DNA of 64,000 bases, from positions 1 to 64,000 of the forward strand of contig CAIUSV010000079.1 in assembly GCA_903901915.1 (NCBI GenBank), read 5' to 3'. The DNA is from an uncultured Rhodospirillaceae bacterium (GTDB lineage: Bacteria > Pseudomonadota > Alphaproteobacteria > Rhodospirillales > Magnetospirillaceae). Position numbers and translations under genes: made by a program. Positions 1 through 64,000 of this stretch are shown one piece after another. The notes under the pieces are model-generated. The model saw only the letters and a list, made by a program, of their open reading frames with translations, searched no databases and had not been told where the DNA came from. How positions within the stretch are numbered: position 1 is the first letter of the stretch; every line of letters starts with the position of its first letter.

Positions 1-186
1 ATCTTCCAGCGCCTGCACGCCGGCACCGCCTACCCCGGCACCGGCATCGGCCTGTCGGTCTGCAAGGGCATCGTCGAACAGCACGGCGGACGCATCTGGG
101 TCGAGTCGGAAGAAGGCCGGGGCGCCACCTTCCACTTCACCCTCCGGGCTGCGGGGGCGGTTGCGCCCGCCGCACCCGAATGCTAA
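1..186 (+). CDS. Sensor histidine kinase, C-terminal ATPase fragment
   Basis: Only the last 61 residues lie in the window; the reading frame is open at base 1 and stops with TAA at 184-186. The fragment shows the end of a HATPase_c domain: a [11 protein letters not shown]2-box and then [20 protein letters not shown], which is the last strand of the ATP lid fold. The protein would autophosphorylate a histidine located before the window. It ends 37 bases before gatC on the same strand. The wording is very close to the end of the REC-PAS kinase at 16719-18308 ([30 protein letters not shown]), so the two are probably the same kinase class. Sensor domain and partner cannot be judged. Confidence 0.85.
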
Positions 187-223
187 CGTCCGCCACCCAG
201 CCCAACCGGAGTTCTTGAGGCCC

Positions 224-511
224 ATGTCGCTCGACAAGTCCACCGTGCGCGCCATCGCCGACCTCGCCCGCATCGAGGTCCAAGACGAGGAGCTAGACCA
301 TCTCGCCGGCGAGCTTTCCAACATCCTTCACTTCGTGGAGCAATTGTCGGAGGTGAACACCGACGGCGTCCTGCCCATGTCCTCGGTGGCCGACATCACC
401 CTGCCCATGCGCGCCGACGTGATCAACGACGGCGGCTATCCCGACAAGGTACTGGCCAACGCGCCGGAAGCCGCCGAAGGCTTCTTCACCGTGCCCAAGG
501 TGGTGGAATGA
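224..511 (+). CDS. gatC: Asp-tRNA(Asn)/Glu-tRNA(Gln) amidotransferase subunit C
   Basis: GatC is the small (95 aa) belt subunit that holds GatA and GatB together in the amidotransferase making Gln-tRNA(Gln) and/or Asn-tRNA(Asn). The start [19 protein letters not shown] is typical of the family, and the C-terminal segment ([12 protein letters not shown]...FFTVPKVVE) is the conserved extended strand that wraps GatA. The ATG at 224 is chosen because a TTGAGG ribosome site lies just before it; an in-frame extension upstream would overlap the kinase gene and matches no family sequence. The stop overlaps the gatA start by four bases (ATGA), so the genes are translationally coupled in the order gatC-gatA-gatB. 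Confidence 0.95.
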
Positions 512-1980
512 CAACCCTGCTCAATCTCTCGCTGGCCGAGGCCCGCGACGCGCTCGCCAAGGGCGAGTTTACCGCCGTCGAACTGACCACGGCCCATATC
601 AAGGCGATCGAGGCCCGGCGCGACCTCAACGCCTTCATCGTCGAGACGCCGGACTTGGCGCTGGACGCCGCCAAGGCGTCGGACCAGCGGCGCAAGGCGG
701 GACCGGCCGGGGCCATGGACGGGCTGCCCATCGGCATCAAGGACCTGTTCTGCACCGAGGGCGTCCAGACCACGGCGGCCAGCCACATCCTGGAAGGCTT
801 CAAGCCCCCCTACGAATCCACCGTTTCCGCCCGCCTCAAGGCCGCCGGCGCGGTCTCGCTGGGCAAGCTCAACCTGGACGAGTTCGCCATGGGCTCGTCC
901 AACAAGACCAGCTATTTCGGCGCCGCCATCAACCCGTGGAAAAAGGCGTCCGACCCCGCCGCCCGGCTGGTGCCCGGCGGCTCGTCCGGCGGTTCGGCGG
1001 CGGCGGTGGCGGCGCGCATGGTGATGGCGGCCACCGGCACCGACACCGGCGGCTCGATCCGCCAGCCCGCCGCCTTCTGCGGCATCACCGGCATCAAGCC
1101 GACCTACGGCCGCTGTTCGCGCTGGGGCATCGTCGCCTTCGCCAGCTCGCTGGATCAGGCCGGGCCGATGGCGCGCACCGTGCGCGATTGCGCCATCATG
1201 CTGGGCAGCATGGCCGGGCACGACCCCAAGGATTCCACCTCGGTGAACATGGCGGTGCCCGATTTCGAGAAGGCGCTGAGCGGCGATATCCGCGGCCTCA
1301 AGATCGGCATCCCCAAGGAATACCGACCGGTCGGCCTAAGCGAGGAAGTGGCCAAGGTCTGGGACCAGGGTATCGAGTGGCTGAAGGCGGCGGGGGCGAC
1401 CCCGGTCGAGATCACCCTGCCCCATACCAAGTACGCCCTGCCGACCTACTACATCATCGCGCCGGCGGAATGCTCGTCCAATCTGGCGCGCTATGACGGC
1501 CTGCGTTTCGGCCTCAGGGTGCCGGGCAAGACCCTGGACGAGATGTACCGCAAGACCCGCGCCGCCGGCTTCGGGTCCGAGGTGCGCCGGCGCATCCTGA
1601 TCGGCACCTATGTGCTGTCGGCCGGGTATTACGACGCCTACTACGCCAAGGCGCAAAAGGTGCGCCGCCTGATCGCCGAGGATTTCCGCAAGGCGTTCGA
1701 GACGGTGGACGTGATCCTGACTCCCACCGCGCCGACGCCGGCCTTCGGCCTCGACGAAAACACCGACGATCCCGTCACCATGTGGCTGAACGACGTCTTC
1801 ACCATTCCCACCTCGCTGGCCGGTCTGCCCGGCCTCAGCCTGCCCGCCGGCCTGTCCGCCGACGGGCTGCCGCTGGGTCTGCAACTGATCGGGCGGCCAT
1901 TCGACGAAGAAACCGTGTTCCGGGTGGCCGGGGTGATGGAAAGCGCGGCGAACTTCACCGCCAAGCCCGAGGGGGTGTGA
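508..1980 (+). CDS. gatA: Asp-tRNA(Asn)/Glu-tRNA(Gln) amidotransferase subunit A
   Basis: GatA (490 aa, normal length) is the glutaminase/amidase subunit that releases ammonia for transamidation of misacylated Glu-tRNA(Gln) or Asp-tRNA(Asn) in the cytoplasm. The amidase-signature triad is visible: Lys78 in PIGIKDLF, the cis-Ser159 in the glycine/serine-rich stretch [11 protein letters not shown], and the nucleophile Ser183 in [12 protein letters not shown]. It overlaps gatC by ATGA and is followed by gatB after one base, so all three subunits come from one transcript. No oddities are seen. Confidence 0.97.
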
Positions 1981-1981
1981 G

Positions 1982-3439
1982 ATGGCCTACATCATTCAGG
2001 GCGACACCGGCGATTGGGAAGTGGTGATCGGGCTGGAGGTCCATGCCCAGGTCATCTCCAAGGCCAAGCTGTTTTCCGGCGCCGCCACCGATTTCGGCGC
2101 CGAGCCCAACAGCCAGGTCAGCTTCGTCGATGCCGGCTTCCCCGGCATGCTGCCGGTGATCAACGAAGTCTGCGTCGCCCAGGCGGTGAAGACCGGCCTC
2201 GGTCTCAAGGCCAAGATCAACCTGACCAGCGTGTTCGCGCGCAAGAACTACTTCTATGCCGACCTGCCCCAGGGCTATCAGATCAGCCAGTACGACCTGC
2301 CCATCGTCGGCGAGGGTGAACTGATCCTCGACCTGCCCGACGGCTCCACCCGCACGGTGGGAATCGAGCGGCTGCACCTGGAGCAGGACGCCGGCAAGTC
2401 GATCCACGACATGCACCCGTCCAAGTCGTTCATCGACCTCAACCGCTCGGGCGTGGCGCTGATGGAGATCGTCTCCAAGCCCGATCTACGCAGCCCGGAG
2501 GAAGCCGGTCTTTATCTCGCCAAGCTGCGCTCGATCCTGCGCTATCTCGGCACCTGCGACGGCAACATGCAGGAAGGCTCGATGCGCTGCGACGCCAATG
2601 TCAGCGTGCGGCCGGTGGGGTCGACCGAATTGCGCACCCGCTGCGAGATCAAGAACGTCAACTCCATCCGCTTCGTCCAGCAGGCGATAGAGTACGAGGC
2701 CCGGCGCCACATCGACGTCTATGAAGGCGGCGGCACCATCGACCAGGAAACCCGGCTGTTCGATTCGGCCAAGGGCGAGACCCGGTCCATGCGCTCGAAA
2801 GAGCACGCCCACGACTATCGCTATTTCCCCGATCCCGACCTGCTGCCGCTGGTGATCGACCGGGCCATGGTCGAGGCCATCAAGGCGCAACTGCCGGAAC
2901 TGCCCGACGAAAAGAAGGCGCGCTTCATGGCCGATTACGGCCTCAACGCCTATGACGCCGGCGTGCTGGTGGCGGAAAAGGCCTCGGCCGAGTTCTTCGA
3001 GACCGTGGCCCGGGGCCGCGATGCCAAGGCCGCCTGCAACTGGGTGATGGGCGACTTCTTCGCCGCGCTCAACGCCAGCGGCCGGACCATCGAGGACCCG
3101 CCGGTCAGTGCCGCCGATCTGGGCGCTCTGATCGACCTGATCAAGGACGGCACCCTGTCGGGCCGTCTGGCCAAGGACGTGTTCGCGCTGATGGTGGAGA
3201 CCGGCAAGGCCCCCGCCGTGCTGGTCGAGGAAAAGGGCCTGCGTCAGGTCACCGACACCGGCGCCATCGAGGCGGCGGTGGACGCGGTGATCAAAGCCAA
3301 CCCCGACAAGGTGCAGCAGGTCAGGGACGGCAAGACCACCCTGCTCGGCTGGTTCGTCGGCCAGGTGATGAAGGCGACCCAGGGCAAGGCCAACCCGGCC
3401 ATGGTCAACGAAATGCTGTCCCGCAAGGTGTTGGGGTAA
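1982..3439 (+). CDS. gatB: Asp-tRNA(Asn)/Glu-tRNA(Gln) amidotransferase subunit B
   Basis: GatB (485 aa) is the kinase/transamidase subunit. It binds misacylated tRNA, activates the side-chain carboxylate with ATP and accepts ammonia channelled from GatA. The N-terminal cradle begins with the typical [10 protein letters not shown], followed by the family segments [16 protein letters not shown] and [11 protein letters not shown]. The C-terminal YqeY-like tail ends [14 protein letters not shown], as is normal in the family. It is the last gene of the gat operon and is followed by a strong inverted repeat shared with the convergent leuA gene. Confidence 0.97.
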
Positions 3440-3448
3440 TCGGCAGGC

Positions 3449-3484
3449 TTCCCCCCTCTCCCGCCCCGGCGGAAGAGGGGGGAA
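3449..3484. terminator. Bidirectional hairpin between gatB and leuA
   Basis: A perfect 11-bp inverted repeat (TTCCCCCCTCT at 3449-3459 and its complement at 3474-3484) with a GC-rich inner stem sits between the convergent stop codons of gatB and leuA. The arms begin with TT and end with AA, so it can serve as a terminator in both directions, although the U tracts are very short. It ends 5 bases from the leuA stop. Confidence 0.7.
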
Positions 3485-3489
3485 ATGTC

Positions 3490-5154
3490 CTACCGGACCC
3501 GGTTCACGGCGCTGACCACCGCCTTCAGCGACGCCATGGTGATACCGGGATCGATGGCGGCGCCGTGGATGCCCGAACCGCCGGGACCGGAAATCTCGAC
3601 ATAGCAGATCGCCTGGGCATCGCCGCCGCCGCCGATGGCGTGCTCGTGGTAGCTGCGCAGCTTGACCTTGACCCCCAATCCGGTGTCGAGGGCGTTGATG
3701 AAGGCGTCCAGCGGACCGTTGCCGGTGCCCTCGATATGCGTGTCGACACCGCGCAGGCGAACCGAGGCGGTCAGCCGGCGCGGGGTGGCGCCGCGCCCCT
3801 CGGAATGGGTTTCGTACTCCACCAGTTCCAGCGGCCCATCCCGAAGATAGGTCTTGGCGAAGGCCGCCATGATCTCGCCCGAGTCCAACTCGCGGCCGGC
3901 TTGATCGGCCATGCCCTGGACGATACGGGCGAACTCGATCTGCAACGCCCGGGGCAGTTCCAGCCCATGGTCGCGCTCCAGCACCGCGGCGATACCGCCC
4001 TTGCCCGACTGGCTGTTGATGCGGATCACCGCCTCGTAGCTGCGGCCGACATCGGCGGGGTCGATGGGCAGATAGGGCACCTCCCAGACCGGGTCGTTGG
4101 CGGTCTTGCGCGCGGCGAAGCCCTTCTTGATGGCGTCCTGGTGCGAGCCGGAAAAGGCGGTATAGACCAGGTCGCCGGCATAGGGATGGCGGGGATGCAC
4201 CGGCAAGCCGGTACAGCGCTCGGCGGTGCGGCGCACCGCGTCGATGTCGGACAGGTCGAGGCCGGGATCGACCCCCTGGGTATAAAGGTTAAGCGCCAGG
4301 GTGACGATATCGACATTGCCGGTACGCTCGCCGTTGCCGAACAAGGTGCCTTCGACCCGATCGGCCCCGGCCATCACCGCCAGTTCCGCCGCCGCGACGC
4401 CGGTGCCCCGGTCGTTATGGGGATGAACCGACACCACCAGCGAATCTCGGTTGCGCACCTGGGCGCAGAACCACTCGATGACGTCGGCGTAGACGTTGGG
4501 AGTCGACATCTCCACCGTCGCCGGCAGGTTGCAGATCATCCGCCGCTCGGGCGTCGCCCCCCATTGCGCCGCCACCGCCTCGACGATTTCGACGGCGAAG
4601 TCGGGTTCGGTACCGGTAAAGCTTTCGGGCGAATACTGCAACGTCACCTCGCCCTCGGGCCGCGCCGCCGACAGTTCACGGATCAGCCGGGTGCCGGCAA
4701 GGGCAAGGTCGATGCAGCCCCGGCGATCGAGACCGAAGACGATGCGCCGTTGCGCCTCGGAGGTGGAGTTGTAGAGATGGACGATAGAGCGCTTCGCCCC
4801 CGCCAGCGCCTCGAAGGTGCGGCGGATCAGCTCGTCGCGCGACTGGACCAGCACCTGGATGGTGACGTCGTCGGGAATATGGCCGCCGTCGATCAGGGCG
4901 CGGATGAAGTCGAAATCGGTCTGCGAGGCGGCGGGAAAGCCGACCTCGATCTCCTTGAACCCCATGGCGACCAGGGTGTGCCACATTTCCATCTTGCGCT
5001 CGGTGCCCATGGGATCGATCAGCGCCTGATTGCCGTCGCGCAGATCGACGCTGCACCACACCGGCGGAGTGGCGATGACGGCATCGGGCCAGCGGCGGTG
5101 GTCAAGCCGGATGGCGGGATAGGGACGGTACTTGGTTCCGGCGGCGGGCATCAT
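3490..5154 (-). CDS. leuA: 2-isopropylmalate synthase
   Basis: LeuA condenses 2-ketoisovalerate with acetyl-CoA, the first committed step of leucine synthesis. The TIM-barrel catalytic domain begins with WCSVDLRDGNQAL and carries the metal-binding HxH in SVHPHNDRGTG. The C-terminal third is the LeuA regulatory domain that normally binds leucine. The form is the longer class (about 554 aa) that starts TKYRPYPAIRLDHRRWPDA. The start is placed at the ATG ending at 5154 because AGGAGG lies 8 bases before it; the in-frame GTG at 5160 is only 2 bases from that ribosome site. Upstream lies a leader peptide with four leucine codons and two hairpins, so expression is probably attenuated by leucyl-tRNA supply. 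Confidence 0.96.
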   Translation of the reverse strand: MMPAAGTKYRPYPAIRLDHRRWPDAVIATPPVWCSVDLRDGNQALIDPMGTERKMEMWHTLVAMGFKEIEVGFPAASQTDFDFIRALIDGGHIPDDVTIQVLVQSRDELIRRTFEALAGAKRSIVHLYNSTSEAQRRIVFGLDRRGCIDLALAGTRLIRELSAARPEGEVTLQYSPESFTGTEPDFAVEIVEAVAAQWGATPERRMICNLPATVEMSTPNVYADVIEWFCAQVRNRDSLVVSVHPHNDRGTGVAAAELAVMAGADRVEGTLFGNGERTGNVDIVTLALNLYTQGVDPGLDLSDIDAVRRTAERCTGLPVHPRHPYAGDLVYTAFSGSHQDAIKKGFAARKTANDPVWEVPYLPIDPADVGRSYEAVIRINSQSGKGGIAAVLERDHGLELPRALQIEFARIVQGMADQAGRELDSGEIMAAFAKTYLRDGPLELVEYETHSEGRGATPRRLTASVRLRGVDTHIEGTGNGPLDAFINALDTGLGVKVKLRSYHEHAIGGGGDAQAICYVEISGPGGSGIHGAAIDPGITMASLKAVVSAVNRVR

Positions 5155-5197
5155 GGCCACGTCCTCCTGCTATGATTGTCGGGTCTCGGATGGGAGA

Positions 5198-5234
5198 GCG
5201 CGGCCCAGGGCTCCCGGCCGCCGGGCGGCCGCGC
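5198..5234 (-). promoter_or_regulatory. Nested hairpin before leuA (possible attenuator)
   Basis: An 8-bp perfect stem (GCGCGGCC pairing with GGCCGCGC) encloses a second 5-bp stem with a 3-base loop. It lies 44 bases before the leuA start codon and downstream of the leucine leader peptide. There is no clear U tract after it, so it may act as a terminator-like attenuator or simply limit ribosome access. The role is inferred from position. Confidence 0.5.
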
Positions 5235-5360
5235 AAAGCGTCAAGCCCGACGACCGCCAGCTAGTCGCAGCAGCAGCAGGGCGAAAACGGAGGAAGGGGA
5301 GGAGAAGAGCGACGACATCTTGGGCAAATCCGGTCCGAAAGCGACTGAAAAGCACGAAAT

Positions 5361-5386
5361 CCCGGTATCGTGACTACGACACCGGG
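5361..5386 (-). promoter_or_regulatory. Leader hairpin overlapping the leu leader stop codon
   Basis: A 10-bp stem with a single G-U pair (CCCGGTGTCG with CGATACCGGG) and a 6-base loop that contains the leader peptide stop codon. This is the expected place for a pause or 1:2 hairpin in a translation-coupled attenuator: a ribosome stalled on the upstream leucine codons would leave it free to form or melt. Confidence 0.55.
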
Positions 5387-5427
5387 CGCTTAAGCAGCAG
5401 CAGGACGGTTGCGAACGGATGCATCAT
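5374..5427 (-). CDS. leu operon leader peptide with four consecutive Leu codons
   Basis: A 17-codon reading frame, MMHPFATVLLLLKRPVS, starts with tandem ATGs at 5427 and ends with TAG at 5376-5374. Four leucine codons in a row (CTG CTG CTG CTT) directly precede a hairpin, and the frame sits 220 bases before leuA, which makes leucine. This is the layout of classical amino-acid attenuators; leucine-rich leader peptides before leuA are known in proteobacteria. The ribosome site is weak (no clear GGAG), which is the main doubt. An overlapping longer frame in another phase (5170-5355) also has a short leucine run, but no conserved-looking protein content. Confidence 0.6.
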   Translation of the reverse strand: MMHPFATVLLLLKRPVS

Positions 5428-5467
5428 GGGAACGAGACTGCCTGAACCGGATGGGGCGCGTCAAGCC

Positions 5468-6394
5468 TTACCCCATCCCCGCCTTGGCGCGCGGGTCGTA
5501 GCCGTGGCGTGGTCCCCACTTGTCCACCAGCGCCTTGAACTCGGCGTCGTTATCGGGCAGCACCACCTTCAGCGTCACCAACTGGTCACCGGCGCTGCCA
5601 CCGGGTCCGGCGATGCCGCGGCCCTTGAGGCGCAACACCGTGCCGGTATTGGAACCGGGCGGCACCGTCAGCGTCACCTTGCCGGCGATGGTGGGCACCG
5701 TGACCTTGCCGCCCCCGACCGCCTCCTGCACCGAAACCGGCAGGTCGGTCAGCACGTCGAGATCGCGCCGGGTGAAGAAGGGATGGCTTTCGACCTTGAT
5801 GTCGATCAGGGCGTCACCGGCCTCGCCGCCGCCGCCGGCCTGGCCCTGGCCCTTGAGCCGAAGGGTCTGGCCGTCGGTGGTGCCGGGCGGAATCCGCACA
5901 TCGACGGTGCGGCCCGAAATCAGCGTCACCCGCTTGGCCGCCCCGGCCGCCGCATCGATGAACGACACCGTCAGAGAATGGCGAATATCGGGACCTCGGC
6001 CCCCGCCGGTCGCCTGGGCGCGACCACGGTCACGCCGTCGCATCAGTTCGGCCAGGATATCGTCGGCATTGTCACCGAAGGGAAAGCCCGAACCAAAGCC
6101 GAAGCCGGAACGCCCGCCGCCGCCCTTACCGGCCCCGGAACGGGCGTGGGAGCGGCGTTTGGCGGCGCCGGTGGCATCGATCTCGCCGGCATCGTACTGC
6201 GCCCGCTTGGTGCTGTCGGACAAGAAGTCGTAGGCGGCGGAAATTTCCTTGAACCGCTCCTCGGCCCGCTTGTCACCGGGGTTGAGGTCGGGATGAAGCT
6301 CGCGCGCCAGGGCACGATACGCCTTCTTGACGTCGTCATCACTGGCGGTTCGCGCCACGCCCAAAACCTGATAAGGGTCCTTCACCGCTTCCAC
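5468..6394 (-). CDS. DnaJ-family co-chaperone without zinc fingers (CbpA-like)
   Basis: A 308-aa J-domain protein expected to stimulate a DnaK ATPase. The J domain occupies about residues 6-75 and has the HPD motif in [12 protein letters not shown]. It is followed by a Gly/Ser/Phe-rich linker ([17 protein letters not shown], about 95-120) and two beta-barrel substrate-binding domains (about 145-300), recognisable from [19 protein letters not shown] and [19 protein letters not shown]. The CxxCxGxG zinc repeats of true DnaJ are absent, so this is a type II J protein such as CbpA. It stands alone between leuA and the lipoprotein gene. Confidence 0.9.
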
Positions 6395-6492
6395 TTTCCG
6401 ATCGACACGAGGCAGACGGAGCCGAACGGCCCCGCCAGCCTCATGTTACGGAAAGTCGGCGGGCGCCGCCACCCGGATCACCGCCACCGGGA

Positions 6493-6969
6493 TCACCGGG
6501 TCCGCCAATCGCCGCCGGGCTGGCGGCAGGCGGTGCCATAGGCCCGTTCCTGCCGGCCGTCGATGGTGACGGTGGATTGAAACTCGCGGCAGTAGTTGCC
6601 GGCCTGATCCTGGCCCTCGCGGATGGGGGTGACGGTGCCGACATGGCCGCTGTCGGGATTGTTCCAGGCGATCGCCTGGCCCACCGGAGCGCCCCAGGCG
6701 CGGCGCTCGGCCTGCTGCGCCGCCGCCTGATCGGCCCGGTCCAATGATCGGCCGACCTCGCTGCCGACCAGGGCGCCAACCAGGGTGCCAACCGCGGTCG
6801 CCGCCAGCTTGCCGGAGCCGTGCCCGAACTGGGCCCCCAGCAGGCCGCCGCCGACACCACCCAGCACCGCGCCGCCGGTCTGCTTGTTGAGGCCGCCGCC
6901 GTCGGCGCAGCCGGCCAGCAGCGACGCCGTCAACGCCAGGGGAAGAAGCTTGCTGAAAAGGGTCGTCAT
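6493..6969 (-). CDS. Glycine-zipper lipoprotein (17-kDa surface antigen-like)
   Basis: A 158-aa predicted outer-membrane lipoprotein. The signal peptide (residues 1-20) ends in the lipobox LLAGC, followed by a glycine-zipper segment (about 30-70, GGAVLGGVGGGLLGAQFG and GTLVGALVGSEVG). The C-terminal half includes IAWNNPDSGHVGTVTPIREG and CREFQSTVTIDGRQERAYGTACR, which matches the rickettsial 17-kDa antigen type found widely in Alphaproteobacteria. Two cysteines in that domain may form a disulfide in the periplasm. It is monocistronic. The molecular role of the family is not settled; an envelope structural role is inferred. Confidence 0.85.
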   Translation of the reverse strand: MTTLFSKLLPLALTASLLAGCADGGGLNKQTGGAVLGGVGGGLLGAQFGHGSGKLAATAVGTLVGALVGSEVGRSLDRADQAAAQQAERRAWGAPVGQAIAWNNPDSGHVGTVTPIREGQDQAGNYCREFQSTVTIDGRQERAYGTACRQPGGDWRTR

Positions 6970-7068
6970 GTCAGTCTCGCCGGAAAAATGTGGGAACGAC
7001 TATGACATGAACCGGAATTAGGGCATTTTGAGGGCCGATCCGATTTCCCTCACCAGGCTGGGTGCCCC

Positions 7069-7656
7069 ATGTCGCAAGACGCCGCCGACCCCTTCGCGCT
7101 GTTCCAGACCTGGATGGCCGACGCCGAGGCGCATGAACCCAACGACCCCAACGCCATGGCGCTGGCCACCGCCACCGCCGACGGCCGCCCCAGCGTGCGC
7201 ATGGTGCTGCTGAAGGGCGCCGACGAGGGCGGTTTCGTCTTCTACACCAACCTGGAAAGCCGCAAGGGCGGCGAATTGGCCGATAACCCCTTCGCCGCGC
7301 TGTGCTTCCACTGGAAAAGCCTGAAGCGCCAGATCCGCGTCGAGGGCCGGGTGGTCCCGGTGGAGGCCGCCGAGGCCGACGCCTATTTCGCCTCGCGGGC
7401 GCGGGCCAGCCAGATCGGCGCCTGGGCCTCGTCCCAGTCACGGCCGCTGACCGGCCGGTTCGAGCTGGAAAAGCGGATCGGCGAGTTCGCCACCCGCTTC
7501 GGTCTGGGCAAGGTGCCGCGCCCATCGCACTGGTCGGGTTTCCGGCTGGTTCCCGATCGCATCGAGTTCTGGCACGATCGCCCTTTCCGGCTGCATGATC
7601 GGTTCGTCTATCTGCGAAAGGATGGGGGATGGACACTGGAACACCTGTACCCGTGA
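7069..7656 (+). CDS. pdxH: Pyridoxamine 5'-phosphate oxidase
   Basis: PdxH (195 aa) oxidises pyridoxine or pyridoxamine 5'-phosphate to pyridoxal 5'-phosphate with FMN and oxygen. Family landmarks are seen in order: [22 protein letters not shown] (FMN-binding strand region), [28 protein letters not shown] and the C-terminal [28 protein letters not shown]. The start ATG at 7069 gives the usual short N-terminal extension. Its last 28 bases overlap the start of the downstream metal transporter in another frame, which suggests one transcript, though the functions are not obviously linked. Confidence 0.95.
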
Positions 7657-8564
7657 CCACCCCGGTCGGAGCACAGGCCCATGGCCGGCTGATGCGGCTG
7701 GCCACCTATGCCTCCACCGCCACCGCCGCGCTGCTGATCGCCGTCAAGCTGGCGGCCTGGGCGGCGACCGGGTCCATGGCGCTGCTGTCGACGCTGATCG
7801 ATTCGGCGCTCGACCTCGCCGCCTCGATACTCAATCTGATGGCGGTGCGCCAAGCCCTGGTGCCGGCCGACCGCGAACACCGCTTCGGCCACGGCAAGGC
7901 CGAGGCTCTGGCCGGACTGGGTCAGGCCGCCTTCATCGTCGGATCGGGCGGCCTGCTGCTGGTGGAGGCCGGCGGCCGGCTGGCCAACCCCACCCCCGTC
8001 ACCCATGGCGACTGGGGCATCGCGGTGATGGTGTTCTCGATCCTCGCCACCGCCGGACTGGTCAAGTTCCAGCGTTACGTGGTCGGCCGCACCGGCTCGG
8101 TCGCCATCTCGGCGGACTCGCTGCATTATGCCGGTGACGTCATGATCAACGGCAGCGTCATCGTCTCGTTGCTGCTGGCCGGCGGCACCGGTTGGGAGGC
8201 CGCCGACCCGCTGTTCGCCATCGGCATCGGCGGCTGGCTGCTGTACAATGCGTGGCAGATCGCCCGGGCCTCGCTCGACACCCTGATGGATCGGGAAATG
8301 CCCGACGGCGACCGCGAGCGCATCCGCGCCATCGCCCGCGCCCACCCCGAGGTACTGAACCTGCACGACCTGCGAACCCGTACATCGGGCCGCCAGGGGT
8401 TCATCCAACTGCATCTCGAACTGTCGGCCGAGCTGACCCTGATCCACGCCCACCGCATCGCCGACGACGTGGAAAAAGCCATCCTGGCCGAATTCCCCAC
8501 CCACGAGGTCATCATCCACGAGGACCCCGCCGGACTGCGGGAAAACCACCCCAGCTTCGGCTGA
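7629..8564 (+). CDS. Cation diffusion facilitator, FieF/YiiP-like metal exporter
   Basis: A 311-aa inner-membrane proton-driven exporter for divalent metals (Zn, Fe or Cd class). Six membrane segments precede a cytoplasmic C-terminal domain that begins around residue 215. The metal site is intact: Asp58 and Asp62 in [10 protein letters not shown], and His166 and Asp170 in [10 protein letters not shown], the DxxxD/HxxxD pattern of the YiiP branch; the conserved [14 protein letters not shown] loop follows TM2. MamB and MamM of magnetosomes belong to the same superfamily, but nothing else here points to magnetosomes. It overlaps pdxH by 28 bases and converges on the XRE regulator. Confidence 0.92.
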
Positions 8565-8571
8565 GCAAGGC

Positions 8572-9033
8572 TTACTCGTCCGCCTGTTCCGGTGCCCCCG
8601 CCAGAACACAGGCCAACTGGTGCACCCGTTTGCGCACGGCGGGATCGGTGATCCGATAATAGGCGCGCACCAGATCGATGGTCTCGCGGCTGGTCAGAGT
8701 GTCGGCGGGACGCCACGCCGGCTCCCGGGTGGCCGCCACCATGTGCCGCGGGCTGGCGGCTTCCAGATCGGCGCCGATGTCTTGGTAGAAGTAGTCGATA
8801 TCGACACCAAGGGCACGGGCGATATCGAACAGGCGCGACGCGCCGATGCGGTTGGCGCCGCGCTCGTATTTCTGGATCTGCTGGAAGGTCAGCCCCAGCG
8901 TCTCCCCCAACTGTTCCTGACCGAGACCCAACAGGATACGGCGCAACCGCATGCGGGTCCCCACATGCACGTCGATGGGATTGGGCCGGCCCGAAGGGGT
9001 GCGGCCACGACTGGAATGAAGAGGTGAAGACAT
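8572..9033 (-). CDS. XRE-family transcriptional regulator (PraR-like)
   Basis: A 153-aa regulator with an N-terminal Cro/CI helix-turn-helix (about residues 25-80). The recognition region QEQLGETLGLTFQQIQKYERGANRIGASRLFDIARAL is the hallmark wording of the alphaproteobacterial PraR/PhrR branch, which in rhizobia represses quorum-sensing and surface-attachment genes. The C-terminal part (TSRETIDLVRAYYRITDPAVRKRVHQL) is also typical. The 140-base upstream gap is AT-rich compared with the surroundings and probably holds its promoter. The targets here are unknown. Confidence 0.88.
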   Translation of the reverse strand: MSSPLHSSRGRTPSGRPNPIDVHVGTRMRLRRILLGLGQEQLGETLGLTFQQIQKYERGANRIGASRLFDIARALGVDIDYFYQDIGADLEAASPRHMVAATREPAWRPADTLTSRETIDLVRAYYRITDPAVRKRVHQLACVLAGAPEQADE

Positions 9034-9172
9034 GCCATTTTCCGCCCAAGTTGTAATTTATCCATCTTGGCCAATGGAAGCATTCCGCTCAAGTGGCATT
9101 TCACACATTTCAGCAACCTATGATCTTCATAATTGGCAAGATCCGGCAGCTTACACAACCTTATAAAGAAAC

Positions 9173-9201
9173 AAAAAACCCCCGGAGCACCGCTCCGGGG
9201 G
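9173..9201 (-). terminator. Rho-independent terminator of ndk
   Basis: On the minus strand a perfect 10-bp GC stem (CCCCCGGAGC and its complement) with a 3-base loop is followed by six T residues. It lies 27 bases after the ndk stop codon and is a textbook intrinsic terminator. Confidence 0.92.
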
Positions 9202-9227
9202 TTGGCTTTTAGCGGGCGAAGGCCGGA

Positions 9228-9650
9228 TCAGCCGACGATTTCGGTTCCCGCGAAGAAGAAGGCGACCTCGATGGCGGCGTTCTCGGCCGAGTCGGACCCA
9301 TGCACCGAATTGGCCTCGACCGATTCGGCGAAGTCGGCACGGATGGTACCGGCGGCGGCATTGGCCGGATTGGTGGCGCCCATGGTTTCGCGGTTGCGGG
9401 CAACGGCGTTCTCGCCCTCCAGCACCTGGACCACCACCGGGCCGGAAATCATGAAGGCGACCAGATCGCCGAAGAACGAACGCTCGGCATGGACGGAGTA
9501 GAACTGCTCGGCCTGCTCCTTGGTGAGGCGAATCCGCTTCTGCGCAACGATGCGCAGACCGGCTTCCTCGAAGCGGGCGTTGATCTTGCCGGTAAGATTG
9601 CGCCGGGTGGCATCCGGCTTGATGATCGACAGAGTGCGCTCGATGGCCAT
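9228..9650 (-). CDS. ndk: Nucleoside-diphosphate kinase
   Basis: Ndk (140 aa) transfers phosphate from ATP to nucleoside diphosphates through a phosphohistidine, balancing NTP pools. The family start [21 protein letters not shown], the nucleotide-site stretch [18 protein letters not shown] and the active-site histidine in [20 protein letters not shown] are all present. The ATG at 9650 is preferred over an upstream in-frame ATG because AAAGGAA stands about 9 bases before it and the protein then begins like all Ndk. It is monocistronic with its own terminator. Confidence 0.97.
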
Positions 9651-9833
9651 TCGTGAAATTCCTTTCGGCGGTTGCCCGCGCCGCTCCACCCCCCGGGAAA
9701 GTCGGCTGCGTCCACCCCCGGCGGCCGTCGCCTGGGAGCGGGCGGGTTATAGCGCCAACCAACGTCAAGAGCAACCGGGTGTTTATGCGCAGGCGCTTTG
9801 CCCGGAGCAGTCAGCCGTGCTATTCACCCGCCC

Positions 9834-11714
9834 ATGCTTCACATCAAAGACCTCACCTTTCGCTATGGCGGCCGTGTGCTGTTCGACCACGCCGCCGTTC
9901 ACATCGCCGCCGGCCAGCGGGTCGGCCTGGTCGGCCGCAACGGCGCCGGCAAAAGCACGCTGTTCAAGCTGATCCTGGACGAGTTGCATCCCGACGACGG
10001 CGAGATCGGCCTGCGCGCCCGCGCCCGCATCGGCCGTCTGGCCCAGGAAGCGCCCGAGGGCGAGACCCCGTTGATCGACTGCGTGCTGGCCGCCGATACC
10101 GAGCGGGCGGCCCTGTTCGACGAGGCCGAAACCTGCACCGACGGCCATCGCATCGCCGAGATCCACGAGCGGCTGACCGCCATCGACGCCCATACCGCAC
10201 CCGCCCGCGCCGCCGCCATCCTGTCCGGCCTGGGCTTCGACACCGAGGCGCAAGCCCGGCCGGTGTCGGCGTTCTCGGGCGGCTGGCGCATGCGCGTCGC
10301 CCTCGCCGCCGCGCTGTTCGCCAGCCCCGACCTGCTGTTGCTGGATGAACCCACCAACCACCTCGACCTCGAAGCCACCCTGTGGCTGCAAAGCCACCTC
10401 GCCGCCTATCCCGGCACCCTGGTGGTGATCAGCCATGATCGCGAGCTGCTGAACGAGGTCGCCAACCGCATCGTCCATCTGGACGCCTGCAAGCTGGTGG
10501 CCTATGGCGGCAATTACGACCGTTTCGAACAGATCCGCCGCGAAAAGATGGAGTTGGCGAGCAAGGCGTTCGTCAAGCAGATGGAGCAGCGCAAGAAGAT
10601 CCAGTCGTTCATCGACCGCTTCCGCGCCAAGGCGACCAAGGCGGCCCAGGCGCAAAGCCGCATCAAGATGCTCGAGCGCATGGGACCGGCCATCCCCATC
10701 GTCGAGGATCGCGCCGTCAGCTTCGACTTCCCCGACCCCGATGAACTGGCCCCGCCGATCCTGGCGATCGAAAACGGCGTCGCCGGCTATGGCGACCGGC
10801 CGGTGCTGAGCGGCCTGTCCCTGCGCATCGACATGGATGACCGCATCGCCCTGCTGGGGGCCAACGGCAACGGCAAATCGACCCTGGCCAAGATCCTGTC
10901 CGGCCGCCTCGATCTGCTGTCGGGCACGCTGCGGCGGCCTTCCAAGCTGCGGGTGGGCTATTTCGCCCAGCACCAGACCGAGGAACTGGAACTGGAGCGG
11001 ACCCCGTTCCAGCACATGGCCGACCTGATGAAGGCGGCGGCCCCGGCCAAGGTACGCGCCCAACTCGGGCGCTTCGGCTTCGAGCAGGAACGCGCCGACG
11101 TCAAGGTCGCCAATTTGTCGGGCGGCGAGAAGTCGCGCCTGCTGTTCGCCCTGATGAGCCGCGACGCTCCCCACCTGATGATCCTGGACGAACCCACCAA
11201 CCACCTCGACATCGATTCCCGCGAGGCGCTGGTATCGGCGCTGAACGCCTATGGCGGCGCCGTCATCCTGGTCAGCCACGACCCCCATCTGGTCGAACTG
11301 GTCGCCGACCGGCTGTGGCTGGTGGCCGACGGCAAGGTCGGCTCGTTCGACGGTGACCTTGCCGATTATCGCAAGCTGTTGCTGGACCGCGCCCGCGAGG
11401 CCCGGCGCGAGGGCCGCCCCGACAAGGGCGGCGACGCCGCCAGCCGCCGCAACGACCGCCGCGCCGCCGCCGAAGCCCGCGCCCAGTTGGCGCCGCTGCG
11501 CAAGGCCGCCGCCGCCGCCGAAAAGCGGCTGGACGAGGCGCACAAGGCGATGGCCGAGTTGGAAGCCCAACTGACCGATCCCACCCTCTACCAGGGGCCA
11601 CCGGACCGGCTGAACCAGTTGCGCCGCCGCAAGGCCGACCTCGCCCGCCAGTCCGAGGTGGCGGAAGCCGCCTGGCTGGCGGCGCAGGAAGCCCTGGAGA
11701 CGGCCCAGGGATAG
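9834..11714 (+). CDS. ABC-F family ribosome-associated ATPase (YheS-like)
   Basis: A soluble 626-aa protein with two ABC ATPase domains and no membrane part, the ABC-F pattern. These ATPases bind the ribosomal E site and relieve stalled translation. Domain 1 has Walker A GRNGAGKST near residue 40, signature FSGGWRMRVALA and Walker B LLLLDEPTNHLD. The charged linker (about 220-290) follows. Domain 2 has GANGNGKST, LSGGEKSRLLFA and MILDEPTNHLD. A C-terminal coiled coil rich in Ala, Arg and Lys (about 520-620) suits YheS or Uup, and GGWRMR favours YheS. The start at 9834 (MLHIKDLTFRYGG) matches the family; earlier in-frame codons do not. Confidence 0.92.
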   Translation: MLHIKDLTFRYGGRVLFDHAAVHIAAGQRVGLVGRNGAGKSTLFKLILDELHPDDGEIGLRARARIGRLAQEAPEGETPLIDCVLAADTERAALFDEAETCTDGHRIAEIHERLTAIDAHTAPARAAAILSGLGFDTEAQARPVSAFSGGWRMRVALAAALFASPDLLLLDEPTNHLDLEATLWLQSHLAAYPGTLVVISHDRELLNEVANRIVHLDACKLVAYGGNYDRFEQIRREKMELASKAFVKQMEQRKKIQSFIDRFRAKATKAAQAQSRIKMLERMGPAIPIVEDRAVSFDFPDPDELAPPILAIENGVAGYGDRPVLSGLSLRIDMDDRIALLGANGNGKSTLAKILSGRLDLLSGTLRRPSKLRVGYFAQHQTEELELERTPFQHMADLMKAAAPAKVRAQLGRFGFEQERADVKVANLSGGEKSRLLFALMSRDAPHLMILDEPTNHLDIDSREALVSALNAYGGAVILVSHDPHLVELVADRLWLVADGKVGSFDGDLADYRKLLLDRAREARREGRPDKGGDAASRRNDRRAAAEARAQLAPLRKAAAAAEKRLDEAHKAMAELEAQLTDPTLYQGPPDRLNQLRRRKADLARQSEVAEAAWLAAQEALETAQG

Positions 11715-11810
11715 CGAAACCAACGGCTCGTTTTAAAGTGGCATGACATCTCACGCTTCCCCCCGCTTCGGGGAACAATTACCCTTAACCGGTATGCAAC
11801 CCACGGACTC

Positions 11811-13541
11811 ATGCCGGTGAGCGAAGCCGCCCCCCCGATCCTCCTGCCAGCGCGCGTCACCCGACCGCCGGACGAGCTGCGCCGCGTGCTGCGCCTGCTG
11901 GTCGGCCTGGTGATCGTGCTGCTGGTCGGCGGATCCAGCTTGTTTTTGGCTCATCTGCGCCACGAGGCGCTGGCCGCCGCCGCGGCCAGCACCGCCGGAG
12001 TCGTCCGCCTGCTCGAGGAACACCTGGGACGGACGCTGTCCACCACCGACACCATCTTGAAGCGCATGGTCAGGGTGACCCAGGCCCGGATGCGGGGCGA
12101 TATCTCCGCCGACACCGAATTGCAGGAAGTGCTGGAACTGGCGGCAAGCCTGCCCGAACGCGGATCGATCCTGGTGGTCGATACCACCGGCAAGGTGGTG
12201 GCGGCACCGACCCAAAGCGGCGCCGCGATCGATTTCAGCGACCGCGAATGGTTCCGTGCCCACGCCCAAGGGACCGAGCTGGTGGTCGGGCCGTTGATCC
12301 ACGGCCGGTATTCCAAGGATATGATCTTTACCGTCAGCCGCCGCATCGCCGCCGCCGACGGCGGCTTCGCCGGGGTGGCGGTCGCCGGAATCGAAACCGC
12401 GTTCTTCACCGACTTCTTCCATAGCCTGGGACTGGGCGCCAACGGCTATTGCGCCGCCGTCTCCGAGGGCAAGGTGATGTTGCGCCAGCCCAATCCGGAT
12501 GCCTATATCGGCACCACCACCCCGGAAGGCAAGCTTCTCGATCCCATCGGCGACGACGAACCCAGCGGCACGCTGCGCATCCGCTCGCTGGGCGACGGTA
12601 TCGAACGCATCGTCTCGCATCGCACCCTGCCCGGGTTCAACGTGGTGGTCAGCGCCGGCATGGCGGTAAACGGGGTGCTGGCGCCGTGGCGACAAATCGC
12701 CTTGCTGTTCGGTTCGGCGGCCCTGGTGGTGACGTCGGGACTGCTTGGTCTGGCGATCATGGCGTTTCGCGGCATCGCCCGCGAGGAGGCCATGCTGACC
12801 GGGCTGGAAGCGACGGTTCGCGACCGAACCGAGGAGGCCGAGCGCCGCGCCCTCGAGGCCCGTCAGGCCAATGAAAGCAAGACCCGTTTCCTTGCCGCCG
12901 CCAGCCATGACCTGCGCCAACCACTCCAGGCTGCCGGTATGTTCGCCGAGGTGCTGGCAACCAGCGTCAGCGAACCCCGCCAGGTCGAAGCGGTGGACAA
13001 GCTGCGGCAAAGCATCGAGGCCACCAACTCGCTGCTCACCACCCTGCTTGATGTTTCGGCGCTGGAGGCCGGCAAGACCCAGCCCAATGTCACCACCTTC
13101 CGGCTGATGCCGCTGCTGGCCGGACTGGTCGATCAGATGGAACCCGAGGCGACCGCCCGCGGCCTGTCCATCGGCGCCATCCCCACCGATGTCCGGGTGG
13201 TCAGCGACCCCGTCCTGCTGGAACGGCTGCTGCGCAACCTGCTGGTCAACGCCGTGCGCTACACCAAGGCCGGCGGCGTCCGCATCGGCTGCCGCCACCG
13301 CGGCGATCGCGTCGTCATTCAGGTGGTCGATACCGGCATCGGCATCGCCGCCGATAAGATACAAAGCGTGTTCGACGACTTCGTCCGCATCGAGAATCCC
13401 AACGAGCGGCGGCCCGAGCACGGGCTTGGACTCGGCCTCGGCGTGGTTCGGCGCATGGCGGCGCTGCTCGGCCACGACCTGGAACTGCGTTCACGGCCGG
13501 GACGTGGATCATGTTTCGGCGTCGTGGTGTTCCGGGGCTGA
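11811..13541 (+). CDS. Membrane sensor histidine kinase with periplasmic Cache-type sensor
   Basis: A 576-aa sensor kinase. TM1 (about 27-47) and TM2 (about 296-318) bracket a periplasmic domain of about 245 residues that resembles a double Cache fold (ILVVDTTGKVVAAP, FSDREWFRAH, VVGPLIHGRYSKDMIFTVSRRI), which binds small ligands in related proteins. A short coiled coil leads to a HisKA domain with phospho-acceptor His366 in AASHDLRQP, then a HATPase_c domain with N-box LLRNLLVNAVRYTKAGG and GLGLGLGVVRRM. There is no receiver domain. It is the first of three consecutive kinases, so phosphotransfer to the next proteins is possible but not shown. Confidence 0.9.
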   Translation: MPVSEAAPPILLPARVTRPPDELRRVLRLLVGLVIVLLVGGSSLFLAHLRHEALAAAAASTAGVVRLLEEHLGRTLSTTDTILKRMVRVTQARMRGDISADTELQEVLELAASLPERGSILVVDTTGKVVAAPTQSGAAIDFSDREWFRAHAQGTELVVGPLIHGRYSKDMIFTVSRRIAAADGGFAGVAVAGIETAFFTDFFHSLGLGANGYCAAVSEGKVMLRQPNPDAYIGTTTPEGKLLDPIGDDEPSGTLRIRSLGDGIERIVSHRTLPGFNVVVSAGMAVNGVLAPWRQIALLFGSAALVVTSGLLGLAIMAFRGIAREEAMLTGLEATVRDRTEEAERRALEARQANESKTRFLAAASHDLRQPLQAAGMFAEVLATSVSEPRQVEAVDKLRQSIEATNSLLTTLLDVSALEAGKTQPNVTTFRLMPLLAGLVDQMEPEATARGLSIGAIPTDVRVVSDPVLLERLLRNLLVNAVRYTKAGGVRIGCRHRGDRVVIQVVDTGIGIAADKIQSVFDDFVRIENPNERRPEHGLGLGLGVVRRMAALLGHDLELRSRPGRGSCFGVVVFRG

Positions 13542-13650
13542 CGAAGGAGAAGCGGCAGGTAGCGCACCAAACGTAGCGCGAGGCGGCTTTTGCAAACCCT
13601 TTGGTTGGACTATCCTGCTCATGAACGGTAACGCCCCCGAGGGAGGTTAC

Positions 13651-16718
<3,068 letters not shown>

Positions 16719-16722
<4 letters not shown>

Positions 16723-18308
16723 AAACCATGGCAACCATCATGGTGGTGGACGACACCATCGCATCGCTCAGAATGATGGTGAACATCCTCCAGGCCGAGG
16801 GCTATCGGGTACTGCCGGCGGAAGACGGGAGGCTTGCGCTCGATGCCGTTGCCGCCACGGTGCCCGACCTGATCCTGCTCGACATCCTCATGCCCGGCAT
16901 GGACGGCTTTGAAGTCCTGCGGCGGCTGAAGGCGGACGAGCGCACCCGCCACGTCCCCGTCATCTTTCTCAGCGCGGTGACGGATCAGAAGGAGCGGATC
17001 GACGGCTTTAAACTCGGTGCGGTTGATTTTATCTCCAAGCCGTTTCAACAAGAAGAACTGCTGGCGCGCATCGGCACACATGTCGAGCTGTTTCGCCTTC
17101 GCCAGCACCTGGCGGACGAGGTCGCGCAGCGGACCATGGCGCTCTCCGAAAGCGAACGACGCTTTCGCGCCACCTTTGAACAGGCCGCGGTGGGAATTGC
17201 CCACGTCGCGCCCGACGGCCGTTGGTTGCGAGCCAACCGGCGCCTGTGCGAAATCGTCGGCTACAGTCGCGATGACTTGCGGGGAATGACCTTCCAGGAC
17301 ATCACCCACCCGGACGACCTCGACGCCGATTTCGCCCTGGTCCGGCAAGTGCTGGCCGGCGAGATCGAAAGCTACACCATGGAGAAACGCTACCTCCGCA
17401 GGGACAAAAGCCAGATCTGGACCAACCTTACCGTCGCCCTGGTCCGCGACGACGGCGGCAACCCTGACTATTTCATTTCGGTGGTCGAGGACATTTCCAA
17501 GCGCAAACTCGCGGAACAGCGGCTGACGGATACGGTCGACGCCCTGATCCGATCCAACTCCGAACTGGAACGCTTCGCCTATGTGGCGTCCCACGATTTG
17601 CAGGAACCAATCCGCACCGTCGTTGCGTTTTCACAAATGCTGGGCCGTGAAATCGGCGAGACGGGGTCGCCCGCCATTCGCGAATGCCTGGACTACATCA
17701 TCTCCGGCGCCAAGCGGATGCATGACCTGATCTGTGACCTGTTGGCCTATTCCCGCACCACCGGCCGCGACATGCCCATGCTTCAGGTGGACTGCAACGT
17801 GGTGCTGGAGGCCGCCCTCCTGAACCTGCGCGCCATGATCGAGGAAAGCGGCGCGGATATCGTTGTCGATCCGTTGCCCACGGTGGAAGGCAATTCCACC
17901 CAGATCATGGAACTATTCCAGAACCTGATCGCCAACGGCATCAAATTCGCCCGGCGGGACGCCCCCCCACGGATCCGGGTGTCGGCAACCCACGGCGAAC
18001 GGGGATGGGTGTTCTCGGTGGCGGATAACGGGATCGGAATCTCGTCCGATTACCACGATCAGATCTTCATTCTTTTCCGTCGTCTGCATCCATCCAACAT
18101 CTATCCCGGAACCGGTCTCGGCCTGGCGCTGTGCAAACGGATCGTCGAACGCCGCGGCGGCCGGATATGGGTGGAAAGCGAGCCCGGCAAGGGCAGCACC
18201 TTCTTCTTCACGCTCGATGACGGCCCGACCCCGGCGCAAGCCGCCACCCCCCTTGCCACCAAGGAAACAGATCCGCGAAATCCGAAAGCGTGTTCGCTAA
18301 CTCCTTGA
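16719..18308 (+). CDS. Receiver-PAS-histidine kinase
   Basis: A soluble 529-aa protein that joins an N-terminal receiver (Asp55 in LILLDILMPGMDGF, signature Lys in FISKPFQQEEL) to a PAS domain (about 148-265, GRWLRANRRLCEIVGYSRDDL), a HisKA domain with His292 in YVASHDLQEPIRTV and a HATPase_c domain (FQNLIANGIKF, GTGLGLALCKRIVERRGG). The architecture suits a phosphorelay step: the receiver could take phosphate from the hybrid kinase encoded four bases upstream (ATGA overlap). Its catalytic end resembles the kinase fragment at 1-186. The last 12 bases overlap the convergent holC gene. Confidence 0.9.
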
Positions 18309-18752
18309 TTTTTCTACCCAGCCGCCATTCTCGGTCTGCTGGTAGTAGATCAACTCGTGGCCCTCGGCCTTCCAACGCCTCCAGCGTTCGCGCGCCGCCG
18401 CCACCGCGTCGGGGTCGTTGCCGTCGAACAGGTCGAGGCAGCGGGCGTAATCGCCCACCGACCGGCTGGAGGCGCCGTCGCACATCACCAGCACCGTCGC
18501 CCGGTTGGGGTTCTCGTCCTGATCGGTCAGCCAGATCGGCTGTAGCGCCGCGTCGCCATCCCGAGCCGATCCGTGCGGCAGCCATGATCCGGGATCATAG
18601 GTCCACAGCCGGTCGTTCAACGCCTCCACCCGCTCGGCCGAGCCGGCCAGCACCACCGTCCGCAGGCCGGCGGCCAGCGCCTTGTCCAGCAGCCGGGGCA
18701 GGGCCTGATCCAGCACCGAGCGCGTCAGGTGATAAAAGCCGATCTGTGTCAT
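18297..18752 (-). CDS. holC: DNA polymerase III chi subunit
   Basis: HolC (151 aa) is the clamp-loader accessory protein that links the polymerase III holoenzyme to SSB. The start MTQIGFYHLTRSVLDQALPRLLDKAL and the internal AERVEALNDRLWTYDPGSWLPHG, PIWLTDQDENPN and FDGNDPDAVAAARERWRRWKAEGHELIYYQQ are characteristic. The ATG at 18752 gives the family's usual N-terminus; upstream in-frame residues do not fit. In many genomes holC is next to pepA; here two leucyl aminopeptidase genes lie beyond one glycosyltransferase gene, so the old neighbourhood is partly kept. It ends inside the convergent kinase gene by 12 bases. Confidence 0.94.
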   Translation of the reverse strand: MTQIGFYHLTRSVLDQALPRLLDKALAAGLRTVVLAGSAERVEALNDRLWTYDPGSWLPHGSARDGDAALQPIWLTDQDENPNRATVLVMCDGASSRSVGDYARCLDLFDGNDPDAVAAARERWRRWKAEGHELIYYQQTENGGWVEKSRS

Positions 18753-18796
18753 GATTTGAGATTTACCATGGGAATGGCGTTCCGGCGAGCCGTGGC

Positions 18797-18802
18797 TATA
18801 AT
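18797..18802 (+). promoter_or_regulatory. TATAAT -10 box close to the glycosyltransferase start
   Basis: A perfect TATAAT hexamer ends 8 bases before the ATG at 18811. No good -35 hexamer is visible at the normal distance and there is no Shine-Dalgarno sequence. If used, transcription would start at or next to the A of ATG, giving a leaderless mRNA. Confidence 0.35.
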
Positions 18803-18810
18803 CGCCTACC

Positions 18811-19743
18811 ATGCGTATCGCCGTCGTCATCCCCTGCTACAAGGTCCGCCGCCATATCGAGGCGGTATTGGCGGGTATTCCCGCCTCGGTCGATCACATC
18901 CTGGTGGTGGATGATTGCTGCCCGGAGGGATCGGGCGACATCGCCGCCGGGTCGGCGGACCCGCGGGTCGAGGTCCTGCGCCACGTCGTCAACCGGGGGG
19001 TGGGCGGTGCCGTCGTCACCGGCTACCGCCGCGCTCTCGACCTCGGCTGTGACGTGGTGGTCAAGATGGACGGCGACGGCCAGATGGACCCGGCCGCGCT
19101 GCCCCGCCTGATCGAGCCGCTGGACTCCGGGCGGGTCGATTACGCCAAGGGCAACCGTTTCCGCCACTACCACGAACTCAAGGCCATGCCGGCGGTGCGG
19201 CTGGTGGGCAACAGCGCCCTGTCCTTCCTGGTCAAGGCGGCGTCGGGACAATGGGCGGTGATGGACCCGACCAACGGCTATACCGCCATCCACCGCCGCG
19301 CCCTGGACGAACTGGACCTGGACCGGCTGGCCGAACGCTATTTCTTCGAGAGCGACATGCTGATCCAGCTTGGCATCGCCGGACTGCCGGTGGAAGACGT
19401 GGCCATGCCCGCCCGCTATGGCGATGAGACCTCGTCCCTGGCGGTCAGCCGGGTGCTGCGCGAATTTCCGCCGCTGCTGCTGAAGGGCTTTCTGCGCCGT
19501 CTGCTGGTCCGCTATCTGATCGGCGACTTCAATATCGCCTCGCTGTACCTGTTGGTCGGGCTGCCGCTGCTGCTGTTCGGCGTCGGAACCGGCGCGGTGC
19601 AGTGGGTCGAATCGGTGGCGTCGGGGGTGGTGCGCTCGGCCGGCACGGTGATGCTGGCGGCCATGCCCACCATCATCGGCTTCCAACTGCTGCTCCAGGC
19701 CATCGCCTTCGACATCCAGGCGGCGCCCCGGCCGCGCGCCTAA
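18811..19743 (+). CDS. GT2 glycosyltransferase, dolichol/undecaprenyl-phosphate sugar transferase type
   Basis: A 310-aa family 2 glycosyltransferase. The GT-A domain starts MRIAVVIPCYK and has the nucleotide-sugar motifs ILVVDDCCPEGSGD, NRGVGGAVVTGYRRAL and KMDGDGQMDPAALP (the DxD-like metal site). A C-terminal hydrophobic region (about 235-300) gives two membrane segments, as in DPM1/GtrB-like enzymes that load a sugar onto a polyprenyl phosphate at the inner membrane. The residues DPTNGYTAIHRRALDEL are typical of that branch. Its end overlaps the convergent aminopeptidase gene by four bases. Sugar and acceptor cannot be told. Confidence 0.85.
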   Translation: MRIAVVIPCYKVRRHIEAVLAGIPASVDHILVVDDCCPEGSGDIAAGSADPRVEVLRHVVNRGVGGAVVTGYRRALDLGCDVVVKMDGDGQMDPAALPRLIEPLDSGRVDYAKGNRFRHYHELKAMPAVRLVGNSALSFLVKAASGQWAVMDPTNGYTAIHRRALDELDLDRLAERYFFESDMLIQLGIAGLPVEDVAMPARYGDETSSLAVSRVLREFPPLLLKGFLRRLLVRYLIGDFNIASLYLLVGLPLLLFGVGTGAVQWVESVASGVVRSAGTVMLAAMPTIIGFQLLLQAIAFDIQAAPRPRA

Positions 19744-21206
19744 CCGCCGGCGAGGGCGTCGAACAGCCGGACGCCGAAGCCGGTGGCGGTTTCCGGACAA
19801 AGCGGGTCATCCTCGTCGGCCCACTCCTTGCCGGCCATGTCGATATGGGCCCAGGGCAGACCCTCGGGGATGAAACGGCCGAGAAAGCGGGCGGCGTCGT
19901 CATTGTCGGGCACCTCGCCCCAGGCGCAGTTCCGAAGATCGGCGATATCGGACTTCACGTCCTCGTCGCAGGATTCGGTCAGCGGCAGCCGCCACAGCGG
20001 CTCGGCCTCGGCCTTGGCGTGCTTGAGCAGCCGCCGGGCCAAGCCGTCGTCATTGGCGTAGAGACCGGCATAGGGATCGCCCAGGACCTCTTCGACCGCT
20101 CCGGTCAGGGTGGCGATATCGACCATCGCGCCGGGCTTCAGCGTCGTCGCCGCCCAGGCCAGGGTATCGGCCAGCACCAGCCGCCCCTCCGCATCGGTGT
20201 CGATCACCTCGACGGTCTGGCCCGAGAACGATCGCACCACGTCGCCGGGACGCTGCGCCCGGCCCGACGGCATGTTTTCCGCCAGGGCCAGCACGCCGCA
20301 GACATGGGCCTTGGCCTTGCGTCCGGCGATGGCGCGCATGGCGCCGATCACCGCCGCCGCGCCGGCCATGTCGCCCTTCATGGCGTCCATGTCCTCGTCA
20401 TCGAACTTGATGGAGATACCGCCCGAATCGAAGGTGATGCCCTTGCCCACCAGCACCAGCGGCCGGCCCGTGGCGCCGCGCCAGCGCAGCAGCACCAGCC
20501 GCGGCGGCCGGCCGCTGCCCATGCCCACCGCCGCCAGCAGGTTGAGTCCGGCGGCGGCGATGGCCGCGTCGTCCAGCACGGTGACCTCGACCCCCAGAGT
20601 CTCCAACAGCCGGGCGCGGTCGGAGAATTCCTCCGGCCCCAGGACGTTGCCCGGCTCGTCGGTGAGATCGCGGGCAAGGAACACCCCCTGCGCCACCGCC
20701 TCGCGGGCGGCGTAGCGGGCGGCGGCGGCCTCGGGCTCGGCGCAGGCGATGACCACCTCGTCTAGCACCGGCAACACGTCGTCCTCGTCGTCGGGATCGA
20801 ACTTGGTCCGGTATTTGCGCAACGGCCGGTAGGATTTCAGTTGCAGGCCATAGGCCAGCTCGGCCACCTGGGCCGGATCCAGGTCCAGCAGCACGGTGGC
20901 CTTGACCGCGCGGGACTCGTCCAGTTCGTCGAGCAGAGCGCCGCCAATACGCCGCAGCCGGGGGCTATCCAGCTTGCGCCGCTTGCCCAGCCCGAACACC
21001 ACCAGCGACTCCAACGGCGCGGCGGGGGCGAGGAACAGTTCGGTCTCGCCCTCGTCGCCGTCGAAGTCCAGACGCTTCAACCTCCGGCGCAGACCGCCAT
21101 CGAGATCGACGGCCGCGACCGGAGCGGTGGGCCGACGCCCCCGCCACAGCCCGACGGCGACGGTGCCGACGGGCGCGGCGGGAAACGCCCCAAAGGTGAT
21201 GCGCAT
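19740..21206 (-). CDS. Leucyl aminopeptidase family protein (M17), first of a tandem pair
   Basis: A 488-aa M17 metallo-aminopeptidase. The two-metal site is intact: Lys and Asp in GKGITFDSGGISIK, Asp in KGDMAGAAAV, and the Asp/Glu/Arg set in DTDAEGRLVLAD. It is about 15 residues shorter than PepA, and its N-terminal domain (about 1-150) is quite different and more acidic (FDPDDEDDVLP), so it is a divergent paralogue of the next gene rather than a recent copy. The usual NTDAEGR is DTDAEGR here. ATG 21206 (MRITFGAFPAAPVG) is chosen over an upstream in-frame codon lying inside pepA. It follows pepA by 7 bases, so the two are cotranscribed. Confidence 0.9.
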   Translation of the reverse strand: MRITFGAFPAAPVGTVAVGLWRGRRPTAPVAAVDLDGGLRRRLKRLDFDGDEGETELFLAPAAPLESLVVFGLGKRRKLDSPRLRRIGGALLDELDESRAVKATVLLDLDPAQVAELAYGLQLKSYRPLRKYRTKFDPDDEDDVLPVLDEVVIACAEPEAAAARYAAREAVAQGVFLARDLTDEPGNVLGPEEFSDRARLLETLGVEVTVLDDAAIAAAGLNLLAAVGMGSGRPPRLVLLRWRGATGRPLVLVGKGITFDSGGISIKFDDEDMDAMKGDMAGAAAVIGAMRAIAGRKAKAHVCGVLALAENMPSGRAQRPGDVVRSFSGQTVEVIDTDAEGRLVLADTLAWAATTLKPGAMVDIATLTGAVEEVLGDPYAGLYANDDGLARRLLKHAKAEAEPLWRLPLTESCDEDVKSDIADLRNCAWGEVPDNDDAARFLGRFIPEGLPWAHIDMAGKEWADEDDPLCPETATGFGVRLFDALAGG

Positions 21207-21213
21207 GGGGCGG

Positions 21214-22725
21214 CTACTTCTTGTCCTCATAGAAGTCGGCCACCAGCCGGTCCAGCAGGCGCACACCAAAAGCGGTGGCGCCCTTGGGGGTGATGGCGGT
21301 GTCCTTCTTGGACCAGGCCATGCCGGCGATGTCCAGGTGCGCCCAGTGAACGTCGTTGGTGAAACGCTTGAGGAACTGGGCGGCGGTGATCGAGCCGCCT
21401 TCGCGGCCGCCGGTGTTCTTCATGTCGGCGATATCGGACTTGATCTGCTTGTCATAGGCCTCGCCCAGCGGCAGGCGCCACAACTGCTCGCCCACCGCCT
21501 TGCCGGCGGCGGCCAGACGGTCGGCCAGCTTGTCGTCGTTAGCGAACAGACCGGCATATTCATGGCCCAGCGAGATGATGATGGCGCCGGTCAGGGTGGC
21601 GAGATCGACCATGAATTTCGGCTTGAAGCGATCCTGGGTGTACCACAGCGCGTCGGCGAGCACGAGGCGCCCTTCGGCGTCGGTGTTGATGACCTCGATG
21701 GTCTGACCCGACATGGAGATGACCACGTCGCCGGGGCGTTGGGCGGTGCCGGAGGGCATGTTTTCGACCAGCCCGACGACGCCGACGGCGTTGACCTTGG
21801 CCTTGCGCCCAGCCAGCGCCGCCATGGCGCCGATGGTGGCGGCGGCCCCGGCCATGTCCCACTTCATGTCCTCCATGCCGGCGCTGGGCTTGATCGAGAT
21901 GCCCCCCGAATCGAAGGTGACGCCCTTGCCGACGAAGGCCACCGGCGCCTCGTCCTTTTGCGCCGAGCCCTGCCAGCGCATGACCACCAGCTTGGATTCA
22001 CGATCCGAGCCCTGGCCGACCCCCAGCAGCGAGCCCATGCCCAGCTTCTTCATCTGCTTTTCGCCCAGCACCTCGACCTCGACCCCCAGGCTTTCCAAGG
22101 TCTCGGCGCGCGCCGCCAGGCTTTCGGGATGGATGATGTTCGCGGGCTCGCTGACCACGTCGCGGGTCAGGAACACCGCGTCGGCGATCTTGTCGAGGGG
22201 GGCGAAGGCGGTCTTGGCGGCGGCGTACGCCTCGGTGTTGAGGACCACCTTCTTCAGCGAGGGCTTGTCCTCCTTTTTCTGCCGGGTCAGGTACTTGTCG
22301 AAGCGATAGGACCGCAACCGCGCCCCGAACGCCGCATGGGCGGCGAATTCGGCATCGGCCAGGGGCGACCCGTCGAAGACGTCGACCGCAATGGTGGCCT
22401 CGGCATCGCCCGAGGTCAGCAGGGCGGCGACGGCGGCGCCGCCGAACGCCTGGGCGCCTTGCGCGTCAAGATCCTTGGCCTTGCCCAGGCCGACCAGCAA
22501 CACCCGCGACACCGCCAGACCGGCGGGGGCCAGGATGGTCAGCGTCTGGCCCTTCTTGCCGTCGAACCGGCTGGCGGCGACGGCGCGCACCAGCGCGCCC
22601 TTGGCGGCGGCATCAAGCGCCAGGGCGGCGGCGCCCAGCACCTTGCCTTCAAGCACACCGGCGACGACGGCGCCGGCATGAGCGGCATCGGTGGGAAGCG
22701 ACGGCTTGGAAAAAGCGATTTTCAT
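21214..22725 (-). CDS. pepA: Leucyl aminopeptidase PepA
   Basis: A 503-aa M17 aminopeptidase that releases N-terminal residues from peptides; in E. coli PepA also binds DNA. The canonical sequence GKGVTFDSGGISIK, KWDMAGAAATIGAM and the full NTDAEGRLVLADALWY are present, giving the two-zinc site and catalytic Lys and Arg. The N-terminal alpha/beta domain is of normal length. The ATG at 22725 is chosen because GAGGA stands 5 bases upstream of it, whereas that ribosome site overlaps the alternative ATG at 22731. It is the first gene of a two-gene unit with the paralogous M17 enzyme. Confidence 0.95.
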   Translation of the reverse strand: MKIAFSKPSLPTDAAHAGAVVAGVLEGKVLGAAALALDAAAKGALVRAVAASRFDGKKGQTLTILAPAGLAVSRVLLVGLGKAKDLDAQGAQAFGGAAVAALLTSGDAEATIAVDVFDGSPLADAEFAAHAAFGARLRSYRFDKYLTRQKKEDKPSLKKVVLNTEAYAAAKTAFAPLDKIADAVFLTRDVVSEPANIIHPESLAARAETLESLGVEVEVLGEKQMKKLGMGSLLGVGQGSDRESKLVVMRWQGSAQKDEAPVAFVGKGVTFDSGGISIKPSAGMEDMKWDMAGAAATIGAMAALAGRKAKVNAVGVVGLVENMPSGTAQRPGDVVISMSGQTIEVINTDAEGRLVLADALWYTQDRFKPKFMVDLATLTGAIIISLGHEYAGLFANDDKLADRLAAAGKAVGEQLWRLPLGEAYDKQIKSDIADMKNTGGREGGSITAAQFLKRFTNDVHWAHLDIAGMAWSKKDTAITPKGATAFGVRLLDRLVADFYEDKK

Positions 22726-22800
22726 GGACATCCTCGCGGGCGGATCAGGGAAAGGAACAAGGCCCCTAATTTAGCGATCCCGGCGAGGAAGGGAAGAGAG

Positions 22801-23793
22801 CTAAACCGTCCCGGCGGCTTCCTTTTCCGCTTCCTCGTCAGCGTCGTCCTGGATGTGCTCGATCTCTTCGGATTTCAGATGCTCGCCCGAAAGCAGCCAG
22901 ATGAGACCACCGGGCAGGGCGGTGATTATATTGGTCAGGCCGAACAGCAGCGACAGCACCAGCGCGGAATGCGATTCGACCCCGACATAGCCGAACGCCG
23001 CCACCATGGCGGTCTCGCGCACCCCCAGCCCGGCGATGGAGATCGGCAGGGTCATGATCAGGATCACCGGCGGCACCAGCACCATGCAATCGATCATGTC
23101 GACATCGAGGCCCAATCCCACGGCCAGGGCGTAGGCCACCATCGACAGGTTGACGTGGCCGACCAACGCCACCAGCAAGGTGGCGCCCCCCCAGCGGGAA
23201 CGGAAGAACAGCCGGCGGGTATCGCCGGCCAGATGGATCAGCCCGCGCACCACCCGCCAGCGATGCAACGACCGCGGCAGGCGGTCCAGGGTGGTCAGCA
23301 CCAAGATCCCGATCACGCCCAGCGCCGACAGCAGGGGAAACACCCAGCTGCCCGGAATGTTCGGCGCACGCGCCAGCAGCAGCGGCTGGGTTATCGCCAC
23401 CAGCAGCACCAGGCCCAGGATGGTGGTGATACGCTCCAGCATGACCGAATTGACGCTGGCCTGAAGCGTCAGGCCGGAACGATGGGCCTTCCACATGCGC
23501 AAGGCGTCGCCAGCCACCGGCAGGATGATCGAGAAGCAGACGCCGATGTAAAAGACCATGAACGCCTGGGTGGCGGTGAAGGCCGCTTTCAGCGCCCGCA
23601 GCACCAGCCACCAGCGCACAGCCCCCAGCCAGACCTGGAACACCCCGATCGCCAGTGCGACGGCCAGCATGACGGGGTCCAGCGTCTTGGCCTGAGTCCA
23701 CGCCGATGCCAGATCGACCTTGTGGAACACGAACCAGATCAATCCGACCGAGAACACTCCCTTGAGCGCCCAGGGCAACCAGCGCTTTACCAT
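22801..23793 (-). CDS. Membrane protein of the lysylphosphatidylglycerol synthase TM (AglD/UPF0104) family
   Basis: A 330-aa polytopic inner-membrane protein with about eight hydrophobic segments and an acidic cytoplasmic tail (SEEIEHIQDDADEEAEKEAAG). It has the family marks KVDLASAW near the N-terminus, GAVRWWLVLRAL, the loop AGDALRMWKAHRSGL and the late motif LPISIAGLGVRETAM. This family includes the flippase half of MprF and many stand-alone proteins; the catalytic lysyl-transferase half of MprF is absent. A lipid or lipid-linked-sugar transport role is plausible given the GT2 enzyme nearby, but that is inference. Confidence 0.85.
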   Translation of the reverse strand: MVKRWLPWALKGVFSVGLIWFVFHKVDLASAWTQAKTLDPVMLAVALAIGVFQVWLGAVRWWLVLRALKAAFTATQAFMVFYIGVCFSIILPVAGDALRMWKAHRSGLTLQASVNSVMLERITTILGLVLLVAITQPLLLARAPNIPGSWVFPLLSALGVIGILVLTTLDRLPRSLHRWRVVRGLIHLAGDTRRLFFRSRWGGATLLVALVGHVNLSMVAYALAVGLGLDVDMIDCMVLVPPVILIMTLPISIAGLGVRETAMVAAFGYVGVESHSALVLSLLFGLTNIITALPGGLIWLLSGEHLKSEEIEHIQDDADEEAEKEAAGTV

Positions 23794-23860
23794 TGATCAG
23801 GCACCACATCGTGACGGACGGCGGCAGGTTTAGCACAAATCCCCGGACTGTGAATACCAC

Positions 23861-24949
23861 TCAGCGGCCCAGCCGGACCGGGCGGCGCTGGCGGCCCCAG
23901 GTGCCGGGGCGGCTCTCGAACACTCCCGCCACCGGGGTGCCGCAGGCGGCGCATCCGCCCTCGGGGGTCAAGGCCCAGGTGGACAGCTCGTACCAGTCGC
24001 GCCCGATCAGCAGCGCACCGCAGCCGTGGCAATAGGTGCCGCCGCCGGCGGGATCGTGGACGTTGCCGGTATAGACGTAACGCAGGCCGTTACCCATGGC
24101 GACGGCACGCGCCCGCGTCAGGGTGGCTGGCGGCGTGTTGGGCAGGTCCGTCATCTTCCAGTCGGGATGAAAGGCGGAAAAGTGCAGCGGCACGTCGGGT
24201 CCCAGCGCCTCGGCCACCCAGCGGCTGAGGGCGTCGATCTCCGCCGCCGAATCGTTCTCGCCGGGAATCAGCAGGGTGGTGATCTCGACCCACACCGCGG
24301 TCTGGTGCCTGAGATAGGCCAGGGTCTCCTTGACCGCCTCCAGGTGGCCACCGCACAAGGTATGATAGAACTGCTCGGTGAACGCCTTGAGATCGACGTT
24401 GGCCGCGTCCATGTGGGCGAAGAACTCGGCCCGCGCCGCCCCCTCGACATAGCCCGCCGTCACCGCCACCGTCTTCAGCCCCCGGGCGTGGCACGCCTTG
24501 GCGACATCGACGGCGTATTCCAGGAAGATCACCGGGTCGTTGTAGGTGAAGGCCACCGAGCGGCAGCCCAACTGCACCGCCGCCCGGGCGATGGTGTCGG
24601 GATCGGCGGCATCGTTGAGGCGGTCGATCTCGCGCGCCTTGGAGATGTCCCAATTCTGACAAAACTTACAGGTCAGGTTGCAGCCGGCGGTGCCGAACGA
24701 CAGGATCGGCGTGCCGGGCAGGAAGTGGTTGAGCGGCTTCTTCTCGATGGGATCGACGCAAAATCCCGACGAGCGGCCATAGGTGGTCAGCACCATGCCG
24801 CCGTCGGCGCAGGCGCGCACGAAGCACAACCCGCGCTGGCCGTCATGCAGCTTGCAGCGGCGAGGGCAGACGTCGCACTGGATGCGGCCGTCGTCGAGCC
24901 GCCGCCAATGGCGCGCGGGAAAGTGCGAACCTTGGATGGCGTTTTCCAT
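23861..24949 (-). CDS. AmmeMemoRadiSam system radical SAM enzyme
   Basis: A 362-aa radical SAM protein of the type encoded with MEMO1 and AMMECR1 homologues. The N-terminal Cys pattern (CDVCPRRCKLHDGQRGLCFVR, about 25-47) precedes the radical SAM core, whose cluster motif is CNLTCKFCQNW (about 90-100). It continues with SVAFTYNDPVIFLEYAVDVA and TAGYVEGAA. A C-terminal zinc-ribbon-like part has CHGCG and CAACG. It is related to pyruvate formate-lyase activases, but its substrate is not known. It is divergent from the genes for the two partners, with 47 bases between the start codons, so all three may share one control region. Confidence 0.93.
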   Translation of the reverse strand: MENAIQGSHFPARHWRRLDDGRIQCDVCPRRCKLHDGQRGLCFVRACADGGMVLTTYGRSSGFCVDPIEKKPLNHFLPGTPILSFGTAGCNLTCKFCQNWDISKAREIDRLNDAADPDTIARAAVQLGCRSVAFTYNDPVIFLEYAVDVAKACHARGLKTVAVTAGYVEGAARAEFFAHMDAANVDLKAFTEQFYHTLCGGHLEAVKETLAYLRHQTAVWVEITTLLIPGENDSAAEIDALSRWVAEALGPDVPLHFSAFHPDWKMTDLPNTPPATLTRARAVAMGNGLRYVYTGNVHDPAGGGTYCHGCGALLIGRDWYELSTWALTPEGGCAACGTPVAGVFESRPGTWGRQRRPVRLGR

Positions 24950-24996
24950 GACCCCAGAGTACCATACTTCCTGCCGTCTTTCCCGAAGAGGCAGAC

Positions 24997-25791
24997 ATGA
25001 GCGAGATTCGCCCGGCCGCCGTGGCCGGCATGTTCTATCCCGCCGATTTCGCCGAGGCCGCCCGCCAGATCGACGCCTTCCTGGCTGCGGTTGCGGTGCC
25101 GCCGGAAATGCCGCCGCCCAAGGCGATCATCGTCCCCCATGCCGGCTGGGTCTATTCCGGCCCGGTGGCGGCCAGCGCCTATGCCCGGCTGCGCCCGCTG
25201 AAGGGACGGATCGAACGGGTGGTTCTGCTGGGTCCCAGCCATCGGGTGCCGTTTCGCGGCCTGGCACTGTCGGGGGCGGATTTCTGGGCGTCGCCGCTGG
25301 GCAACATCCGGCTCGACCGCGACGGCGCCAAGCGCCTCAAGACGCTGCCGGGGGTCGGCGAGTTCGAGATGGCGCATGCCCAGGAACATTCGCTGGAAGT
25401 CCACCTTCCCTTCCTCCAGGCGGTGCTGGGCGAGTTTCTGCTGCTGCCCGTGGTGGTCGGCGACGTCCCGCCCGAGGCTGTCGCCGACGCCATCGACGCG
25501 GTGTGGGGCGGGGCCGAAACCCTGATCGTGGTCTCGTCGGACCTGTCCCATTACCTCGACTACGCCGGCTGCCGCCGTGCCGACGCCGCGACCACCCTCG
25601 CCATCGAGCATCTCGATCCCGCCGCCATCGATCGCGACGGCGCTTGCGGCCGCATCCCGGTTGGCGGCCTGCTGATCTGCGCCAAGCGGCACGGCCTCGG
25701 CATCACCACCCTCGACGTCCGCAACTCGGGCGACACCGCCGGTACCAAGGACCGGGTGGTGGGCTATGGCGCCTGGATGCTCCATGACTAG
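24997..25791 (+). CDS. AmmeMemoRadiSam system protein B (MEMO1 family)
   Basis: A 264-aa homologue of human MEMO1, a fold related to LigB-type dioxygenases. The start IRPAAVAGMFYPADFAEAARQIDAFL and the metal-site region IIVPHAGWVYSGPVAASAYARL, HSLEVHLPFLQ and SSDLSHYLDY (His, His, Asp) are all intact. Human MEMO1 binds iron or copper; the bacterial role is not established. A GAAGAGG ribosome site precedes the ATG. It overlaps the AMMECR1-family gene by 8 bases, supporting joint function with it and with the divergent radical SAM enzyme. Confidence 0.94.
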   Translation: MSEIRPAAVAGMFYPADFAEAARQIDAFLAAVAVPPEMPPPKAIIVPHAGWVYSGPVAASAYARLRPLKGRIERVVLLGPSHRVPFRGLALSGADFWASPLGNIRLDRDGAKRLKTLPGVGEFEMAHAQEHSLEVHLPFLQAVLGEFLLLPVVVGDVPPEAVADAIDAVWGGAETLIVVSSDLSHYLDYAGCRRADAATTLAIEHLDPAAIDRDGACGRIPVGGLLICAKRHGLGITTLDVRNSGDTAGTKDRVVGYGAWMLHD

Positions 25792-26353
25792 CGCCGATGC
25801 CATCGCCGCCATCGGCGACCGGTTGACCGAATTGGCGTGGTCGTCGATCCGCCACGGCCTGACCGGCGGCGGACCGGCACCGGCGCCGGTCGAGCGGCCG
25901 GGGCCGCTGGCCGAACCGGGGGCGGTGTTCGTCAGCCTGCATCGTGATGGCGACCTCCGGGGCTGCATCGGCTCACCCATGGCGTGGCGGCCGCTGGCCG
26001 AGGATATCGTCGACAACGCCTTCAAGGCCGCCTTCCGCGACCCGCGCTTCCCCCCCCTGGCCGCGTCCGAGCTCGACGGCCTGACCCTGTCGGTATCGGT
26101 GCTGACGCCGCCGCTGCCCATGGCCTTCCGCGACGAGACCGATCTGCTGGCCCAACTGCGCCCCCGCATCGATGGCCTGCTGATCGAAGACGGCGGCCGG
26201 CGCGCCCTGTTCCTGCCCTCGGTGTGGGAGCAACTGCCCGATGGGCGCGCCTTCCTCGCCCACCTCAAGGCCAAGGCCGGTCTGGCACCCAACCACTGGT
26301 CGCCGACCTTCAAGGCCAGCCGTTTCCAGGCGGTGGAGATCGGCAAGGAGTGA
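25784..26353 (+). CDS. AmmeMemoRadiSam system protein A (AMMECR1 family)
   Basis: A 189-aa AMMECR1-domain protein. Conserved blocks are visible: GAVFVSLHRDGDLRGCIGSP (the LRGCIG motif with a conserved Cys, near residue 60), EDIVDNAFKAAFRDPRFPPL, LTLSVSVLTPP and LPSVWEQLPDGRAFLAHLKAKAGL. The family has no proven enzymatic activity; the invariant Cys suggests a catalytic or radical-related role with the radical SAM partner. The start at 25784 overlaps the MEMO gene stop, as is common in this gene pair. It is followed by a separate toxin-antitoxin-like unit. Confidence 0.94.
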   Translation: MTSADAIAAIGDRLTELAWSSIRHGLTGGGPAPAPVERPGPLAEPGAVFVSLHRDGDLRGCIGSPMAWRPLAEDIVDNAFKAAFRDPRFPPLAASELDGLTLSVSVLTPPLPMAFRDETDLLAQLRPRIDGLLIEDGGRRALFLPSVWEQLPDGRAFLAHLKAKAGLAPNHWSPTFKASRFQAVEIGKE

Positions 26354-26375
26354 CTTTCGCCGCAGACCCGGATAA

Positions 26376-26387
26376 GTTACATGTAAC
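26376..26387. promoter_or_regulatory. 12-bp perfect palindrome before mazE-like gene
   Basis: GTTACATGTAAC is a perfect dyad, 16 bases before the antitoxin start codon and 22 bases after the AMMECR1-family stop. Antitoxins of the MazE type commonly bind a palindrome overlapping their own promoter, so this is the natural candidate for autoregulation of the downstream operon. Confidence 0.55.
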
Positions 26388-26403
26388 CCTGTGCGGAGTT
26401 ATC

Positions 26404-26631
26404 ATGGCAACAGCGGCGAATAGGGGCGGCGGTTCGCGCGACAAGGTCAGGGTCTGCCGCGCCCGCATGCGCGCGCGCGGCTTGCGCCCGATCCAGATAT
26501 GGGTTCCCGATACCCGCACTCCGGCATTTCGAGCAGAGGCCCACCGGCAGTCGCTGGCCGTCGCCGCCAGTGCCCAGGCCACCGATGATCGGTCGTTCAT
26601 CGACACAATCAGCAGTCTGGACGAACCGTGA
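26404..26631 (+). CDS. MazE-like antitoxin (DUF3018 type)
   Basis: A 75-aa basic protein: SRDKVRVCRARMRARGLRPIQIWVPDTRTPAFRAEAHRQ is the recognised start of the DUF3018/antitoxin-MazE-like family, in which an Arg/Lys-rich DNA-binding part is followed by an acidic toxin-blocking tail (here FIDTISSLDEP). A GGAG site lies 6 bases before the ATG. The stop overlaps the toxin start (ATGA). It would neutralise the MazF-type RNase and repress the operon through the upstream palindrome. Confidence 0.88.
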   Translation: MATAANRGGGSRDKVRVCRARMRARGLRPIQIWVPDTRTPAFRAEAHRQSLAVAASAQATDDRSFIDTISSLDEP

Positions 26632-26951
26632 AACGAGCGGAGGTGTGGACGGTCTCGGCCAGCGGCCATGCCGGCAAACCGCGTCCCGCCGTGATCGTCC
26701 AGAACGACCGATTTGATGCCACCGCCTCGGTGACCATCTGTGTCCTCACCACGGATCCAACCGATGCCCCGCTGTTTCGCATCGAGATCGCACCCGACGA
26801 CCACAACGGGCTTCGCCACATTTCCCGGCTGATGGTCGACAAGATCACCACCGTGGGCAAAGACCGGCTTTGCGAACGGATCGGACAATTGGGAGATGAC
26901 GACATGTTGCGACTGAACCGGGCCACTCTGGTCTTTCTCGGACTGGCCTGA
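26628..26951 (+). CDS. MazF/PemK-family endoribonuclease toxin
   Basis: A 107-aa PemK-fold protein: MKRAEVWTVSASGHAGKPRPAVIVQNDRFD has the conserved start and the catalytic Arg region (KPRPAVIVQ), followed by SVTICVLTTDP and ISRLMVDKITTVGKDRL, where the family's catalytic Ser/Thr lies. It probably cleaves mRNA at short sequences. The gene is coupled to the antitoxin by an ATGA overlap. Unusually, the next gene, a large molybdoenzyme subunit, starts directly after its stop codon with no gap. Confidence 0.9.
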   Translation: MKRAEVWTVSASGHAGKPRPAVIVQNDRFDATASVTICVLTTDPTDAPLFRIEIAPDDHNGLRHISRLMVDKITTVGKDRLCERIGQLGDDDMLRLNRATLVFLGLA

Positions 26952-29171
26952 ATGCGCCGTTTCGGCATCGGGCAATCGGTCGGGCGGGTGGAGGACCGGC
27001 GGTTCCTCACCGGTGCCGGACGGTACACCGACGATATAGTACTGACCGGTCAAGTATATGGGGCGGTGACGCGCAGCCTCTACCCTCATGCCGACATCGT
27101 CGTCGATGCCGGGGCGGCGCGGGCGATGCCCGGCGTACTGCTGGTGCTGACCGCCGATGATTTGCGCGCCGAAGGCGTCGGCCCCCTGGTCTGCGGCTTC
27201 ATGCCCGAGGGCGCCCCGGCGCCATTGCCGCGTCCGGTGCTGGCAGGACCACGGGTACGCCACGCCGGCGAGGCCGTCGCCTTCGTGGTGGCGGCAACCG
27301 CCGAGCAGGCCCGCGAAGCGGCCGAAGCGGTCGAGATCGACTACACCCCGTTCGCCGCCGCCGGCTCCATCGCCTCCGCCCGTGACACCGCCTTCGAGTG
27401 GGAGATGGGCGACGCCCGGGCGGTGGACGCGGCATTCGCCCGGGCGGCGCGGGTGGTCGAGTTGCGGCTTGGCAACAACCGTCTCGCCCCCACCGCCATG
27501 GAGCCACGCGCGTGCCTGGCCCGGCCGCTGGACGGTGGCCGGCTGGAACTGATCGCCGGCAGCCAGGGCGTCCACGAGATCCGTGACTCGCTGTGCCAGA
27601 CCCTGGGGATCGATCCGTCACGGCTCGACGTCCTGACCCCCGACGTCGGCGGCGGCTTCGGCCTCAAGATCAGTCCCTTCCCGGAACAGGCGATGGCCCT
27701 GGTGGCGGCGCGCATTCTAGACCGACCGGTCAAGTACACCGCCGACCGTTCGGAAAGCTTCCTCAGCGACACCCACGGCCGCGGCCATGTCAGCAGCGCC
27801 CGGCTGGCGTTGGACCCGGCCGGGCGCTTCCTGGCGCTGGCGGTGGACACCGTGGCCGACCTGGGGGCCTATGTCTCCGCCTATGGCGCCTTCGTCCCCA
27901 CCCTGGCCGGCACCGGCATGCTGACCGGAGTCTATGACATTGCCGCCTTCCACGCCCGGATACGGGGGGTCTACACCCACACCACCCCGGTGGACGCCTA
28001 TCGCGGCGCCGGGCGGCCCGAGGCCGCCTATTTGATCGAGCGGCTGGTGGACGTGGCGGCGCGCGACACCGGCCTGTCGCCGCTGGAGATCCGGCGGCGC
28101 AACTTCATTGCGCCCGATGCCTTCCCCTACGCCACGCCGGGGCGCCACACCTATGATTCCGGCGAGTTCGCCCGGGTGATGGAACAGGCGCTGGCCCGCG
28201 CCGACTGGGCCGGCTTCGCCGCCCGGCAAGGCGAAAGCGCGGCGCGCGGCAAGCGGCGCGGTATCGGCCTGGCCTATTACATCGAAATCTGCGGCGGCAC
28301 CTCGGGCGAGGATGTCCACCTTGGCCTCGCCGCCGATGGCAGCGGCGAAATCCTGGTCGGCACCCAGTCCAGCGGCCAGGGCCACGAAACCGCCTTCGCC
28401 CAGATGGTCGCCGCCGAACTGGGACTGCCGCTGGCGGGACTGAGGGTGGTCCAGGGCGATTCGCGGCGCATCGCCAACGGCGGCGGTACCGGCGGCTCGC
28501 GCTCGCTGTCGCAGCAGGGCGGCGCCATCGCCGCCGCCATCGACGCGGTGATCGCCGAGATGCGGCCGGTGGCGGCGAGGCTGCTTCAGGCCGATCCGTC
28601 CCAGCTTGCCTTCGCCTCCGGCAGCTTTTCCGCCGGGGCGCGTTCGGTCACCTTCGCCGAGGCGCTGCGCGAGCACGGCCAGCCGGTGACGGCGGCCTTG
28701 CGCTTCAAGCCCGAGGCCGCGACCTTTCCCAACGGCTGCCATGTTTGTGAAGTCGAAGTCGATCCCGACACCGGCGAACCGGTGATCGTTCGCTACACCA
28801 TCGTCGACGATGTCGGGGTGGTGCTGAACCCGATGCTACTCGGCGGCCAGATCATCGGCGGCGCCGTCCAGGGCATCGGCCAGGCACTGTTGGAGCACGC
28901 CCTGTTCGACGCCAACAGCGCCCAGCCGCTGACCGCCAGCCTGGTGGACTATGCCATGCCGCGCGCCGAGCACATCCCGGCCATCGACTTTTCCACCATC
29001 GAGATTCCCTGCCGCAGCCATCCGCTGGGGATCAAGGGCGCCGGCGAGGCCGGCACCATCGGCGCCGCGCCGGCGGTGATCAACGCCCTTTGCAACGCGC
29101 TGGATATCCGCCATATCGACATGCCAGCAACACCGCTGGCGATCTGGACCGCGCTGAAAGCCCGAGCATGA
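26952..29171 (+). CDS. Molybdopterin-binding large subunit, CoxL form II-like (xanthine dehydrogenase family)
   Basis: A 739-aa molybdenum hydroxylase large subunit. The N-terminal part (GRVEDRRFLTGAGRYTDDI) and the Mo-cofactor domains are complete. The active-site loop reads AYRGAGRPEAAY, the form II signature; true CO dehydrogenase (form I) has AYxCSFR, so CO oxidation is unlikely to be its main reaction. The catalytic Glu is present in GIKGAGEAGTIGAAP. The FAD (medium) and 2Fe-2S (small) subunits normally encoded beside it are missing on both sides; the neighbours are mazEF and cysQ. Either the partners are elsewhere or this is a stand-alone hydroxylase. The substrate is unknown. Confidence 0.9.
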   Translation: MRRFGIGQSVGRVEDRRFLTGAGRYTDDIVLTGQVYGAVTRSLYPHADIVVDAGAARAMPGVLLVLTADDLRAEGVGPLVCGFMPEGAPAPLPRPVLAGPRVRHAGEAVAFVVAATAEQAREAAEAVEIDYTPFAAAGSIASARDTAFEWEMGDARAVDAAFARAARVVELRLGNNRLAPTAMEPRACLARPLDGGRLELIAGSQGVHEIRDSLCQTLGIDPSRLDVLTPDVGGGFGLKISPFPEQAMALVAARILDRPVKYTADRSESFLSDTHGRGHVSSARLALDPAGRFLALAVDTVADLGAYVSAYGAFVPTLAGTGMLTGVYDIAAFHARIRGVYTHTTPVDAYRGAGRPEAAYLIERLVDVAARDTGLSPLEIRRRNFIAPDAFPYATPGRHTYDSGEFARVMEQALARADWAGFAARQGESAARGKRRGIGLAYYIEICGGTSGEDVHLGLAADGSGEILVGTQSSGQGHETAFAQMVAAELGLPLAGLRVVQGDSRRIANGGGTGGSRSLSQQGGAIAAAIDAVIAEMRPVAARLLQADPSQLAFASGSFSAGARSVTFAEALREHGQPVTAALRFKPEAATFPNGCHVCEVEVDPDTGEPVIVRYTIVDDVGVVLNPMLLGGQIIGGAVQGIGQALLEHALFDANSAQPLTASLVDYAMPRAEHIPAIDFSTIEIPCRSHPLGIKGAGEAGTIGAAPAVINALCNALDIRHIDMPATPLAIWTALKARA

Positions 29172-29944
29172 CCCTGCCCGCCGATCTCGTCTCGCTGCTC
29201 CCCGCCCTGGAGGAACTGGCCCGCCGCGCCGGTGCCGCCATCATGGAGATTTACGCCCACGATTTCGACGTCCGGCGCAAGGGCGATCAGTCGCCGGTGA
29301 CCGCGGCCGATGAACGGGCCGAGGCCCTGATCCTCCCCGGTCTGCGGGCACTGACCCCGGACATCCCCATCGTCGCCGAGGAAGAGGCGGCGGCGGGCCG
29401 TATCCCCAAGGTGGGTCGCGGACCGTTCTGGCTGGTCGATCCGCTGGACGGCACCAAGGAGTTCATCAAGCGTAACGGCGAGTTCACCGTCAACATCGGC
29501 CTGATCGCCGATGGCGTGCCGGCGGCCGGGGTGGTGCTGGCCCCGGCCATGGGGGTGCTGTGGTCCGGCGCCTGCGGCCGCGCCTTTCGCGTCGATGCCA
29601 CCGGAGAACGCCGGGCCATCCGCTGCCGGGCGCTGCCCGCCTGCGGCGCGGTGGTGCTGACCAGCCGCTCGCACAACAATCCCGAGGCGCTGAAGACCTG
29701 GATGGAGCAATTCCCCGGTTCCACCCTCGATTTTGCCGGCTCGTCGCTCAAGTTCTGCAAGGTCGCCGAGGGCAGCGCCGACCTTTACCCCCGCTTCGGC
29801 CCCACCTGCGAATGGGACACCGCCGCCGCCAGTGCCGTGCTGCTGGCGGCCGGCGGCAGGGTCGAAACCTTCGACGGCGTGCCGCTGGCCTATGCCAAGC
29901 CCGATTTCCGCAACCCGGATTTCATTGCGCGGGCACAGCCGTGA
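29168..29944 (+). CDS. cysQ: 3'(2'),5'-bisphosphate nucleotidase CysQ
   Basis: A 258-aa inositol-monophosphatase-fold phosphatase that removes the 3'-phosphate from PAP/PAPS, a by-product of sulfate assimilation and sulfation. Metal-site motifs are intact: GDQSPVTAADERAE, PIVAEEEAA, the central DPLDGTKEFIKRNGEFTVNIGLI and the late CEWDTAAASAVLLAAGG. The ATG overlaps the end of the preceding molybdoenzyme gene (ATGA), which fixes the start. The longer in-frame version would lie inside that gene. It ends a tightly packed unit that began with mazE; the link between these functions is unclear. Confidence 0.95.
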   Translation: MTLPADLVSLLPALEELARRAGAAIMEIYAHDFDVRRKGDQSPVTAADERAEALILPGLRALTPDIPIVAEEEAAAGRIPKVGRGPFWLVDPLDGTKEFIKRNGEFTVNIGLIADGVPAAGVVLAPAMGVLWSGACGRAFRVDATGERRAIRCRALPACGAVVLTSRSHNNPEALKTWMEQFPGSTLDFAGSSLKFCKVAEGSADLYPRFGPTCEWDTAAASAVLLAAGGRVETFDGVPLAYAKPDFRNPDFIARAQP

Positions 29945-30058
29945 AAACGCCGGCCGTCGCCCCCGGACCGCCCGCGGCGTAACGGTTCCCGATAGGATAA
30001 CTCCACCATTGCGGGGGCGGCCAACGTCCCGCCTTTCCGCGCGCGACGGGAAAAGAAC

Positions 30059-30087
30059 TTGCATTTTCCTCGGATTTACGCCATTAT
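30059..30087 (+). promoter_or_regulatory. Sigma-70-type promoter of a probable small RNA
   Basis: TTGCAT (30059-30064) and CATTAT (30082-30087) are separated by exactly 17 bases. The predicted start point is near 30094, right where a series of hairpins begins. No coding region follows before the intrinsic terminator at 30228. Confidence 0.5.
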
Positions 30088-30093
30088 TTTCGG

Positions 30094-30257
30094 GTGGTCG
30101 AGGCTATCGGCCACACCAAAGCCGCCGTAATGCACGTACGGCGACTCGGCAAGGCCCGCAACCCCAGGTGGGTTGCGACGGTGCGTGACACCGTTCCACG
30201 GGGCGCTTCCGGTCAACGCGTCAAAAAGGCCGCCGGCCCGGTGCCGGCGGCCTTTTC
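30094..30257 (+). ncRNA. Candidate structured small RNA (about 164 nt)
   Basis: The 397-base gap between cysQ and the GNAT gene holds no convincing protein gene but has a promoter, a chain of hairpins and an intrinsic terminator. The stems are: 30094-30101 with 30107-30114 (8 bp, one G-U); 30123-30129 with 30137-30143 (7 bp); 30157-30164 with 30170-30177 (8 bp, perfect); 30178-30183 with 30189-30194 (6 bp); and the terminator stem 30228-30237 with 30243-30252. It does not read like SRP RNA, tmRNA, RNase P or 6S RNA to me. An alternative is a long 5' leader with an attenuator controlling the GNAT gene 85 bases further on. Confidence 0.5.
30228..30256 (+). terminator. Rho-independent terminator after the candidate small RNA
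   Basis: A perfect 10-bp stem (GGCCGCCGGC and complement) with a 5-base loop, preceded by AAAAA and followed by TTTT. The symmetric A and T runs would let it act in both directions, but the minus-strand gene on the right (typA) lies beyond another gene. Confidence 0.88.
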
Positions 30258-30341
30258 GTATCGCGCCCCCTACGGAAGTTCATGTTGCAGTGCAGCAAAA
30301 CACCCCCATGTCTATAGGATACACGAGGCAGGAGGCCCGTC

Positions 30342-30920
30342 ATGCTGATCCGCAGGCTCTACGCCCATGAACGCCGGCTTTACGCCGATCACCTGAAGCG
30401 ACTGGAAGGCGACGACCGCCGCCTGCGTTTCGCCCGGGGTGGTGTCTCCGACGGTTGGATCGACGATCACGTCGCCGGCATCTCGTCCGGCGACTTGATC
30501 CTGGCCGCCCTGGACGACGACCGGGTGGTCGGGGCCGCCCATCTGGCGCTGGGAACCACCGTGGCCGAGGTCGGCGTCAGCGTCGATGCCGATCACCGCA
30601 CCGGCGGCATCGGGTCTTCTCTGCTGACCCAGGCGGTGGCCTTCGCCCGCAACCGTCGCGCCGAGAAGCTTTACACCCTGTGCCTGTCCGACAACCGCTC
30701 GATGGTGGCGCTGGCCCGACGCACCGGCATGGCGGTGCGCTTTCAGGGCGGCGAATCGGAAGCCTTCCTCGACCTGCCGCCACCCGACCCGACGACGGTA
30801 ACGCAGGAAATCTCCACCGGCCTGTTCGCGGTGTTCCACGACTGGGCCGAACTGATGGATTGCTATTCCGAGGCGATGGTCAACGCGGTGCCGCCGCTGA
30901 CGCTGGCCCGCTCGGGCTGA
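30342..30920 (+). CDS. GNAT-family N-acetyltransferase
   Basis: A 192-aa acetyltransferase. The GNAT core shows strand-beta4 VAEVGVSVDADHRTGGIGSSLLTQAVAFARN, where the acetyl-CoA pyrophosphate loop (normally Q/RxxGxG/A) reads RTGGIG, and a later LCLSDNRSMVALARRTGMAV typical of proteins that pair with stress or cyclic-nucleotide signalling domains. The substrate is not predictable. AGGAGG lies 6 bases before the ATG. The preceding 85 bases separate it from a strong terminator and contain a TTGCAGTGCAGCAA dyad-like site. Confidence 0.82.
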   Translation: MLIRRLYAHERRLYADHLKRLEGDDRRLRFARGGVSDGWIDDHVAGISSGDLILAALDDDRVVGAAHLALGTTVAEVGVSVDADHRTGGIGSSLLTQAVAFARNRRAEKLYTLCLSDNRSMVALARRTGMAVRFQGGESEAFLDLPPPDPTTVTQEISTGLFAVFHDWAELMDCYSEAMVNAVPPLTLARSG

Positions 30921-30950
30921 CGCGGCGGCACCGACCGAACGCGCGGTCGC

Positions 30951-32771
<1,821 letters not shown>

Positions 32772-32782
32772 GGAAACAGCCG

Positions 32783-33799
32783 CTACCTTAAATTTTCAAA
32801 GAGGTGGGACCCCAGCCGGGCACGCGCCAGATCCTTGAGCGGATGCTCGGGGCGGGCTCCGAAATGGGAGATGATTTCGGCGGCGGCGATGCCGCCCAGC
32901 CGGGCACAGGTGACCAGGTCGCAGCCGCCGGCCAGACCGGCCAGGAAGCCGGCGGCGTAGAGATCGCCGGCACCGGTGGTGTCGACCACCGCCTCGACCG
33001 CCTCGGCGTCGACCACCAGCACGTCCTCGCCCGAAACCACGACCGAGCCCTTGGCGCCACGGGTGATGGCGGCGACACGGCAATGGCCGCGCGCGCTGCG
33101 GACGGCGTCGTCGAACGACGGGGTCTTATAGAGCGAGCACAGCTCGGCCTCGTTGGCGAACAGGATGTCGACATGGTCGGACACCAGATCGAGGAAGGCG
33201 GCGCGATGGCGTTCGACGCAGAACGGGTCGGAGAGCGACAAAGACACCGAGCGGCCGGCGGCATGGGCGATGCCGGCGGCGTGAAGGAAGGCGCGCTTGG
33301 CCAGCGGCGGATCGTAGAGATAGCCTTCAAGATAGGTCACGCCGGCGCCGGCGATCACCACCGGGTCGATGTCGTCGGGTCCCAGCTCGACGCAGGCCCC
33401 CAGGAAGGTCAGCATGGTGCGCTGGGCATCGGGAGTGACCAGCACGAAACAGCGCGCGGTGGAAGGGCCATCGACGGCGGCGGAGGTGTCGAAGGCGACA
33501 CCGGCATTCTTGATGTCGTGGCGGAAGACCTGACCAAGCTGGTCGTCCTTGACCTTGCCGACATAGGCGGCACGGCCGCCAAGCTGGGCGATGCCGACGA
33601 TGGTGTTGGCGGCGGAACCGCCGGAACATTCGATGCCGGGCGGCAACTGGCTATAGATCGCCTCGGCCTGGGCCGCGTCGATCAGGGTCATCACCCCCTT
33701 GGACAATCCAAGGCGGTGAAGCAGAAGATCGTCGGCATGGACAAGCACATCGACGATCGCGTTGCCGATGCCGGCGACGTGGGTGCTGGTGTCAGCCAT
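32783..33799 (-). CDS. PfkB-family kinase, adenosine kinase-like
   Basis: A 338-aa ribokinase-fold sugar/nucleoside kinase. It begins [18 protein letters not shown], has the substrate motif [18 protein letters not shown] and the C-terminal signature [19 protein letters not shown] with the catalytic Asp. The wording matches the bacterial group usually annotated as adenosine kinase and often found in Alphaproteobacteria beside housekeeping genes. Phosphorylation of adenosine is likely but other nucleosides or sugars cannot be ruled out. It lies 11 bases upstream of typA. Confidence 0.88.
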
Positions 33800-33984
33800 G
33801 GTCTAAACGGGCCTTTCGCAAGGGATCTGGCCGCTTCGGGCGCGACGGACGCAGCCCCTCTTTGGCGTTTTGCGGCGCAGTATAGCGACGCAACCGGCAT
33901 AAACAACAAAAACTCAAGCGGCCCCCTTGGCGCGGCGGCGGCGGCGTGGTTGAATCGCCGCCTCGGCACCCCGGAGACCACCCG

Positions 33985-34650
33985 ATGCTGTCCGCCCTCG
34001 TCAAGGCATTCGCCCAGTTGAGCGACCCCCGGCTGCGCCGGGTGCTGAAGATCGGCATCCTGGCGGCGCTGGGCTGCTGGCTGGCCCTGGCGGCGGCGGC
34101 GGCGCAACTGGTCGGTCACGTCCACCTGTTCGGCAACGACTGGGCCGATGCCGGCGCCGGCGCCGCCCTGGCGGTCTCGGCGTTGCTGGTGCCGCTGCTG
34201 TTCTTTTCCGCCCTGGCCACCTTCGTCATGAGCTTCATGCTCGACGGTGTCGCCGAAGTGGTCGAGGACCGCCACTACCCCGGCCTGGGACCGGCGCGCC
34301 GGCCGCAATGGACCGAGGTGCTGGCGACGTCCTCGCGCTTCCTGGCGGTGATGGTGCTGGTGACGGCGGTGGCGGCGCCGGTTTATCTGGCGCTGCTGCT
34401 GTTCGGATTGGGCATCGTGCTGAACTATGTGGTCAACGGCTACCTGCTGGGCCGGGAATATTTCGAGCTGGTGGCCGGCCGACGGCTGGAGCCGGAACAG
34501 GTCCGTCTGCTGTTGCGCAATCATCTCGGCCGGTTGTGGCTGTGCGGTGGAGTGATCAACCTGATGTTCCAGATCCCGCTGTTGAACCTGGCGGCGCCGG
34601 TGATCGCCGCCGCCTTCATGGTTCACGTCGTCCAGGGGCTGCGGCCATGA
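33985..34650 (+). CDS. EI24/CysZ-like integral membrane protein
   Basis: A 221-aa polytopic membrane protein with at least four hydrophobic segments, in the EI24 (PF07264) style: LSALVKAFAQLSDPRLRRVLKIGIL at the start, SFMLDGVAEVVEDRHYPGLGPARRPQWTEVL in the middle loop, and LNYVVNGYLLGREYFELVAGRRLEPEQVRLLLRNHLGRL before the last helices. CysZ in E. coli imports sulfate; the alphaproteobacterial proteins are not characterised, so the function stays open. ATG 33985 (MLSALVKAF) fits the family. Its stop overlaps the downstream lipoprotein start. Confidence 0.82.
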   Translation: MLSALVKAFAQLSDPRLRRVLKIGILAALGCWLALAAAAAQLVGHVHLFGNDWADAGAGAALAVSALLVPLLFFSALATFVMSFMLDGVAEVVEDRHYPGLGPARRPQWTEVLATSSRFLAVMVLVTAVAAPVYLALLLFGLGIVLNYVVNGYLLGREYFELVAGRRLEPEQVRLLLRNHLGRLWLCGGVINLMFQIPLLNLAAPVIAAAFMVHVVQGLRP

Positions 34651-35069
34651 CGCTCCGCCGGGCGATGATCGCGCTGGCTCTGACGCTTCTGGCCGGCTGC
34701 AACACGGCCCCGCGCGAGGCCGGCGGTCCGGCGGCCACCCTACCGGGACAGTCTTCCCGGCCCGAGACGGCGGCCCTGCCGCCGTCGGCAAGCGCTCCGC
34801 TGACCCCGGACATGCTGAAGGGCCTGTCGGCGGCCCAGATCGAGGACGCCCTGGGGCCGCCGTCGTTCCGCCGCCGCGACCCACCGGCCGAGGTGTGGCA
34901 ATACCGCGTTCGCGGCTGCACCCTCGACCTGTTTATTTACGACGAGGACGGCAACCGCAAGGTGGCCCATTTCGCCGTGCGCGTCCCCGACGGCACAGGC
35001 GCCGACATCGGCGCCCGGGCCTGCCTGGACGAGGTCCGCCGCCAGCGCGACGGCCGCCCGATCAGCTGA
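34647..35069 (+). CDS. Small predicted lipoprotein
   Basis: A 140-aa protein with a signal peptide and lipobox LTLLAGC (Cys at about 18), then a Pro/Ala/Ser-rich linker, and a compact domain starting MLKGLSAAQIEDALGPPSFRRRDPPAEVWQYRVRGCTLDLFIY. That domain reads like the SmpA/OmlA-type fold (the GxP...W.Y..CxLxxF pattern) found in many small outer-membrane lipoproteins. It has a pair of cysteines (RGC and RAC). It overlaps the EI24-like gene by four bases, suggesting a joint envelope role. The function is unknown. Confidence 0.75.
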   Translation: MTLRRAMIALALTLLAGCNTAPREAGGPAATLPGQSSRPETAALPPSASAPLTPDMLKGLSAAQIEDALGPPSFRRRDPPAEVWQYRVRGCTLDLFIYDEDGNRKVAHFAVRVPDGTGADIGARACLDEVRRQRDGRPIS

Positions 35070-35074
35070 AAACG

Positions 35075-35257
35075 CTACTCGGCGGACGGGAGAGCGCGGG
35101 TCTTGCCCCCGGCGCGGAGATGGGCAACCAGCATCTCGCGCGGGTTATGGCACGAGCCACACCACACCACCGCCGTGCCATCGCCATAGGAATGAATCCG
35201 GTGATCGCCGGACTCCTTGCAGTGCGGACAGTCGAGAACGGTCTTGGGCAGGCTCAT
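35075..35257 (-). CDS. Small zinc-ribbon protein
   Basis: A 60-aa protein, MSLPKTVLDCPHCKESGDHR... with two CxxC knuckles, DCPHCKE and WCGSCHN, about 21 residues apart, which should bind one zinc ion. The ATG at 35257 is chosen because AAGGGGG stands 5 bases before it; a GTG two codons earlier overlaps that site. I do not recognise the family. It is convergent with the lipoprotein gene, and the upstream side carries a perfect inverted repeat at 35289-35308. Confidence 0.65.
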   Translation of the reverse strand: MSLPKTVLDCPHCKESGDHRIHSYGDGTAVVWCGSCHNPREMLVAHLRAGGKTRALPSAE

Positions 35258-35288
35258 GAACACCCCCTTGTGACAGGGATAGGCATAG

Positions 35289-35308
35289 CCAATTCCGATG
35301 GGAATTGG
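35289..35308. promoter_or_regulatory. Perfect inverted repeat upstream of the zinc-ribbon gene
   Basis: CCAATTCC and GGAATTGG separated by GATG form an 8-bp dyad 31 bases upstream of the zinc-ribbon start codon. It could be an operator or a small hairpin. The rest of the stretch 35258-35551 holds no gene that I can support. Confidence 0.35.
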
Positions 35309-35551
35309 AAGCCAAAATGCCGAACGACGACCACGGATGGTGGGCCATGGCGCTCACAAGCGCAACCGGATGGGGTTGTGCCACCACCATCGCCCGCCGA
35401 CCCGCCCGGAAACATCCGGCGATCGGCCTCATTTCGACACGACTCGCTTCACGGCGGGCTTCGTGTCATATACCCTGCGTCGAAACCGGGGTGGACCTCC
35501 GCCCCGGTGGACTGTCTTTTTTCAGCCCTGGCCTTGCCGGTGGGAGTAGGA

Positions 35552-35779
35552 ATGTTCAAGCGTAAGTCGATCGACGCCCAGGTCGGTGACATGTTCATCA
35601 AGGCACACGATACCAAGAACAACGTCTGGGTGGTGGAGAAGCTGTTCGAGCATGTGGACGGCATCATGCACGCGCGGCTGTTCAACAAGCGACAGCCGAA
35701 GACGATGATTACCGTATCCGCCTCGACCCTGTCCGATCCCGATTTCTTCCAGCGGGCGCCGGTCGTCCAGGGCGACTAG
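35552..35779 (+). CDS. Conserved small hypothetical protein
   Basis: A 75-aa soluble protein, MFKRKSIDAQVGDMFIKAHDTKNNVWVVEKLF..., with a good ribosome site (GGGAGTAGGA ending just before the ATG). Composition is normal for the genome, and the KxNxVWVVEKLFEHxDG wording suggests a small beta-rich fold. I do not recognise it; small proteins of this look accompany Magnetospirillum-type genomes, which is an impression only. It is followed by a hairpin at 35858-35893. Confidence 0.6.
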   Translation: MFKRKSIDAQVGDMFIKAHDTKNNVWVVEKLFEHVDGIMHARLFNKRQPKTMITVSASTLSDPDFFQRAPVVQGD

Positions 35780-35857
35780 AGTCCTTACCGGACCAGGCTG
35801 AAGCACTCCGGGATAAACCGCTCCGCTCTTTCATGGCTAAAACGCCGATTGGGCTTA

Positions 35858-35893
35858 AGAGTTTTCCGATTCGGTCTGAATGCGGAAAACTCT
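35858..35893. terminator. 11-bp-stem hairpin overlapping the liuE stop codon
   Basis: AGAGTTTTCCG (35858-35868) and CGGAAAACTCT (35883-35893) form a perfect 11-bp stem, with ATTC/GAAT able to pair inside the loop. Its edge overlaps the liuE stop codon. On the minus strand it probably ends the liu transcript; on the plus strand it could serve the small gene at 35552. Confidence 0.55.
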
Positions 35894-36788
35894 AACAGCC
35901 CCTGGCCCGTGCCACCTTGGAGCCGCTCGGCCGCTCCAGCGCCCGGCAGATGAAGGCGCCGGCCTCGATCAGGCGATCAAGATCCACTCCGGTGGCGATG
36001 CCCAGGCCGTCCAGCATGTAGAGCACGTCCTCGGACGCGACATTGCCCGAGGCGCCCTTGGCATAGGGGCAGCCGCCCAGCCCGGCCACCGAGGCATCGA
36101 TCACCGCCACCCCCTGCTCCAGCACCGCCAGCAGATTGGCCAGGGCTTGGCCGTAGGTGTCGTGGAAATGGGCCGCCAGCATGGCCACCGGCAGTCGCGA
36201 CGCCACCGCGGCGACCACCGCCTGGGCCTTGGCCGGAGTGCCGGTGCCGATGGTGTCACCCAACGAGATTTCGGCACAGCCCATTTCGGCCAGCCGCACC
36301 GCCACCGCCGCCACCGCCTCGGGGGTGATGACGCCCTCGTAGGGGCAGCCCAGCACGCACGAGACATAGCCCCGCACCCGCAGCCCCGCCGCCAGGGCCT
36401 TGGCCGCGACCGGGGCGAAGCGGTCGAGACTTTCGGCGATGGAACAGTTGATGTTTTTTTGCGAAAAGCTCTCCGAGGCCGAGGCGAACACCGCCACCTC
36501 GTCCACCCCGGCGGCCATCGCCGCCTCCAGCCCCTGCAGGTTGGGGGTCAGCACCGGATAGCAAACCCCCGGCCGGCGTCGGATGGCGGCCAGCACCTCG
36601 GCGGTGTCGGCCATCTGCGGCACCCATTTGGCGCTGACGAAACTGCCCGATTCGATCACCCCAAGCCCGGTCGCCGACAACAGGTCGATCAGCCCGACCT
36701 TGGCCGCCATCGGCACCGGCCGCGCCTCGTTCTGCAAGCCGTCGCGGGGGCCGACCTCGACCAGCTTGACCTGGGTGGGAAGCCTCAT
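35892..36788 (-). CDS. liuE: Hydroxymethylglutaryl-CoA lyase
   Basis: A 298-aa HMG-CoA lyase that splits HMG-CoA into acetyl-CoA and acetoacetate, the last step of leucine breakdown. It begins [20 protein letters not shown] (metal-binding Asp in PRDG), has [17 protein letters not shown], the HxH region [13 protein letters not shown] and the signature catalytic-Cys loop [19 protein letters not shown]. It is the last gene of the minus-strand liu operon, overlapping the preceding liuD by ATGA, and its stop lies within a hairpin. The acetoacetate made could be used by the acetoacetate-decarboxylase-like protein encoded at 45054, though that gene is not in the operon. Confidence 0.95.
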
Positions 36789-38788
36789 GCGGCGGCCGCC
36801 TCGAACGCCAACAGGTCGGCGCCCTCGCTGACCTGATCGCCGACTCGAAAGTGAACCTCGGCCACGGTGCCGTCGGCGGGGGCCTTGATGGTGTGCTCCA
36901 TCTTCATCGCCTCGACCACCACCAAGGGCTGCCCGGCGGTGACGGCGTCGCCGGCCTTGACCAGCACCTGCACCACCGTTCCCGGCATGGGCGCCGCAAG
37001 CCGTCCGTCACCGGCATCGCGATCGGCGGCCTTGGCCGAGGGATCGTCCAGCTTGATCCGCCAGCACTGGCCGTCATGCAGGACGGTGATGTCGAAACCG
37101 GCCCGCACCACCGTGGCCGTGCGCCGCTCGCCGTCGATCTCGACGGTAAGGGTCCGCCCCCCCGCCAGACTGGCGCGCCGCGCCGTCAGGGCGTGGCCGG
37201 GCAGGTCGAGCTGCCAGCCGTCGCGATGGAAGTGAACCTGAACCGGCCGCTCGTCCGCCCCATCGACGAAACGGAAATCATGGTGGTTGTCATCGTTGAG
37301 ACGCCAACCGTTGGTCTGGCGCCAGGGAGAAAAGGCATCGCCCGACCGCTTGGCCGCCGCCCGGCCCTCCTCGTCGCGCCACAGCAGCAGGGCCACGGCG
37401 GCGAAGGCCAATCCCAGGGCCGGAACCGGCTGCGACGGCGGCAGCAGGTCGGCGCGGTGGCGCTCGATGAAGCCGGTATCGATCTCGATGGCGGCAAAGG
37501 CGGGATGAGCGGCGATGGCGCCGAGAAAGCCGATATTGGTGGCCGTGCCGGCGACATGATAGTCGGCCAGGGCGCGGCGCAGCCGCCGCAGGGCGGCGTC
37601 ACGATCCTGATCCCAGACGATCAGCTTGGCGATCATGGGGTCGTAGAAGCGGGTGACCTCGTCGCCCTGACGCACCCCGGTATCGACCCGGACATGACGG
37701 TTCTCGGCCGGCGGCTCCAGATGGGTGAGCGGGCCGATGGCGGGCAGGAAGTCCTTGGCCGGGTCCTCGGCGTACAACCGGGCCTCGAAGGCATGACCGT
37801 GGCGGACGATCTGGTCCTGTTCCAGCGGCAGCGCCTCGCCCGAGGCCACCCGCAACTGCCATTCCACCAGATCGAGACCGGTGATCATCTCGGTGACCGG
37901 GTGCTCGACCTGCAACCGGGTGTTCATCTCGATGAAGAAGAAGCGGCCGTCCTGGTAGAGGAATTCCACCGTGCCGGCGCCGACATAGTTCACCGCCTGG
38001 GCCGCCGCCACCGCCGCCTCGCCCATGGCGTGGCGGAGATGATCGGAGAGAGCGGGGGCCGGTGCCTCCTCGATCACCTTTTGGTGGCGGCGTTGAATGG
38101 AGCAGTCACGCTCGAACAGATAGACGCAGTTGCCCAGCGTGTCGGCGAACACCTGGATCTCCACATGGCGCGGCCGGCCGAGATAGCGTTCAAGCAACAA
38201 GGTGTCGTCGCCGAACGCCGCCTTGGCTTCCCGCCGGGCCGAGGCGATGGCGTCGGCCAACCCGGTTTCGTCCGCCACCACCCGCATGCCCTTGCCGCCA
38301 CCGCCGGCGCTGGCCTTGACCAGCACGGGATAGCCGATGCGGGCGGCCTCGGCGGTCAACTCGGCCGGCGACTGGCCGGCGCCGTGATAGCCCGGCACCA
38401 GCGGCACCCCCGCCGCCTCCATCAGCCGCTTGGATTCGGACTTGGAGCCCATGGCGCGAATCGCCGGAACCGGCGGGCCGATGAAGGTCACCCCCGCCTT
38501 GGCGCAGGCCTCGGCGAAGGCGGCGTTCTCCGACAGAAAGCCATAGCCGGGATGCACCGCCTGCGCCCCCGAACGGGCCGCCGCGTCAAGAATGGCATCG
38601 GCGCGCAGATAACTTTCCGCCGCCGGAGCCGGTCCGATCAGAAATGCCTCGTCGGCCAGGGCCACATGCATGGCGCCGATGTCGGCCTCGGAATAGACCG
38701 CGACGGTGCGGATGCCTAGACGCTTGCAGGTGCGGATCACCCGTACCGCGATCTCGCCCCGGTTGGCGATCAGGATCTTGTCGAACAT
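36785..38788 (-). CDS. liuD: 3-methylcrotonyl-CoA carboxylase alpha (biotin) subunit
   Basis: A 667-aa biotin carboxylase plus biotin carrier protein. The biotin carboxylase domain (about 1-450) starts [20 protein letters not shown] and has the ATP-grasp loop [50 protein letters not shown] and [13 protein letters not shown] in the form [15 protein letters not shown]. The carrier domain at the end has the biotinylated Lys in VVEAMKMEH. The surrounding genes, a beta subunit, isovaleryl-CoA dehydrogenase, hydratase and HMG-CoA lyase, assign it to 3-methylcrotonyl-CoA rather than propionyl- or acetyl-CoA. A strong ribosome site (GAGGGAG) precedes it. Confidence 0.93.
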
Positions 38789-38840
38789 GGGTTCTCCCTC
38801 TTGCCCCTCGTGCGCCGCGCTCGGGCATGACGCCCTCGCC

Positions 38841-39614
38841 CTAACCCTTCACCCAACTCGGCTTACGCTTTTCCAGAAAGGCGGAAAGCCCCTCGCGCCC
38901 CTCGTCGCCGGCACGGATATCGGCGATGCGCGACGCGGTCCAGTCGCGCAGGTCCTGGTCCAGCGGCTGGTCCGCGGCGCGGCGGATGATTTCCTTGGCG
39001 GCGCCCATGGCACCTGGGCCGTTGCCCTTCAACCGCTCCAGCCAGGCGTCGCGCACCGCCGCCAGCCCGTCGGCGGCGGCGACCTCGTGGACCAGCCCGC
39101 ACTCCTTGGCCCGCGCGGCGTCGAACGGCTCGGCGGTGACGGCATAGCGCCGGGCCGCCCTGCCGCCCATGGCGCGGACCACATAGGGGCTGATGGCGGC
39201 GGGAACGATGCCCAGCTTGACCTCGGACAGGCAGAAGGTGGCGCCCTCGGCCGCCACCGCCAGATCGCAGCAGGCCACCAGCCCGACGCCGCCGCCATAG
39301 GCCGCGCCCTGCACCACCCCGATCACCGGACGGGGACAGGAATCGATGGTCTCCATCAGCCCGGACAGCGCCTTGGCGTCGGCCAGGTTCTCGGCCGGGC
39401 CGTTGTCGGCCATGCGCCGCATCCACGCCAGATCGCCACCAGCGGAAAAGCTTTTGCCGGTGCTTTGCAGCACCACGGCGTGAACGTCGTCCACCGCCCG
39501 GAAGGCGGCGGTCAGCTCGGCGATCAGGCCGTCGTCGAAGGCGTTATGGCGCTCGGGCCGGTTAAGGGTGATGGTGCGCACACCGTCATGGGTGCTGACG
39601 AGAAGGGCGCTCAT
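38841..39614 (-). CDS. liuC: Methylglutaconyl-CoA hydratase (enoyl-CoA hydratase family)
   Basis: A 257-aa crotonase-fold protein. The oxyanion-hole loops are seen in KSFSAGGDLAWMRRMAD and VQGAAYGGGVGLVACCDLAVA, and the active-site region in FCLSEVKLGIVPAAISPYVVRAMGGR. DLAWMRRM and the YGGGVG loop fit the 3-methylglutaconyl-CoA hydratase group. It lies between the carboxylase subunit genes, as in other liu operons, and would hydrate 3-methylglutaconyl-CoA to HMG-CoA. A GGGGAG ribosome site precedes the ATG. Confidence 0.9.
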   Translation of the reverse strand: MSALLVSTHDGVRTITLNRPERHNAFDDGLIAELTAAFRAVDDVHAVVLQSTGKSFSAGGDLAWMRRMADNGPAENLADAKALSGLMETIDSCPRPVIGVVQGAAYGGGVGLVACCDLAVAAEGATFCLSEVKLGIVPAAISPYVVRAMGGRAARRYAVTAEPFDAARAKECGLVHEVAAADGLAAVRDAWLERLKGNGPGAMGAAKEIIRRAADQPLDQDLRDWTASRIADIRAGDEGREGLSAFLEKRKPSWVKG

Positions 39615-39660
39615 GGAGTTCTCCCCGGTACCGCCTTAGCCAGCGGAAACAGGGGATCAA

Positions 39661-39751
39661 CCACAGAGGCGCAGAGACACGGAGAAAACACAGAGAATAA
39701 GGAGATCTGAATTTTCCTCTGTGCTTTCTCCGTGTCTCTGTACCTCTGTGG
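39661..39751. repeat. 35-bp imperfect inverted repeat between liuC and liuB
   Basis: The left arm (39661-39695, beginning CCACAGAGGCGCAGAGACAC) and right arm (39717-39751) match in 32 of 35 positions when one is reversed and complemented, with a 21-base spacer. The tract is AT-richer and purine/pyrimidine-skewed against its GC-rich surroundings. Similar CCACAGAG-type inverted repeats are scattered in many environmental bacterial genomes; I know of no assigned function. It lies inside the liu operon, so it would form a large hairpin in the mRNA. Confidence 0.85.
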
Positions 39752-39805
39752 TGAATTCCACTGGAAGCCGCCGAACAAACGGTCGAAGTATCCCATCCCC
39801 TCCTC

Positions 39806-41413
39806 CTACATCCTGAACACGCCGAAGCGCGTCTGTTCGATGGGAGCGTTGAACGAGGCCGACAGGCTCAGCGCCAGCACCATGCGGGTCTCGGCGGGAT
39901 CGACCAGCCCGTCGTCCCACAGCCGGGCGCCGGCGTAATAGGGGTGCCCCTGGGTCTCGTACTGGTCGCGGATGGGGGCCTTGAACGCCTCTTCCTCCTC
40001 GGCCGACCAGCCTTGGCCCTTGGCCGCCATGGCGTCGGTCTTGATCTGGGCCAGGACGTTGGCGGCCTGATCGCCGCCCATCACCGAGACCCGGCCGCTG
40101 GGCCACATGAACAGCAGGCGCGGCTGATAGGCACGGCCGCACATGCCGTAATTGCCGGCGCCGAAGCTGCCGCCGAGGATGACGGTGAAGCGCGGCACCT
40201 TGGCGCAGGCGACGGCGGTAACCATCTTGGCGCCGTCCTTGGCGATGCCACCGGCCTCGTATTTGCGGCCGACCATGAAGCCGGTGATATTTTGCAGGAA
40301 GATCAGCGGAATGCCGCGCTGGCTGCACAGTTCGACGAAATGGGCGCCCTTCTGGGCCGATTCGGAAAATAGGATGCCGTTGTTGGCGACGATGCCGACG
40401 GGATAGCCCCAGATGCGGGCGAAGCCGGTGACCAGGGTGGTGCCGTAGCTCTGCTTGAACTCGTCGAGCCGGGACCCATCGACGATGCGAGCGATGACTT
40501 CCCGCACGTCATAGGGCTTGCGCCGATCGGCGGGGATGATGCCATAGATCTCGCGCGGGTCGTAAAGCGGCTCTTCCGGCGCGGCGATATCAAGCCCCAC
40601 CGGCTTGGTGCGGTTGAGGTTGCCGACGATGCGCCGCGCAATGGCGAGGGCGTGGCCGTCATCCATGGCGTAGTGGTCGGTGACGCCCGAGGTCCGGCAA
40701 TGGACGTCGGCGCCGCCCAGATCCTCGGCGGTGACCACCTCACCGGTAGCGGCCTTCACCAGCGGCGGCCCACCGAGGAAGATGGTGCCCTGGCCCTTGA
40801 CGATGACGCTTTCGTCGCTCATGGCCGGGATATAGGCACCGCCGGCGGTGCACGAGCCGTGCACCACCGAAATCTGCGGGATGCCCAGCGCCGACATCTG
40901 GGCCTGATTATAGAAGATGCGGCCGAAATGGTCGCGGTCGGGAAATACCTCGTCCTGGTTGGGCAGGTTGGCACCGCCCGATTCCACCAGATAGACGCAG
41001 GGCAGGTTGTTTTCCTTGGCGATCTCCTGGGCGCGCAGGTGCTTCTTGACCGTCAGCGGATAATAGCTGCCGCCCTTCACCGTGCCGTCGTTAGCGACGA
41101 TCATGCATTCCTGGCCCTGGATCTGGCCGATGCCGGTGATGATGCCGGCCGCCATGACGTCCTTGGAATACATGTCCCACGCCGCCAGCTGCGACAGTTC
41201 CAGAAACGGCGAGCCGACGTCGAGCAGACGGCGGATGCGTTCGCGCGGCAGCAGCTTGCCCCGAGCGACATGGCGCTGGCGCATGGCCTCGCCGCCGCCC
41301 ATCTTGACCGCCGCCACCACCCGTTTCAGGTCGGCGACCTGGGCGGCCATCGCCTCGGCGTTGGCCTTGAACTCGTCCGAACGCGGATTGACGGAAGATT
41401 TGATGACGGTCAT
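39806..41413 (-). CDS. liuB: 3-methylcrotonyl-CoA carboxylase beta (carboxyltransferase) subunit
   Basis: A 535-aa carboxyltransferase with the usual length and blocks of the MCC beta group: [87 protein letters not shown], and [33 protein letters not shown] near the end. Together with LiuD it carboxylates 3-methylcrotonyl-CoA. The GAGGGG ribosome site fits ATG 41413. The 126-base gap to liuA is GC-rich with short inverted repeats and no gene; the 191-base gap to liuC holds the large inverted repeat. Confidence 0.95.
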
Positions 41414-41539
41414 TGCTGTTGCCCCTCAGGCGCCGGGCGCGCGCCGTGGCGCGCCTGGCTCCTCCGCTTCGCTCCGGGGCGCTCGACGCGCCCGCGCTCG
41501 TTCCACTCGCTCAATGTCGCGCCCCGTAACTCAGGATGC

Positions 41540-42709
41540 CTACTTGGTTTCCTCGAACAGCTCGCGGCCGATCAGCATGCGGCGGATTTCGCTGGTGCCG
41601 GCGCCGATCTCGTAAAGCTTGGCGTCGCGCAGCAGCCGGCCGGTGGGATATTCGTTGATATAGCCGTTGCCGCCCAGCGCCTGGATCGCCTCCAGCGCCA
41701 TCCAGGTGGCCTTCTCGGCGCAATAGAGGATCACCCCGGCGGCGTCCTTGCGATTGGTCTCGCCCCGGTCGCAGGCCTTGGCCACCGCGTAGGTATAGGC
41801 GCGGCAGGCGTTGAAGGTGGTGTACATGTCGGCCAGCTTGCCCTGCATCAGCTGGAACAGGCCGATGGGCTGGCCGAACTGCTGGCGCTCGTGGACGTAG
41901 GGCACCACCACGTCGAGACAGGCGGCCATGATGCCGAGCGGCCCGCCGGTCAGCACGACGCGCTCGTAATCCAGCCCGCTCATCAGCACGTTGACGCCCT
42001 TGCCGACGGCGTTGAGCACGTTCTCTTCCGGGACCTCGCAATCCTGGAACACCAGTTCGCCGGTGTTGGAGCCGCGCATGCCGAGCTTGTCCAGCTTCTG
42101 CGCCACCGAAAAGCCCTTGAAGCCCTTCTCGACGATGAAGGTGGTGATGCCGCGCGGCCCGGCGTGGACGTCGGTCTTGGCGTAGACCACGATCACGTCG
42201 GCGTCGGGACCGTTGGTGATCCACATCTTCGAGCCATTGAGGATATAGCGGTCGCCCCGCTTCTCCGCCTTCAGCTTCATCGAGACCACGTCCGAACCGG
42301 CATTGGGCTCGCTCATGGCCAGAGCGCCGATGTGTTCGCCGGACACCAGCCTGGGCAGATACTTCTTCTTCTGCGCCTCGGTGCCGTTGCGGCGGATCTG
42401 GTTGACGCAAAGGTTGGAATGCGCCCCGTAGGACAGCGCCACCGAGGCGCTGGCGCGGCTGATCTCCTCCATCGCCACCACATGTTCGAGGTAGCCCATG
42501 GCGGACCCGCCATACTCCTCCTCGACGGTGACGCCCAGCAGGCCCATCTCGCCGAAGCGGCGCCACAGCTGATTGGGAAACTCGTTGCTGCGGTCGATCT
42601 CGGCCGCCAGCGGCGCGATCTCGGCCGCCGCGAAGGCCGCGACCTGATCGCGCAACATGTCGGCGGTCTCGCCCAGGTCGAAATTCAGCGCGGAATTGAA
42701 GGACGTCAT
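41540..42709 (-). CDS. liuA: Isovaleryl-CoA dehydrogenase
   Basis: A 389-aa acyl-CoA dehydrogenase that oxidises isovaleryl-CoA to 3-methylcrotonyl-CoA with FAD, passing electrons to ETF. The motif [18 protein letters not shown] carries the catalytic Glu at the position peculiar to isovaleryl-CoA dehydrogenases, and the position used in other acyl-CoA dehydrogenases is replaced in [22 protein letters not shown]-site stretches [20 protein letters not shown] and [17 protein letters not shown] are present. It is the first gene of the operon; a 36-base dyad lies 19 bases before its start codon. Confidence 0.96.
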
Positions 42710-42727
42710 CGCACGGTTCCCCTCGTT

Positions 42728-42763
42728 GCCGGATTAAACGAGCATACGTTTTTTTAATCCGGC
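42728..42763. promoter_or_regulatory. Nested palindrome upstream of liuA (candidate operator)
   Basis: GCCGGATTAAA (42728-42738) and TTTAATCCGGC (42753-42763) form a perfect 11-bp dyad, and AAACG-N6-CGTTT is nested inside. The position just before liuA suits an operator for a TetR- or MerR-type regulator of leucine catabolism; no such regulator gene is in the window. It also lies 16 bases after the stop of the upstream transporter gene, so a transcription-ending hairpin is the alternative, but there is no T run behind it. Confidence 0.5.
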
Positions 42764-42778
42764 CGCAAGAGCGATTTG

Positions 42779-43726
42779 CTACCCCGCCAGCAGCAGGACC
42801 AGGATGGGCATGGTCACCATCGCCGTCAGGACCTGGAGCGACAAGATACCGGCGGCCAGCGGCGCGTCGCCGCCCATCTGGCGGGCCATGACATAGCCCG
42901 CCGGCGAGGCCGGCAGGCCGGCATACAGTACGCAGACGGCCAGCGGCATCCCCTCCAGACCGATCAGCCGGCCAATTCCCCAGACCAGCGCCGGCATCCC
43001 CGCCAGCTTGACCACCACCGCCAGCAGCACCGGCGCCTTGGCCCGTTTCAAGCCGCCCAGGTCCAGCCCGGCGCCGATGGCCAACAGCCCCAGCGGCAGC
43101 GAGGCGCTACCCAGGATATCGAGAAACGGCCCGATCACCGGCGGCGAGCCGATGCCGGAAACGTTCAGGGCGATTCCGATCAGGCACGACACGATCAGCG
43201 GATTGCCCGCGACCGGAAGCAATGCCGCCCGCCAGCGGAACCGGCCGCCGCCGCCGGCCCAATGCAGCAGGGCCAGCACCGACAGCAGGTTGACCATGGG
43301 CACCACCAGGGCGACGCACACCGCCGTCAGGGTCAGCCCCCGCGCCCCCCACAGTCCGGCGGCGGCGGCCAGGCCGACATAGGTGTTGGGCCGGATGACA
43401 CACTGGAACAGCGAGCTGAACCCCGGCCCGTCCAATCGCAACGGCGGCTTGGCCGCCAAGCCGGAAAGCGCCGCCGCCATCGCGGCCATGGCCAGCGTGC
43501 CCCCCATTTCCGTCAGCGCCATGCCACCCAACGGCACGCCGTCGAGCCGGGCCTTGGCCAGGCTCGACAGCAGCAGCGCCGGAAAGAACACATGGAAGGT
43601 CAGCCGCTCCAACGGCAGCCAAAAGCCGTCGGCGACCACCTGGCGGGAGCGCAACTGGTGACCCAGCGCGATCAGCAGAACGATCGGCGCCAGCGCACCA
43701 CCGATAGCGTCGAGTCCACCCGTCAC
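42779..43726 (-). CDS. AEC-family transporter (auxin efflux carrier type)
   Basis: A membrane protein of about 315 aa with ten hydrophobic segments in two halves. The AEC/BASS-like features are LIALGHQLR in the first loop, FFPALLLSSLA, CVIRPNTYVGLAAA, GNPLIVSCLIGIALNVSG, SLPLGLLAIGAGLDL and the last YAGLPASPAGYVMARQMGGD. Family members export small organic acids or related compounds; the substrate is not known. The start is uncertain: GTG at 43726 has GGGGGCGG before it, while an in-frame TTG at 43738 is the alternative. It lies upstream of liuA on the same strand but is separated by the palindrome, so shared control is possible. Confidence 0.85.
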   Translation of the reverse strand: MTGGLDAIGGALAPIVLLIALGHQLRSRQVVADGFWLPLERLTFHVFFPALLLSSLAKARLDGVPLGGMALTEMGGTLAMAAMAAALSGLAAKPPLRLDGPGFSSLFQCVIRPNTYVGLAAAAGLWGARGLTLTAVCVALVVPMVNLLSVLALLHWAGGGGRFRWRAALLPVAGNPLIVSCLIGIALNVSGIGSPPVIGPFLDILGSASLPLGLLAIGAGLDLGGLKRAKAPVLLAVVVKLAGMPALVWGIGRLIGLEGMPLAVCVLYAGLPASPAGYVMARQMGGDAPLAAGILSLQVLTAMVTMPILVLLLAG

Positions 43727-43906
43727 ATCCGCCCCCAATTGCTCCGATCGAGCGTGGCCGTCAGCATAGCGCCGCGCCCCCCACCGTCAAACGTCACGAT
43801 GCCGTCGGTTGCCCACGGCACGGACCAGGAGTACGCTTGATCAAAATACGGGGTCTCTCCCCGATAAAAATGATCGAGGGTTCTCACCTCAAGGGAGGAA
43901 CTAGCC

Positions 43907-45040
43907 ATGGGTAAGGCGCACAAGATCGCGTTGGCCCTGCAAGGGGGCGGAGTCCATGGGGCCTTTACCTGGGGCGTCATCGATGCCCTGCTTGACGAGG
44001 CCGCCCACGGCGGCATCGACATCATCGGCGTCAGCGGCGCCTCGTCGGGGGCGCTGACCGCCACCGCCATGGCCTATGGCTACCACGAAGGCGCCGGCCA
44101 GCCCGGCCCCGCCACCGCGCGGTCGAAGCGCATGGCCGAGGCGGCGCGGGCCAAGATCCGCGAATTGTGGGAAACCGTCGCCCGGGTCGCCTTCTGGGGC
44201 GGCAACCCGTTCGTCACCGCCATCGGCCTGACCCAGGGATGGAACATCGACGACAGCGCCGCCGCCCGCTGGGCCGACGTGGCCGGCACCTCGGCGCCGT
44301 CGGCCGAGGCCGGACTCGGCGGCTACCTCACCGCGGTGCTGCGCGACGTGCTGCCCCAGATTCCCGCCATCTTCGCCCTGCCGCAACCCGGCACCCCCAC
44401 CTTGGTGGTCGCCGCCACAGACATCGGCGAATGCCGCCGCCAACTGTTCGTCGATGGGGCGGTATCGCCCGAGGCGATCAAGGCATCGACCTGCCTGCCC
44501 GCCTCGTTGCGCACCGTCGAGATCGACGGCCACCATTACTGGGACGGCGGCTATATGGGCAACCCGCCGCTGACCCCGCTGGTCGAGCGACTGCGCGAGG
44601 CCGAGGCCAGCGATCTGGTGCTGGTGACGGTCAACCCGCTGCACCGCGACGCGCCGCCCAAGGGGGCGCGTCAGGTGCAGGACCGCCTCAACGAGGTGGC
44701 GTTCAACGCCTCGCTGGTGCATGAGGTCAACACCATCGAAACCATCAACCGGCTGCATGATTCCGGCATGCTGAAGGCCCCGCCCGCCGGCCAGCATCCC
44801 TATGGCCGGATCAACCTGCACCGCATCCACGCCGACGAGGCCATGGCCGGGCTGGGGGTCTATTCCAAGGACGCCCCCGCCTGGGACTTCCTGATCCATC
44901 TGCGCGACCTGGGCCGCGAGGCGTTCCGGACGTCCTGGCCGGTGATCCGGGCCAATCTGGGCAAGACCTCAAGCTGGGACACCAACGAGGTGTGCGACCA
45001 CATCCTGGCGCGCAAGGCCATCACCCAGCGGGAGAAGTAG
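43907..45040 (+). CDS. Patatin-like phospholipase/esterase
   Basis: A 377-aa patatin-fold serine hydrolase. The oxyanion loop [20 protein letters not shown], the nucleophile elbow [12 protein letters not shown] (GxSxG form GASSG) and the catalytic dyad Asp in [16 protein letters not shown] are all intact. It lacks a signal peptide, so it should act in the cytoplasm, perhaps on phospholipids or polyhydroxyalkanoate-related esters; the substrate is unproven. GGGAGGA lies before the ATG. A short hairpin (CGGGG/CCCCG, 43849-43863) and an AT-rich stretch 45-70 bases upstream probably form the promoter region; the rest of 43739-43906 holds no gene. Confidence 0.88.
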
Positions 45041-45053
45041 CCGCACCCCCGGT

Positions 45054-45842
45054 TCAGCCGGGGAGCGGCCGGGCCCCCACCACCGTCATGCCGAGCCAGC
45101 CGACGCTGGCGCCGGTGGTTTCGACTTGGCCCAGCAGCGCCAGTTCCTCCCGGGGATGGGGCAGGATGGCCAGCGTCGCCTCGGCCTCGTGCCAGTCCGA
45201 GGCGACCTTGCCCTGAATGTCGGGCAGCACCCATTGTTGCCGCGGCAACTCGCCCGGCCGGGTCAGATCGGCCCAGCCCACGGTACCGATGGTGGGCGCG
45301 GTGAGGAAGCCCAGGGGAAGTCCGGGCCGCCCGGTCAGGGTCAATCCCGCCTCGACCAGCCGGCGGTCCTTGACGCTGAGGCTAGCGCCCAGCCGGCTGC
45401 CGGCACGGATCGGCGACGCGGCGGCGTGATCCAGCGGCAGCGAGCGGGTCATGTGGGTGGTCCCCAGCTTCTTCGGCCAGCCTTGAAGCAGACCACGCAT
45501 CAGCGAGATATCCTGATCGACCCAGATGAACGGACAAAAATTGAACAGTGCGCCGTCGGGACGCTCGATCTCGACGATGACGATGGTCTCACGGTACTGG
45601 GAATAGACCGGGTCCAGCAGTTCCGAGCCGTCGGTGGTGGCCTGCCAGTCGGCGAAGTGGACGCAGCCCTTACCGGTCACCCGCCCCAGCGCGGCGGGGA
45701 CCAGTTCGCCGCCGGCACCGGGGTCGAACCGGATGGCGACGTTGAACAGCCAGCCGGCATAATGCCACGGCGGCGGCGGCACCAGGGCGGCACGGCCGCT
45801 GGCGGTGAAGGGGGCGGTGTAGCTCTTGAACCTGTCGATCAT
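45054..45842 (-). CDS. Acetoacetate decarboxylase-family protein
   Basis: A 262-aa protein of the ADC fold. The late-middle segment [36 protein letters not shown] holds the Lys-containing GWPKKLG loop where acetoacetate decarboxylase forms its Schiff base; [15 protein letters not shown] before it is also typical. Whether it really decarboxylates acetoacetate or is one of the many divergent ADC-like enzymes cannot be said. ATG 45842 has AAAGG 8 bases upstream; a longer in-frame start is not supported. It converges on the patatin gene. Confidence 0.8.
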
Positions 45843-45950
45843 GACGAACCTTTCCCGATTGCCGTGCCCACCGTAACAAACCCCTCGGCCCTGGTCAAAA
45901 TACCCCACCACCCCTTGACCGATTGCATAGGCTTGTCCATCCTACACGCC

Positions 45951-47078
45951 ATGGATGAAACATTGCGGACACTTTCGGCTGCGGAACGGCTCGACTGGCT
46001 GCGGCTGATCCGCAGTGAGAATGTCGGGCCGCGCACCTTCAATCGTTTGCTGGAACAATTCGGCAGCGCCACCGCCGCCCTGGCGGCCCTGCCCGATCTG
46101 GCGCGGCGCGGCGGGTTGAAGCGGTCCATCCGCATCTGCGCCAAGGCCGACGCCGAGCGCGAACTGGCGGCGGTCGAGCGCCTGGGCGCCCGGCTGCTCG
46201 CCACCATCGAACCCACCTATCCCCGCTGGTTGGCGGCGGCCGAGGACGCACCGCCGCTGCTGGTCGTCATGGGGTCGCCGGCCGTCCTGGCCCGTCCCAT
46301 GGTCGCCATGGTCGGCGCCCGCAACGCCTCGCTCAACGGCCGCAACCTGGCGCGGCGCATGGCCGCCGACCTGGGACGCGCCGGGCTGGTGGTGGCCAGC
46401 GGCCTGGCGCGCGGCATCGATACGGCGGCGCATCAGGGGGCCTTGGCGACGGGGACGGTGGCGGTGCTGGCCGGCGGGGTCGATGTGGTCTATCCGCCGG
46501 AAAACGAACCGCTGTGGCGCGACATCACCGGAGCCGGTGCGGTGGTATCGGAAATGCCGCCCGGCACCCAGCCGCAGGCCAGCTACTTTCCCCGGCGCAA
46601 CCGCATCATCTCGGGGCTGTCGCTGGGGGTGGTGGTGATCGAGGCCAACGCCCGTTCCGGCTCGCTGATCACGGCGCGCTTCGCCGCCGACCAGGGCCGC
46701 GAGGTGTTCGCGGTGCCGGGCTCGCCGCTGGACCCGCGCGCCGCCGGCCCCAACGATCTGATCCGCCACGGCGCCACCTTGACCGAATCCGTCGACGACG
46801 TCATGGCGGTGCTGGGCGACATGCTGCGGCGCCCGCTGGCCGAACCGGCGGGCGGCGGTTTCCGGGCGTCCGCGCCCCCCTTGCCGGCCGAGGACGAGGG
46901 GCGCGAGGCCCACGCCGAAATCGTCGAGTCGCTGGGGCCATCGCCGGTGACGGTTGACGAAATCATCCGCCAGTGCCAATTGTCACCCTCCTTGGTGTCC
47001 TTGGTGCTGCTGGAGCTAGAGCTTGCCGGCCGCCTGGAACGCCATCCCGGCAACCGGGTCTCGCTGCTGATCGGCTGA
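45951..47078 (+). CDS. dprA: DNA-processing protein DprA
   Basis: A 375-aa DprA that loads RecA onto incoming single-stranded DNA. The N-terminal SAM-like part ([31 protein letters not shown]) precedes the Rossmann core with [67 protein letters not shown] and [24 protein letters not shown]. The C-terminal winged helix (about 315-375, [39 protein letters not shown]) is present. The dprA-topA order is widespread in proteobacteria. Confidence 0.95.
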
Positions 47079-47111
47079 GAAACCGGGGCCTGAGAGCAAG
47101 ATTGGGTGCGG

Positions 47112-49760
<2,649 letters not shown>

Positions 49761-49762
49761 GC

Positions 49763-50923
49763 ATGAAACCGGCCAATTCCATCCTGTCGTCGTTCGGCAC
49801 CACCATCTTCGAGACCATGTCGCGCCTCGCCCAGGCCCATGGCGCCATCAACCTGGGCCAGGGCTTCCCCGAGGGGCTGGAACCGGCCGACGTCATCGCC
49901 AAGGCCGCCGAGGCGACGGTGAACGGCCCTAACCAGTACCCGTCGATGATGGGCACCCCCGACCTGCGCCAGGCCATCGCCACCCACGACAGGCGGTTCT
50001 ACGGCCTTGACCTCGACCCCATGGCCGAGGTGATGGTGACATCGGGCGCCACCGAGGCGCTGGCCGCCTGCCTGTTCGGCCTGATCGAGCCGGGCGACGA
50101 GGTGGTGCTGATCGAACCGCTCTACGACAGCTATCTGCCGATCATCCGCCGCGCCGGCGGCGTGCCCAAGCTGGTGCGGGTGGCACCGCCCACCTGGGAA
50201 CTGCCGCGCGAGGCGTTGGCGGCGGCGTTTTCCGAGCGGACCAAGCTGATCCTGCTCAACACCCCGACCAACCCCGCCGGCAAGGTGTGGGACGCCGACG
50301 AACTGGCCTTCGTCGCCGGGCTGCTGGAGCGGTTCGACGCCTATGCCGTCTGCGACGAGGTCTACGAGCATCTGGTCTATGACGGCAAACGCCATATTCC
50401 GCTGATGACCCTGCCGGGAATGCGCCAACGCTGCCTCAAGCTGGGGTCGGCCGGCAAGATCTTCTCGCTCACCGGCTGGAAGGTGGGCTGGGTGATCGCC
50501 GCGCCCGCGCTGTTGCAGCCGGTGGCCAAGGCGCACCAGTACCTCACCTTCACCACGCCGCCCAACCTTCAGGCGGCGGTGGCCTGGGGCCTGGGCAAGG
50601 ATGATTCCTATTACGACGACCTCACCGCCATGCTGCAGGCCCGGCGCGACCGTCTGGGCGAGGGCTTGGCCAAGGTAGGCTTCGCGGTGCTGCCCACCGG
50701 CGGCAGCTATTTCATCTCGGCCGATTTCCGCCCGCTGGGCTTCAACGGCGACGACGCCGAGTTCTGCCGCCACATCACCGAAAAGGCCGGTGTCGCCGCC
50801 ATCCCGGTCAGCGCCTTCTACCAGGGTGGCGACGTCACCCACTTCGCCCGCTTCTGCTTCGCCAAGACCGACGCCGCCATCGACGAGGCGGTGGCGCGGC
50901 TGGAGCGGTTTTTCACGCGCTAA
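49763..50923 (+). CDS. PLP-dependent class I/II aminotransferase
   Basis: A 386-aa fold-type I aminotransferase. MSRLAQAHGAINLGQGFPEG, PNQYPSMMGTPDLRQAIATH, VTSGATEALAACLFGL, LNTPTNPAGKVW and the Schiff-base Lys region SAGKIFSLTGWKVGWVIAAP are conserved in the group that contains methionine/kynurenine aminotransferases (YbdL, KAT). The preferred amino donor is not clear; a role in methionine salvage or aromatic amino acids is common. ATG 49763 follows the topA stop by two bases, so it is probably cotranscribed. Confidence 0.9.
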   Translation: MKPANSILSSFGTTIFETMSRLAQAHGAINLGQGFPEGLEPADVIAKAAEATVNGPNQYPSMMGTPDLRQAIATHDRRFYGLDLDPMAEVMVTSGATEALAACLFGLIEPGDEVVLIEPLYDSYLPIIRRAGGVPKLVRVAPPTWELPREALAAAFSERTKLILLNTPTNPAGKVWDADELAFVAGLLERFDAYAVCDEVYEHLVYDGKRHIPLMTLPGMRQRCLKLGSAGKIFSLTGWKVGWVIAAPALLQPVAKAHQYLTFTTPPNLQAAVAWGLGKDDSYYDDLTAMLQARRDRLGEGLAKVGFAVLPTGGSYFISADFRPLGFNGDDAEFCRHITEKAGVAAIPVSAFYQGGDVTHFARFCFAKTDAAIDEAVARLERFFTR

Positions 50924-50970
50924 ACGCTTGACGGACGAGGGCCGAGTTCGCTACACATGCGCCCTCCGGT

Positions 50971-51048
50971 GGCGGGTGTAGCTCAGTTGGTTAGAGCGCC
51001 AGTTTGTGGTACTGGATGTCGTCGGTTCGATTCCGATCACTCGCCCCA
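50971..51048 (+). tRNA. tRNA-His (anticodon GTG)
   Basis: A full cloverleaf: acceptor arm GGCGGGTG pairing with CACTCGCC and an encoded CCA end at 51046-51048; D arm with AGCTCAGTTGGTTAGAGC; anticodon stem CCAGT/ACTGG with loop TTGTGGT giving anticodon GTG; and T arm TCGG/CCGA with loop TTCGATT. The extra 5' G at 50971 (G-1), which pairs with C73, is the identity mark of tRNA-His and is encoded. It lies 47 bases after the aminotransferase gene, and its 3' side borders an insertion with a 42-bp direct repeat. Confidence 0.97.
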
Positions 51049-51063
51049 CCCCCCCCTATTTCA

Positions 51064-51105
51064 TCAGTGCCCGCAGGAACAGCCGCCGCCGCAATCGTCG
51101 TCGGC
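51064..51105. repeat. 42-bp direct repeat, left copy (fragment of the gene at 51956)
   Basis: Bases 51064-51105 are identical to 51956-51997. On the minus strand they encode the last 13 residues and stop of the small Cys-rich protein (ending DDDCGGGCSCGH). The left copy is cut off from the rest of that gene, so it is a remnant. It begins 15 bases after the tRNA-His CCA end. Confidence 0.93.
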
Positions 51106-51148
51106 AGTTTGGGCCTCGCTTGAGCGTCTCGTCACAAAAAGTAGAAAA

Positions 51149-51180
51149 TATCCATAGGACAGCCCTCTAAAATATGGATA
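51149..51180. promoter_or_regulatory. 8-bp dyad in the AT-rich promoter region of the island gene
   Basis: TATCCATA (51149-51156) and TATGGATA (51173-51180) form a perfect inverted repeat in an AT-rich stretch about 53 bases before the lipoprotein start. It may be an operator. The remaining part of 51106-51232 shows no gene. Confidence 0.4.
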
Positions 51181-51232
51181 GCGTTATCTTGTAAGTGTTA
51201 ATGGTCGCGGGTCATGCGCCGAGGGGGGCAGA

Positions 51233-51880
51233 ATGCTTAAGCCGCTTAAAGTCGCACTCCTTGTCGCGGGCATGGCGATCTTAGGCGGTTGCGCCGCGTC
51301 TCGCAGTGTTGTGGTCCCGGATGGTGGGGCGACCGTTGATAATCCGACGCAGGGTATCGCTATTCGCATTGATCGGGTGGACGATGCGCGACGGTTTGAG
51401 CCGTCGCCGAAAACTCCGGACATCCCATCGTTGCCGGGAGACGACGTCCGTAACGCAGCCTTGACCTCCCGCGCCATCGCCAGAAAACGCAACAGCTTCG
51501 GCTTAGCTCTCGGCGACGTTTTGCTGCCGGAAGGTCAATCGGTATCCCAACTGGTGGACGGCGCCATCTGCACGGGGTTCCGGCGCGCCGGTTATCGGGT
51601 CCTCAAACCCGGAGCCCCTGGATATGAGCAGGCGACACCTGTTACGGCGCAAATAAATGAATTCTGGTCGTGGTTTCAACCCGGTTTCTCGTCAGTAACT
51701 ATATGGAATCGCGAGGATATCACCCTCGCGGGACCATTGCCGGCGTTAGGCAGAGGGATAACGGTCAAGGGCGAAGTCTCGGAGCAGATGATGGCGGTTT
51801 TTGAGAATGACTGGCGAAAGATTATCAGCCGGGGACTTGCTGAAATCACCGAAAAGGTTCGCGCCGCTGTAACGCGATGA
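51233..51880 (+). CDS. Predicted lipoprotein (YajG-like) on an inserted segment
   Basis: A 215-aa protein with a signal peptide ending in the lipobox ILGGC (Cys about residue 20). The mature part (ATVDNPTQGIAIRIDRVDDARRFE... ARKRNSFGLALGDVLLPEGQSVSQLVDGAICTGFRRAGYRV) resembles the YajG/FlgP-type lipoproteins by its alternating pattern, but the match is weak. Codon use differs clearly from the neighbours: many A/T third positions such as GTT, GAT, ATT. The gene lies wholly between the two copies of a 42-bp direct repeat next to tRNA-His, so it was probably acquired by horizontal transfer or moved by recombination. The function is unknown. Confidence 0.75.
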   Translation: MLKPLKVALLVAGMAILGGCAASRSVVVPDGGATVDNPTQGIAIRIDRVDDARRFEPSPKTPDIPSLPGDDVRNAALTSRAIARKRNSFGLALGDVLLPEGQSVSQLVDGAICTGFRRAGYRVLKPGAPGYEQATPVTAQINEFWSWFQPGFSSVTIWNREDITLAGPLPALGRGITVKGEVSEQMMAVFENDWRKIISRGLAEITEKVRAAVTR

Positions 51881-51955
51881 CCGCAGACGAAGTCGTTCGC
51901 ATTCCACCATCCCGAGAATAGGCCTCCCCGGACTGGCAGCCGCTGCCTTACGTCT

Positions 51956-51997
51956 TCAGTGCCCGCAGGAACAGCCGCCGCCGCAATCGTCGTCGGC
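51956..51997. repeat. 42-bp direct repeat, right copy
   Basis: This copy is the intact 3' end of the small Cys-rich gene and begins exactly at its stop codon. It is identical to 51064-51105, and the two copies are 892 bases apart. The interval carries the compositionally odd lipoprotein gene. Confidence 0.93.
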
Positions 51998-52228
51998 CGC
52001 CGTCTCCGGTTGGCTATCCTTGCGGAAGATGGCGCCCTGGTAGATGCGGGCGGTGCGGCCCTCGCTGGTAACCTCGACGCAGTTGCGGCCCTGATCGTCG
52101 GTGATCATCTCCATGCCCAGGCTGCCTTGTTCGATGGCGGCGATGACCTCGCCCTCGCCGATCTCCAGCGCCTTGGCGACGGCGCCGACCAGGGCATTGA
52201 TCTCGGAGAACATTTCGCGGTTTTCCAT
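51956..52228 (-). CDS. Small protein with Cys-rich C-terminus
   Basis: A 90-aa protein starting MENREMFSEINALVGAVAKALEIGEGEVIAAIEQGSLGMEM, then a short beta-rich part (NCVEVTSEGRTARIYQGAIFRKD), ending in a glycine/cysteine tail CGGGCSCGH that could bind a metal or serve as a thiol site. The start at 52228 is chosen because GAGGA stands 6 bases before it; the ATG two codons earlier is too near that site. I do not recognise the family. Its last 13 codons and stop are duplicated 892 bases away beside tRNA-His. Confidence 0.7.
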   Translation of the reverse strand: MENREMFSEINALVGAVAKALEIGEGEVIAAIEQGSLGMEMITDDQGRNCVEVTSEGRTARIYQGAIFRKDSQPETAADDDCGGGCSCGH

Positions 52229-52309
52229 GGCCATTCCTCGGCGTATCCTGCAACGACCGTGAACCATATCCGGTCAGGCCGCCGCCTGTCACGCGCGAGG
52301 ACCCCGCAC

Positions 52310-53104
52310 ATGACCGAAACCCTGCGTGTCAAAGTCTCCGGCCCCGTCGCGACCATCACCCTCGACCGTGCCGAGGTCCACAACGCCTTCGACGCCCAGC
52401 TGGCGGCCAACCTGACCCAGGCGTTCCAGAAGCTGGGGGTCGCCGACGCGGTGCGGGTGGTGGTGGTGGAAGCGGCGGGGCCAAGTTTCTCCGCCGGGCT
52501 CGACATCGGCTGGATGCGCCACTCGGCGGCGCAGGAGGCGGGCGAGAACCTGCGCGACGCCATGCAGGCGGCGATGATGCTGGACGCGGTCGACCGCTGC
52601 CCCAAGCCGGTGGTGGCCATGGTCCACGGCGCCGCGCTGGGGGCCGGGGCCGGGCTGGTGGCCGCCGCCGACATCGCCATCGCCGCCACCGAGGCCAGCT
52701 TTGCCCTGTCCGAGGTCCGCCTTGGCCTGGCCTCGTCGCTGATCGCCCCCTATCTGGAGACCGCCATCGGCGCGCGGGCCTGCCGCCGCTACATGATGAC
52801 CGGCGAACGCTTCGATTCCCGCGAGGCGTTGCGGCTGGGCCTCGTCCATGGCGTCGTCGCCGCCGACCGGCTGGCCGCCGCCCGCGACCATGTGGTCGAG
52901 GCGTGCCTCAAGGGCGGCCCCAAGGCCCAGGCCGCCACCAAGGAACTGATCCGGGTGGTCGAGGACAGCCCGCGCGGTCCCGACCTGATGCGCTTCGCCG
53001 CCAGTCATTTCTCCGATCAGCGGGCCTCGGACGAAGGCCGCGAGGGATTGGCCGCCGTCGCCGACAAGCGCAATCCCGCCTGGATCGGCCCACCAACCGA
53101 TTGA
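52310..53104 (+). CDS. Enoyl-CoA hydratase/isomerase family protein
   Basis: A 264-aa crotonase-fold protein. The oxyanion loops are GPSFSAGLDIGWMRHSAA and VHGAALGAGAGLVAAADIAIA, and the catalytic region is FALSEVRLGLASSLIAPYLETAIG. The LDIGWMRHSA and late RYMMTGERFDSREALRLGLVHGV fit the group near methylglutaconyl-CoA hydratase, so it may be a paralogue of liuC at 38841 with a different substrate. GAGGA precedes the ATG. It converges on pyc; a hairpin lies between. Confidence 0.86.
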   Translation: MTETLRVKVSGPVATITLDRAEVHNAFDAQLAANLTQAFQKLGVADAVRVVVVEAAGPSFSAGLDIGWMRHSAAQEAGENLRDAMQAAMMLDAVDRCPKPVVAMVHGAALGAGAGLVAAADIAIAATEASFALSEVRLGLASSLIAPYLETAIGARACRRYMMTGERFDSREALRLGLVHGVVAADRLAAARDHVVEACLKGGPKAQAATKELIRVVEDSPRGPDLMRFAASHFSDQRASDEGREGLAAVADKRNPAWIGPPTD

Positions 53105-53131
53105 ATCCGTGGCGTCCGGGTCCTTGGATTC

Positions 53132-53166
53132 AAGCGTTTGATTCAATGTAACGGCATCAAACGCTT
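53132..53166. terminator. 11-bp-stem hairpin overlapping the pyc stop codon
   Basis: AAGCGTTTGAT (53132-53142) and ATCAAACGCTT (53156-53166) form a perfect 11-bp stem. The right arm overlaps the pyc stop codon by two bases. It lies between convergent genes and probably ends both transcripts. There is no long T run. Confidence 0.6.
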
Positions 53167-56100
53167 AAGCCATCACCACCAGCAAATCCTTGGCTTCGAC
53201 CTGGGTTCCCGGAGTGACGGCGACGGAGGCGACGGTACCGGCGCGTTCGGCCCTGACCGAGGTTTCCATCTTCATCGCCTCGATGGCGACCAGCAGATCA
53301 CCCTTCTCGACCTGCTGGCCGGGGTGGACGGCGACGCTGACCACCAGACCGGGCATGGGGGCGGCGACGTGGGCGGGATTGCCCAGTTCCGCCTTGGGTC
53401 GGGCCACGCGGGCGGGGACGACCTTGCGGTCGGCGACCTTGACGGTGCGGGGTTGGCCGTTCAGCTCGAAGAACACCTTGCGGCTGCCGTCCTCGTCGGG
53501 TTCGGCCACCGCCAGGAACCGGACGATCAGGCTTTTGCCCGGCTCCAGGTCGACGGCGATCTCCTGGCCCGGCCGCATGCCGTAGAAGAACACGTCGGTG
53601 GGCAGGCGCTCGACATCGCCGTAATGGCGGTGGTGGGCGGCGTAGTCGGCGAACACCTTGGGATACATCAGCCACGAGGCCAACTCGGCCTCGGTGACGG
53701 CGCGACCGGCCTTGGCCTCGGCCTCGGCACGGGCGGCGGCGAAATCCACCGCCGGCAGCACCGCGCCGGGACGCACCGTGATCGGGCTGACGCCGTTGAG
53801 GACCTTGCTTTGCAGGGCAACGGGAAAGCCGCCGGGCGGCTGGCCCAGATCGCCCTTGAAGAACGACACCACCGATTCGGGAAAGGCGATTTCCTTGTCG
53901 GGGTCGAGCAGATCGGCCGGCGTCAGGTTGCCGGTCACCATCATCAGGGCCATGTCACCCACCACCTTGCTGGTCGGCGTCACCTTGATGACGTCGCCGA
54001 ACAGGCGGTTGACGTCGGCATAGGCCCGCGCCACCCGGTCCCAGTGCTGCTCGATCCCCAGCGAACGAGCCTGGGCGCGCAGGTTGGTGTATTGGCCGCC
54101 CGGCATTTCGTGCAGGTAAACCTCGGCGGTGCCCGAGCGGATGTCGGCCTCGAACGGGGCATAGACCGCCCGCACCCCCTCCCAGTAGCGCGACAGAGCG
54201 TCCAGCGCCGACTGATCCAGCAAGGGATCGCGGTCGTGATGGGCCAGGGCGGCGGAGATCGACCCCAGGGGGGGCTGCGAGGTCAGCCCACTCATGGCAT
54301 CCATGGCGCCATCCACCGCATCGACGCCGGCGTCGACGGCGGCCAGGACGCTGGCGGCCGACAGGCCCGACGTGTCGTGGGTGTGGAAATGGATGGGCAG
54401 GCCGACCTCCTGCTTCAGCGCCTTGACCAGGGCGGCGATGGCGCGCGGCTTGGCCAGCCCGGCCATGTCCTTGATGCCGAGGATGTGGGCGCCGGCCCGT
54501 TCCAGCTCACGTGCCAGGGCGACATAGTATTTAAGGTCGTACTTGGACCGGGCGGGATCGAAGATGTCGCCGGTGTAGCACAGGGCGGCCTCGCAGACCT
54601 TGCCGCTGTCGCGCACCGCGTCGATGGCGACCCGCATGTTGTCCACCCAGTTGAGCGAATCGAACACCCGGAACACATCGACGCCGTTTTCGGCGGCCCT
54701 CGCGACGAAGTGCTGCACCACGTTGTCGGGATAGTTGGCGTAGCCCACCGCGTTGGCCGAGCGCAACAGCATCTGCAACAGCAGATTGGGCATCGCCTTG
54801 CGGAAGCCGCGCAGCCGTTCCCACGGGTCTTCCTTGAGGAAGCGCATGGCGACGTCGAAGGTGGCGCCACCCCAGCATTCCACCGAGAATAATCCGGGCA
54901 GCATATGCGCGTAAGCCGGCGCCACCGCCAGCATGTCGTGCGAGCGCATGCGCGTCGCGATCAGCGACTGATGGGCGTCGCGGAAAGTGGTGTCGGTGAT
55001 CAGCACCCGCTTTTCGTCCCGCATCCACCGGGCCAGACCATCCGCCCCCAGCCGCTCGAGCAATTGTTTGCTTCCGGCCGGCGGCTGCCCGGCGGCGTGG
55101 GCGGGCGGCGGGGGCAGGTCCAGGGTGCGGGGCCGGGCCAGGCCCGCCATCTCGGGATTGCCGTTGACCATGACGTCGGCGATGAAGCGCAGCACTCGGG
55201 TGGCGCGATCGCGACGCTCCTGCCGGGTGAACAGCTCGGGGGTCTCGTCGATAAAGCGGGTGGTGTAGGCACAGCCGACGAAGCGGGGATGGCTGATCAC
55301 CGCCTCCAGGAAGGTCAGGTTGGTGGCGACGCCGCGGATGCGGAATTCGCGCAGCGCCCGATCCATGCGGGCGATGGTCTCTTCCGGGGTCGGCGCCCAG
55401 GCGGTGACCTTCTCCAGCAACGAATCGTAATAGCGGGTGATCAGCGCCCCGGAGAAGGCGGTGCCGCCGTCAAGCCGGATGCCGAAGCCCGCCGCGCCGC
55501 GATAGGCGGTGATGCGGCCATAGTCGGGAATGAAGTTGTTGGCCGGGTCCTCGGTGGTGATACGGCACTGAATGGCATGGCCGTTCAGCCGGATATCGGA
55601 TTGCCGGGGCACGTCCGCGCCGGGCGAGCCGATGGGGGCACCGCCGCTGATGCGGATCTGGGCCTTGACGATGTCGATGCCGGTGACCAGTTCGGTGACG
55701 GTGTGCTCGACCTGGATGCGGGGATTGACCTCGATGAAATAGAATTCCCCCGATTCCATGTCCATCAGGAACTCGACGGTGCCGGCATTCTCGTAGCGGG
55801 CGGCGCGGGCCAGACGCACCGCCGTCTCGCACAGCGCCGAGCGCTGGCGTGATTCGAGATAGGGAGCCGGCGCCCGCTCGACCACCTTCTGATTGCGCCG
55901 CTGCACCGAGCAGTCGCGCTCGAACAGATGCACCAGATTGCCCCTGGAATCGCCCAGGATCTGGACTTCGACATGGCGGGCACGGCGCACCAGCTTTTCC
56001 AGGTAGACCTCGTCGTTGCCGAAGGCGGCCTTGGCTTCCCGCCGGGCCACGCTCACCAGTTCGGCCAGGTCGTCGGGTCCTTCCACCACCCGCATGCCAC

Positions 56101-56626
56101 GACCGCCGCCGCCCCAACTAGCCTTCAGCATCAGCGGATAGCCCACCGCCGCCGCCAGCTTCAGGCACTGGTCCATGTCGTCGGGCAGCGCGCCGGTGGC
56201 CGGCATCACCGGCACTCCCGCCTGTTCGGCCAGCCGGCGGGCGGCGACCTTGTTGCCCAGCAGACGCATGACATCGGACGATGGGCCGACGAACACCATG
56301 CCGGCGGCCTCGACCGCATCGGCGAAGTCGGGATTCTCCGACAGGAAGCCATAGCCGGGATGCACCGCGTCGCAGCCGGACTCGCGGCCGACCCGGATGA
56401 TCTCGTCGATGGCGAGATAGGCTTCGATCGGTCCCAGACCCCGGCCGATCAGATAGCTTTCGTCCGCCTTGAAGCGATGCAGGGCAAAGCGATCCTCCTG
56501 CGAGTATACCGCCACCGTCGCCAGCCCCAGCTCGGTGGCGGCGCGGCAGACCCGGATGGCGATCTCGCCGCGATTGGCGACCAGGAGCTTGCGGATGGGG
56601 TGATGGCACGGGGCGGATTCAGTCAT
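53165..56626 (-). CDS. pyc: Pyruvate carboxylase
   Basis: A 1153-aa single-chain pyruvate carboxylase that replenishes oxaloacetate. The biotin carboxylase domain (about 12-460) begins KLLVANRGEIAIRVCRAATELG with ATP-grasp loop KASWGGGGRGMRVV. The carboxyltransferase domain (about 545-830) has ITDTTFRDAHQSLIATRMRSHD, GGATFDVAMRFLKEDPWERL and HFHTHDTSGLSAASVLAAVDAGVDAVDGAMDAMSGLTSQP (metal-site HxH, catalytic Thr region). The carrier domain at the end has biotin Lys in AIEAMKMETSV. Length and order are normal for the alpha4 form. It is divergent from a GntR-type regulator, with a candidate operator between. Confidence 0.97.
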   Translation of the reverse strand: MTESAPCHHPIRKLLVANRGEIAIRVCRAATELGLATVAVYSQEDRFALHRFKADESYLIGRGLGPIEAYLAIDEIIRVGRESGCDAVHPGYGFLSENPDFADAVEAAGMVFVGPSSDVMRLLGNKVAARRLAEQAGVPVMPATGALPDDMDQCLKLAAAVGYPLMLKASWGGGGRGMRVVEGPDDLAELVSVARREAKAAFGNDEVYLEKLVRRARHVEVQILGDSRGNLVHLFERDCSVQRRNQKVVERAPAPYLESRQRSALCETAVRLARAARYENAGTVEFLMDMESGEFYFIEVNPRIQVEHTVTELVTGIDIVKAQIRISGGAPIGSPGADVPRQSDIRLNGHAIQCRITTEDPANNFIPDYGRITAYRGAAGFGIRLDGGTAFSGALITRYYDSLLEKVTAWAPTPEETIARMDRALREFRIRGVATNLTFLEAVISHPRFVGCAYTTRFIDETPELFTRQERRDRATRVLRFIADVMVNGNPEMAGLARPRTLDLPPPPAHAAGQPPAGSKQLLERLGADGLARWMRDEKRVLITDTTFRDAHQSLIATRMRSHDMLAVAPAYAHMLPGLFSVECWGGATFDVAMRFLKEDPWERLRGFRKAMPNLLLQMLLRSANAVGYANYPDNVVQHFVARAAENGVDVFRVFDSLNWVDNMRVAIDAVRDSGKVCEAALCYTGDIFDPARSKYDLKYYVALARELERAGAHILGIKDMAGLAKPRAIAALVKALKQEVGLPIHFHTHDTSGLSAASVLAAVDAGVDAVDGAMDAMSGLTSQPPLGSISAALAHHDRDPLLDQSALDALSRYWEGVRAVYAPFEADIRSGTAEVYLHEMPGGQYTNLRAQARSLGIEQHWDRVARAYADVNRLFGDVIKVTPTSKVVGDMALMMVTGNLTPADLLDPDKEIAFPESVVSFFKGDLGQPPGGFPVALQSKVLNGVSPITVRPGAVLPAVDFAAARAEAEAKAGRAVTEAELASWLMYPKVFADYAAHHRHYGDVERLPTDVFFYGMRPGQEIAVDLEPGKSLIVRFLAVAEPDEDGSRKVFFELNGQPRTVKVADRKVVPARVARPKAELGNPAHVAAPMPGLVVSVAVHPGQQVEKGDLLVAIEAMKMETSVRAERAGTVASVAVTPGTQVEAKDLLVVMA

Positions 56627-56668
56627 GGAACACCGGCTTGTACGAAAGATTGCTGTTGGATAGAACTT

Positions 56669-56691
56669 TTTACCACTGTTGTAAACGTGGT
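56669..56691. promoter_or_regulatory. Candidate GntR operator between pyc and the regulator gene
   Basis: ACCAC (56672-56676) and GTGGT (56687-56691) form a dyad, and TTTAC/GTAAA (56669-56673, 56681-56685) form a second, overlapping one. The site lies 43-65 bases upstream of the pyc start and 85-107 bases upstream of the regulator start, in an AT-rich patch. FadR-branch GntR regulators often bind sites of this general kind near their own gene. Confidence 0.35.
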
Positions 56692-56775
56692 CGAGGCGAT
56701 ACCATGACCTCGCTTGCGGCTTTACACGAGCATGATACGGGGGTAGGGAACCCGGCGAACCAAAGAGGGTGTGGG

Positions 56776-57552
56776 ATGGCGGAACCGATTCGACCGGCCA
56801 AGCTGGCGGATACCATAGCAGATCATCTGGAGCAGCTCATCCTGGAGGGAAGTCTGCGGCCGGGCGAGCGTCTGCTGGCCGAGCGCGAGCTGGCGCAGCG
56901 TTTCGACGTGTCGCGGCCGTCGTTGCGCGAGGCGCTGGACAAGCTGGAGCGGCGGGGCCTGCTCCAATCCGGTCGCGGCGGCGCCACCTTCGTCGCGCCG
57001 CTGCTGGGCGAGGGCTTCACCGAACCGCTTTACGACGCACTGGCGTCGCGGCCCGAGACCACTTTCGATTATCTGGAATTCCGCTGTTTCGTCGAGGGTT
57101 CGGCCGCCTATTTCGCGGCGCTGCGCGGTACCGACATCGACCGCACCATGATCCGCGAGGGCTTCGAGACCATGGAGGCGGCGCATCAGCACGACGACCC
57201 CTCCGACGAGGCCGAGGCCGATGCCGACTTCCATCTGGCGGTCTACGAAGCGTCGCATAATCTGGTGATGCTGCATATCATGCGATCGCTGTCGGACATG
57301 TTCCGCAAGGACGTGTTCTACAACCGCGCCAAGCTGTATCAACGCCAGGGGGTGCGGGAACTGCTGCTCGAGCAGCACCGCGCCGTCTACCTCGCCATCA
57401 TGGCGGGCGACCCCGAAGCCGCCCGCGCCGCCGCCGAGGCCCACATCGTTTTCACCCGTGACGCCCTGCAAGAGATCGCCAAGGCCGACGCCCGGCTGGA
57501 GGTGTCCTTGCGCCGCATCGCCGGCAGCGACGTGGTCGCGGCACGCAAATAG
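56776..57552 (+). CDS. GntR-family regulator, FadR/FCD branch (PdhR/LldR-like)
   Basis: A 258-aa regulator. The winged helix-turn-helix (about 8-75) reads LADTIADHLEQLILEGSLRPGERLLAERELAQRFDVSRPSLREALDKLERRGLLQSGRGGATFV. The FCD ligand domain (about 95-230) has metal-site residues in DADFHLAVYEASHN and later EQHRAVYLAIMAGDPEAARAAAEAHI. PdhR/LldR/GlcC members sense pyruvate, lactate or glycolate, and the divergent pyruvate carboxylase gene makes a pyruvate-related signal plausible. ATG 56776 has GAGGG just before it; a longer in-frame start would reach into the pyc promoter. Confidence 0.88.
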   Translation: MAEPIRPAKLADTIADHLEQLILEGSLRPGERLLAERELAQRFDVSRPSLREALDKLERRGLLQSGRGGATFVAPLLGEGFTEPLYDALASRPETTFDYLEFRCFVEGSAAYFAALRGTDIDRTMIREGFETMEAAHQHDDPSDEAEADADFHLAVYEASHNLVMLHIMRSLSDMFRKDVFYNRAKLYQRQGVRELLLEQHRAVYLAIMAGDPEAARAAAEAHIVFTRDALQEIAKADARLEVSLRRIAGSDVVAARK

Positions 57553-57586
57553 GTCTTTCCCTCCCGTCAGCCCGGATTCCGCCGCC

Positions 57587-57928
57587 ATGCCCCCCAGGAC
57601 CAATCCGCTCAAGCTTAATTCGCTGCAACTGAAGACCCTGGTGATGTTCCAGGAACTGGCCCGCCATCCGCAGTCCGCCAGCCGCCAGGACAACGGCGAG
57701 GTGTTTCTCAGCCGGTTGCCGCACCCCCACGGCGATCACTTCCATGTCGGCGGCAAGGTGGCGCTGTCCAAGGACGCCACCGGTCTGGCCAATCAGGCGG
57801 TGTGGACGGTGCTGGAGCGCAAGGGCCTCATCCGCGGCAGCTTCCCGTTCGCGCTGTCGCTGACGCCGGCCGGGCTGGCCTACGACACCGGCATCGCCGA
57901 CCAGATCCTCCACGGTTCGGATCACTGA
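57587..57928 (+). CDS. Conserved hypothetical protein
   Basis: A 113-aa soluble protein, MPPRTNPLKLNSLQLKTLVMFQELARHP..., with a histidine-rich middle (LPHPHGDHFHVGGKVAL) and an end that looks like a winged-helix segment (NQAVWTVLERKGLIRGSFPFALSLTPAGLAYDTGIADQIL). The family occurs in Alphaproteobacteria; its function is not known to me. It is 7 bases upstream of queE on the same strand, so it may share the transcript with the queuosine genes. ATG 57587 is the first start that gives the conserved beginning. Confidence 0.7.
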   Translation: MPPRTNPLKLNSLQLKTLVMFQELARHPQSASRQDNGEVFLSRLPHPHGDHFHVGGKVALSKDATGLANQAVWTVLERKGLIRGSFPFALSLTPAGLAYDTGIADQILHGSDH

Positions 57929-57935
57929 GCCGGCC

Positions 57936-58556
57936 ATGCCCTATACGGTCAAGGACATCTTCCACTCGTTGCAGGGCGAGGGCGCCCAGGCCGGGCGCGC
58001 CGCCGTGTTCCTGCGTTTCGCCGGCTGCAATCTGTGGAACGGCCGCGAGGCCGACCGGGCCGATGCCGCCTGCGGCTTTTGCGACACCGACTTCGTCGGC
58101 GGCACCAAATATCCCGACGCCGAGACCCTGGCGGAAAAGATCGCCGCCATCTGGCCCGCCGGCATCCCCGCCCATCGTCTGGTGGTCGCCACCGGCGGCG
58201 AGCCGGCGTTGCAGTTGGATGGCGTCCTGGTCGACGCGCTGCACGATCGCGGCTTCCAGGTGGCGATCGAGACCAACGGCACCTTGGCGCTGCCCCACGG
58301 CCTCGACTGGATCTGCGTCAGCCCCAAGGCCGGCACCACCCTGGCGGTGACCCGGGGCGACGAACTCAAGCTGATCTTTCCCCAGGATGGAGCCTTGCCC
58401 GAGGCGTTCGAGCACCTGGACTTCACCCATTTCTTTCTCCAGCCCATGGACGGGCCGGACCTGGCGGCCAATACCAGGGCGGCGGTGGCGCTGTGCTTGA
58501 CTCGCCCGCGCTGGCGCCTCAGCCTGCAAACCCACAAGCTGGTCGGGATACCCTGA
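57936..58556 (+). CDS. queE: 7-carboxy-7-deazaguanine synthase
   Basis: A 206-aa radical SAM enzyme that makes the deazaguanine ring for queuosine. It starts YTVKDIFHSLQGEGAQAGRAAVFLRFAGCNLW. The 4Fe-4S motif is the expanded CX14CX2C form (Cys of AGCNLW, then 14 residues to CGFC), as reported for Burkholderia QueE, rather than CX3CX2C. TGGEPALQLD, ETNGTLALP and SPKAGTTL follow. It overlaps queD (TGATG). Confidence 0.95.
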   Translation: MPYTVKDIFHSLQGEGAQAGRAAVFLRFAGCNLWNGREADRADAACGFCDTDFVGGTKYPDAETLAEKIAAIWPAGIPAHRLVVATGGEPALQLDGVLVDALHDRGFQVAIETNGTLALPHGLDWICVSPKAGTTLAVTRGDELKLIFPQDGALPEAFEHLDFTHFFLQPMDGPDLAANTRAAVALCLTRPRWRLSLQTHKLVGIP

Positions 58557-59089
58557 TGCCGTTCTTCCGCGTCAGCCGCCGCATCGAGATCGATGCCGGC
58601 CACCGCATCATGACCCACGGGTCGAAATGCCGGAATCTGCACGGCCACCGCTATGTGGTCGAGGCCGAGTGCGAGGCGCGCCGGCTGCGCGACGCCGGCG
58701 AGCAGACCGACATGGTGGTCGATTTCGGCTTTCTCAAGGACGAGATGGTCCGGCGCATCGACGGTCCCTGCGACCACGGCTTCATCGCCGCCATCGCCGA
58801 CGATGCCCTGCTGGCGCTGTTCGCGCCGCCGGGGGGCGACCGGACGGCATGGCTGGCCTGCCTCGGAACCGAGGTCGCCAGGACCGGCGCGGCTCTGACC
58901 ACCGATACCGCGTTGGGGACCAAGCTTTACGTGGTGCCGTTCCAGCCCACCGCGGAATGTCTGGCCAAGCACTGGTTCGAGCTGCTGGCCGAGCCGGTGG
59001 CGCACCGCTCGGACGGCACCGCCCGGCTGGTGTCGCTGCGGGTGTGGGAAACGCCCAACTGCATGGCCGAATACGGGCCGGGGAAATAG
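58556..59089 (+). CDS. queD: 6-carboxy-5,6,7,8-tetrahydropterin synthase
   Basis: A 177-aa QueD/PTPS-fold enzyme that converts dihydroneopterin triphosphate to carboxytetrahydropterin, the step before QueE. Zinc ligands are His in DAGHRIMTHG and the two His of NLHGHRY; the catalytic Cys is in SKCRNLHGH. VVDFGFLKDEMVRRIDGPCDHGFIA is the conserved middle. It is longer than E. coli QueD, with an extra loop around 85-110. The start overlaps the queE stop. QueC is not in the window. Confidence 0.94.
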   Translation: MPFFRVSRRIEIDAGHRIMTHGSKCRNLHGHRYVVEAECEARRLRDAGEQTDMVVDFGFLKDEMVRRIDGPCDHGFIAAIADDALLALFAPPGGDRTAWLACLGTEVARTGAALTTDTALGTKLYVVPFQPTAECLAKHWFELLAEPVAHRSDGTARLVSLRVWETPNCMAEYGPGK

Positions 59090-59179
59090 GGCGGCACCAG
59101 GCCCCTTGGGGCGGGAAAACGTTTTTCTCCAAGTCCGCCCCAATTATCGTAATCTGCCCGATCATCCCACGGCGGTAAC

Positions 59180-60322
59180 GTGAAAATACTGATCGATGCA
59201 TCGTGTTTGGCGCCGCCGTTGACCGGTGTCGGGCGTTATGCCCGCAACATCATCGAGCGGCTGCCCGCCGCACTTCCCGATGCCGAATTTCGATATTTCC
59301 TCGGCGGCCGGTGGGCGGCGGCCCTTCCCGACCGGGCAAGGGGGTCGTTCACCCAAGCGGGGCTTCTTCGTCATTTGGCGCGGCGGATTCCCGTCAGCTG
59401 GCCTTTGTGGCGCGGCCTGCAGGCGGCGCTATGGCGCGGCTCCCTCTCGGCCGAAGACCGGGGCAGCGTCTGCTTCGCCCCCAATTTCCTGCCGCCATGT
59501 CCGTGGACGCCGTGCGTGCCGGTGGTGCATGACCTGTCCTTTCTCCGTCTGCCGGAGAGTCTTCCCCAAGGACGAAGGGCGCGGCTGCAAGATCTTCGGC
59601 GGCACCTGCACCGGGCGTCCGCCATCATCGCGGTTTCCGGGTTCACCGCCAAAGAGATGGTTGCCGAATATGGCCTGCGCGCGGAGCGGATCCATCTGGC
59701 CCCGCCCGGTGTCGCGCCGCGATTCTGGCGTGACGCCCCCCCTCCCCCGGAAAGTCTGGCCGAATTCTCTCTCTCCCCCCAAGGCTATTACCTCTGTGTC
59801 GGCACATTCGAGCCGCGAAAAAATCTGGCGACCCTGGTCGCGGCGTATTCCCGACTGCCATCTTGCATGCGGGAGCGTTTTCCCCTGGTGCTGGCGGGAG
59901 CGCCCGGATGGGGAAATTACGGGTGGGCGCCGTCCTGGGAGACATTGGCGAATAGCGGTCAGCTGCGCATTCTCGATTATGTTCCCGATGAGGCGCTTGC
60001 GGATCTGTATGGCGGCGCCATCGCCCTGTGCATGCCGTCCCTTTACGAAGGGTTCGGGATGCCGGTGGCGGAAGCCCTGGCGGGAGGCACGCCGGTTCTG
60101 GCCTCCAATGCCGGGGCGTTGCCGGCAACGGTCGGCCCCGGCGGTATTCTGCTGTCGCCACTTGACGTTCCGGCCTGGACGGACGCCATGATCGTCATGG
60201 CCGAGGACGACGCGCTGCGGCGTCGGCTGGCCGCGGCGGGACGTCCGCACGGCCGTTCATTTCGCTGGGACGCGAGTGCTTTGGTGGTGGCGGCGGCGTT
60301 GCGTGCCGCCGACCCGGCCTGA
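59180..60322 (+). CDS. GT4-family glycosyltransferase
   Basis: A 380-aa GT-B fold transferase. The start KILIDASCLAPPLTGVGRYARNIIERL and the middle VPVVHDLSFLRLPESLPQGRRARLQ, AIIAVSGFTAKEMVAEYGL and GYYLCVGTFEPRKNLATLVAAY are typical of the GT4 (RfaB) group. The nucleotide-sugar Glu motif is MPSLYEGFGMPVAEALAGGTPVLAS. The start codon is GTG. It ends 57 bases before the PqqD gene, with a promoter-like sequence spanning its stop codon, so it is probably a separate transcript. It may glycosylate a peptide made by the neighbouring RiPP genes or belong to surface polysaccharide synthesis; the sequence does not decide. Confidence 0.85.
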   Translation: MKILIDASCLAPPLTGVGRYARNIIERLPAALPDAEFRYFLGGRWAAALPDRARGSFTQAGLLRHLARRIPVSWPLWRGLQAALWRGSLSAEDRGSVCFAPNFLPPCPWTPCVPVVHDLSFLRLPESLPQGRRARLQDLRRHLHRASAIIAVSGFTAKEMVAEYGLRAERIHLAPPGVAPRFWRDAPPPPESLAEFSLSPQGYYLCVGTFEPRKNLATLVAAYSRLPSCMRERFPLVLAGAPGWGNYGWAPSWETLANSGQLRILDYVPDEALADLYGGAIALCMPSLYEGFGMPVAEALAGGTPVLASNAGALPATVGPGGILLSPLDVPAWTDAMIVMAEDDALRRRLAAAGRPHGRSFRWDASALVVAAALRAADPA

Positions 60323-60328
60323 TATAAC
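60299..60328 (+). promoter_or_regulatory. Sigma-70-like promoter before the PqqD-family gene
   Basis: TTGCGT (60299-60304) and TATAAC (60323-60328) are separated by 18 bases, placing the start point near 60335, about 45 bases before the PqqD-family start codon. The -35 box lies inside the end of the glycosyltransferase gene. Confidence 0.4.
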
Positions 60329-60378
60329 GCCGCCACCCTGGGTCTACACATCAAGGAATGCCGGGAAGGGGATGCGCC

Positions 60379-60657
60379 ATGCCGTTGGACCTCAATTCTC
60401 AAGTTGCCCGTATGGCCGACATGATGGCCGCTCCGGTGGATCAGGATCTTGTCATCCTGAACCTGGCGACCAACACCTATGTCGGCCTGGACGGGATCGG
60501 GCGGCGCATCTGGGAATTGCTGGAAACGCCGCAAAGCGTCGAGGCCTTGTGCCGGCATCTCGGCCAGGAGTTTGAAGGTTCGCCGGACGAGATCGCCGCG
60601 GACGTGATGTCGTTCTTGCGCGAGTTGGAGGCCGAGGGACTGCTGCAGGAGACCTGA
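60379..60657 (+). CDS. PqqD-family RiPP precursor recognition protein
   Basis: A 92-aa PqqD-like winged-helix protein (RRE, the domain that binds leader peptides). DQDLVILNLATNTYVGLDGIGRRIWELLETPQSVEALCRHLGQEFEGSPDEIAADVMSFLRELEAEGLLQ follows the family line (VLL....YFSLNxTGxxIWELL...L......F). In lasso peptide systems this protein is called B1 and delivers the precursor to the B2 protease. The start at 60379 has AAGGGG 7 bases upstream; an in-frame ATG at 60358 is possible. It stands two genes before three precursor peptides and is the expected partner of the B2 domain at 62974. Confidence 0.9.
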   Translation: MPLDLNSQVARMADMMAAPVDQDLVILNLATNTYVGLDGIGRRIWELLETPQSVEALCRHLGQEFEGSPDEIAADVMSFLRELEAEGLLQET

Positions 60658-60679
60658 CGGCCGCGAAGGCGCAAGGAAA

Positions 60680-61171
60680 ATGCACGATACCGAAACAAAC
60701 GCCCATTCCCTTTGCAAGGCGTGCGGCCTGTGCTGCGACGGGACCCTTTTCGACCATGCCCGTCTGGCGCCGGAAGACGATCGCGGGGTAGTGGACGCGG
60801 CGGGTATCAGGCTGCGCGACGATCGCACGTCCTTTCACCTGCCCTGTCCGGCCTACAAGGACATCTGCACCATATACGACGATCGGCTCCGGATCTGTGG
60901 CGAATTCAGATGCAACCTTCTCATCAAATACATGGAGGGAACCGCAGGCTATGAGGCGGCCTTTGAAATCATCTCCAGGGTGAAGGCGTTGTCTTCAAAA
61001 CTACGAAAACAGATGGCCGACATTACCGGGCAAGATGGACAACCCCTTCGTTCCGCCTACATGACGGTGCGCGCCATTGGCGACGATTCGCATCGGGCGA
61101 TGCTGCTCGACTATGCCGTTCTTCTCCACCACATCCGGAAACACTTCGCCAAAAGCCGATCCGGCGCGTAG
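60680..61171 (+). CDS. YkgJ-family cysteine-cluster protein
   Basis: A 163-aa protein with eight conserved cysteines in the YkgJ/UPF0153 pattern: C12, C15, C18 and C19 in SLCKACGLCCDG, then C56 in PCPAYKD, C63 in ICTIY, C73 in RICGEF and C78 in FRCNLL. The family is thought to bind zinc or iron; its role is not established. Relatives turn up in RiPP loci, so it may be a tailoring or metal-handling protein for the neighbouring peptides with their CPSTGC motif. It follows the PqqD gene by 22 bases. A 145-base gap without a gene follows, which includes the leader of the first precursor. Confidence 0.85.
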   Translation: MHDTETNAHSLCKACGLCCDGTLFDHARLAPEDDRGVVDAAGIRLRDDRTSFHLPCPAYKDICTIYDDRLRICGEFRCNLLIKYMEGTAGYEAAFEIISRVKALSSKLRKQMADITGQDGQPLRSAYMTVRAIGDDSHRAMLLDYAVLLHHIRKHFAKSRSGA

Positions 61172-61316
61172 GCGATCGGCTCTCGACGTGATCGGCGTGG
61201 CGGCGACCGGGGTTGTTTTCGCGCCAAAATGTTCATTGAATTGCCTGTCTGGGTGTGGCAGTAAGCCTTTATCCTGTTCGATACGCCTGTTAGATACAAT
61301 TTGGGATGATGCTTAC

Positions 61317-61472
61317 ATGACCCCGACCTCCGATCGCCTGAACGCCGCCGATCCGGCGCCCGCGTTTCCGTCCTCCAAGGCTCGTCAAATCTGGCGTCGC
61401 CCGGTCGTCACCCGCCTTGATGTCGGCCGCCGGACCTTGATGTGGTGCCCCTCCACCGGTTGTCCCGATTGA
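61317..61472 (+). CDS. RiPP precursor peptide, copy 1
   Basis: A 51-aa peptide starting MTPTSDRLNAADPAPAFP and ending in CPSTGCPD. Residues 26-41 (WRRPVVTRLDVGRRTL) fit the leader pattern of lasso precursors: an aromatic-x-x-Pro motif read by the PqqD/B1 protein, then LDV, then a Thr (Thr40). If cleavage leaves Thr at -2, the tail released is residues 42-51, MWCPSTGCPD. This is the most divergent copy (RRTLMW where the others have RLTLNG) and the only one with an acidic residue in its tail (the last Asp). The upstream 40 bases are homologous to those of copies 2 and 3. The start is fixed by the conserved MTPTSDR. Confidence 0.82.
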   Translation: MTPTSDRLNAADPAPAFPSSKARQIWRRPVVTRLDVGRRTLMWCPSTGCPD

Positions 61473-61561
61473 TTATCACGAGACGTTAACCGGACTTCGG
61501 GGTATAAAGGGCGGTCTGTGTGCGAAACTTTCGTCAAACCCTGCCTGGGAAGGTGCTTCAC

Positions 61562-61717
61562 ATGACCCCGACCTCCGATCGTCCGAACGCCGCCGGTCAG
61601 GCGCCCGCGTTTTCATCGTCCACACCGCGTCAAGTCTGGCGTCGCCCGGTTGTCACCCGCATTGATGTCGGCCGCCTGACCTTGAATGGCTGCCCCTCCA
61701 CCGGTTGCCCCACCTGA
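61562..61717 (+). CDS. RiPP precursor peptide, copy 2
   Basis: A 51-aa peptide, MTPTSDRPNAAGQAPAF... with leader WRRPVVTRIDVGRLTL and tail NGCPSTGCPT. The start is set by alignment with copies 1 and 3 and by GGGAAGG a few bases upstream. It is 245 bases after copy 1. The tail has two cysteines (44 and 49), Ser46 and Thr47, but no Asp or Glu, so a lasso-type isopeptide ring cannot form in it. The gap behind it holds a 7-bp hairpin (61724-61742). Confidence 0.82.
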   Translation: MTPTSDRPNAAGQAPAFSSSTPRQVWRRPVVTRIDVGRLTLNGCPSTGCPT

Positions 61718-61723
61718 TTGCCA

Positions 61724-61742
61724 GGAGGCCGGATCGGCCTCC
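61724..61742 (+). promoter_or_regulatory. Hairpin between precursor copies 2 and 3
   Basis: GGAGGCC and GGCCTCC form a perfect 7-bp stem with a 5-base loop, 6 bases after the copy 2 stop. It has no T run. It may stabilise the mRNA or adjust precursor to enzyme ratios. Confidence 0.45.
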
Positions 61743-61801
61743 GGGTTAAGGAGGCGCCGGTTGCGATACTTTTGCCAACATTGCCTGGGATGATACTTCA
61801 C

Positions 61802-61957
61802 ATGACCCCGACCTCCGATCGCTTGAACGCCGCCGATCAAGTGCCCGCATCTTCGTCGTCCACACCGCGTCAAGCTTGGCGTCGCCCGGTTGTCACCCGC
61901 CTTGATGTCGGCCGCCTGACCTTGAATGGCTGCCCCTCCACCGGTTGCTTGGGATGA
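61802..61957 (+). CDS. RiPP precursor peptide, copy 3
   Basis: A 51-aa peptide with leader WRRPVVTRLDVGRLTL and tail NGCPSTGCLG. By my alignment it differs from copy 2 at about 18 of 156 bases, with a third of these in the last two codons, so the two are recent duplicates in which the peptide end has changed. The CPSTGC core is fully conserved. It begins 240 bases after copy 2 and is followed by a hairpin and the kinase gene, so all belong to one transcript. Confidence 0.82.
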   Translation: MTPTSDRLNAADQVPASSSSTPRQAWRRPVVTRLDVGRLTLNGCPSTGCLG

Positions 61958-61996
61958 TCGCCCCGAAACCTGATCCGGTTCCGGGTTAAGGGGCGA
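61958..61996 (+). promoter_or_regulatory. Hairpin after precursor copy 3
   Basis: TCGCCCC (61958-61964) starts right after the copy 3 stop codon and pairs perfectly with GGGGCGA (61990-61996); an inner stem CGAAACC with GGTTCCG has one mismatch. Without a T run it is more likely a processing or partial-termination element that sets the precursor to kinase ratio than a full terminator. Confidence 0.5.
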
Positions 61997-62039
61997 CGAA
62001 ATTTTGGGGGCCGGCCGGTCACGGGCGGGATGTTGGCGG

Positions 62040-62990
62040 TTGGGCACAGCTTATACCTACCAGGCCTATGGCTTGACCCTGCGGGTCCCCTTCGTTTGCT
62101 CCGGCCTGTCCACGGGCGATCCGGGGACTCCTCCCGATCTGGAGGTGGTCGAGGGCGAGGTTCCCGCCACCCTGGCCGCCGCCGAGCTCAGGGGGGACGG
62201 CTTTGAGGCCGCGCCCGGCCGCCTTCTGCTGGAACTTGGGCGCTTTTCGGGACGCTTTCTCGTCGAGAACGGGCGCCGCGTCACCTTCCAGCGCGGTTCC
62301 ACGGCGGAGGAAGCCGCCTTGGGCTACCATTTGATCAACTCGATCATGGCCGCCGTCATGCGCCAGCGTGGTTATCTGGTGATGCACGCTTCCGTCGCCG
62401 CGCGGGGTTCGACCGCGATCATGGTGATGGGGGTCTCGGGGGCGGGAAAATCCACCACCCTGGCCGCCCTGTGTGCGCGCGGGTGGTCCATGCTGTCCGA
62501 CGACGTTACCGTTCTTCAGCGCTCCTTGGCGGGGGAAATACAGGTCCTGCCGGGGGTGCCGCAGGTCTCGCTGTTCGAGCACACGGCGCAACGGCTGGAT
62601 ATGGATGTCGCCGGCCAGCCGCTGTATCCCTGGCGGCGGATGAAGGCGCTCATCCCCTCTCCGGCGCCGACGAGTTCGGAGCCGGTGCCGTTAAGGACGG
62701 TCTTCATTCTGGAGTTGGGCTCGGGTCCCACCCTGGAACGCGAGAAGATGCTTGGGGCGCAGCGGTTCGGCGCCCTTTACGACGGCCTCTACGGGCCGGT
62801 TCTTCCCTCGGAATACGCCGGCATTCTGCCGCTTCATGCCGCCATGACCAACCAGACCACCGTCTTCCGCCTGCGCCGCCCCAGCGAGCCCTGGTCGGTG
62901 GATGACGTGGTGGCGCAAATCACCGAAGATGCCTTTCCACCGGGCGACACCGGGCGGAGCGGGGCGGGCGGACATGCTGCGGAAGGGTGA
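62040..62990 (+). CDS. HPr kinase-like protein (RiPP-associated kinase)
   Basis: About 316 aa. The beginning YTYQAYGLTLRVPF is the typical start of HprK-like kinases linked to lasso clusters. The P-loop GVSGAGKSTTLAALCARG (about residues 131-148) and the following SMLSDDVTVLQ match the HprK catalytic core. In the paeninodin-type lasso systems such a kinase phosphorylates the precursor C-terminus at a Ser; here Ser46 or Thr47 of the CPSTGC tail are the natural candidates (inference). The start is uncertain: TTG 62040 matches family length, TTG 62004 is an alternative with AGGGG upstream. Its stop overlaps the B2-fusion start by 17 bases. Confidence 0.83.
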   Translation: MGTAYTYQAYGLTLRVPFVCSGLSTGDPGTPPDLEVVEGEVPATLAAAELRGDGFEAAPGRLLLELGRFSGRFLVENGRRVTFQRGSTAEEAALGYHLINSIMAAVMRQRGYLVMHASVAARGSTAIMVMGVSGAGKSTTLAALCARGWSMLSDDVTVLQRSLAGEIQVLPGVPQVSLFEHTAQRLDMDVAGQPLYPWRRMKALIPSPAPTSSEPVPLRTVFILELGSGPTLEREKMLGAQRFGALYDGLYGPVLPSEYAGILPLHAAMTNQTTVFRLRRPSEPWSVDDVVAQITEDAFPPGDTGRSGAGGHAAEG

Positions 62991-64000
62991 CCTCGCCAAG
63001 CTGGCGACGGAACGTCCGGCCGGGATCGTCCTGCTTGTGGAAGCCGCGTTATGGCTGATGATCATGTCGGTGGCCATCCGTATCCTGGCGTTCGGCCGGA
63101 TCGCCAGGATTCTTGGTCTTAGCGAGAGTGGCGAGCCGATTGCGCCGTCGAGTCCGCCCGATGGCGGGGCGCAAGATATCAGGCGGGCGGTGCGGGCGGT
63201 GGCAGCCCGGCTGCCCTGGACCTGCACCTGTCTGTCTCAGGCCTTGGCCGGCATGGCCCTTCTCACCCGCCGGGGCCTCCCGGGGACCCTGTCTCTCGGC
63301 GTGGCCAAGGGGGGCGGAGAAGCCCAGGGGGAATTCCTGGCCCATGCGTGGCTGAATTGCGGTGACGTCAATATCGCCGGCGAGGAGACATCCGCCTCGT
63401 TTACCCCTCTGGCGCGGTTTGTCGGCAGGCCCGCCGGGGCGAAGGAACTCACCCCCGAGTTCCGCCTCTTCCGCCTCGCCGTGGGAGCCGCGCCGAAGCC
63501 GGATGAGATAAGGCGGCTGGCGTCGGCCGTCACCGACTGGGAGACCGTACCCGCGAGCGCTCGCCGCCATCGCGTGACACAGGCGGTCTTTGTCGCCTTG
63601 CGGGATCATGCCGCCGGGATCGCCCCTCCGGCGATCCTGGAGGACATGCGGGTTCGGTCCCTGGTGGATCAGGCCACCTGTCACGCCCAGGCGGTGGAAT
63701 TGACCCGCATCGGCCGCGCCGGCGACGCGGCGGGAATCGCCATGCTGGTTCTGAAGGGAATCCCGCTGTCGCTGGGGCTTTACGGCCGTCTGGCCGCAAG
63801 GGGAGCGGGCGATATCGATATCCTGGTCGATCCGGCTCAATTGCGCCACGCCGGCACGGTTCTGGAAGGTCTTGGCTATGTCAGGCAGGGCGCCCGAATT
63901 TTCGACCGACGCCAGACGGTCTGCCAGAGCCGGATCAAGGATGTCGCCTATGTGCATCGGACATCCGGTCAGATGGTGGAACTGCATCAACGGCTTACCG
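62974..64000 (+). CDS. Lasso-type B2 protease fused to a nucleotidyltransferase domain (3' end cut by the window)
   Basis: The frame is open from ATG 62974 to the window end (342 codons seen). Residues 1-165 match lasso B2 proteins: a hydrophobic N-terminal segment (LLVEAALWLMIMSVAIRIL), then LPWTCTCLSQALAG with the catalytic Cys (C86), FLAHAWLNCGDVNI with His124 and Asp131, and SFTPLARF. B2 is a transglutaminase-fold cysteine protease that removes the leader. After a linker, residues about 215 onward read like the PF14907-type nucleotidyltransferase: LKGIPLSLGLYGRLAARGAGDIDILVDPAQLRHAGTVLEGLGYV, with Asp280 and Asp282 as the metal pair. In other lasso loci these are separate proteins, so the fusion is notable. 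No macrolactam synthetase is in view; it could lie beyond the end. Confidence 0.8.
   Translation, partial: MLRKGDLAKLATERPAGIVLLVEAALWLMIMSVAIRILAFGRIARILGLSESGEPIAPSSPPDGGAQDIRRAVRAVAARLPWTCTCLSQALAGMALLTRRGLPGTLSLGVAKGGGEAQGEFLAHAWLNCGDVNIAGEETSASFTPLARFVGRPAGAKELTPEFRLFRLAVGAAPKPDEIRRLASAVTDWETVPASARRHRVTQAVFVALRDHAAGIAPPAILEDMRVRSLVDQATCHAQAVELTRIGRAGDAAGIAMLVLKGIPLSLGLYGRLAARGAGDIDILVDPAQLRHAGTVLEGLGYVRQGARIFDRRQTVCQSRIKDVAYVHRTSGQMVELHQRLT

Follow-up and report, generated by a model that had tools for sequence, protein, structure and literature searches.

What can a lasso-type gene cassette make when no lasso cyclase is found with it? The question is raised by the end of a 64,000-nucleotide stretch of a contig from an uncultured Rhodospirillaceae bacterium (the window), where a PqqD-like B1 protein, an eight-Cys YkgJ protein, three 51-residue peptides, an HprK-like kinase and a fusion of B2 with a nucleotidyltransferase form one cluster. 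The first-pass annotation had placed these genes together on one strand; all were found, and every feature lies on the + strand. From the PqqD gene to the ABC gene, the intergenic gaps range from −17 to 145 bases. The contig extends 10,966 bases beyond the window, and this part adds an ABC exporter (contig 64596-66323, +), downstream of the B2 fusion, and an autotransporter-domain protein. The cassette is lasso-type and resembles those of paeninodin and pseudomycoidin, without a detected lasso cyclase. Our preferred reading, which we hold at somewhat short of an even chance, is that a lasso-derived cassette without a macrolactam cyclase now makes short peptides closed between Cys3 and Cys8. 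The family-4 glycosyltransferase gene on its flank (59180..60322, +; PF00534), a homologue of which also lies beside the related locus L058 of genome G110, is probably not part of the system.

The leader-handling and tailoring proteins define the type of the cassette. The PqqD-like protein (60379..60657, +; 92 residues), the leader-binding RRE, matches PF05402 with 67.5 bits (cut-off 23.4); its best NCBIfam match is lasso_PqqD_Bac (54.8 bits, below the cut-off of 80), and its best sequence match in the PDB is TbiB1 (5v1u, E 7.3e-11). The fusion of leader peptidase and nucleotidyltransferase (62974 to contig base 64602, +) contains the sole B2 match in the genome; lasso_biosyn_B2 (NF033537) scores 89.7 bits (cut-off 33) and PF14907 178.5 bits (cut-off 31.2). 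PF14907 and PF13471 lie in one protein, in keeping with pseudomycoidin-type systems, in which the nucleotidyltransferase is near B2 or fused to it. A Cys-His-Asp set had been proposed for the B2 domain; the eight usable rows of a nine-row alignment all have the Cys and the His (the G213 row is mis-framed), but the Asp is not constant. The kinase gene occupies about 62040..62990 (+), the TTG at 62040 being our choice of start and 62004 that of the open reading frame list. All its Pfam and NCBIfam matches fall below the curated cut-offs; the P-loop GVSGAGKST and, in the alignment, the His and SDD motifs are kept. Kinases, nucleotidyltransferases and B2-nucleotidyltransferase fusions, the last reported for several clusters, are described in PMC8498205 as lasso accessories.

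The peptides themselves are encoded at 61317..61472, 61562..61717 and 61802..61957 (all +), with predicted cores MWCPSTGCPD, NGCPSTGCPT and NGCPSTGCLG, respectively. They had been called near-identical, which is slightly too strong: there are indeed three 51-residue copies, but 15 of the 51 positions differ among them, and copy 1 shares 76% identity with each of the other two. The leader is lasso-type, with Thr at −2 and Trp at −16. The Trp and Pro of its W-x-x-P motif are invariant in all 16 aligned precursors, these three included, and this argues better than dN/dS for the precursors being genes; values among the copies are 0.48-0.60, which suggests weak constraint at most. Within the core, the three copies share the same CPSTGC block and differ at each of positions 1, 2, 9 and 10. 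Since the copies are few and recent and the constraint is weak, this invariance proves little.

The closest relatives help to place these cores. Loci on contig 6 of genome G110 (L058) and contig 6 of G029 (L115) have a cyclase, two kinases, a sulfotransferase, PqqD and B2 side by side; the cyclase, one kinase and the sulfotransferase are absent here. In trees rooted at midpoints, with rows filtered by score (nucleotidyltransferase 60, ABC 190, HprK 60 and B2 40 bits, a filter that excluded weak rows, the G029 nucleotidyltransferase among them), the nucleotidyltransferase and the ABC protein each pair with those of G110 (100/100) and the kinase groups with G110 and G029 (100/100); support for B2 from this genome with that of G029 is only 84/85. 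The relatives share the Thr-Leu pair before the core, and the eight-residue block that follows reads AGSGSNPD in G110 and ASMGSLND or SNVGSVAD in G029, compared with NGCPSTGC and MWCPSTGC here. Ser5 is thus retained, Asp8 is replaced by Cys8, and Cys3 is new. Ser at core position 5 occurs in six of six precursors of this kinase group, against two of 14 others with a readable Thr at −2.

A wider comparison used precursors from 14 loci, chosen with a motif and by visual inspection. The 18 accepted are an incomplete set, as none was accepted at nine fetched cyclase-bearing stretches (G243, G022, G160, G242b, G067, G261b, G234, G863 and G739). Asp or Glu at core positions 7-9 is found in 12 of these 18 and in none of the three here; the six without it, counted from Thr at −2, are those of G275 (acid at 6), G242c (10 or 12), G880 and three of G732 (12), the G880 precursor having no Thr and a Glu at position 8 if cleaved before Gly. 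C-terminal Ser, present in 15 of the 18, is also absent from G110 and G029, and the peptides of this cluster end in Asp, Thr and Gly. The ten-residue core leaves two residues beyond position 8, a tail too short to thread. The expectation of a short Cys core outside the described lasso class is borne out, and so is that of a RiPP locus whose leader handling, kinase and nucleotidyltransferase are of lasso type. The first-pass annotation would have counted itself refuted by homologous loci that retain PqqD, B2 and the kinase yet never carry CPSTGC peptides. Half of this applies: such loci do retain these genes, and none of the 18 precursors has CPSTGC or any core Cys, against three of three here, but they also have lasso-like precursors and a cyclase.

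The first-pass annotation had proposed looking past position 64000 for an asparagine-synthetase-like cyclase, a transporter or an isopeptidase, and it was right to treat the cyclase as the test. The exporter lies there; no lasso cyclase was found in the window, the flank or the genome. Nor was a remnant detected when 12 lasso cyclases were compared by tblastn with window and flank (best E 0.019). The genome has 12 PF00733 matches, nine strong and full-length and three weak and partial. A lasso-cyclase profile, built with the cyclases of G110, G213 and G275 and without those of G140, G209 and G190, divides the genus: six genomes score 421-776 bits and all others at most 271, this genome 237. 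Seven genomes of the genus bear B2, and the six others are exactly the six with a lasso-type cyclase. The NCBIfam lasso-cyclase model fails to separate the two types; an AsnB-type protein of this genome (298 bits) and the G110 cyclase (227) all stay under its cut-off of 525.

A cyclase acting from elsewhere, whether absent from the assembled contigs or identical with one of the AsnB-type proteins, might still yield a small macrolactam. The assembly is in 93 contigs, split systems exist in the genus (cyclase and B2 lie on different contigs in G140, G190 and G209), and the core of precursor 1 contains an Asp, at position 10. We nevertheless regard this as very improbable, given a completeness of 99.86% and an MCG start, the mark of glutamine-dependent enzymes, in all nine full-length candidates. 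Furthermore, with no Asp or Glu at core positions 7-9, there would be nothing for a normal lasso cyclase to join.

If the ring is not closed by a cyclase, the YkgJ-type protein (60680..61171, +; 163 residues; PF03692 23.4 bits, cut-off 23) comes into consideration. It was rejected as a cyclase substitute, because its six best relatives, among 12 outside this genome in 398 genomes of the phylum, belong to lasso-type clusters in other Proteobacteria, and each of the six stretches read includes a cyclase-like gene (104-158 bits to lasso-cyclase queries, 47-71 to AsnB). A different role is that of an enzyme or metal donor in some other chemistry that joins or changes the cysteines, such as metal binding, thioether formation, redox or methyl chemistry. 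The gene belongs to the operon of the Cys peptides, 145 bases upstream of the first of them, and Pfam names the family of its product as zinc- or iron-chelating. This explanation appears improbable, as the operon shows no radical SAM protein or lanthionine synthetase in Pfam and NCBIfam domain searches, and the seven precursors accepted at four of the relatives' loci have no core Cys; YkgJ thus lends no support to Cys chemistry. At the remaining two, G863 and G739, a poorly fitting 104-residue open reading frame does contain Cys. The AlphaFold model of YkgJ is good (pLDDT 83.7) and matches no fold in the PDB at E ≤ 0.001, and the literature searched contained no paper that links YkgJ with lasso peptides or RiPPs. 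YkgJ is best described as an unstudied accessory of lasso clusters.

The distribution of the Cys peptides bears on the main rival, decay. A precursor profile gave matches, only weak ones outside this genome, in 24 of the 297 genomes sampled from the order (E ≤ 0.01) and in four of the 372 sampled from the class (E ≤ 0.001), both counts including this genome; the samples overlap, and at most 23 (order) and 18 (class) candidates were scored per genome. None of the 12 order and three class matches that were translated resembles a precursor of this set. The best match outside this genome, in G245 (2.3e-6), is an open reading frame with LPSTGCAG, and a scan of the surrounding 20 kb (L057) found no lasso gene; scans around the matches in G134, G109, G086 and G283 likewise found none. 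Scans of genome contigs with the precursor and with YkgJ returned no relative, though the pattern used missed the conserved Cys motif. On plasmids there were ten kinase matches, precursor matches only at E ≥ 0.4, and no YkgJ. The Cys peptides appear to derive from a lasso system, in a form seen so far in one genome, and not to be a widespread separate class.

Such rarity is compatible with decay, in which an ordinary lasso locus has lost its cyclase, sulfotransferase and one kinase, its precursors drift and nothing useful is made, B1, B2, kinase, nucleotidyltransferase and exporter being still unbroken. The genes missing here are among those that G110 and G029 keep together, dN/dS of the copies is not low, and both ring acid and tail are absent. 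We consider decay unlikely, though a serious contender. The remaining genes are all open, and the active-site motifs of kinase, B2 and nucleotidyltransferase are intact; both Cys and the Thr-Leu site are retained across three otherwise varying copies; Ser5 agrees with the kinase relatives; the precursor is present in triplicate; and no scar of a cyclase was detected. Decay may itself explain the short cores of this group; the G110 core has eight residues and no tail, despite its cyclase.

In the preferred reading, that of Cys-closed peptides, we infer activity, cleavage site, disulfide, Ser5 as substrate, step order and export as follows. PqqD/B1 would bind the W-x-x-P leader of each precursor, and B2 would cleave after the Thr-Leu pair to release the ten-residue cores. 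A Cys3-Cys8 disulfide, replacing the isopeptide bond that links residue 1 to Asp8, would then close a six-residue CPSTGC ring, although the operon shows no thiol oxidase. The kinase would phosphorylate Ser5, the fused nucleotidyltransferase would decorate the phosphate, and the ABC protein would export the product. A bolder form of this proposal, possible but more speculative, is a RiPP type descended from lasso peptides, in which ATP-dependent isopeptide closure has been exchanged for the Cys3-Cys8 ring while B1/B2 handling, Ser5 phosphorylation and nucleotidyl transfer are retained, giving cyclase-free, disulfide-closed 'post-lasso' decapeptides.

Known systems match this scheme in part. Paeninodin- and pseudomycoidin-type lasso clusters share B1, B2, kinase, nucleotidyltransferase, ABC exporter, W-x-x-P leader and Thr at −2; unlike them, the present cluster has Cys at core positions 3 and 8, YkgJ and no sulfotransferase, and it lacks the C-terminal Ser that is the acceptor of the paeninodin kinase. 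The Bradymonas bsf cluster has the same B1/B2/kinase/nucleotidyltransferase set, and its HprK-like kinase BsfK is described as phosphorylating an internal core Ser (Ser3), as would be the case for Ser5; however, it has a cyclase, a predicted Gly1-Asp8 ring and Ile at −2 (PMC10368454). Disulfide-bearing lasso peptides (classes I, III and IV) also have Cys pairs within a lasso-type core, but there the disulfide is reported to add to a macrolactam lasso (PMC13352647), and here no macrolactam is expected.

If active, the system would show one RiPP class turning into another: the loss of the defining enzyme goes together with a change of the ring residue in the core, and leader, B1, B2, kinase and exporter persist. 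With this locus one could ask directly if lasso-type kinases and nucleotidyltransferases function in the absence of a macrolactam, and cluster finders keyed to the cyclase would presumably miss such loci. A further feature is a hairpin after precursor 3, followed by AAATTTT (61955..62005, +; RNA fold −22.2 kcal/mol, z −2.83); the corresponding stretches have z −1.00 after copy 2 and +1.51 after copy 1. Although a consensus terminator scan did not flag it, the hairpin is a possible attenuator between the precursors and the enzymes.

The lasso-related genes of contig C79 (74,966 bases, of which the window takes in 1–64000; genome of 4.10 Mb in 93 contigs, 99.86% complete) all lie on the forward strand. 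A glycosyltransferase gene (59180–60322) is followed by those for a PqqD-like leader binder (B1; 60379–60657), an eight-Cys protein of YkgJ type (60680–61171), three 51-residue peptides (starts 61317, 61562 and 61802), an HprK-like kinase (about 62040–62990) and a fusion of the leader peptidase B2 with a nucleotidyltransferase (62974–64602), which runs past the window end. The first-pass annotation had described a RiPP locus from PqqD to this fusion, and every feature it listed is borne out. It had also proposed looking past 64000 for a transporter or a cyclase; an ABC exporter is indeed present (64596–66323, forward strand), but tblastn with 12 lasso cyclases as queries found no cyclase in the window or the 11 kb past it (best E 0.019). 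An autotransporter-beta-domain protein, a possible outer-membrane partner, is encoded 517 bases after the exporter on the same strand (66841–68001, beyond the window; L003:7842–9002). Homologues occur near the related locus of G110, a genome of the same genus (L058:1877–3013), and near a nucleotidyltransferase in a further genome, G115 (L112:19010–19999).

To judge by its sequence, the locus is a cassette of lasso descent; no cyclase could be located, and its precursors carry Cys in place of the ring acid. Its lasso-type character is indicated by several matches. B2 passes the NCBIfam lasso B2 model (89.7, cut-off 33), while PqqD has the lasso PqqD model as its top NCBIfam match, at 54.8 and below the cut-off of 80, and the lasso B1 protein TbiB1 as its top PDB sequence match (E 7.3e-11). 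In the W-x-x-P leader, W and P are identical in all 16 aligned rows, comprising lasso precursors of relatives and the three copies. As accessories of lasso systems, kinase, nucleotidyltransferase, sulfotransferase and B2-nucleotidyltransferase fusion are on record (PMC8498205). The locus is predicted to work like lasso systems up to leader removal, but judged by cyclase (none found), ring acid and tail, its product would not be a lasso peptide.

The genome contains 12 PF00733 matches, nine strong and three weak and partial. An MCG start marks glutamine-dependent AsnB-type proteins and sets them apart from lasso cyclases; looked for in the nine strong matches, it is found in all of them, and it occurs in none of the 12 rows of the lasso-cyclase profile A3. 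Across 17 genomes of the genus, this profile, whose rows include a cyclase from each of G110, G213 and G275 but none from G140, G209 or G190, gave 421–776 bits in six genomes and at most 271 in all others (237 here). These six are the same as the other B2-bearing genomes, and this genome is therefore the only one of the seven in which no lasso cyclase was detected. The NCBIfam lasso-cyclase model by itself would not reveal the absence, because an AsnB-type protein of this genome (298) outscores the G110 cyclase (227) and neither reaches the cut-off of 525; for the former, asparagine synthase is the best match, above that model's cut-off. In G140, G209 and G190, the cyclase and precursor (L192, L193, L194) lie on a different contig from B2 (L074, L073, L066), representing either split lasso systems or assembly breaks.

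In trees, the nucleotidyltransferase and the exporter each pair with their G110 homologues (support 100/100), the kinase clusters with one kinase from G110 and one from G029 (100/100), and B2 joins that of G029 with weaker support (84/85). Since the G110 and G029 loci both have a cyclase, next to two kinases, a sulfotransferase, PqqD and B2, parsimony points to cyclase loss here. Both loci (L058, L115) carry their HprK-like kinases as a tandem pair; the second G110 kinase has Asn in place of the others' His and a P-loop altered to GIGVSGKST.

The main rival reading is decay of a lasso locus. In alignments, B2 keeps its Cys and His, the kinase its His, P-loop and SDD motifs, and the nucleotidyltransferase its GDIDILV motif; Asp, as the third residue of B2, varies across the family. 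The three copies differ at 15 of 51 positions, with CPSTGC (44–49) invariant, core positions 1, 2, 9 and 10 all variable, and a dN/dS of 0.48–0.60, a weak sign of constraint. A consensus scan flagged no terminator after copy 3, where the RNA folds well (z −2.83); the stretches after copies 2 (z −1.00) and 1 (z +1.51) do not.

Read from the Thr at −2, the predicted cores are NGCPSTGCPT, NGCPSTGCLG and MWCPSTGCPD. Compared with the cores of G110 (AGSGSNPD) and G029 (ASMGSLNDGGTPTV and SNVGSVADGGLGSTP), Cys replaces the ring acid at position 8, and position 3 is also Cys. All 18 precursors accepted at 14 other loci lack Cys in the core, and 12 of the 18 have D/E at core positions 7–9. The product would most likely be a short peptide with a disulfide-closed ring, possibly phosphorylated and nucleotidylated or glycosylated. 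Ser5 is shared by all six precursors of the kinase group formed with G110 and G029 (three being recent copies) and, among the other precursors, by two of the 14 in which the Thr can be read; a C-terminal Ser, present in 15 of the 18 others, all outside this group, is missing within it. As BsfK phosphorylates an internal Ser (PMC10368454), this distribution suggests Ser5 as the kinase's predicted target. The G110 precursor (L058:11911–12060) is also odd, since its core stops at Asp8 with no tail and the frame past the stop remains open into the cyclase gene; it may give a plain ring or be a damaged gene. A limited literature search, covering few subscription papers, did not meet the term 'cyclase-less' in the papers it turned up.

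YkgJ matches (E ≤ 1e-5) occur in 13 of 398 genomes of the phylum, this one included. The best six of the 12 other relatives adjoin lasso-type genes, and all six loci contain a cyclase-like gene within the 20-kb stretches; seven accepted precursors from four of them have no core Cys. YkgJ is hence best seen as a recurring accessory rather than a stand-in for the cyclase, with no tie to Cys cores at these loci. Its AlphaFold model (pLDDT 83.7) gave no PDB fold match at E ≤ 0.001, and a search covering few subscription papers found no literature linking YkgJ to a RiPP or lasso peptide. In G732, a YkgJ-bearing genome elsewhere in the phylum, a locus with cyclase and YkgJ encodes three Lys-rich lasso-like precursors (L148:7779–8459), whose first acid is at core position 12, beyond the usual 7–9.
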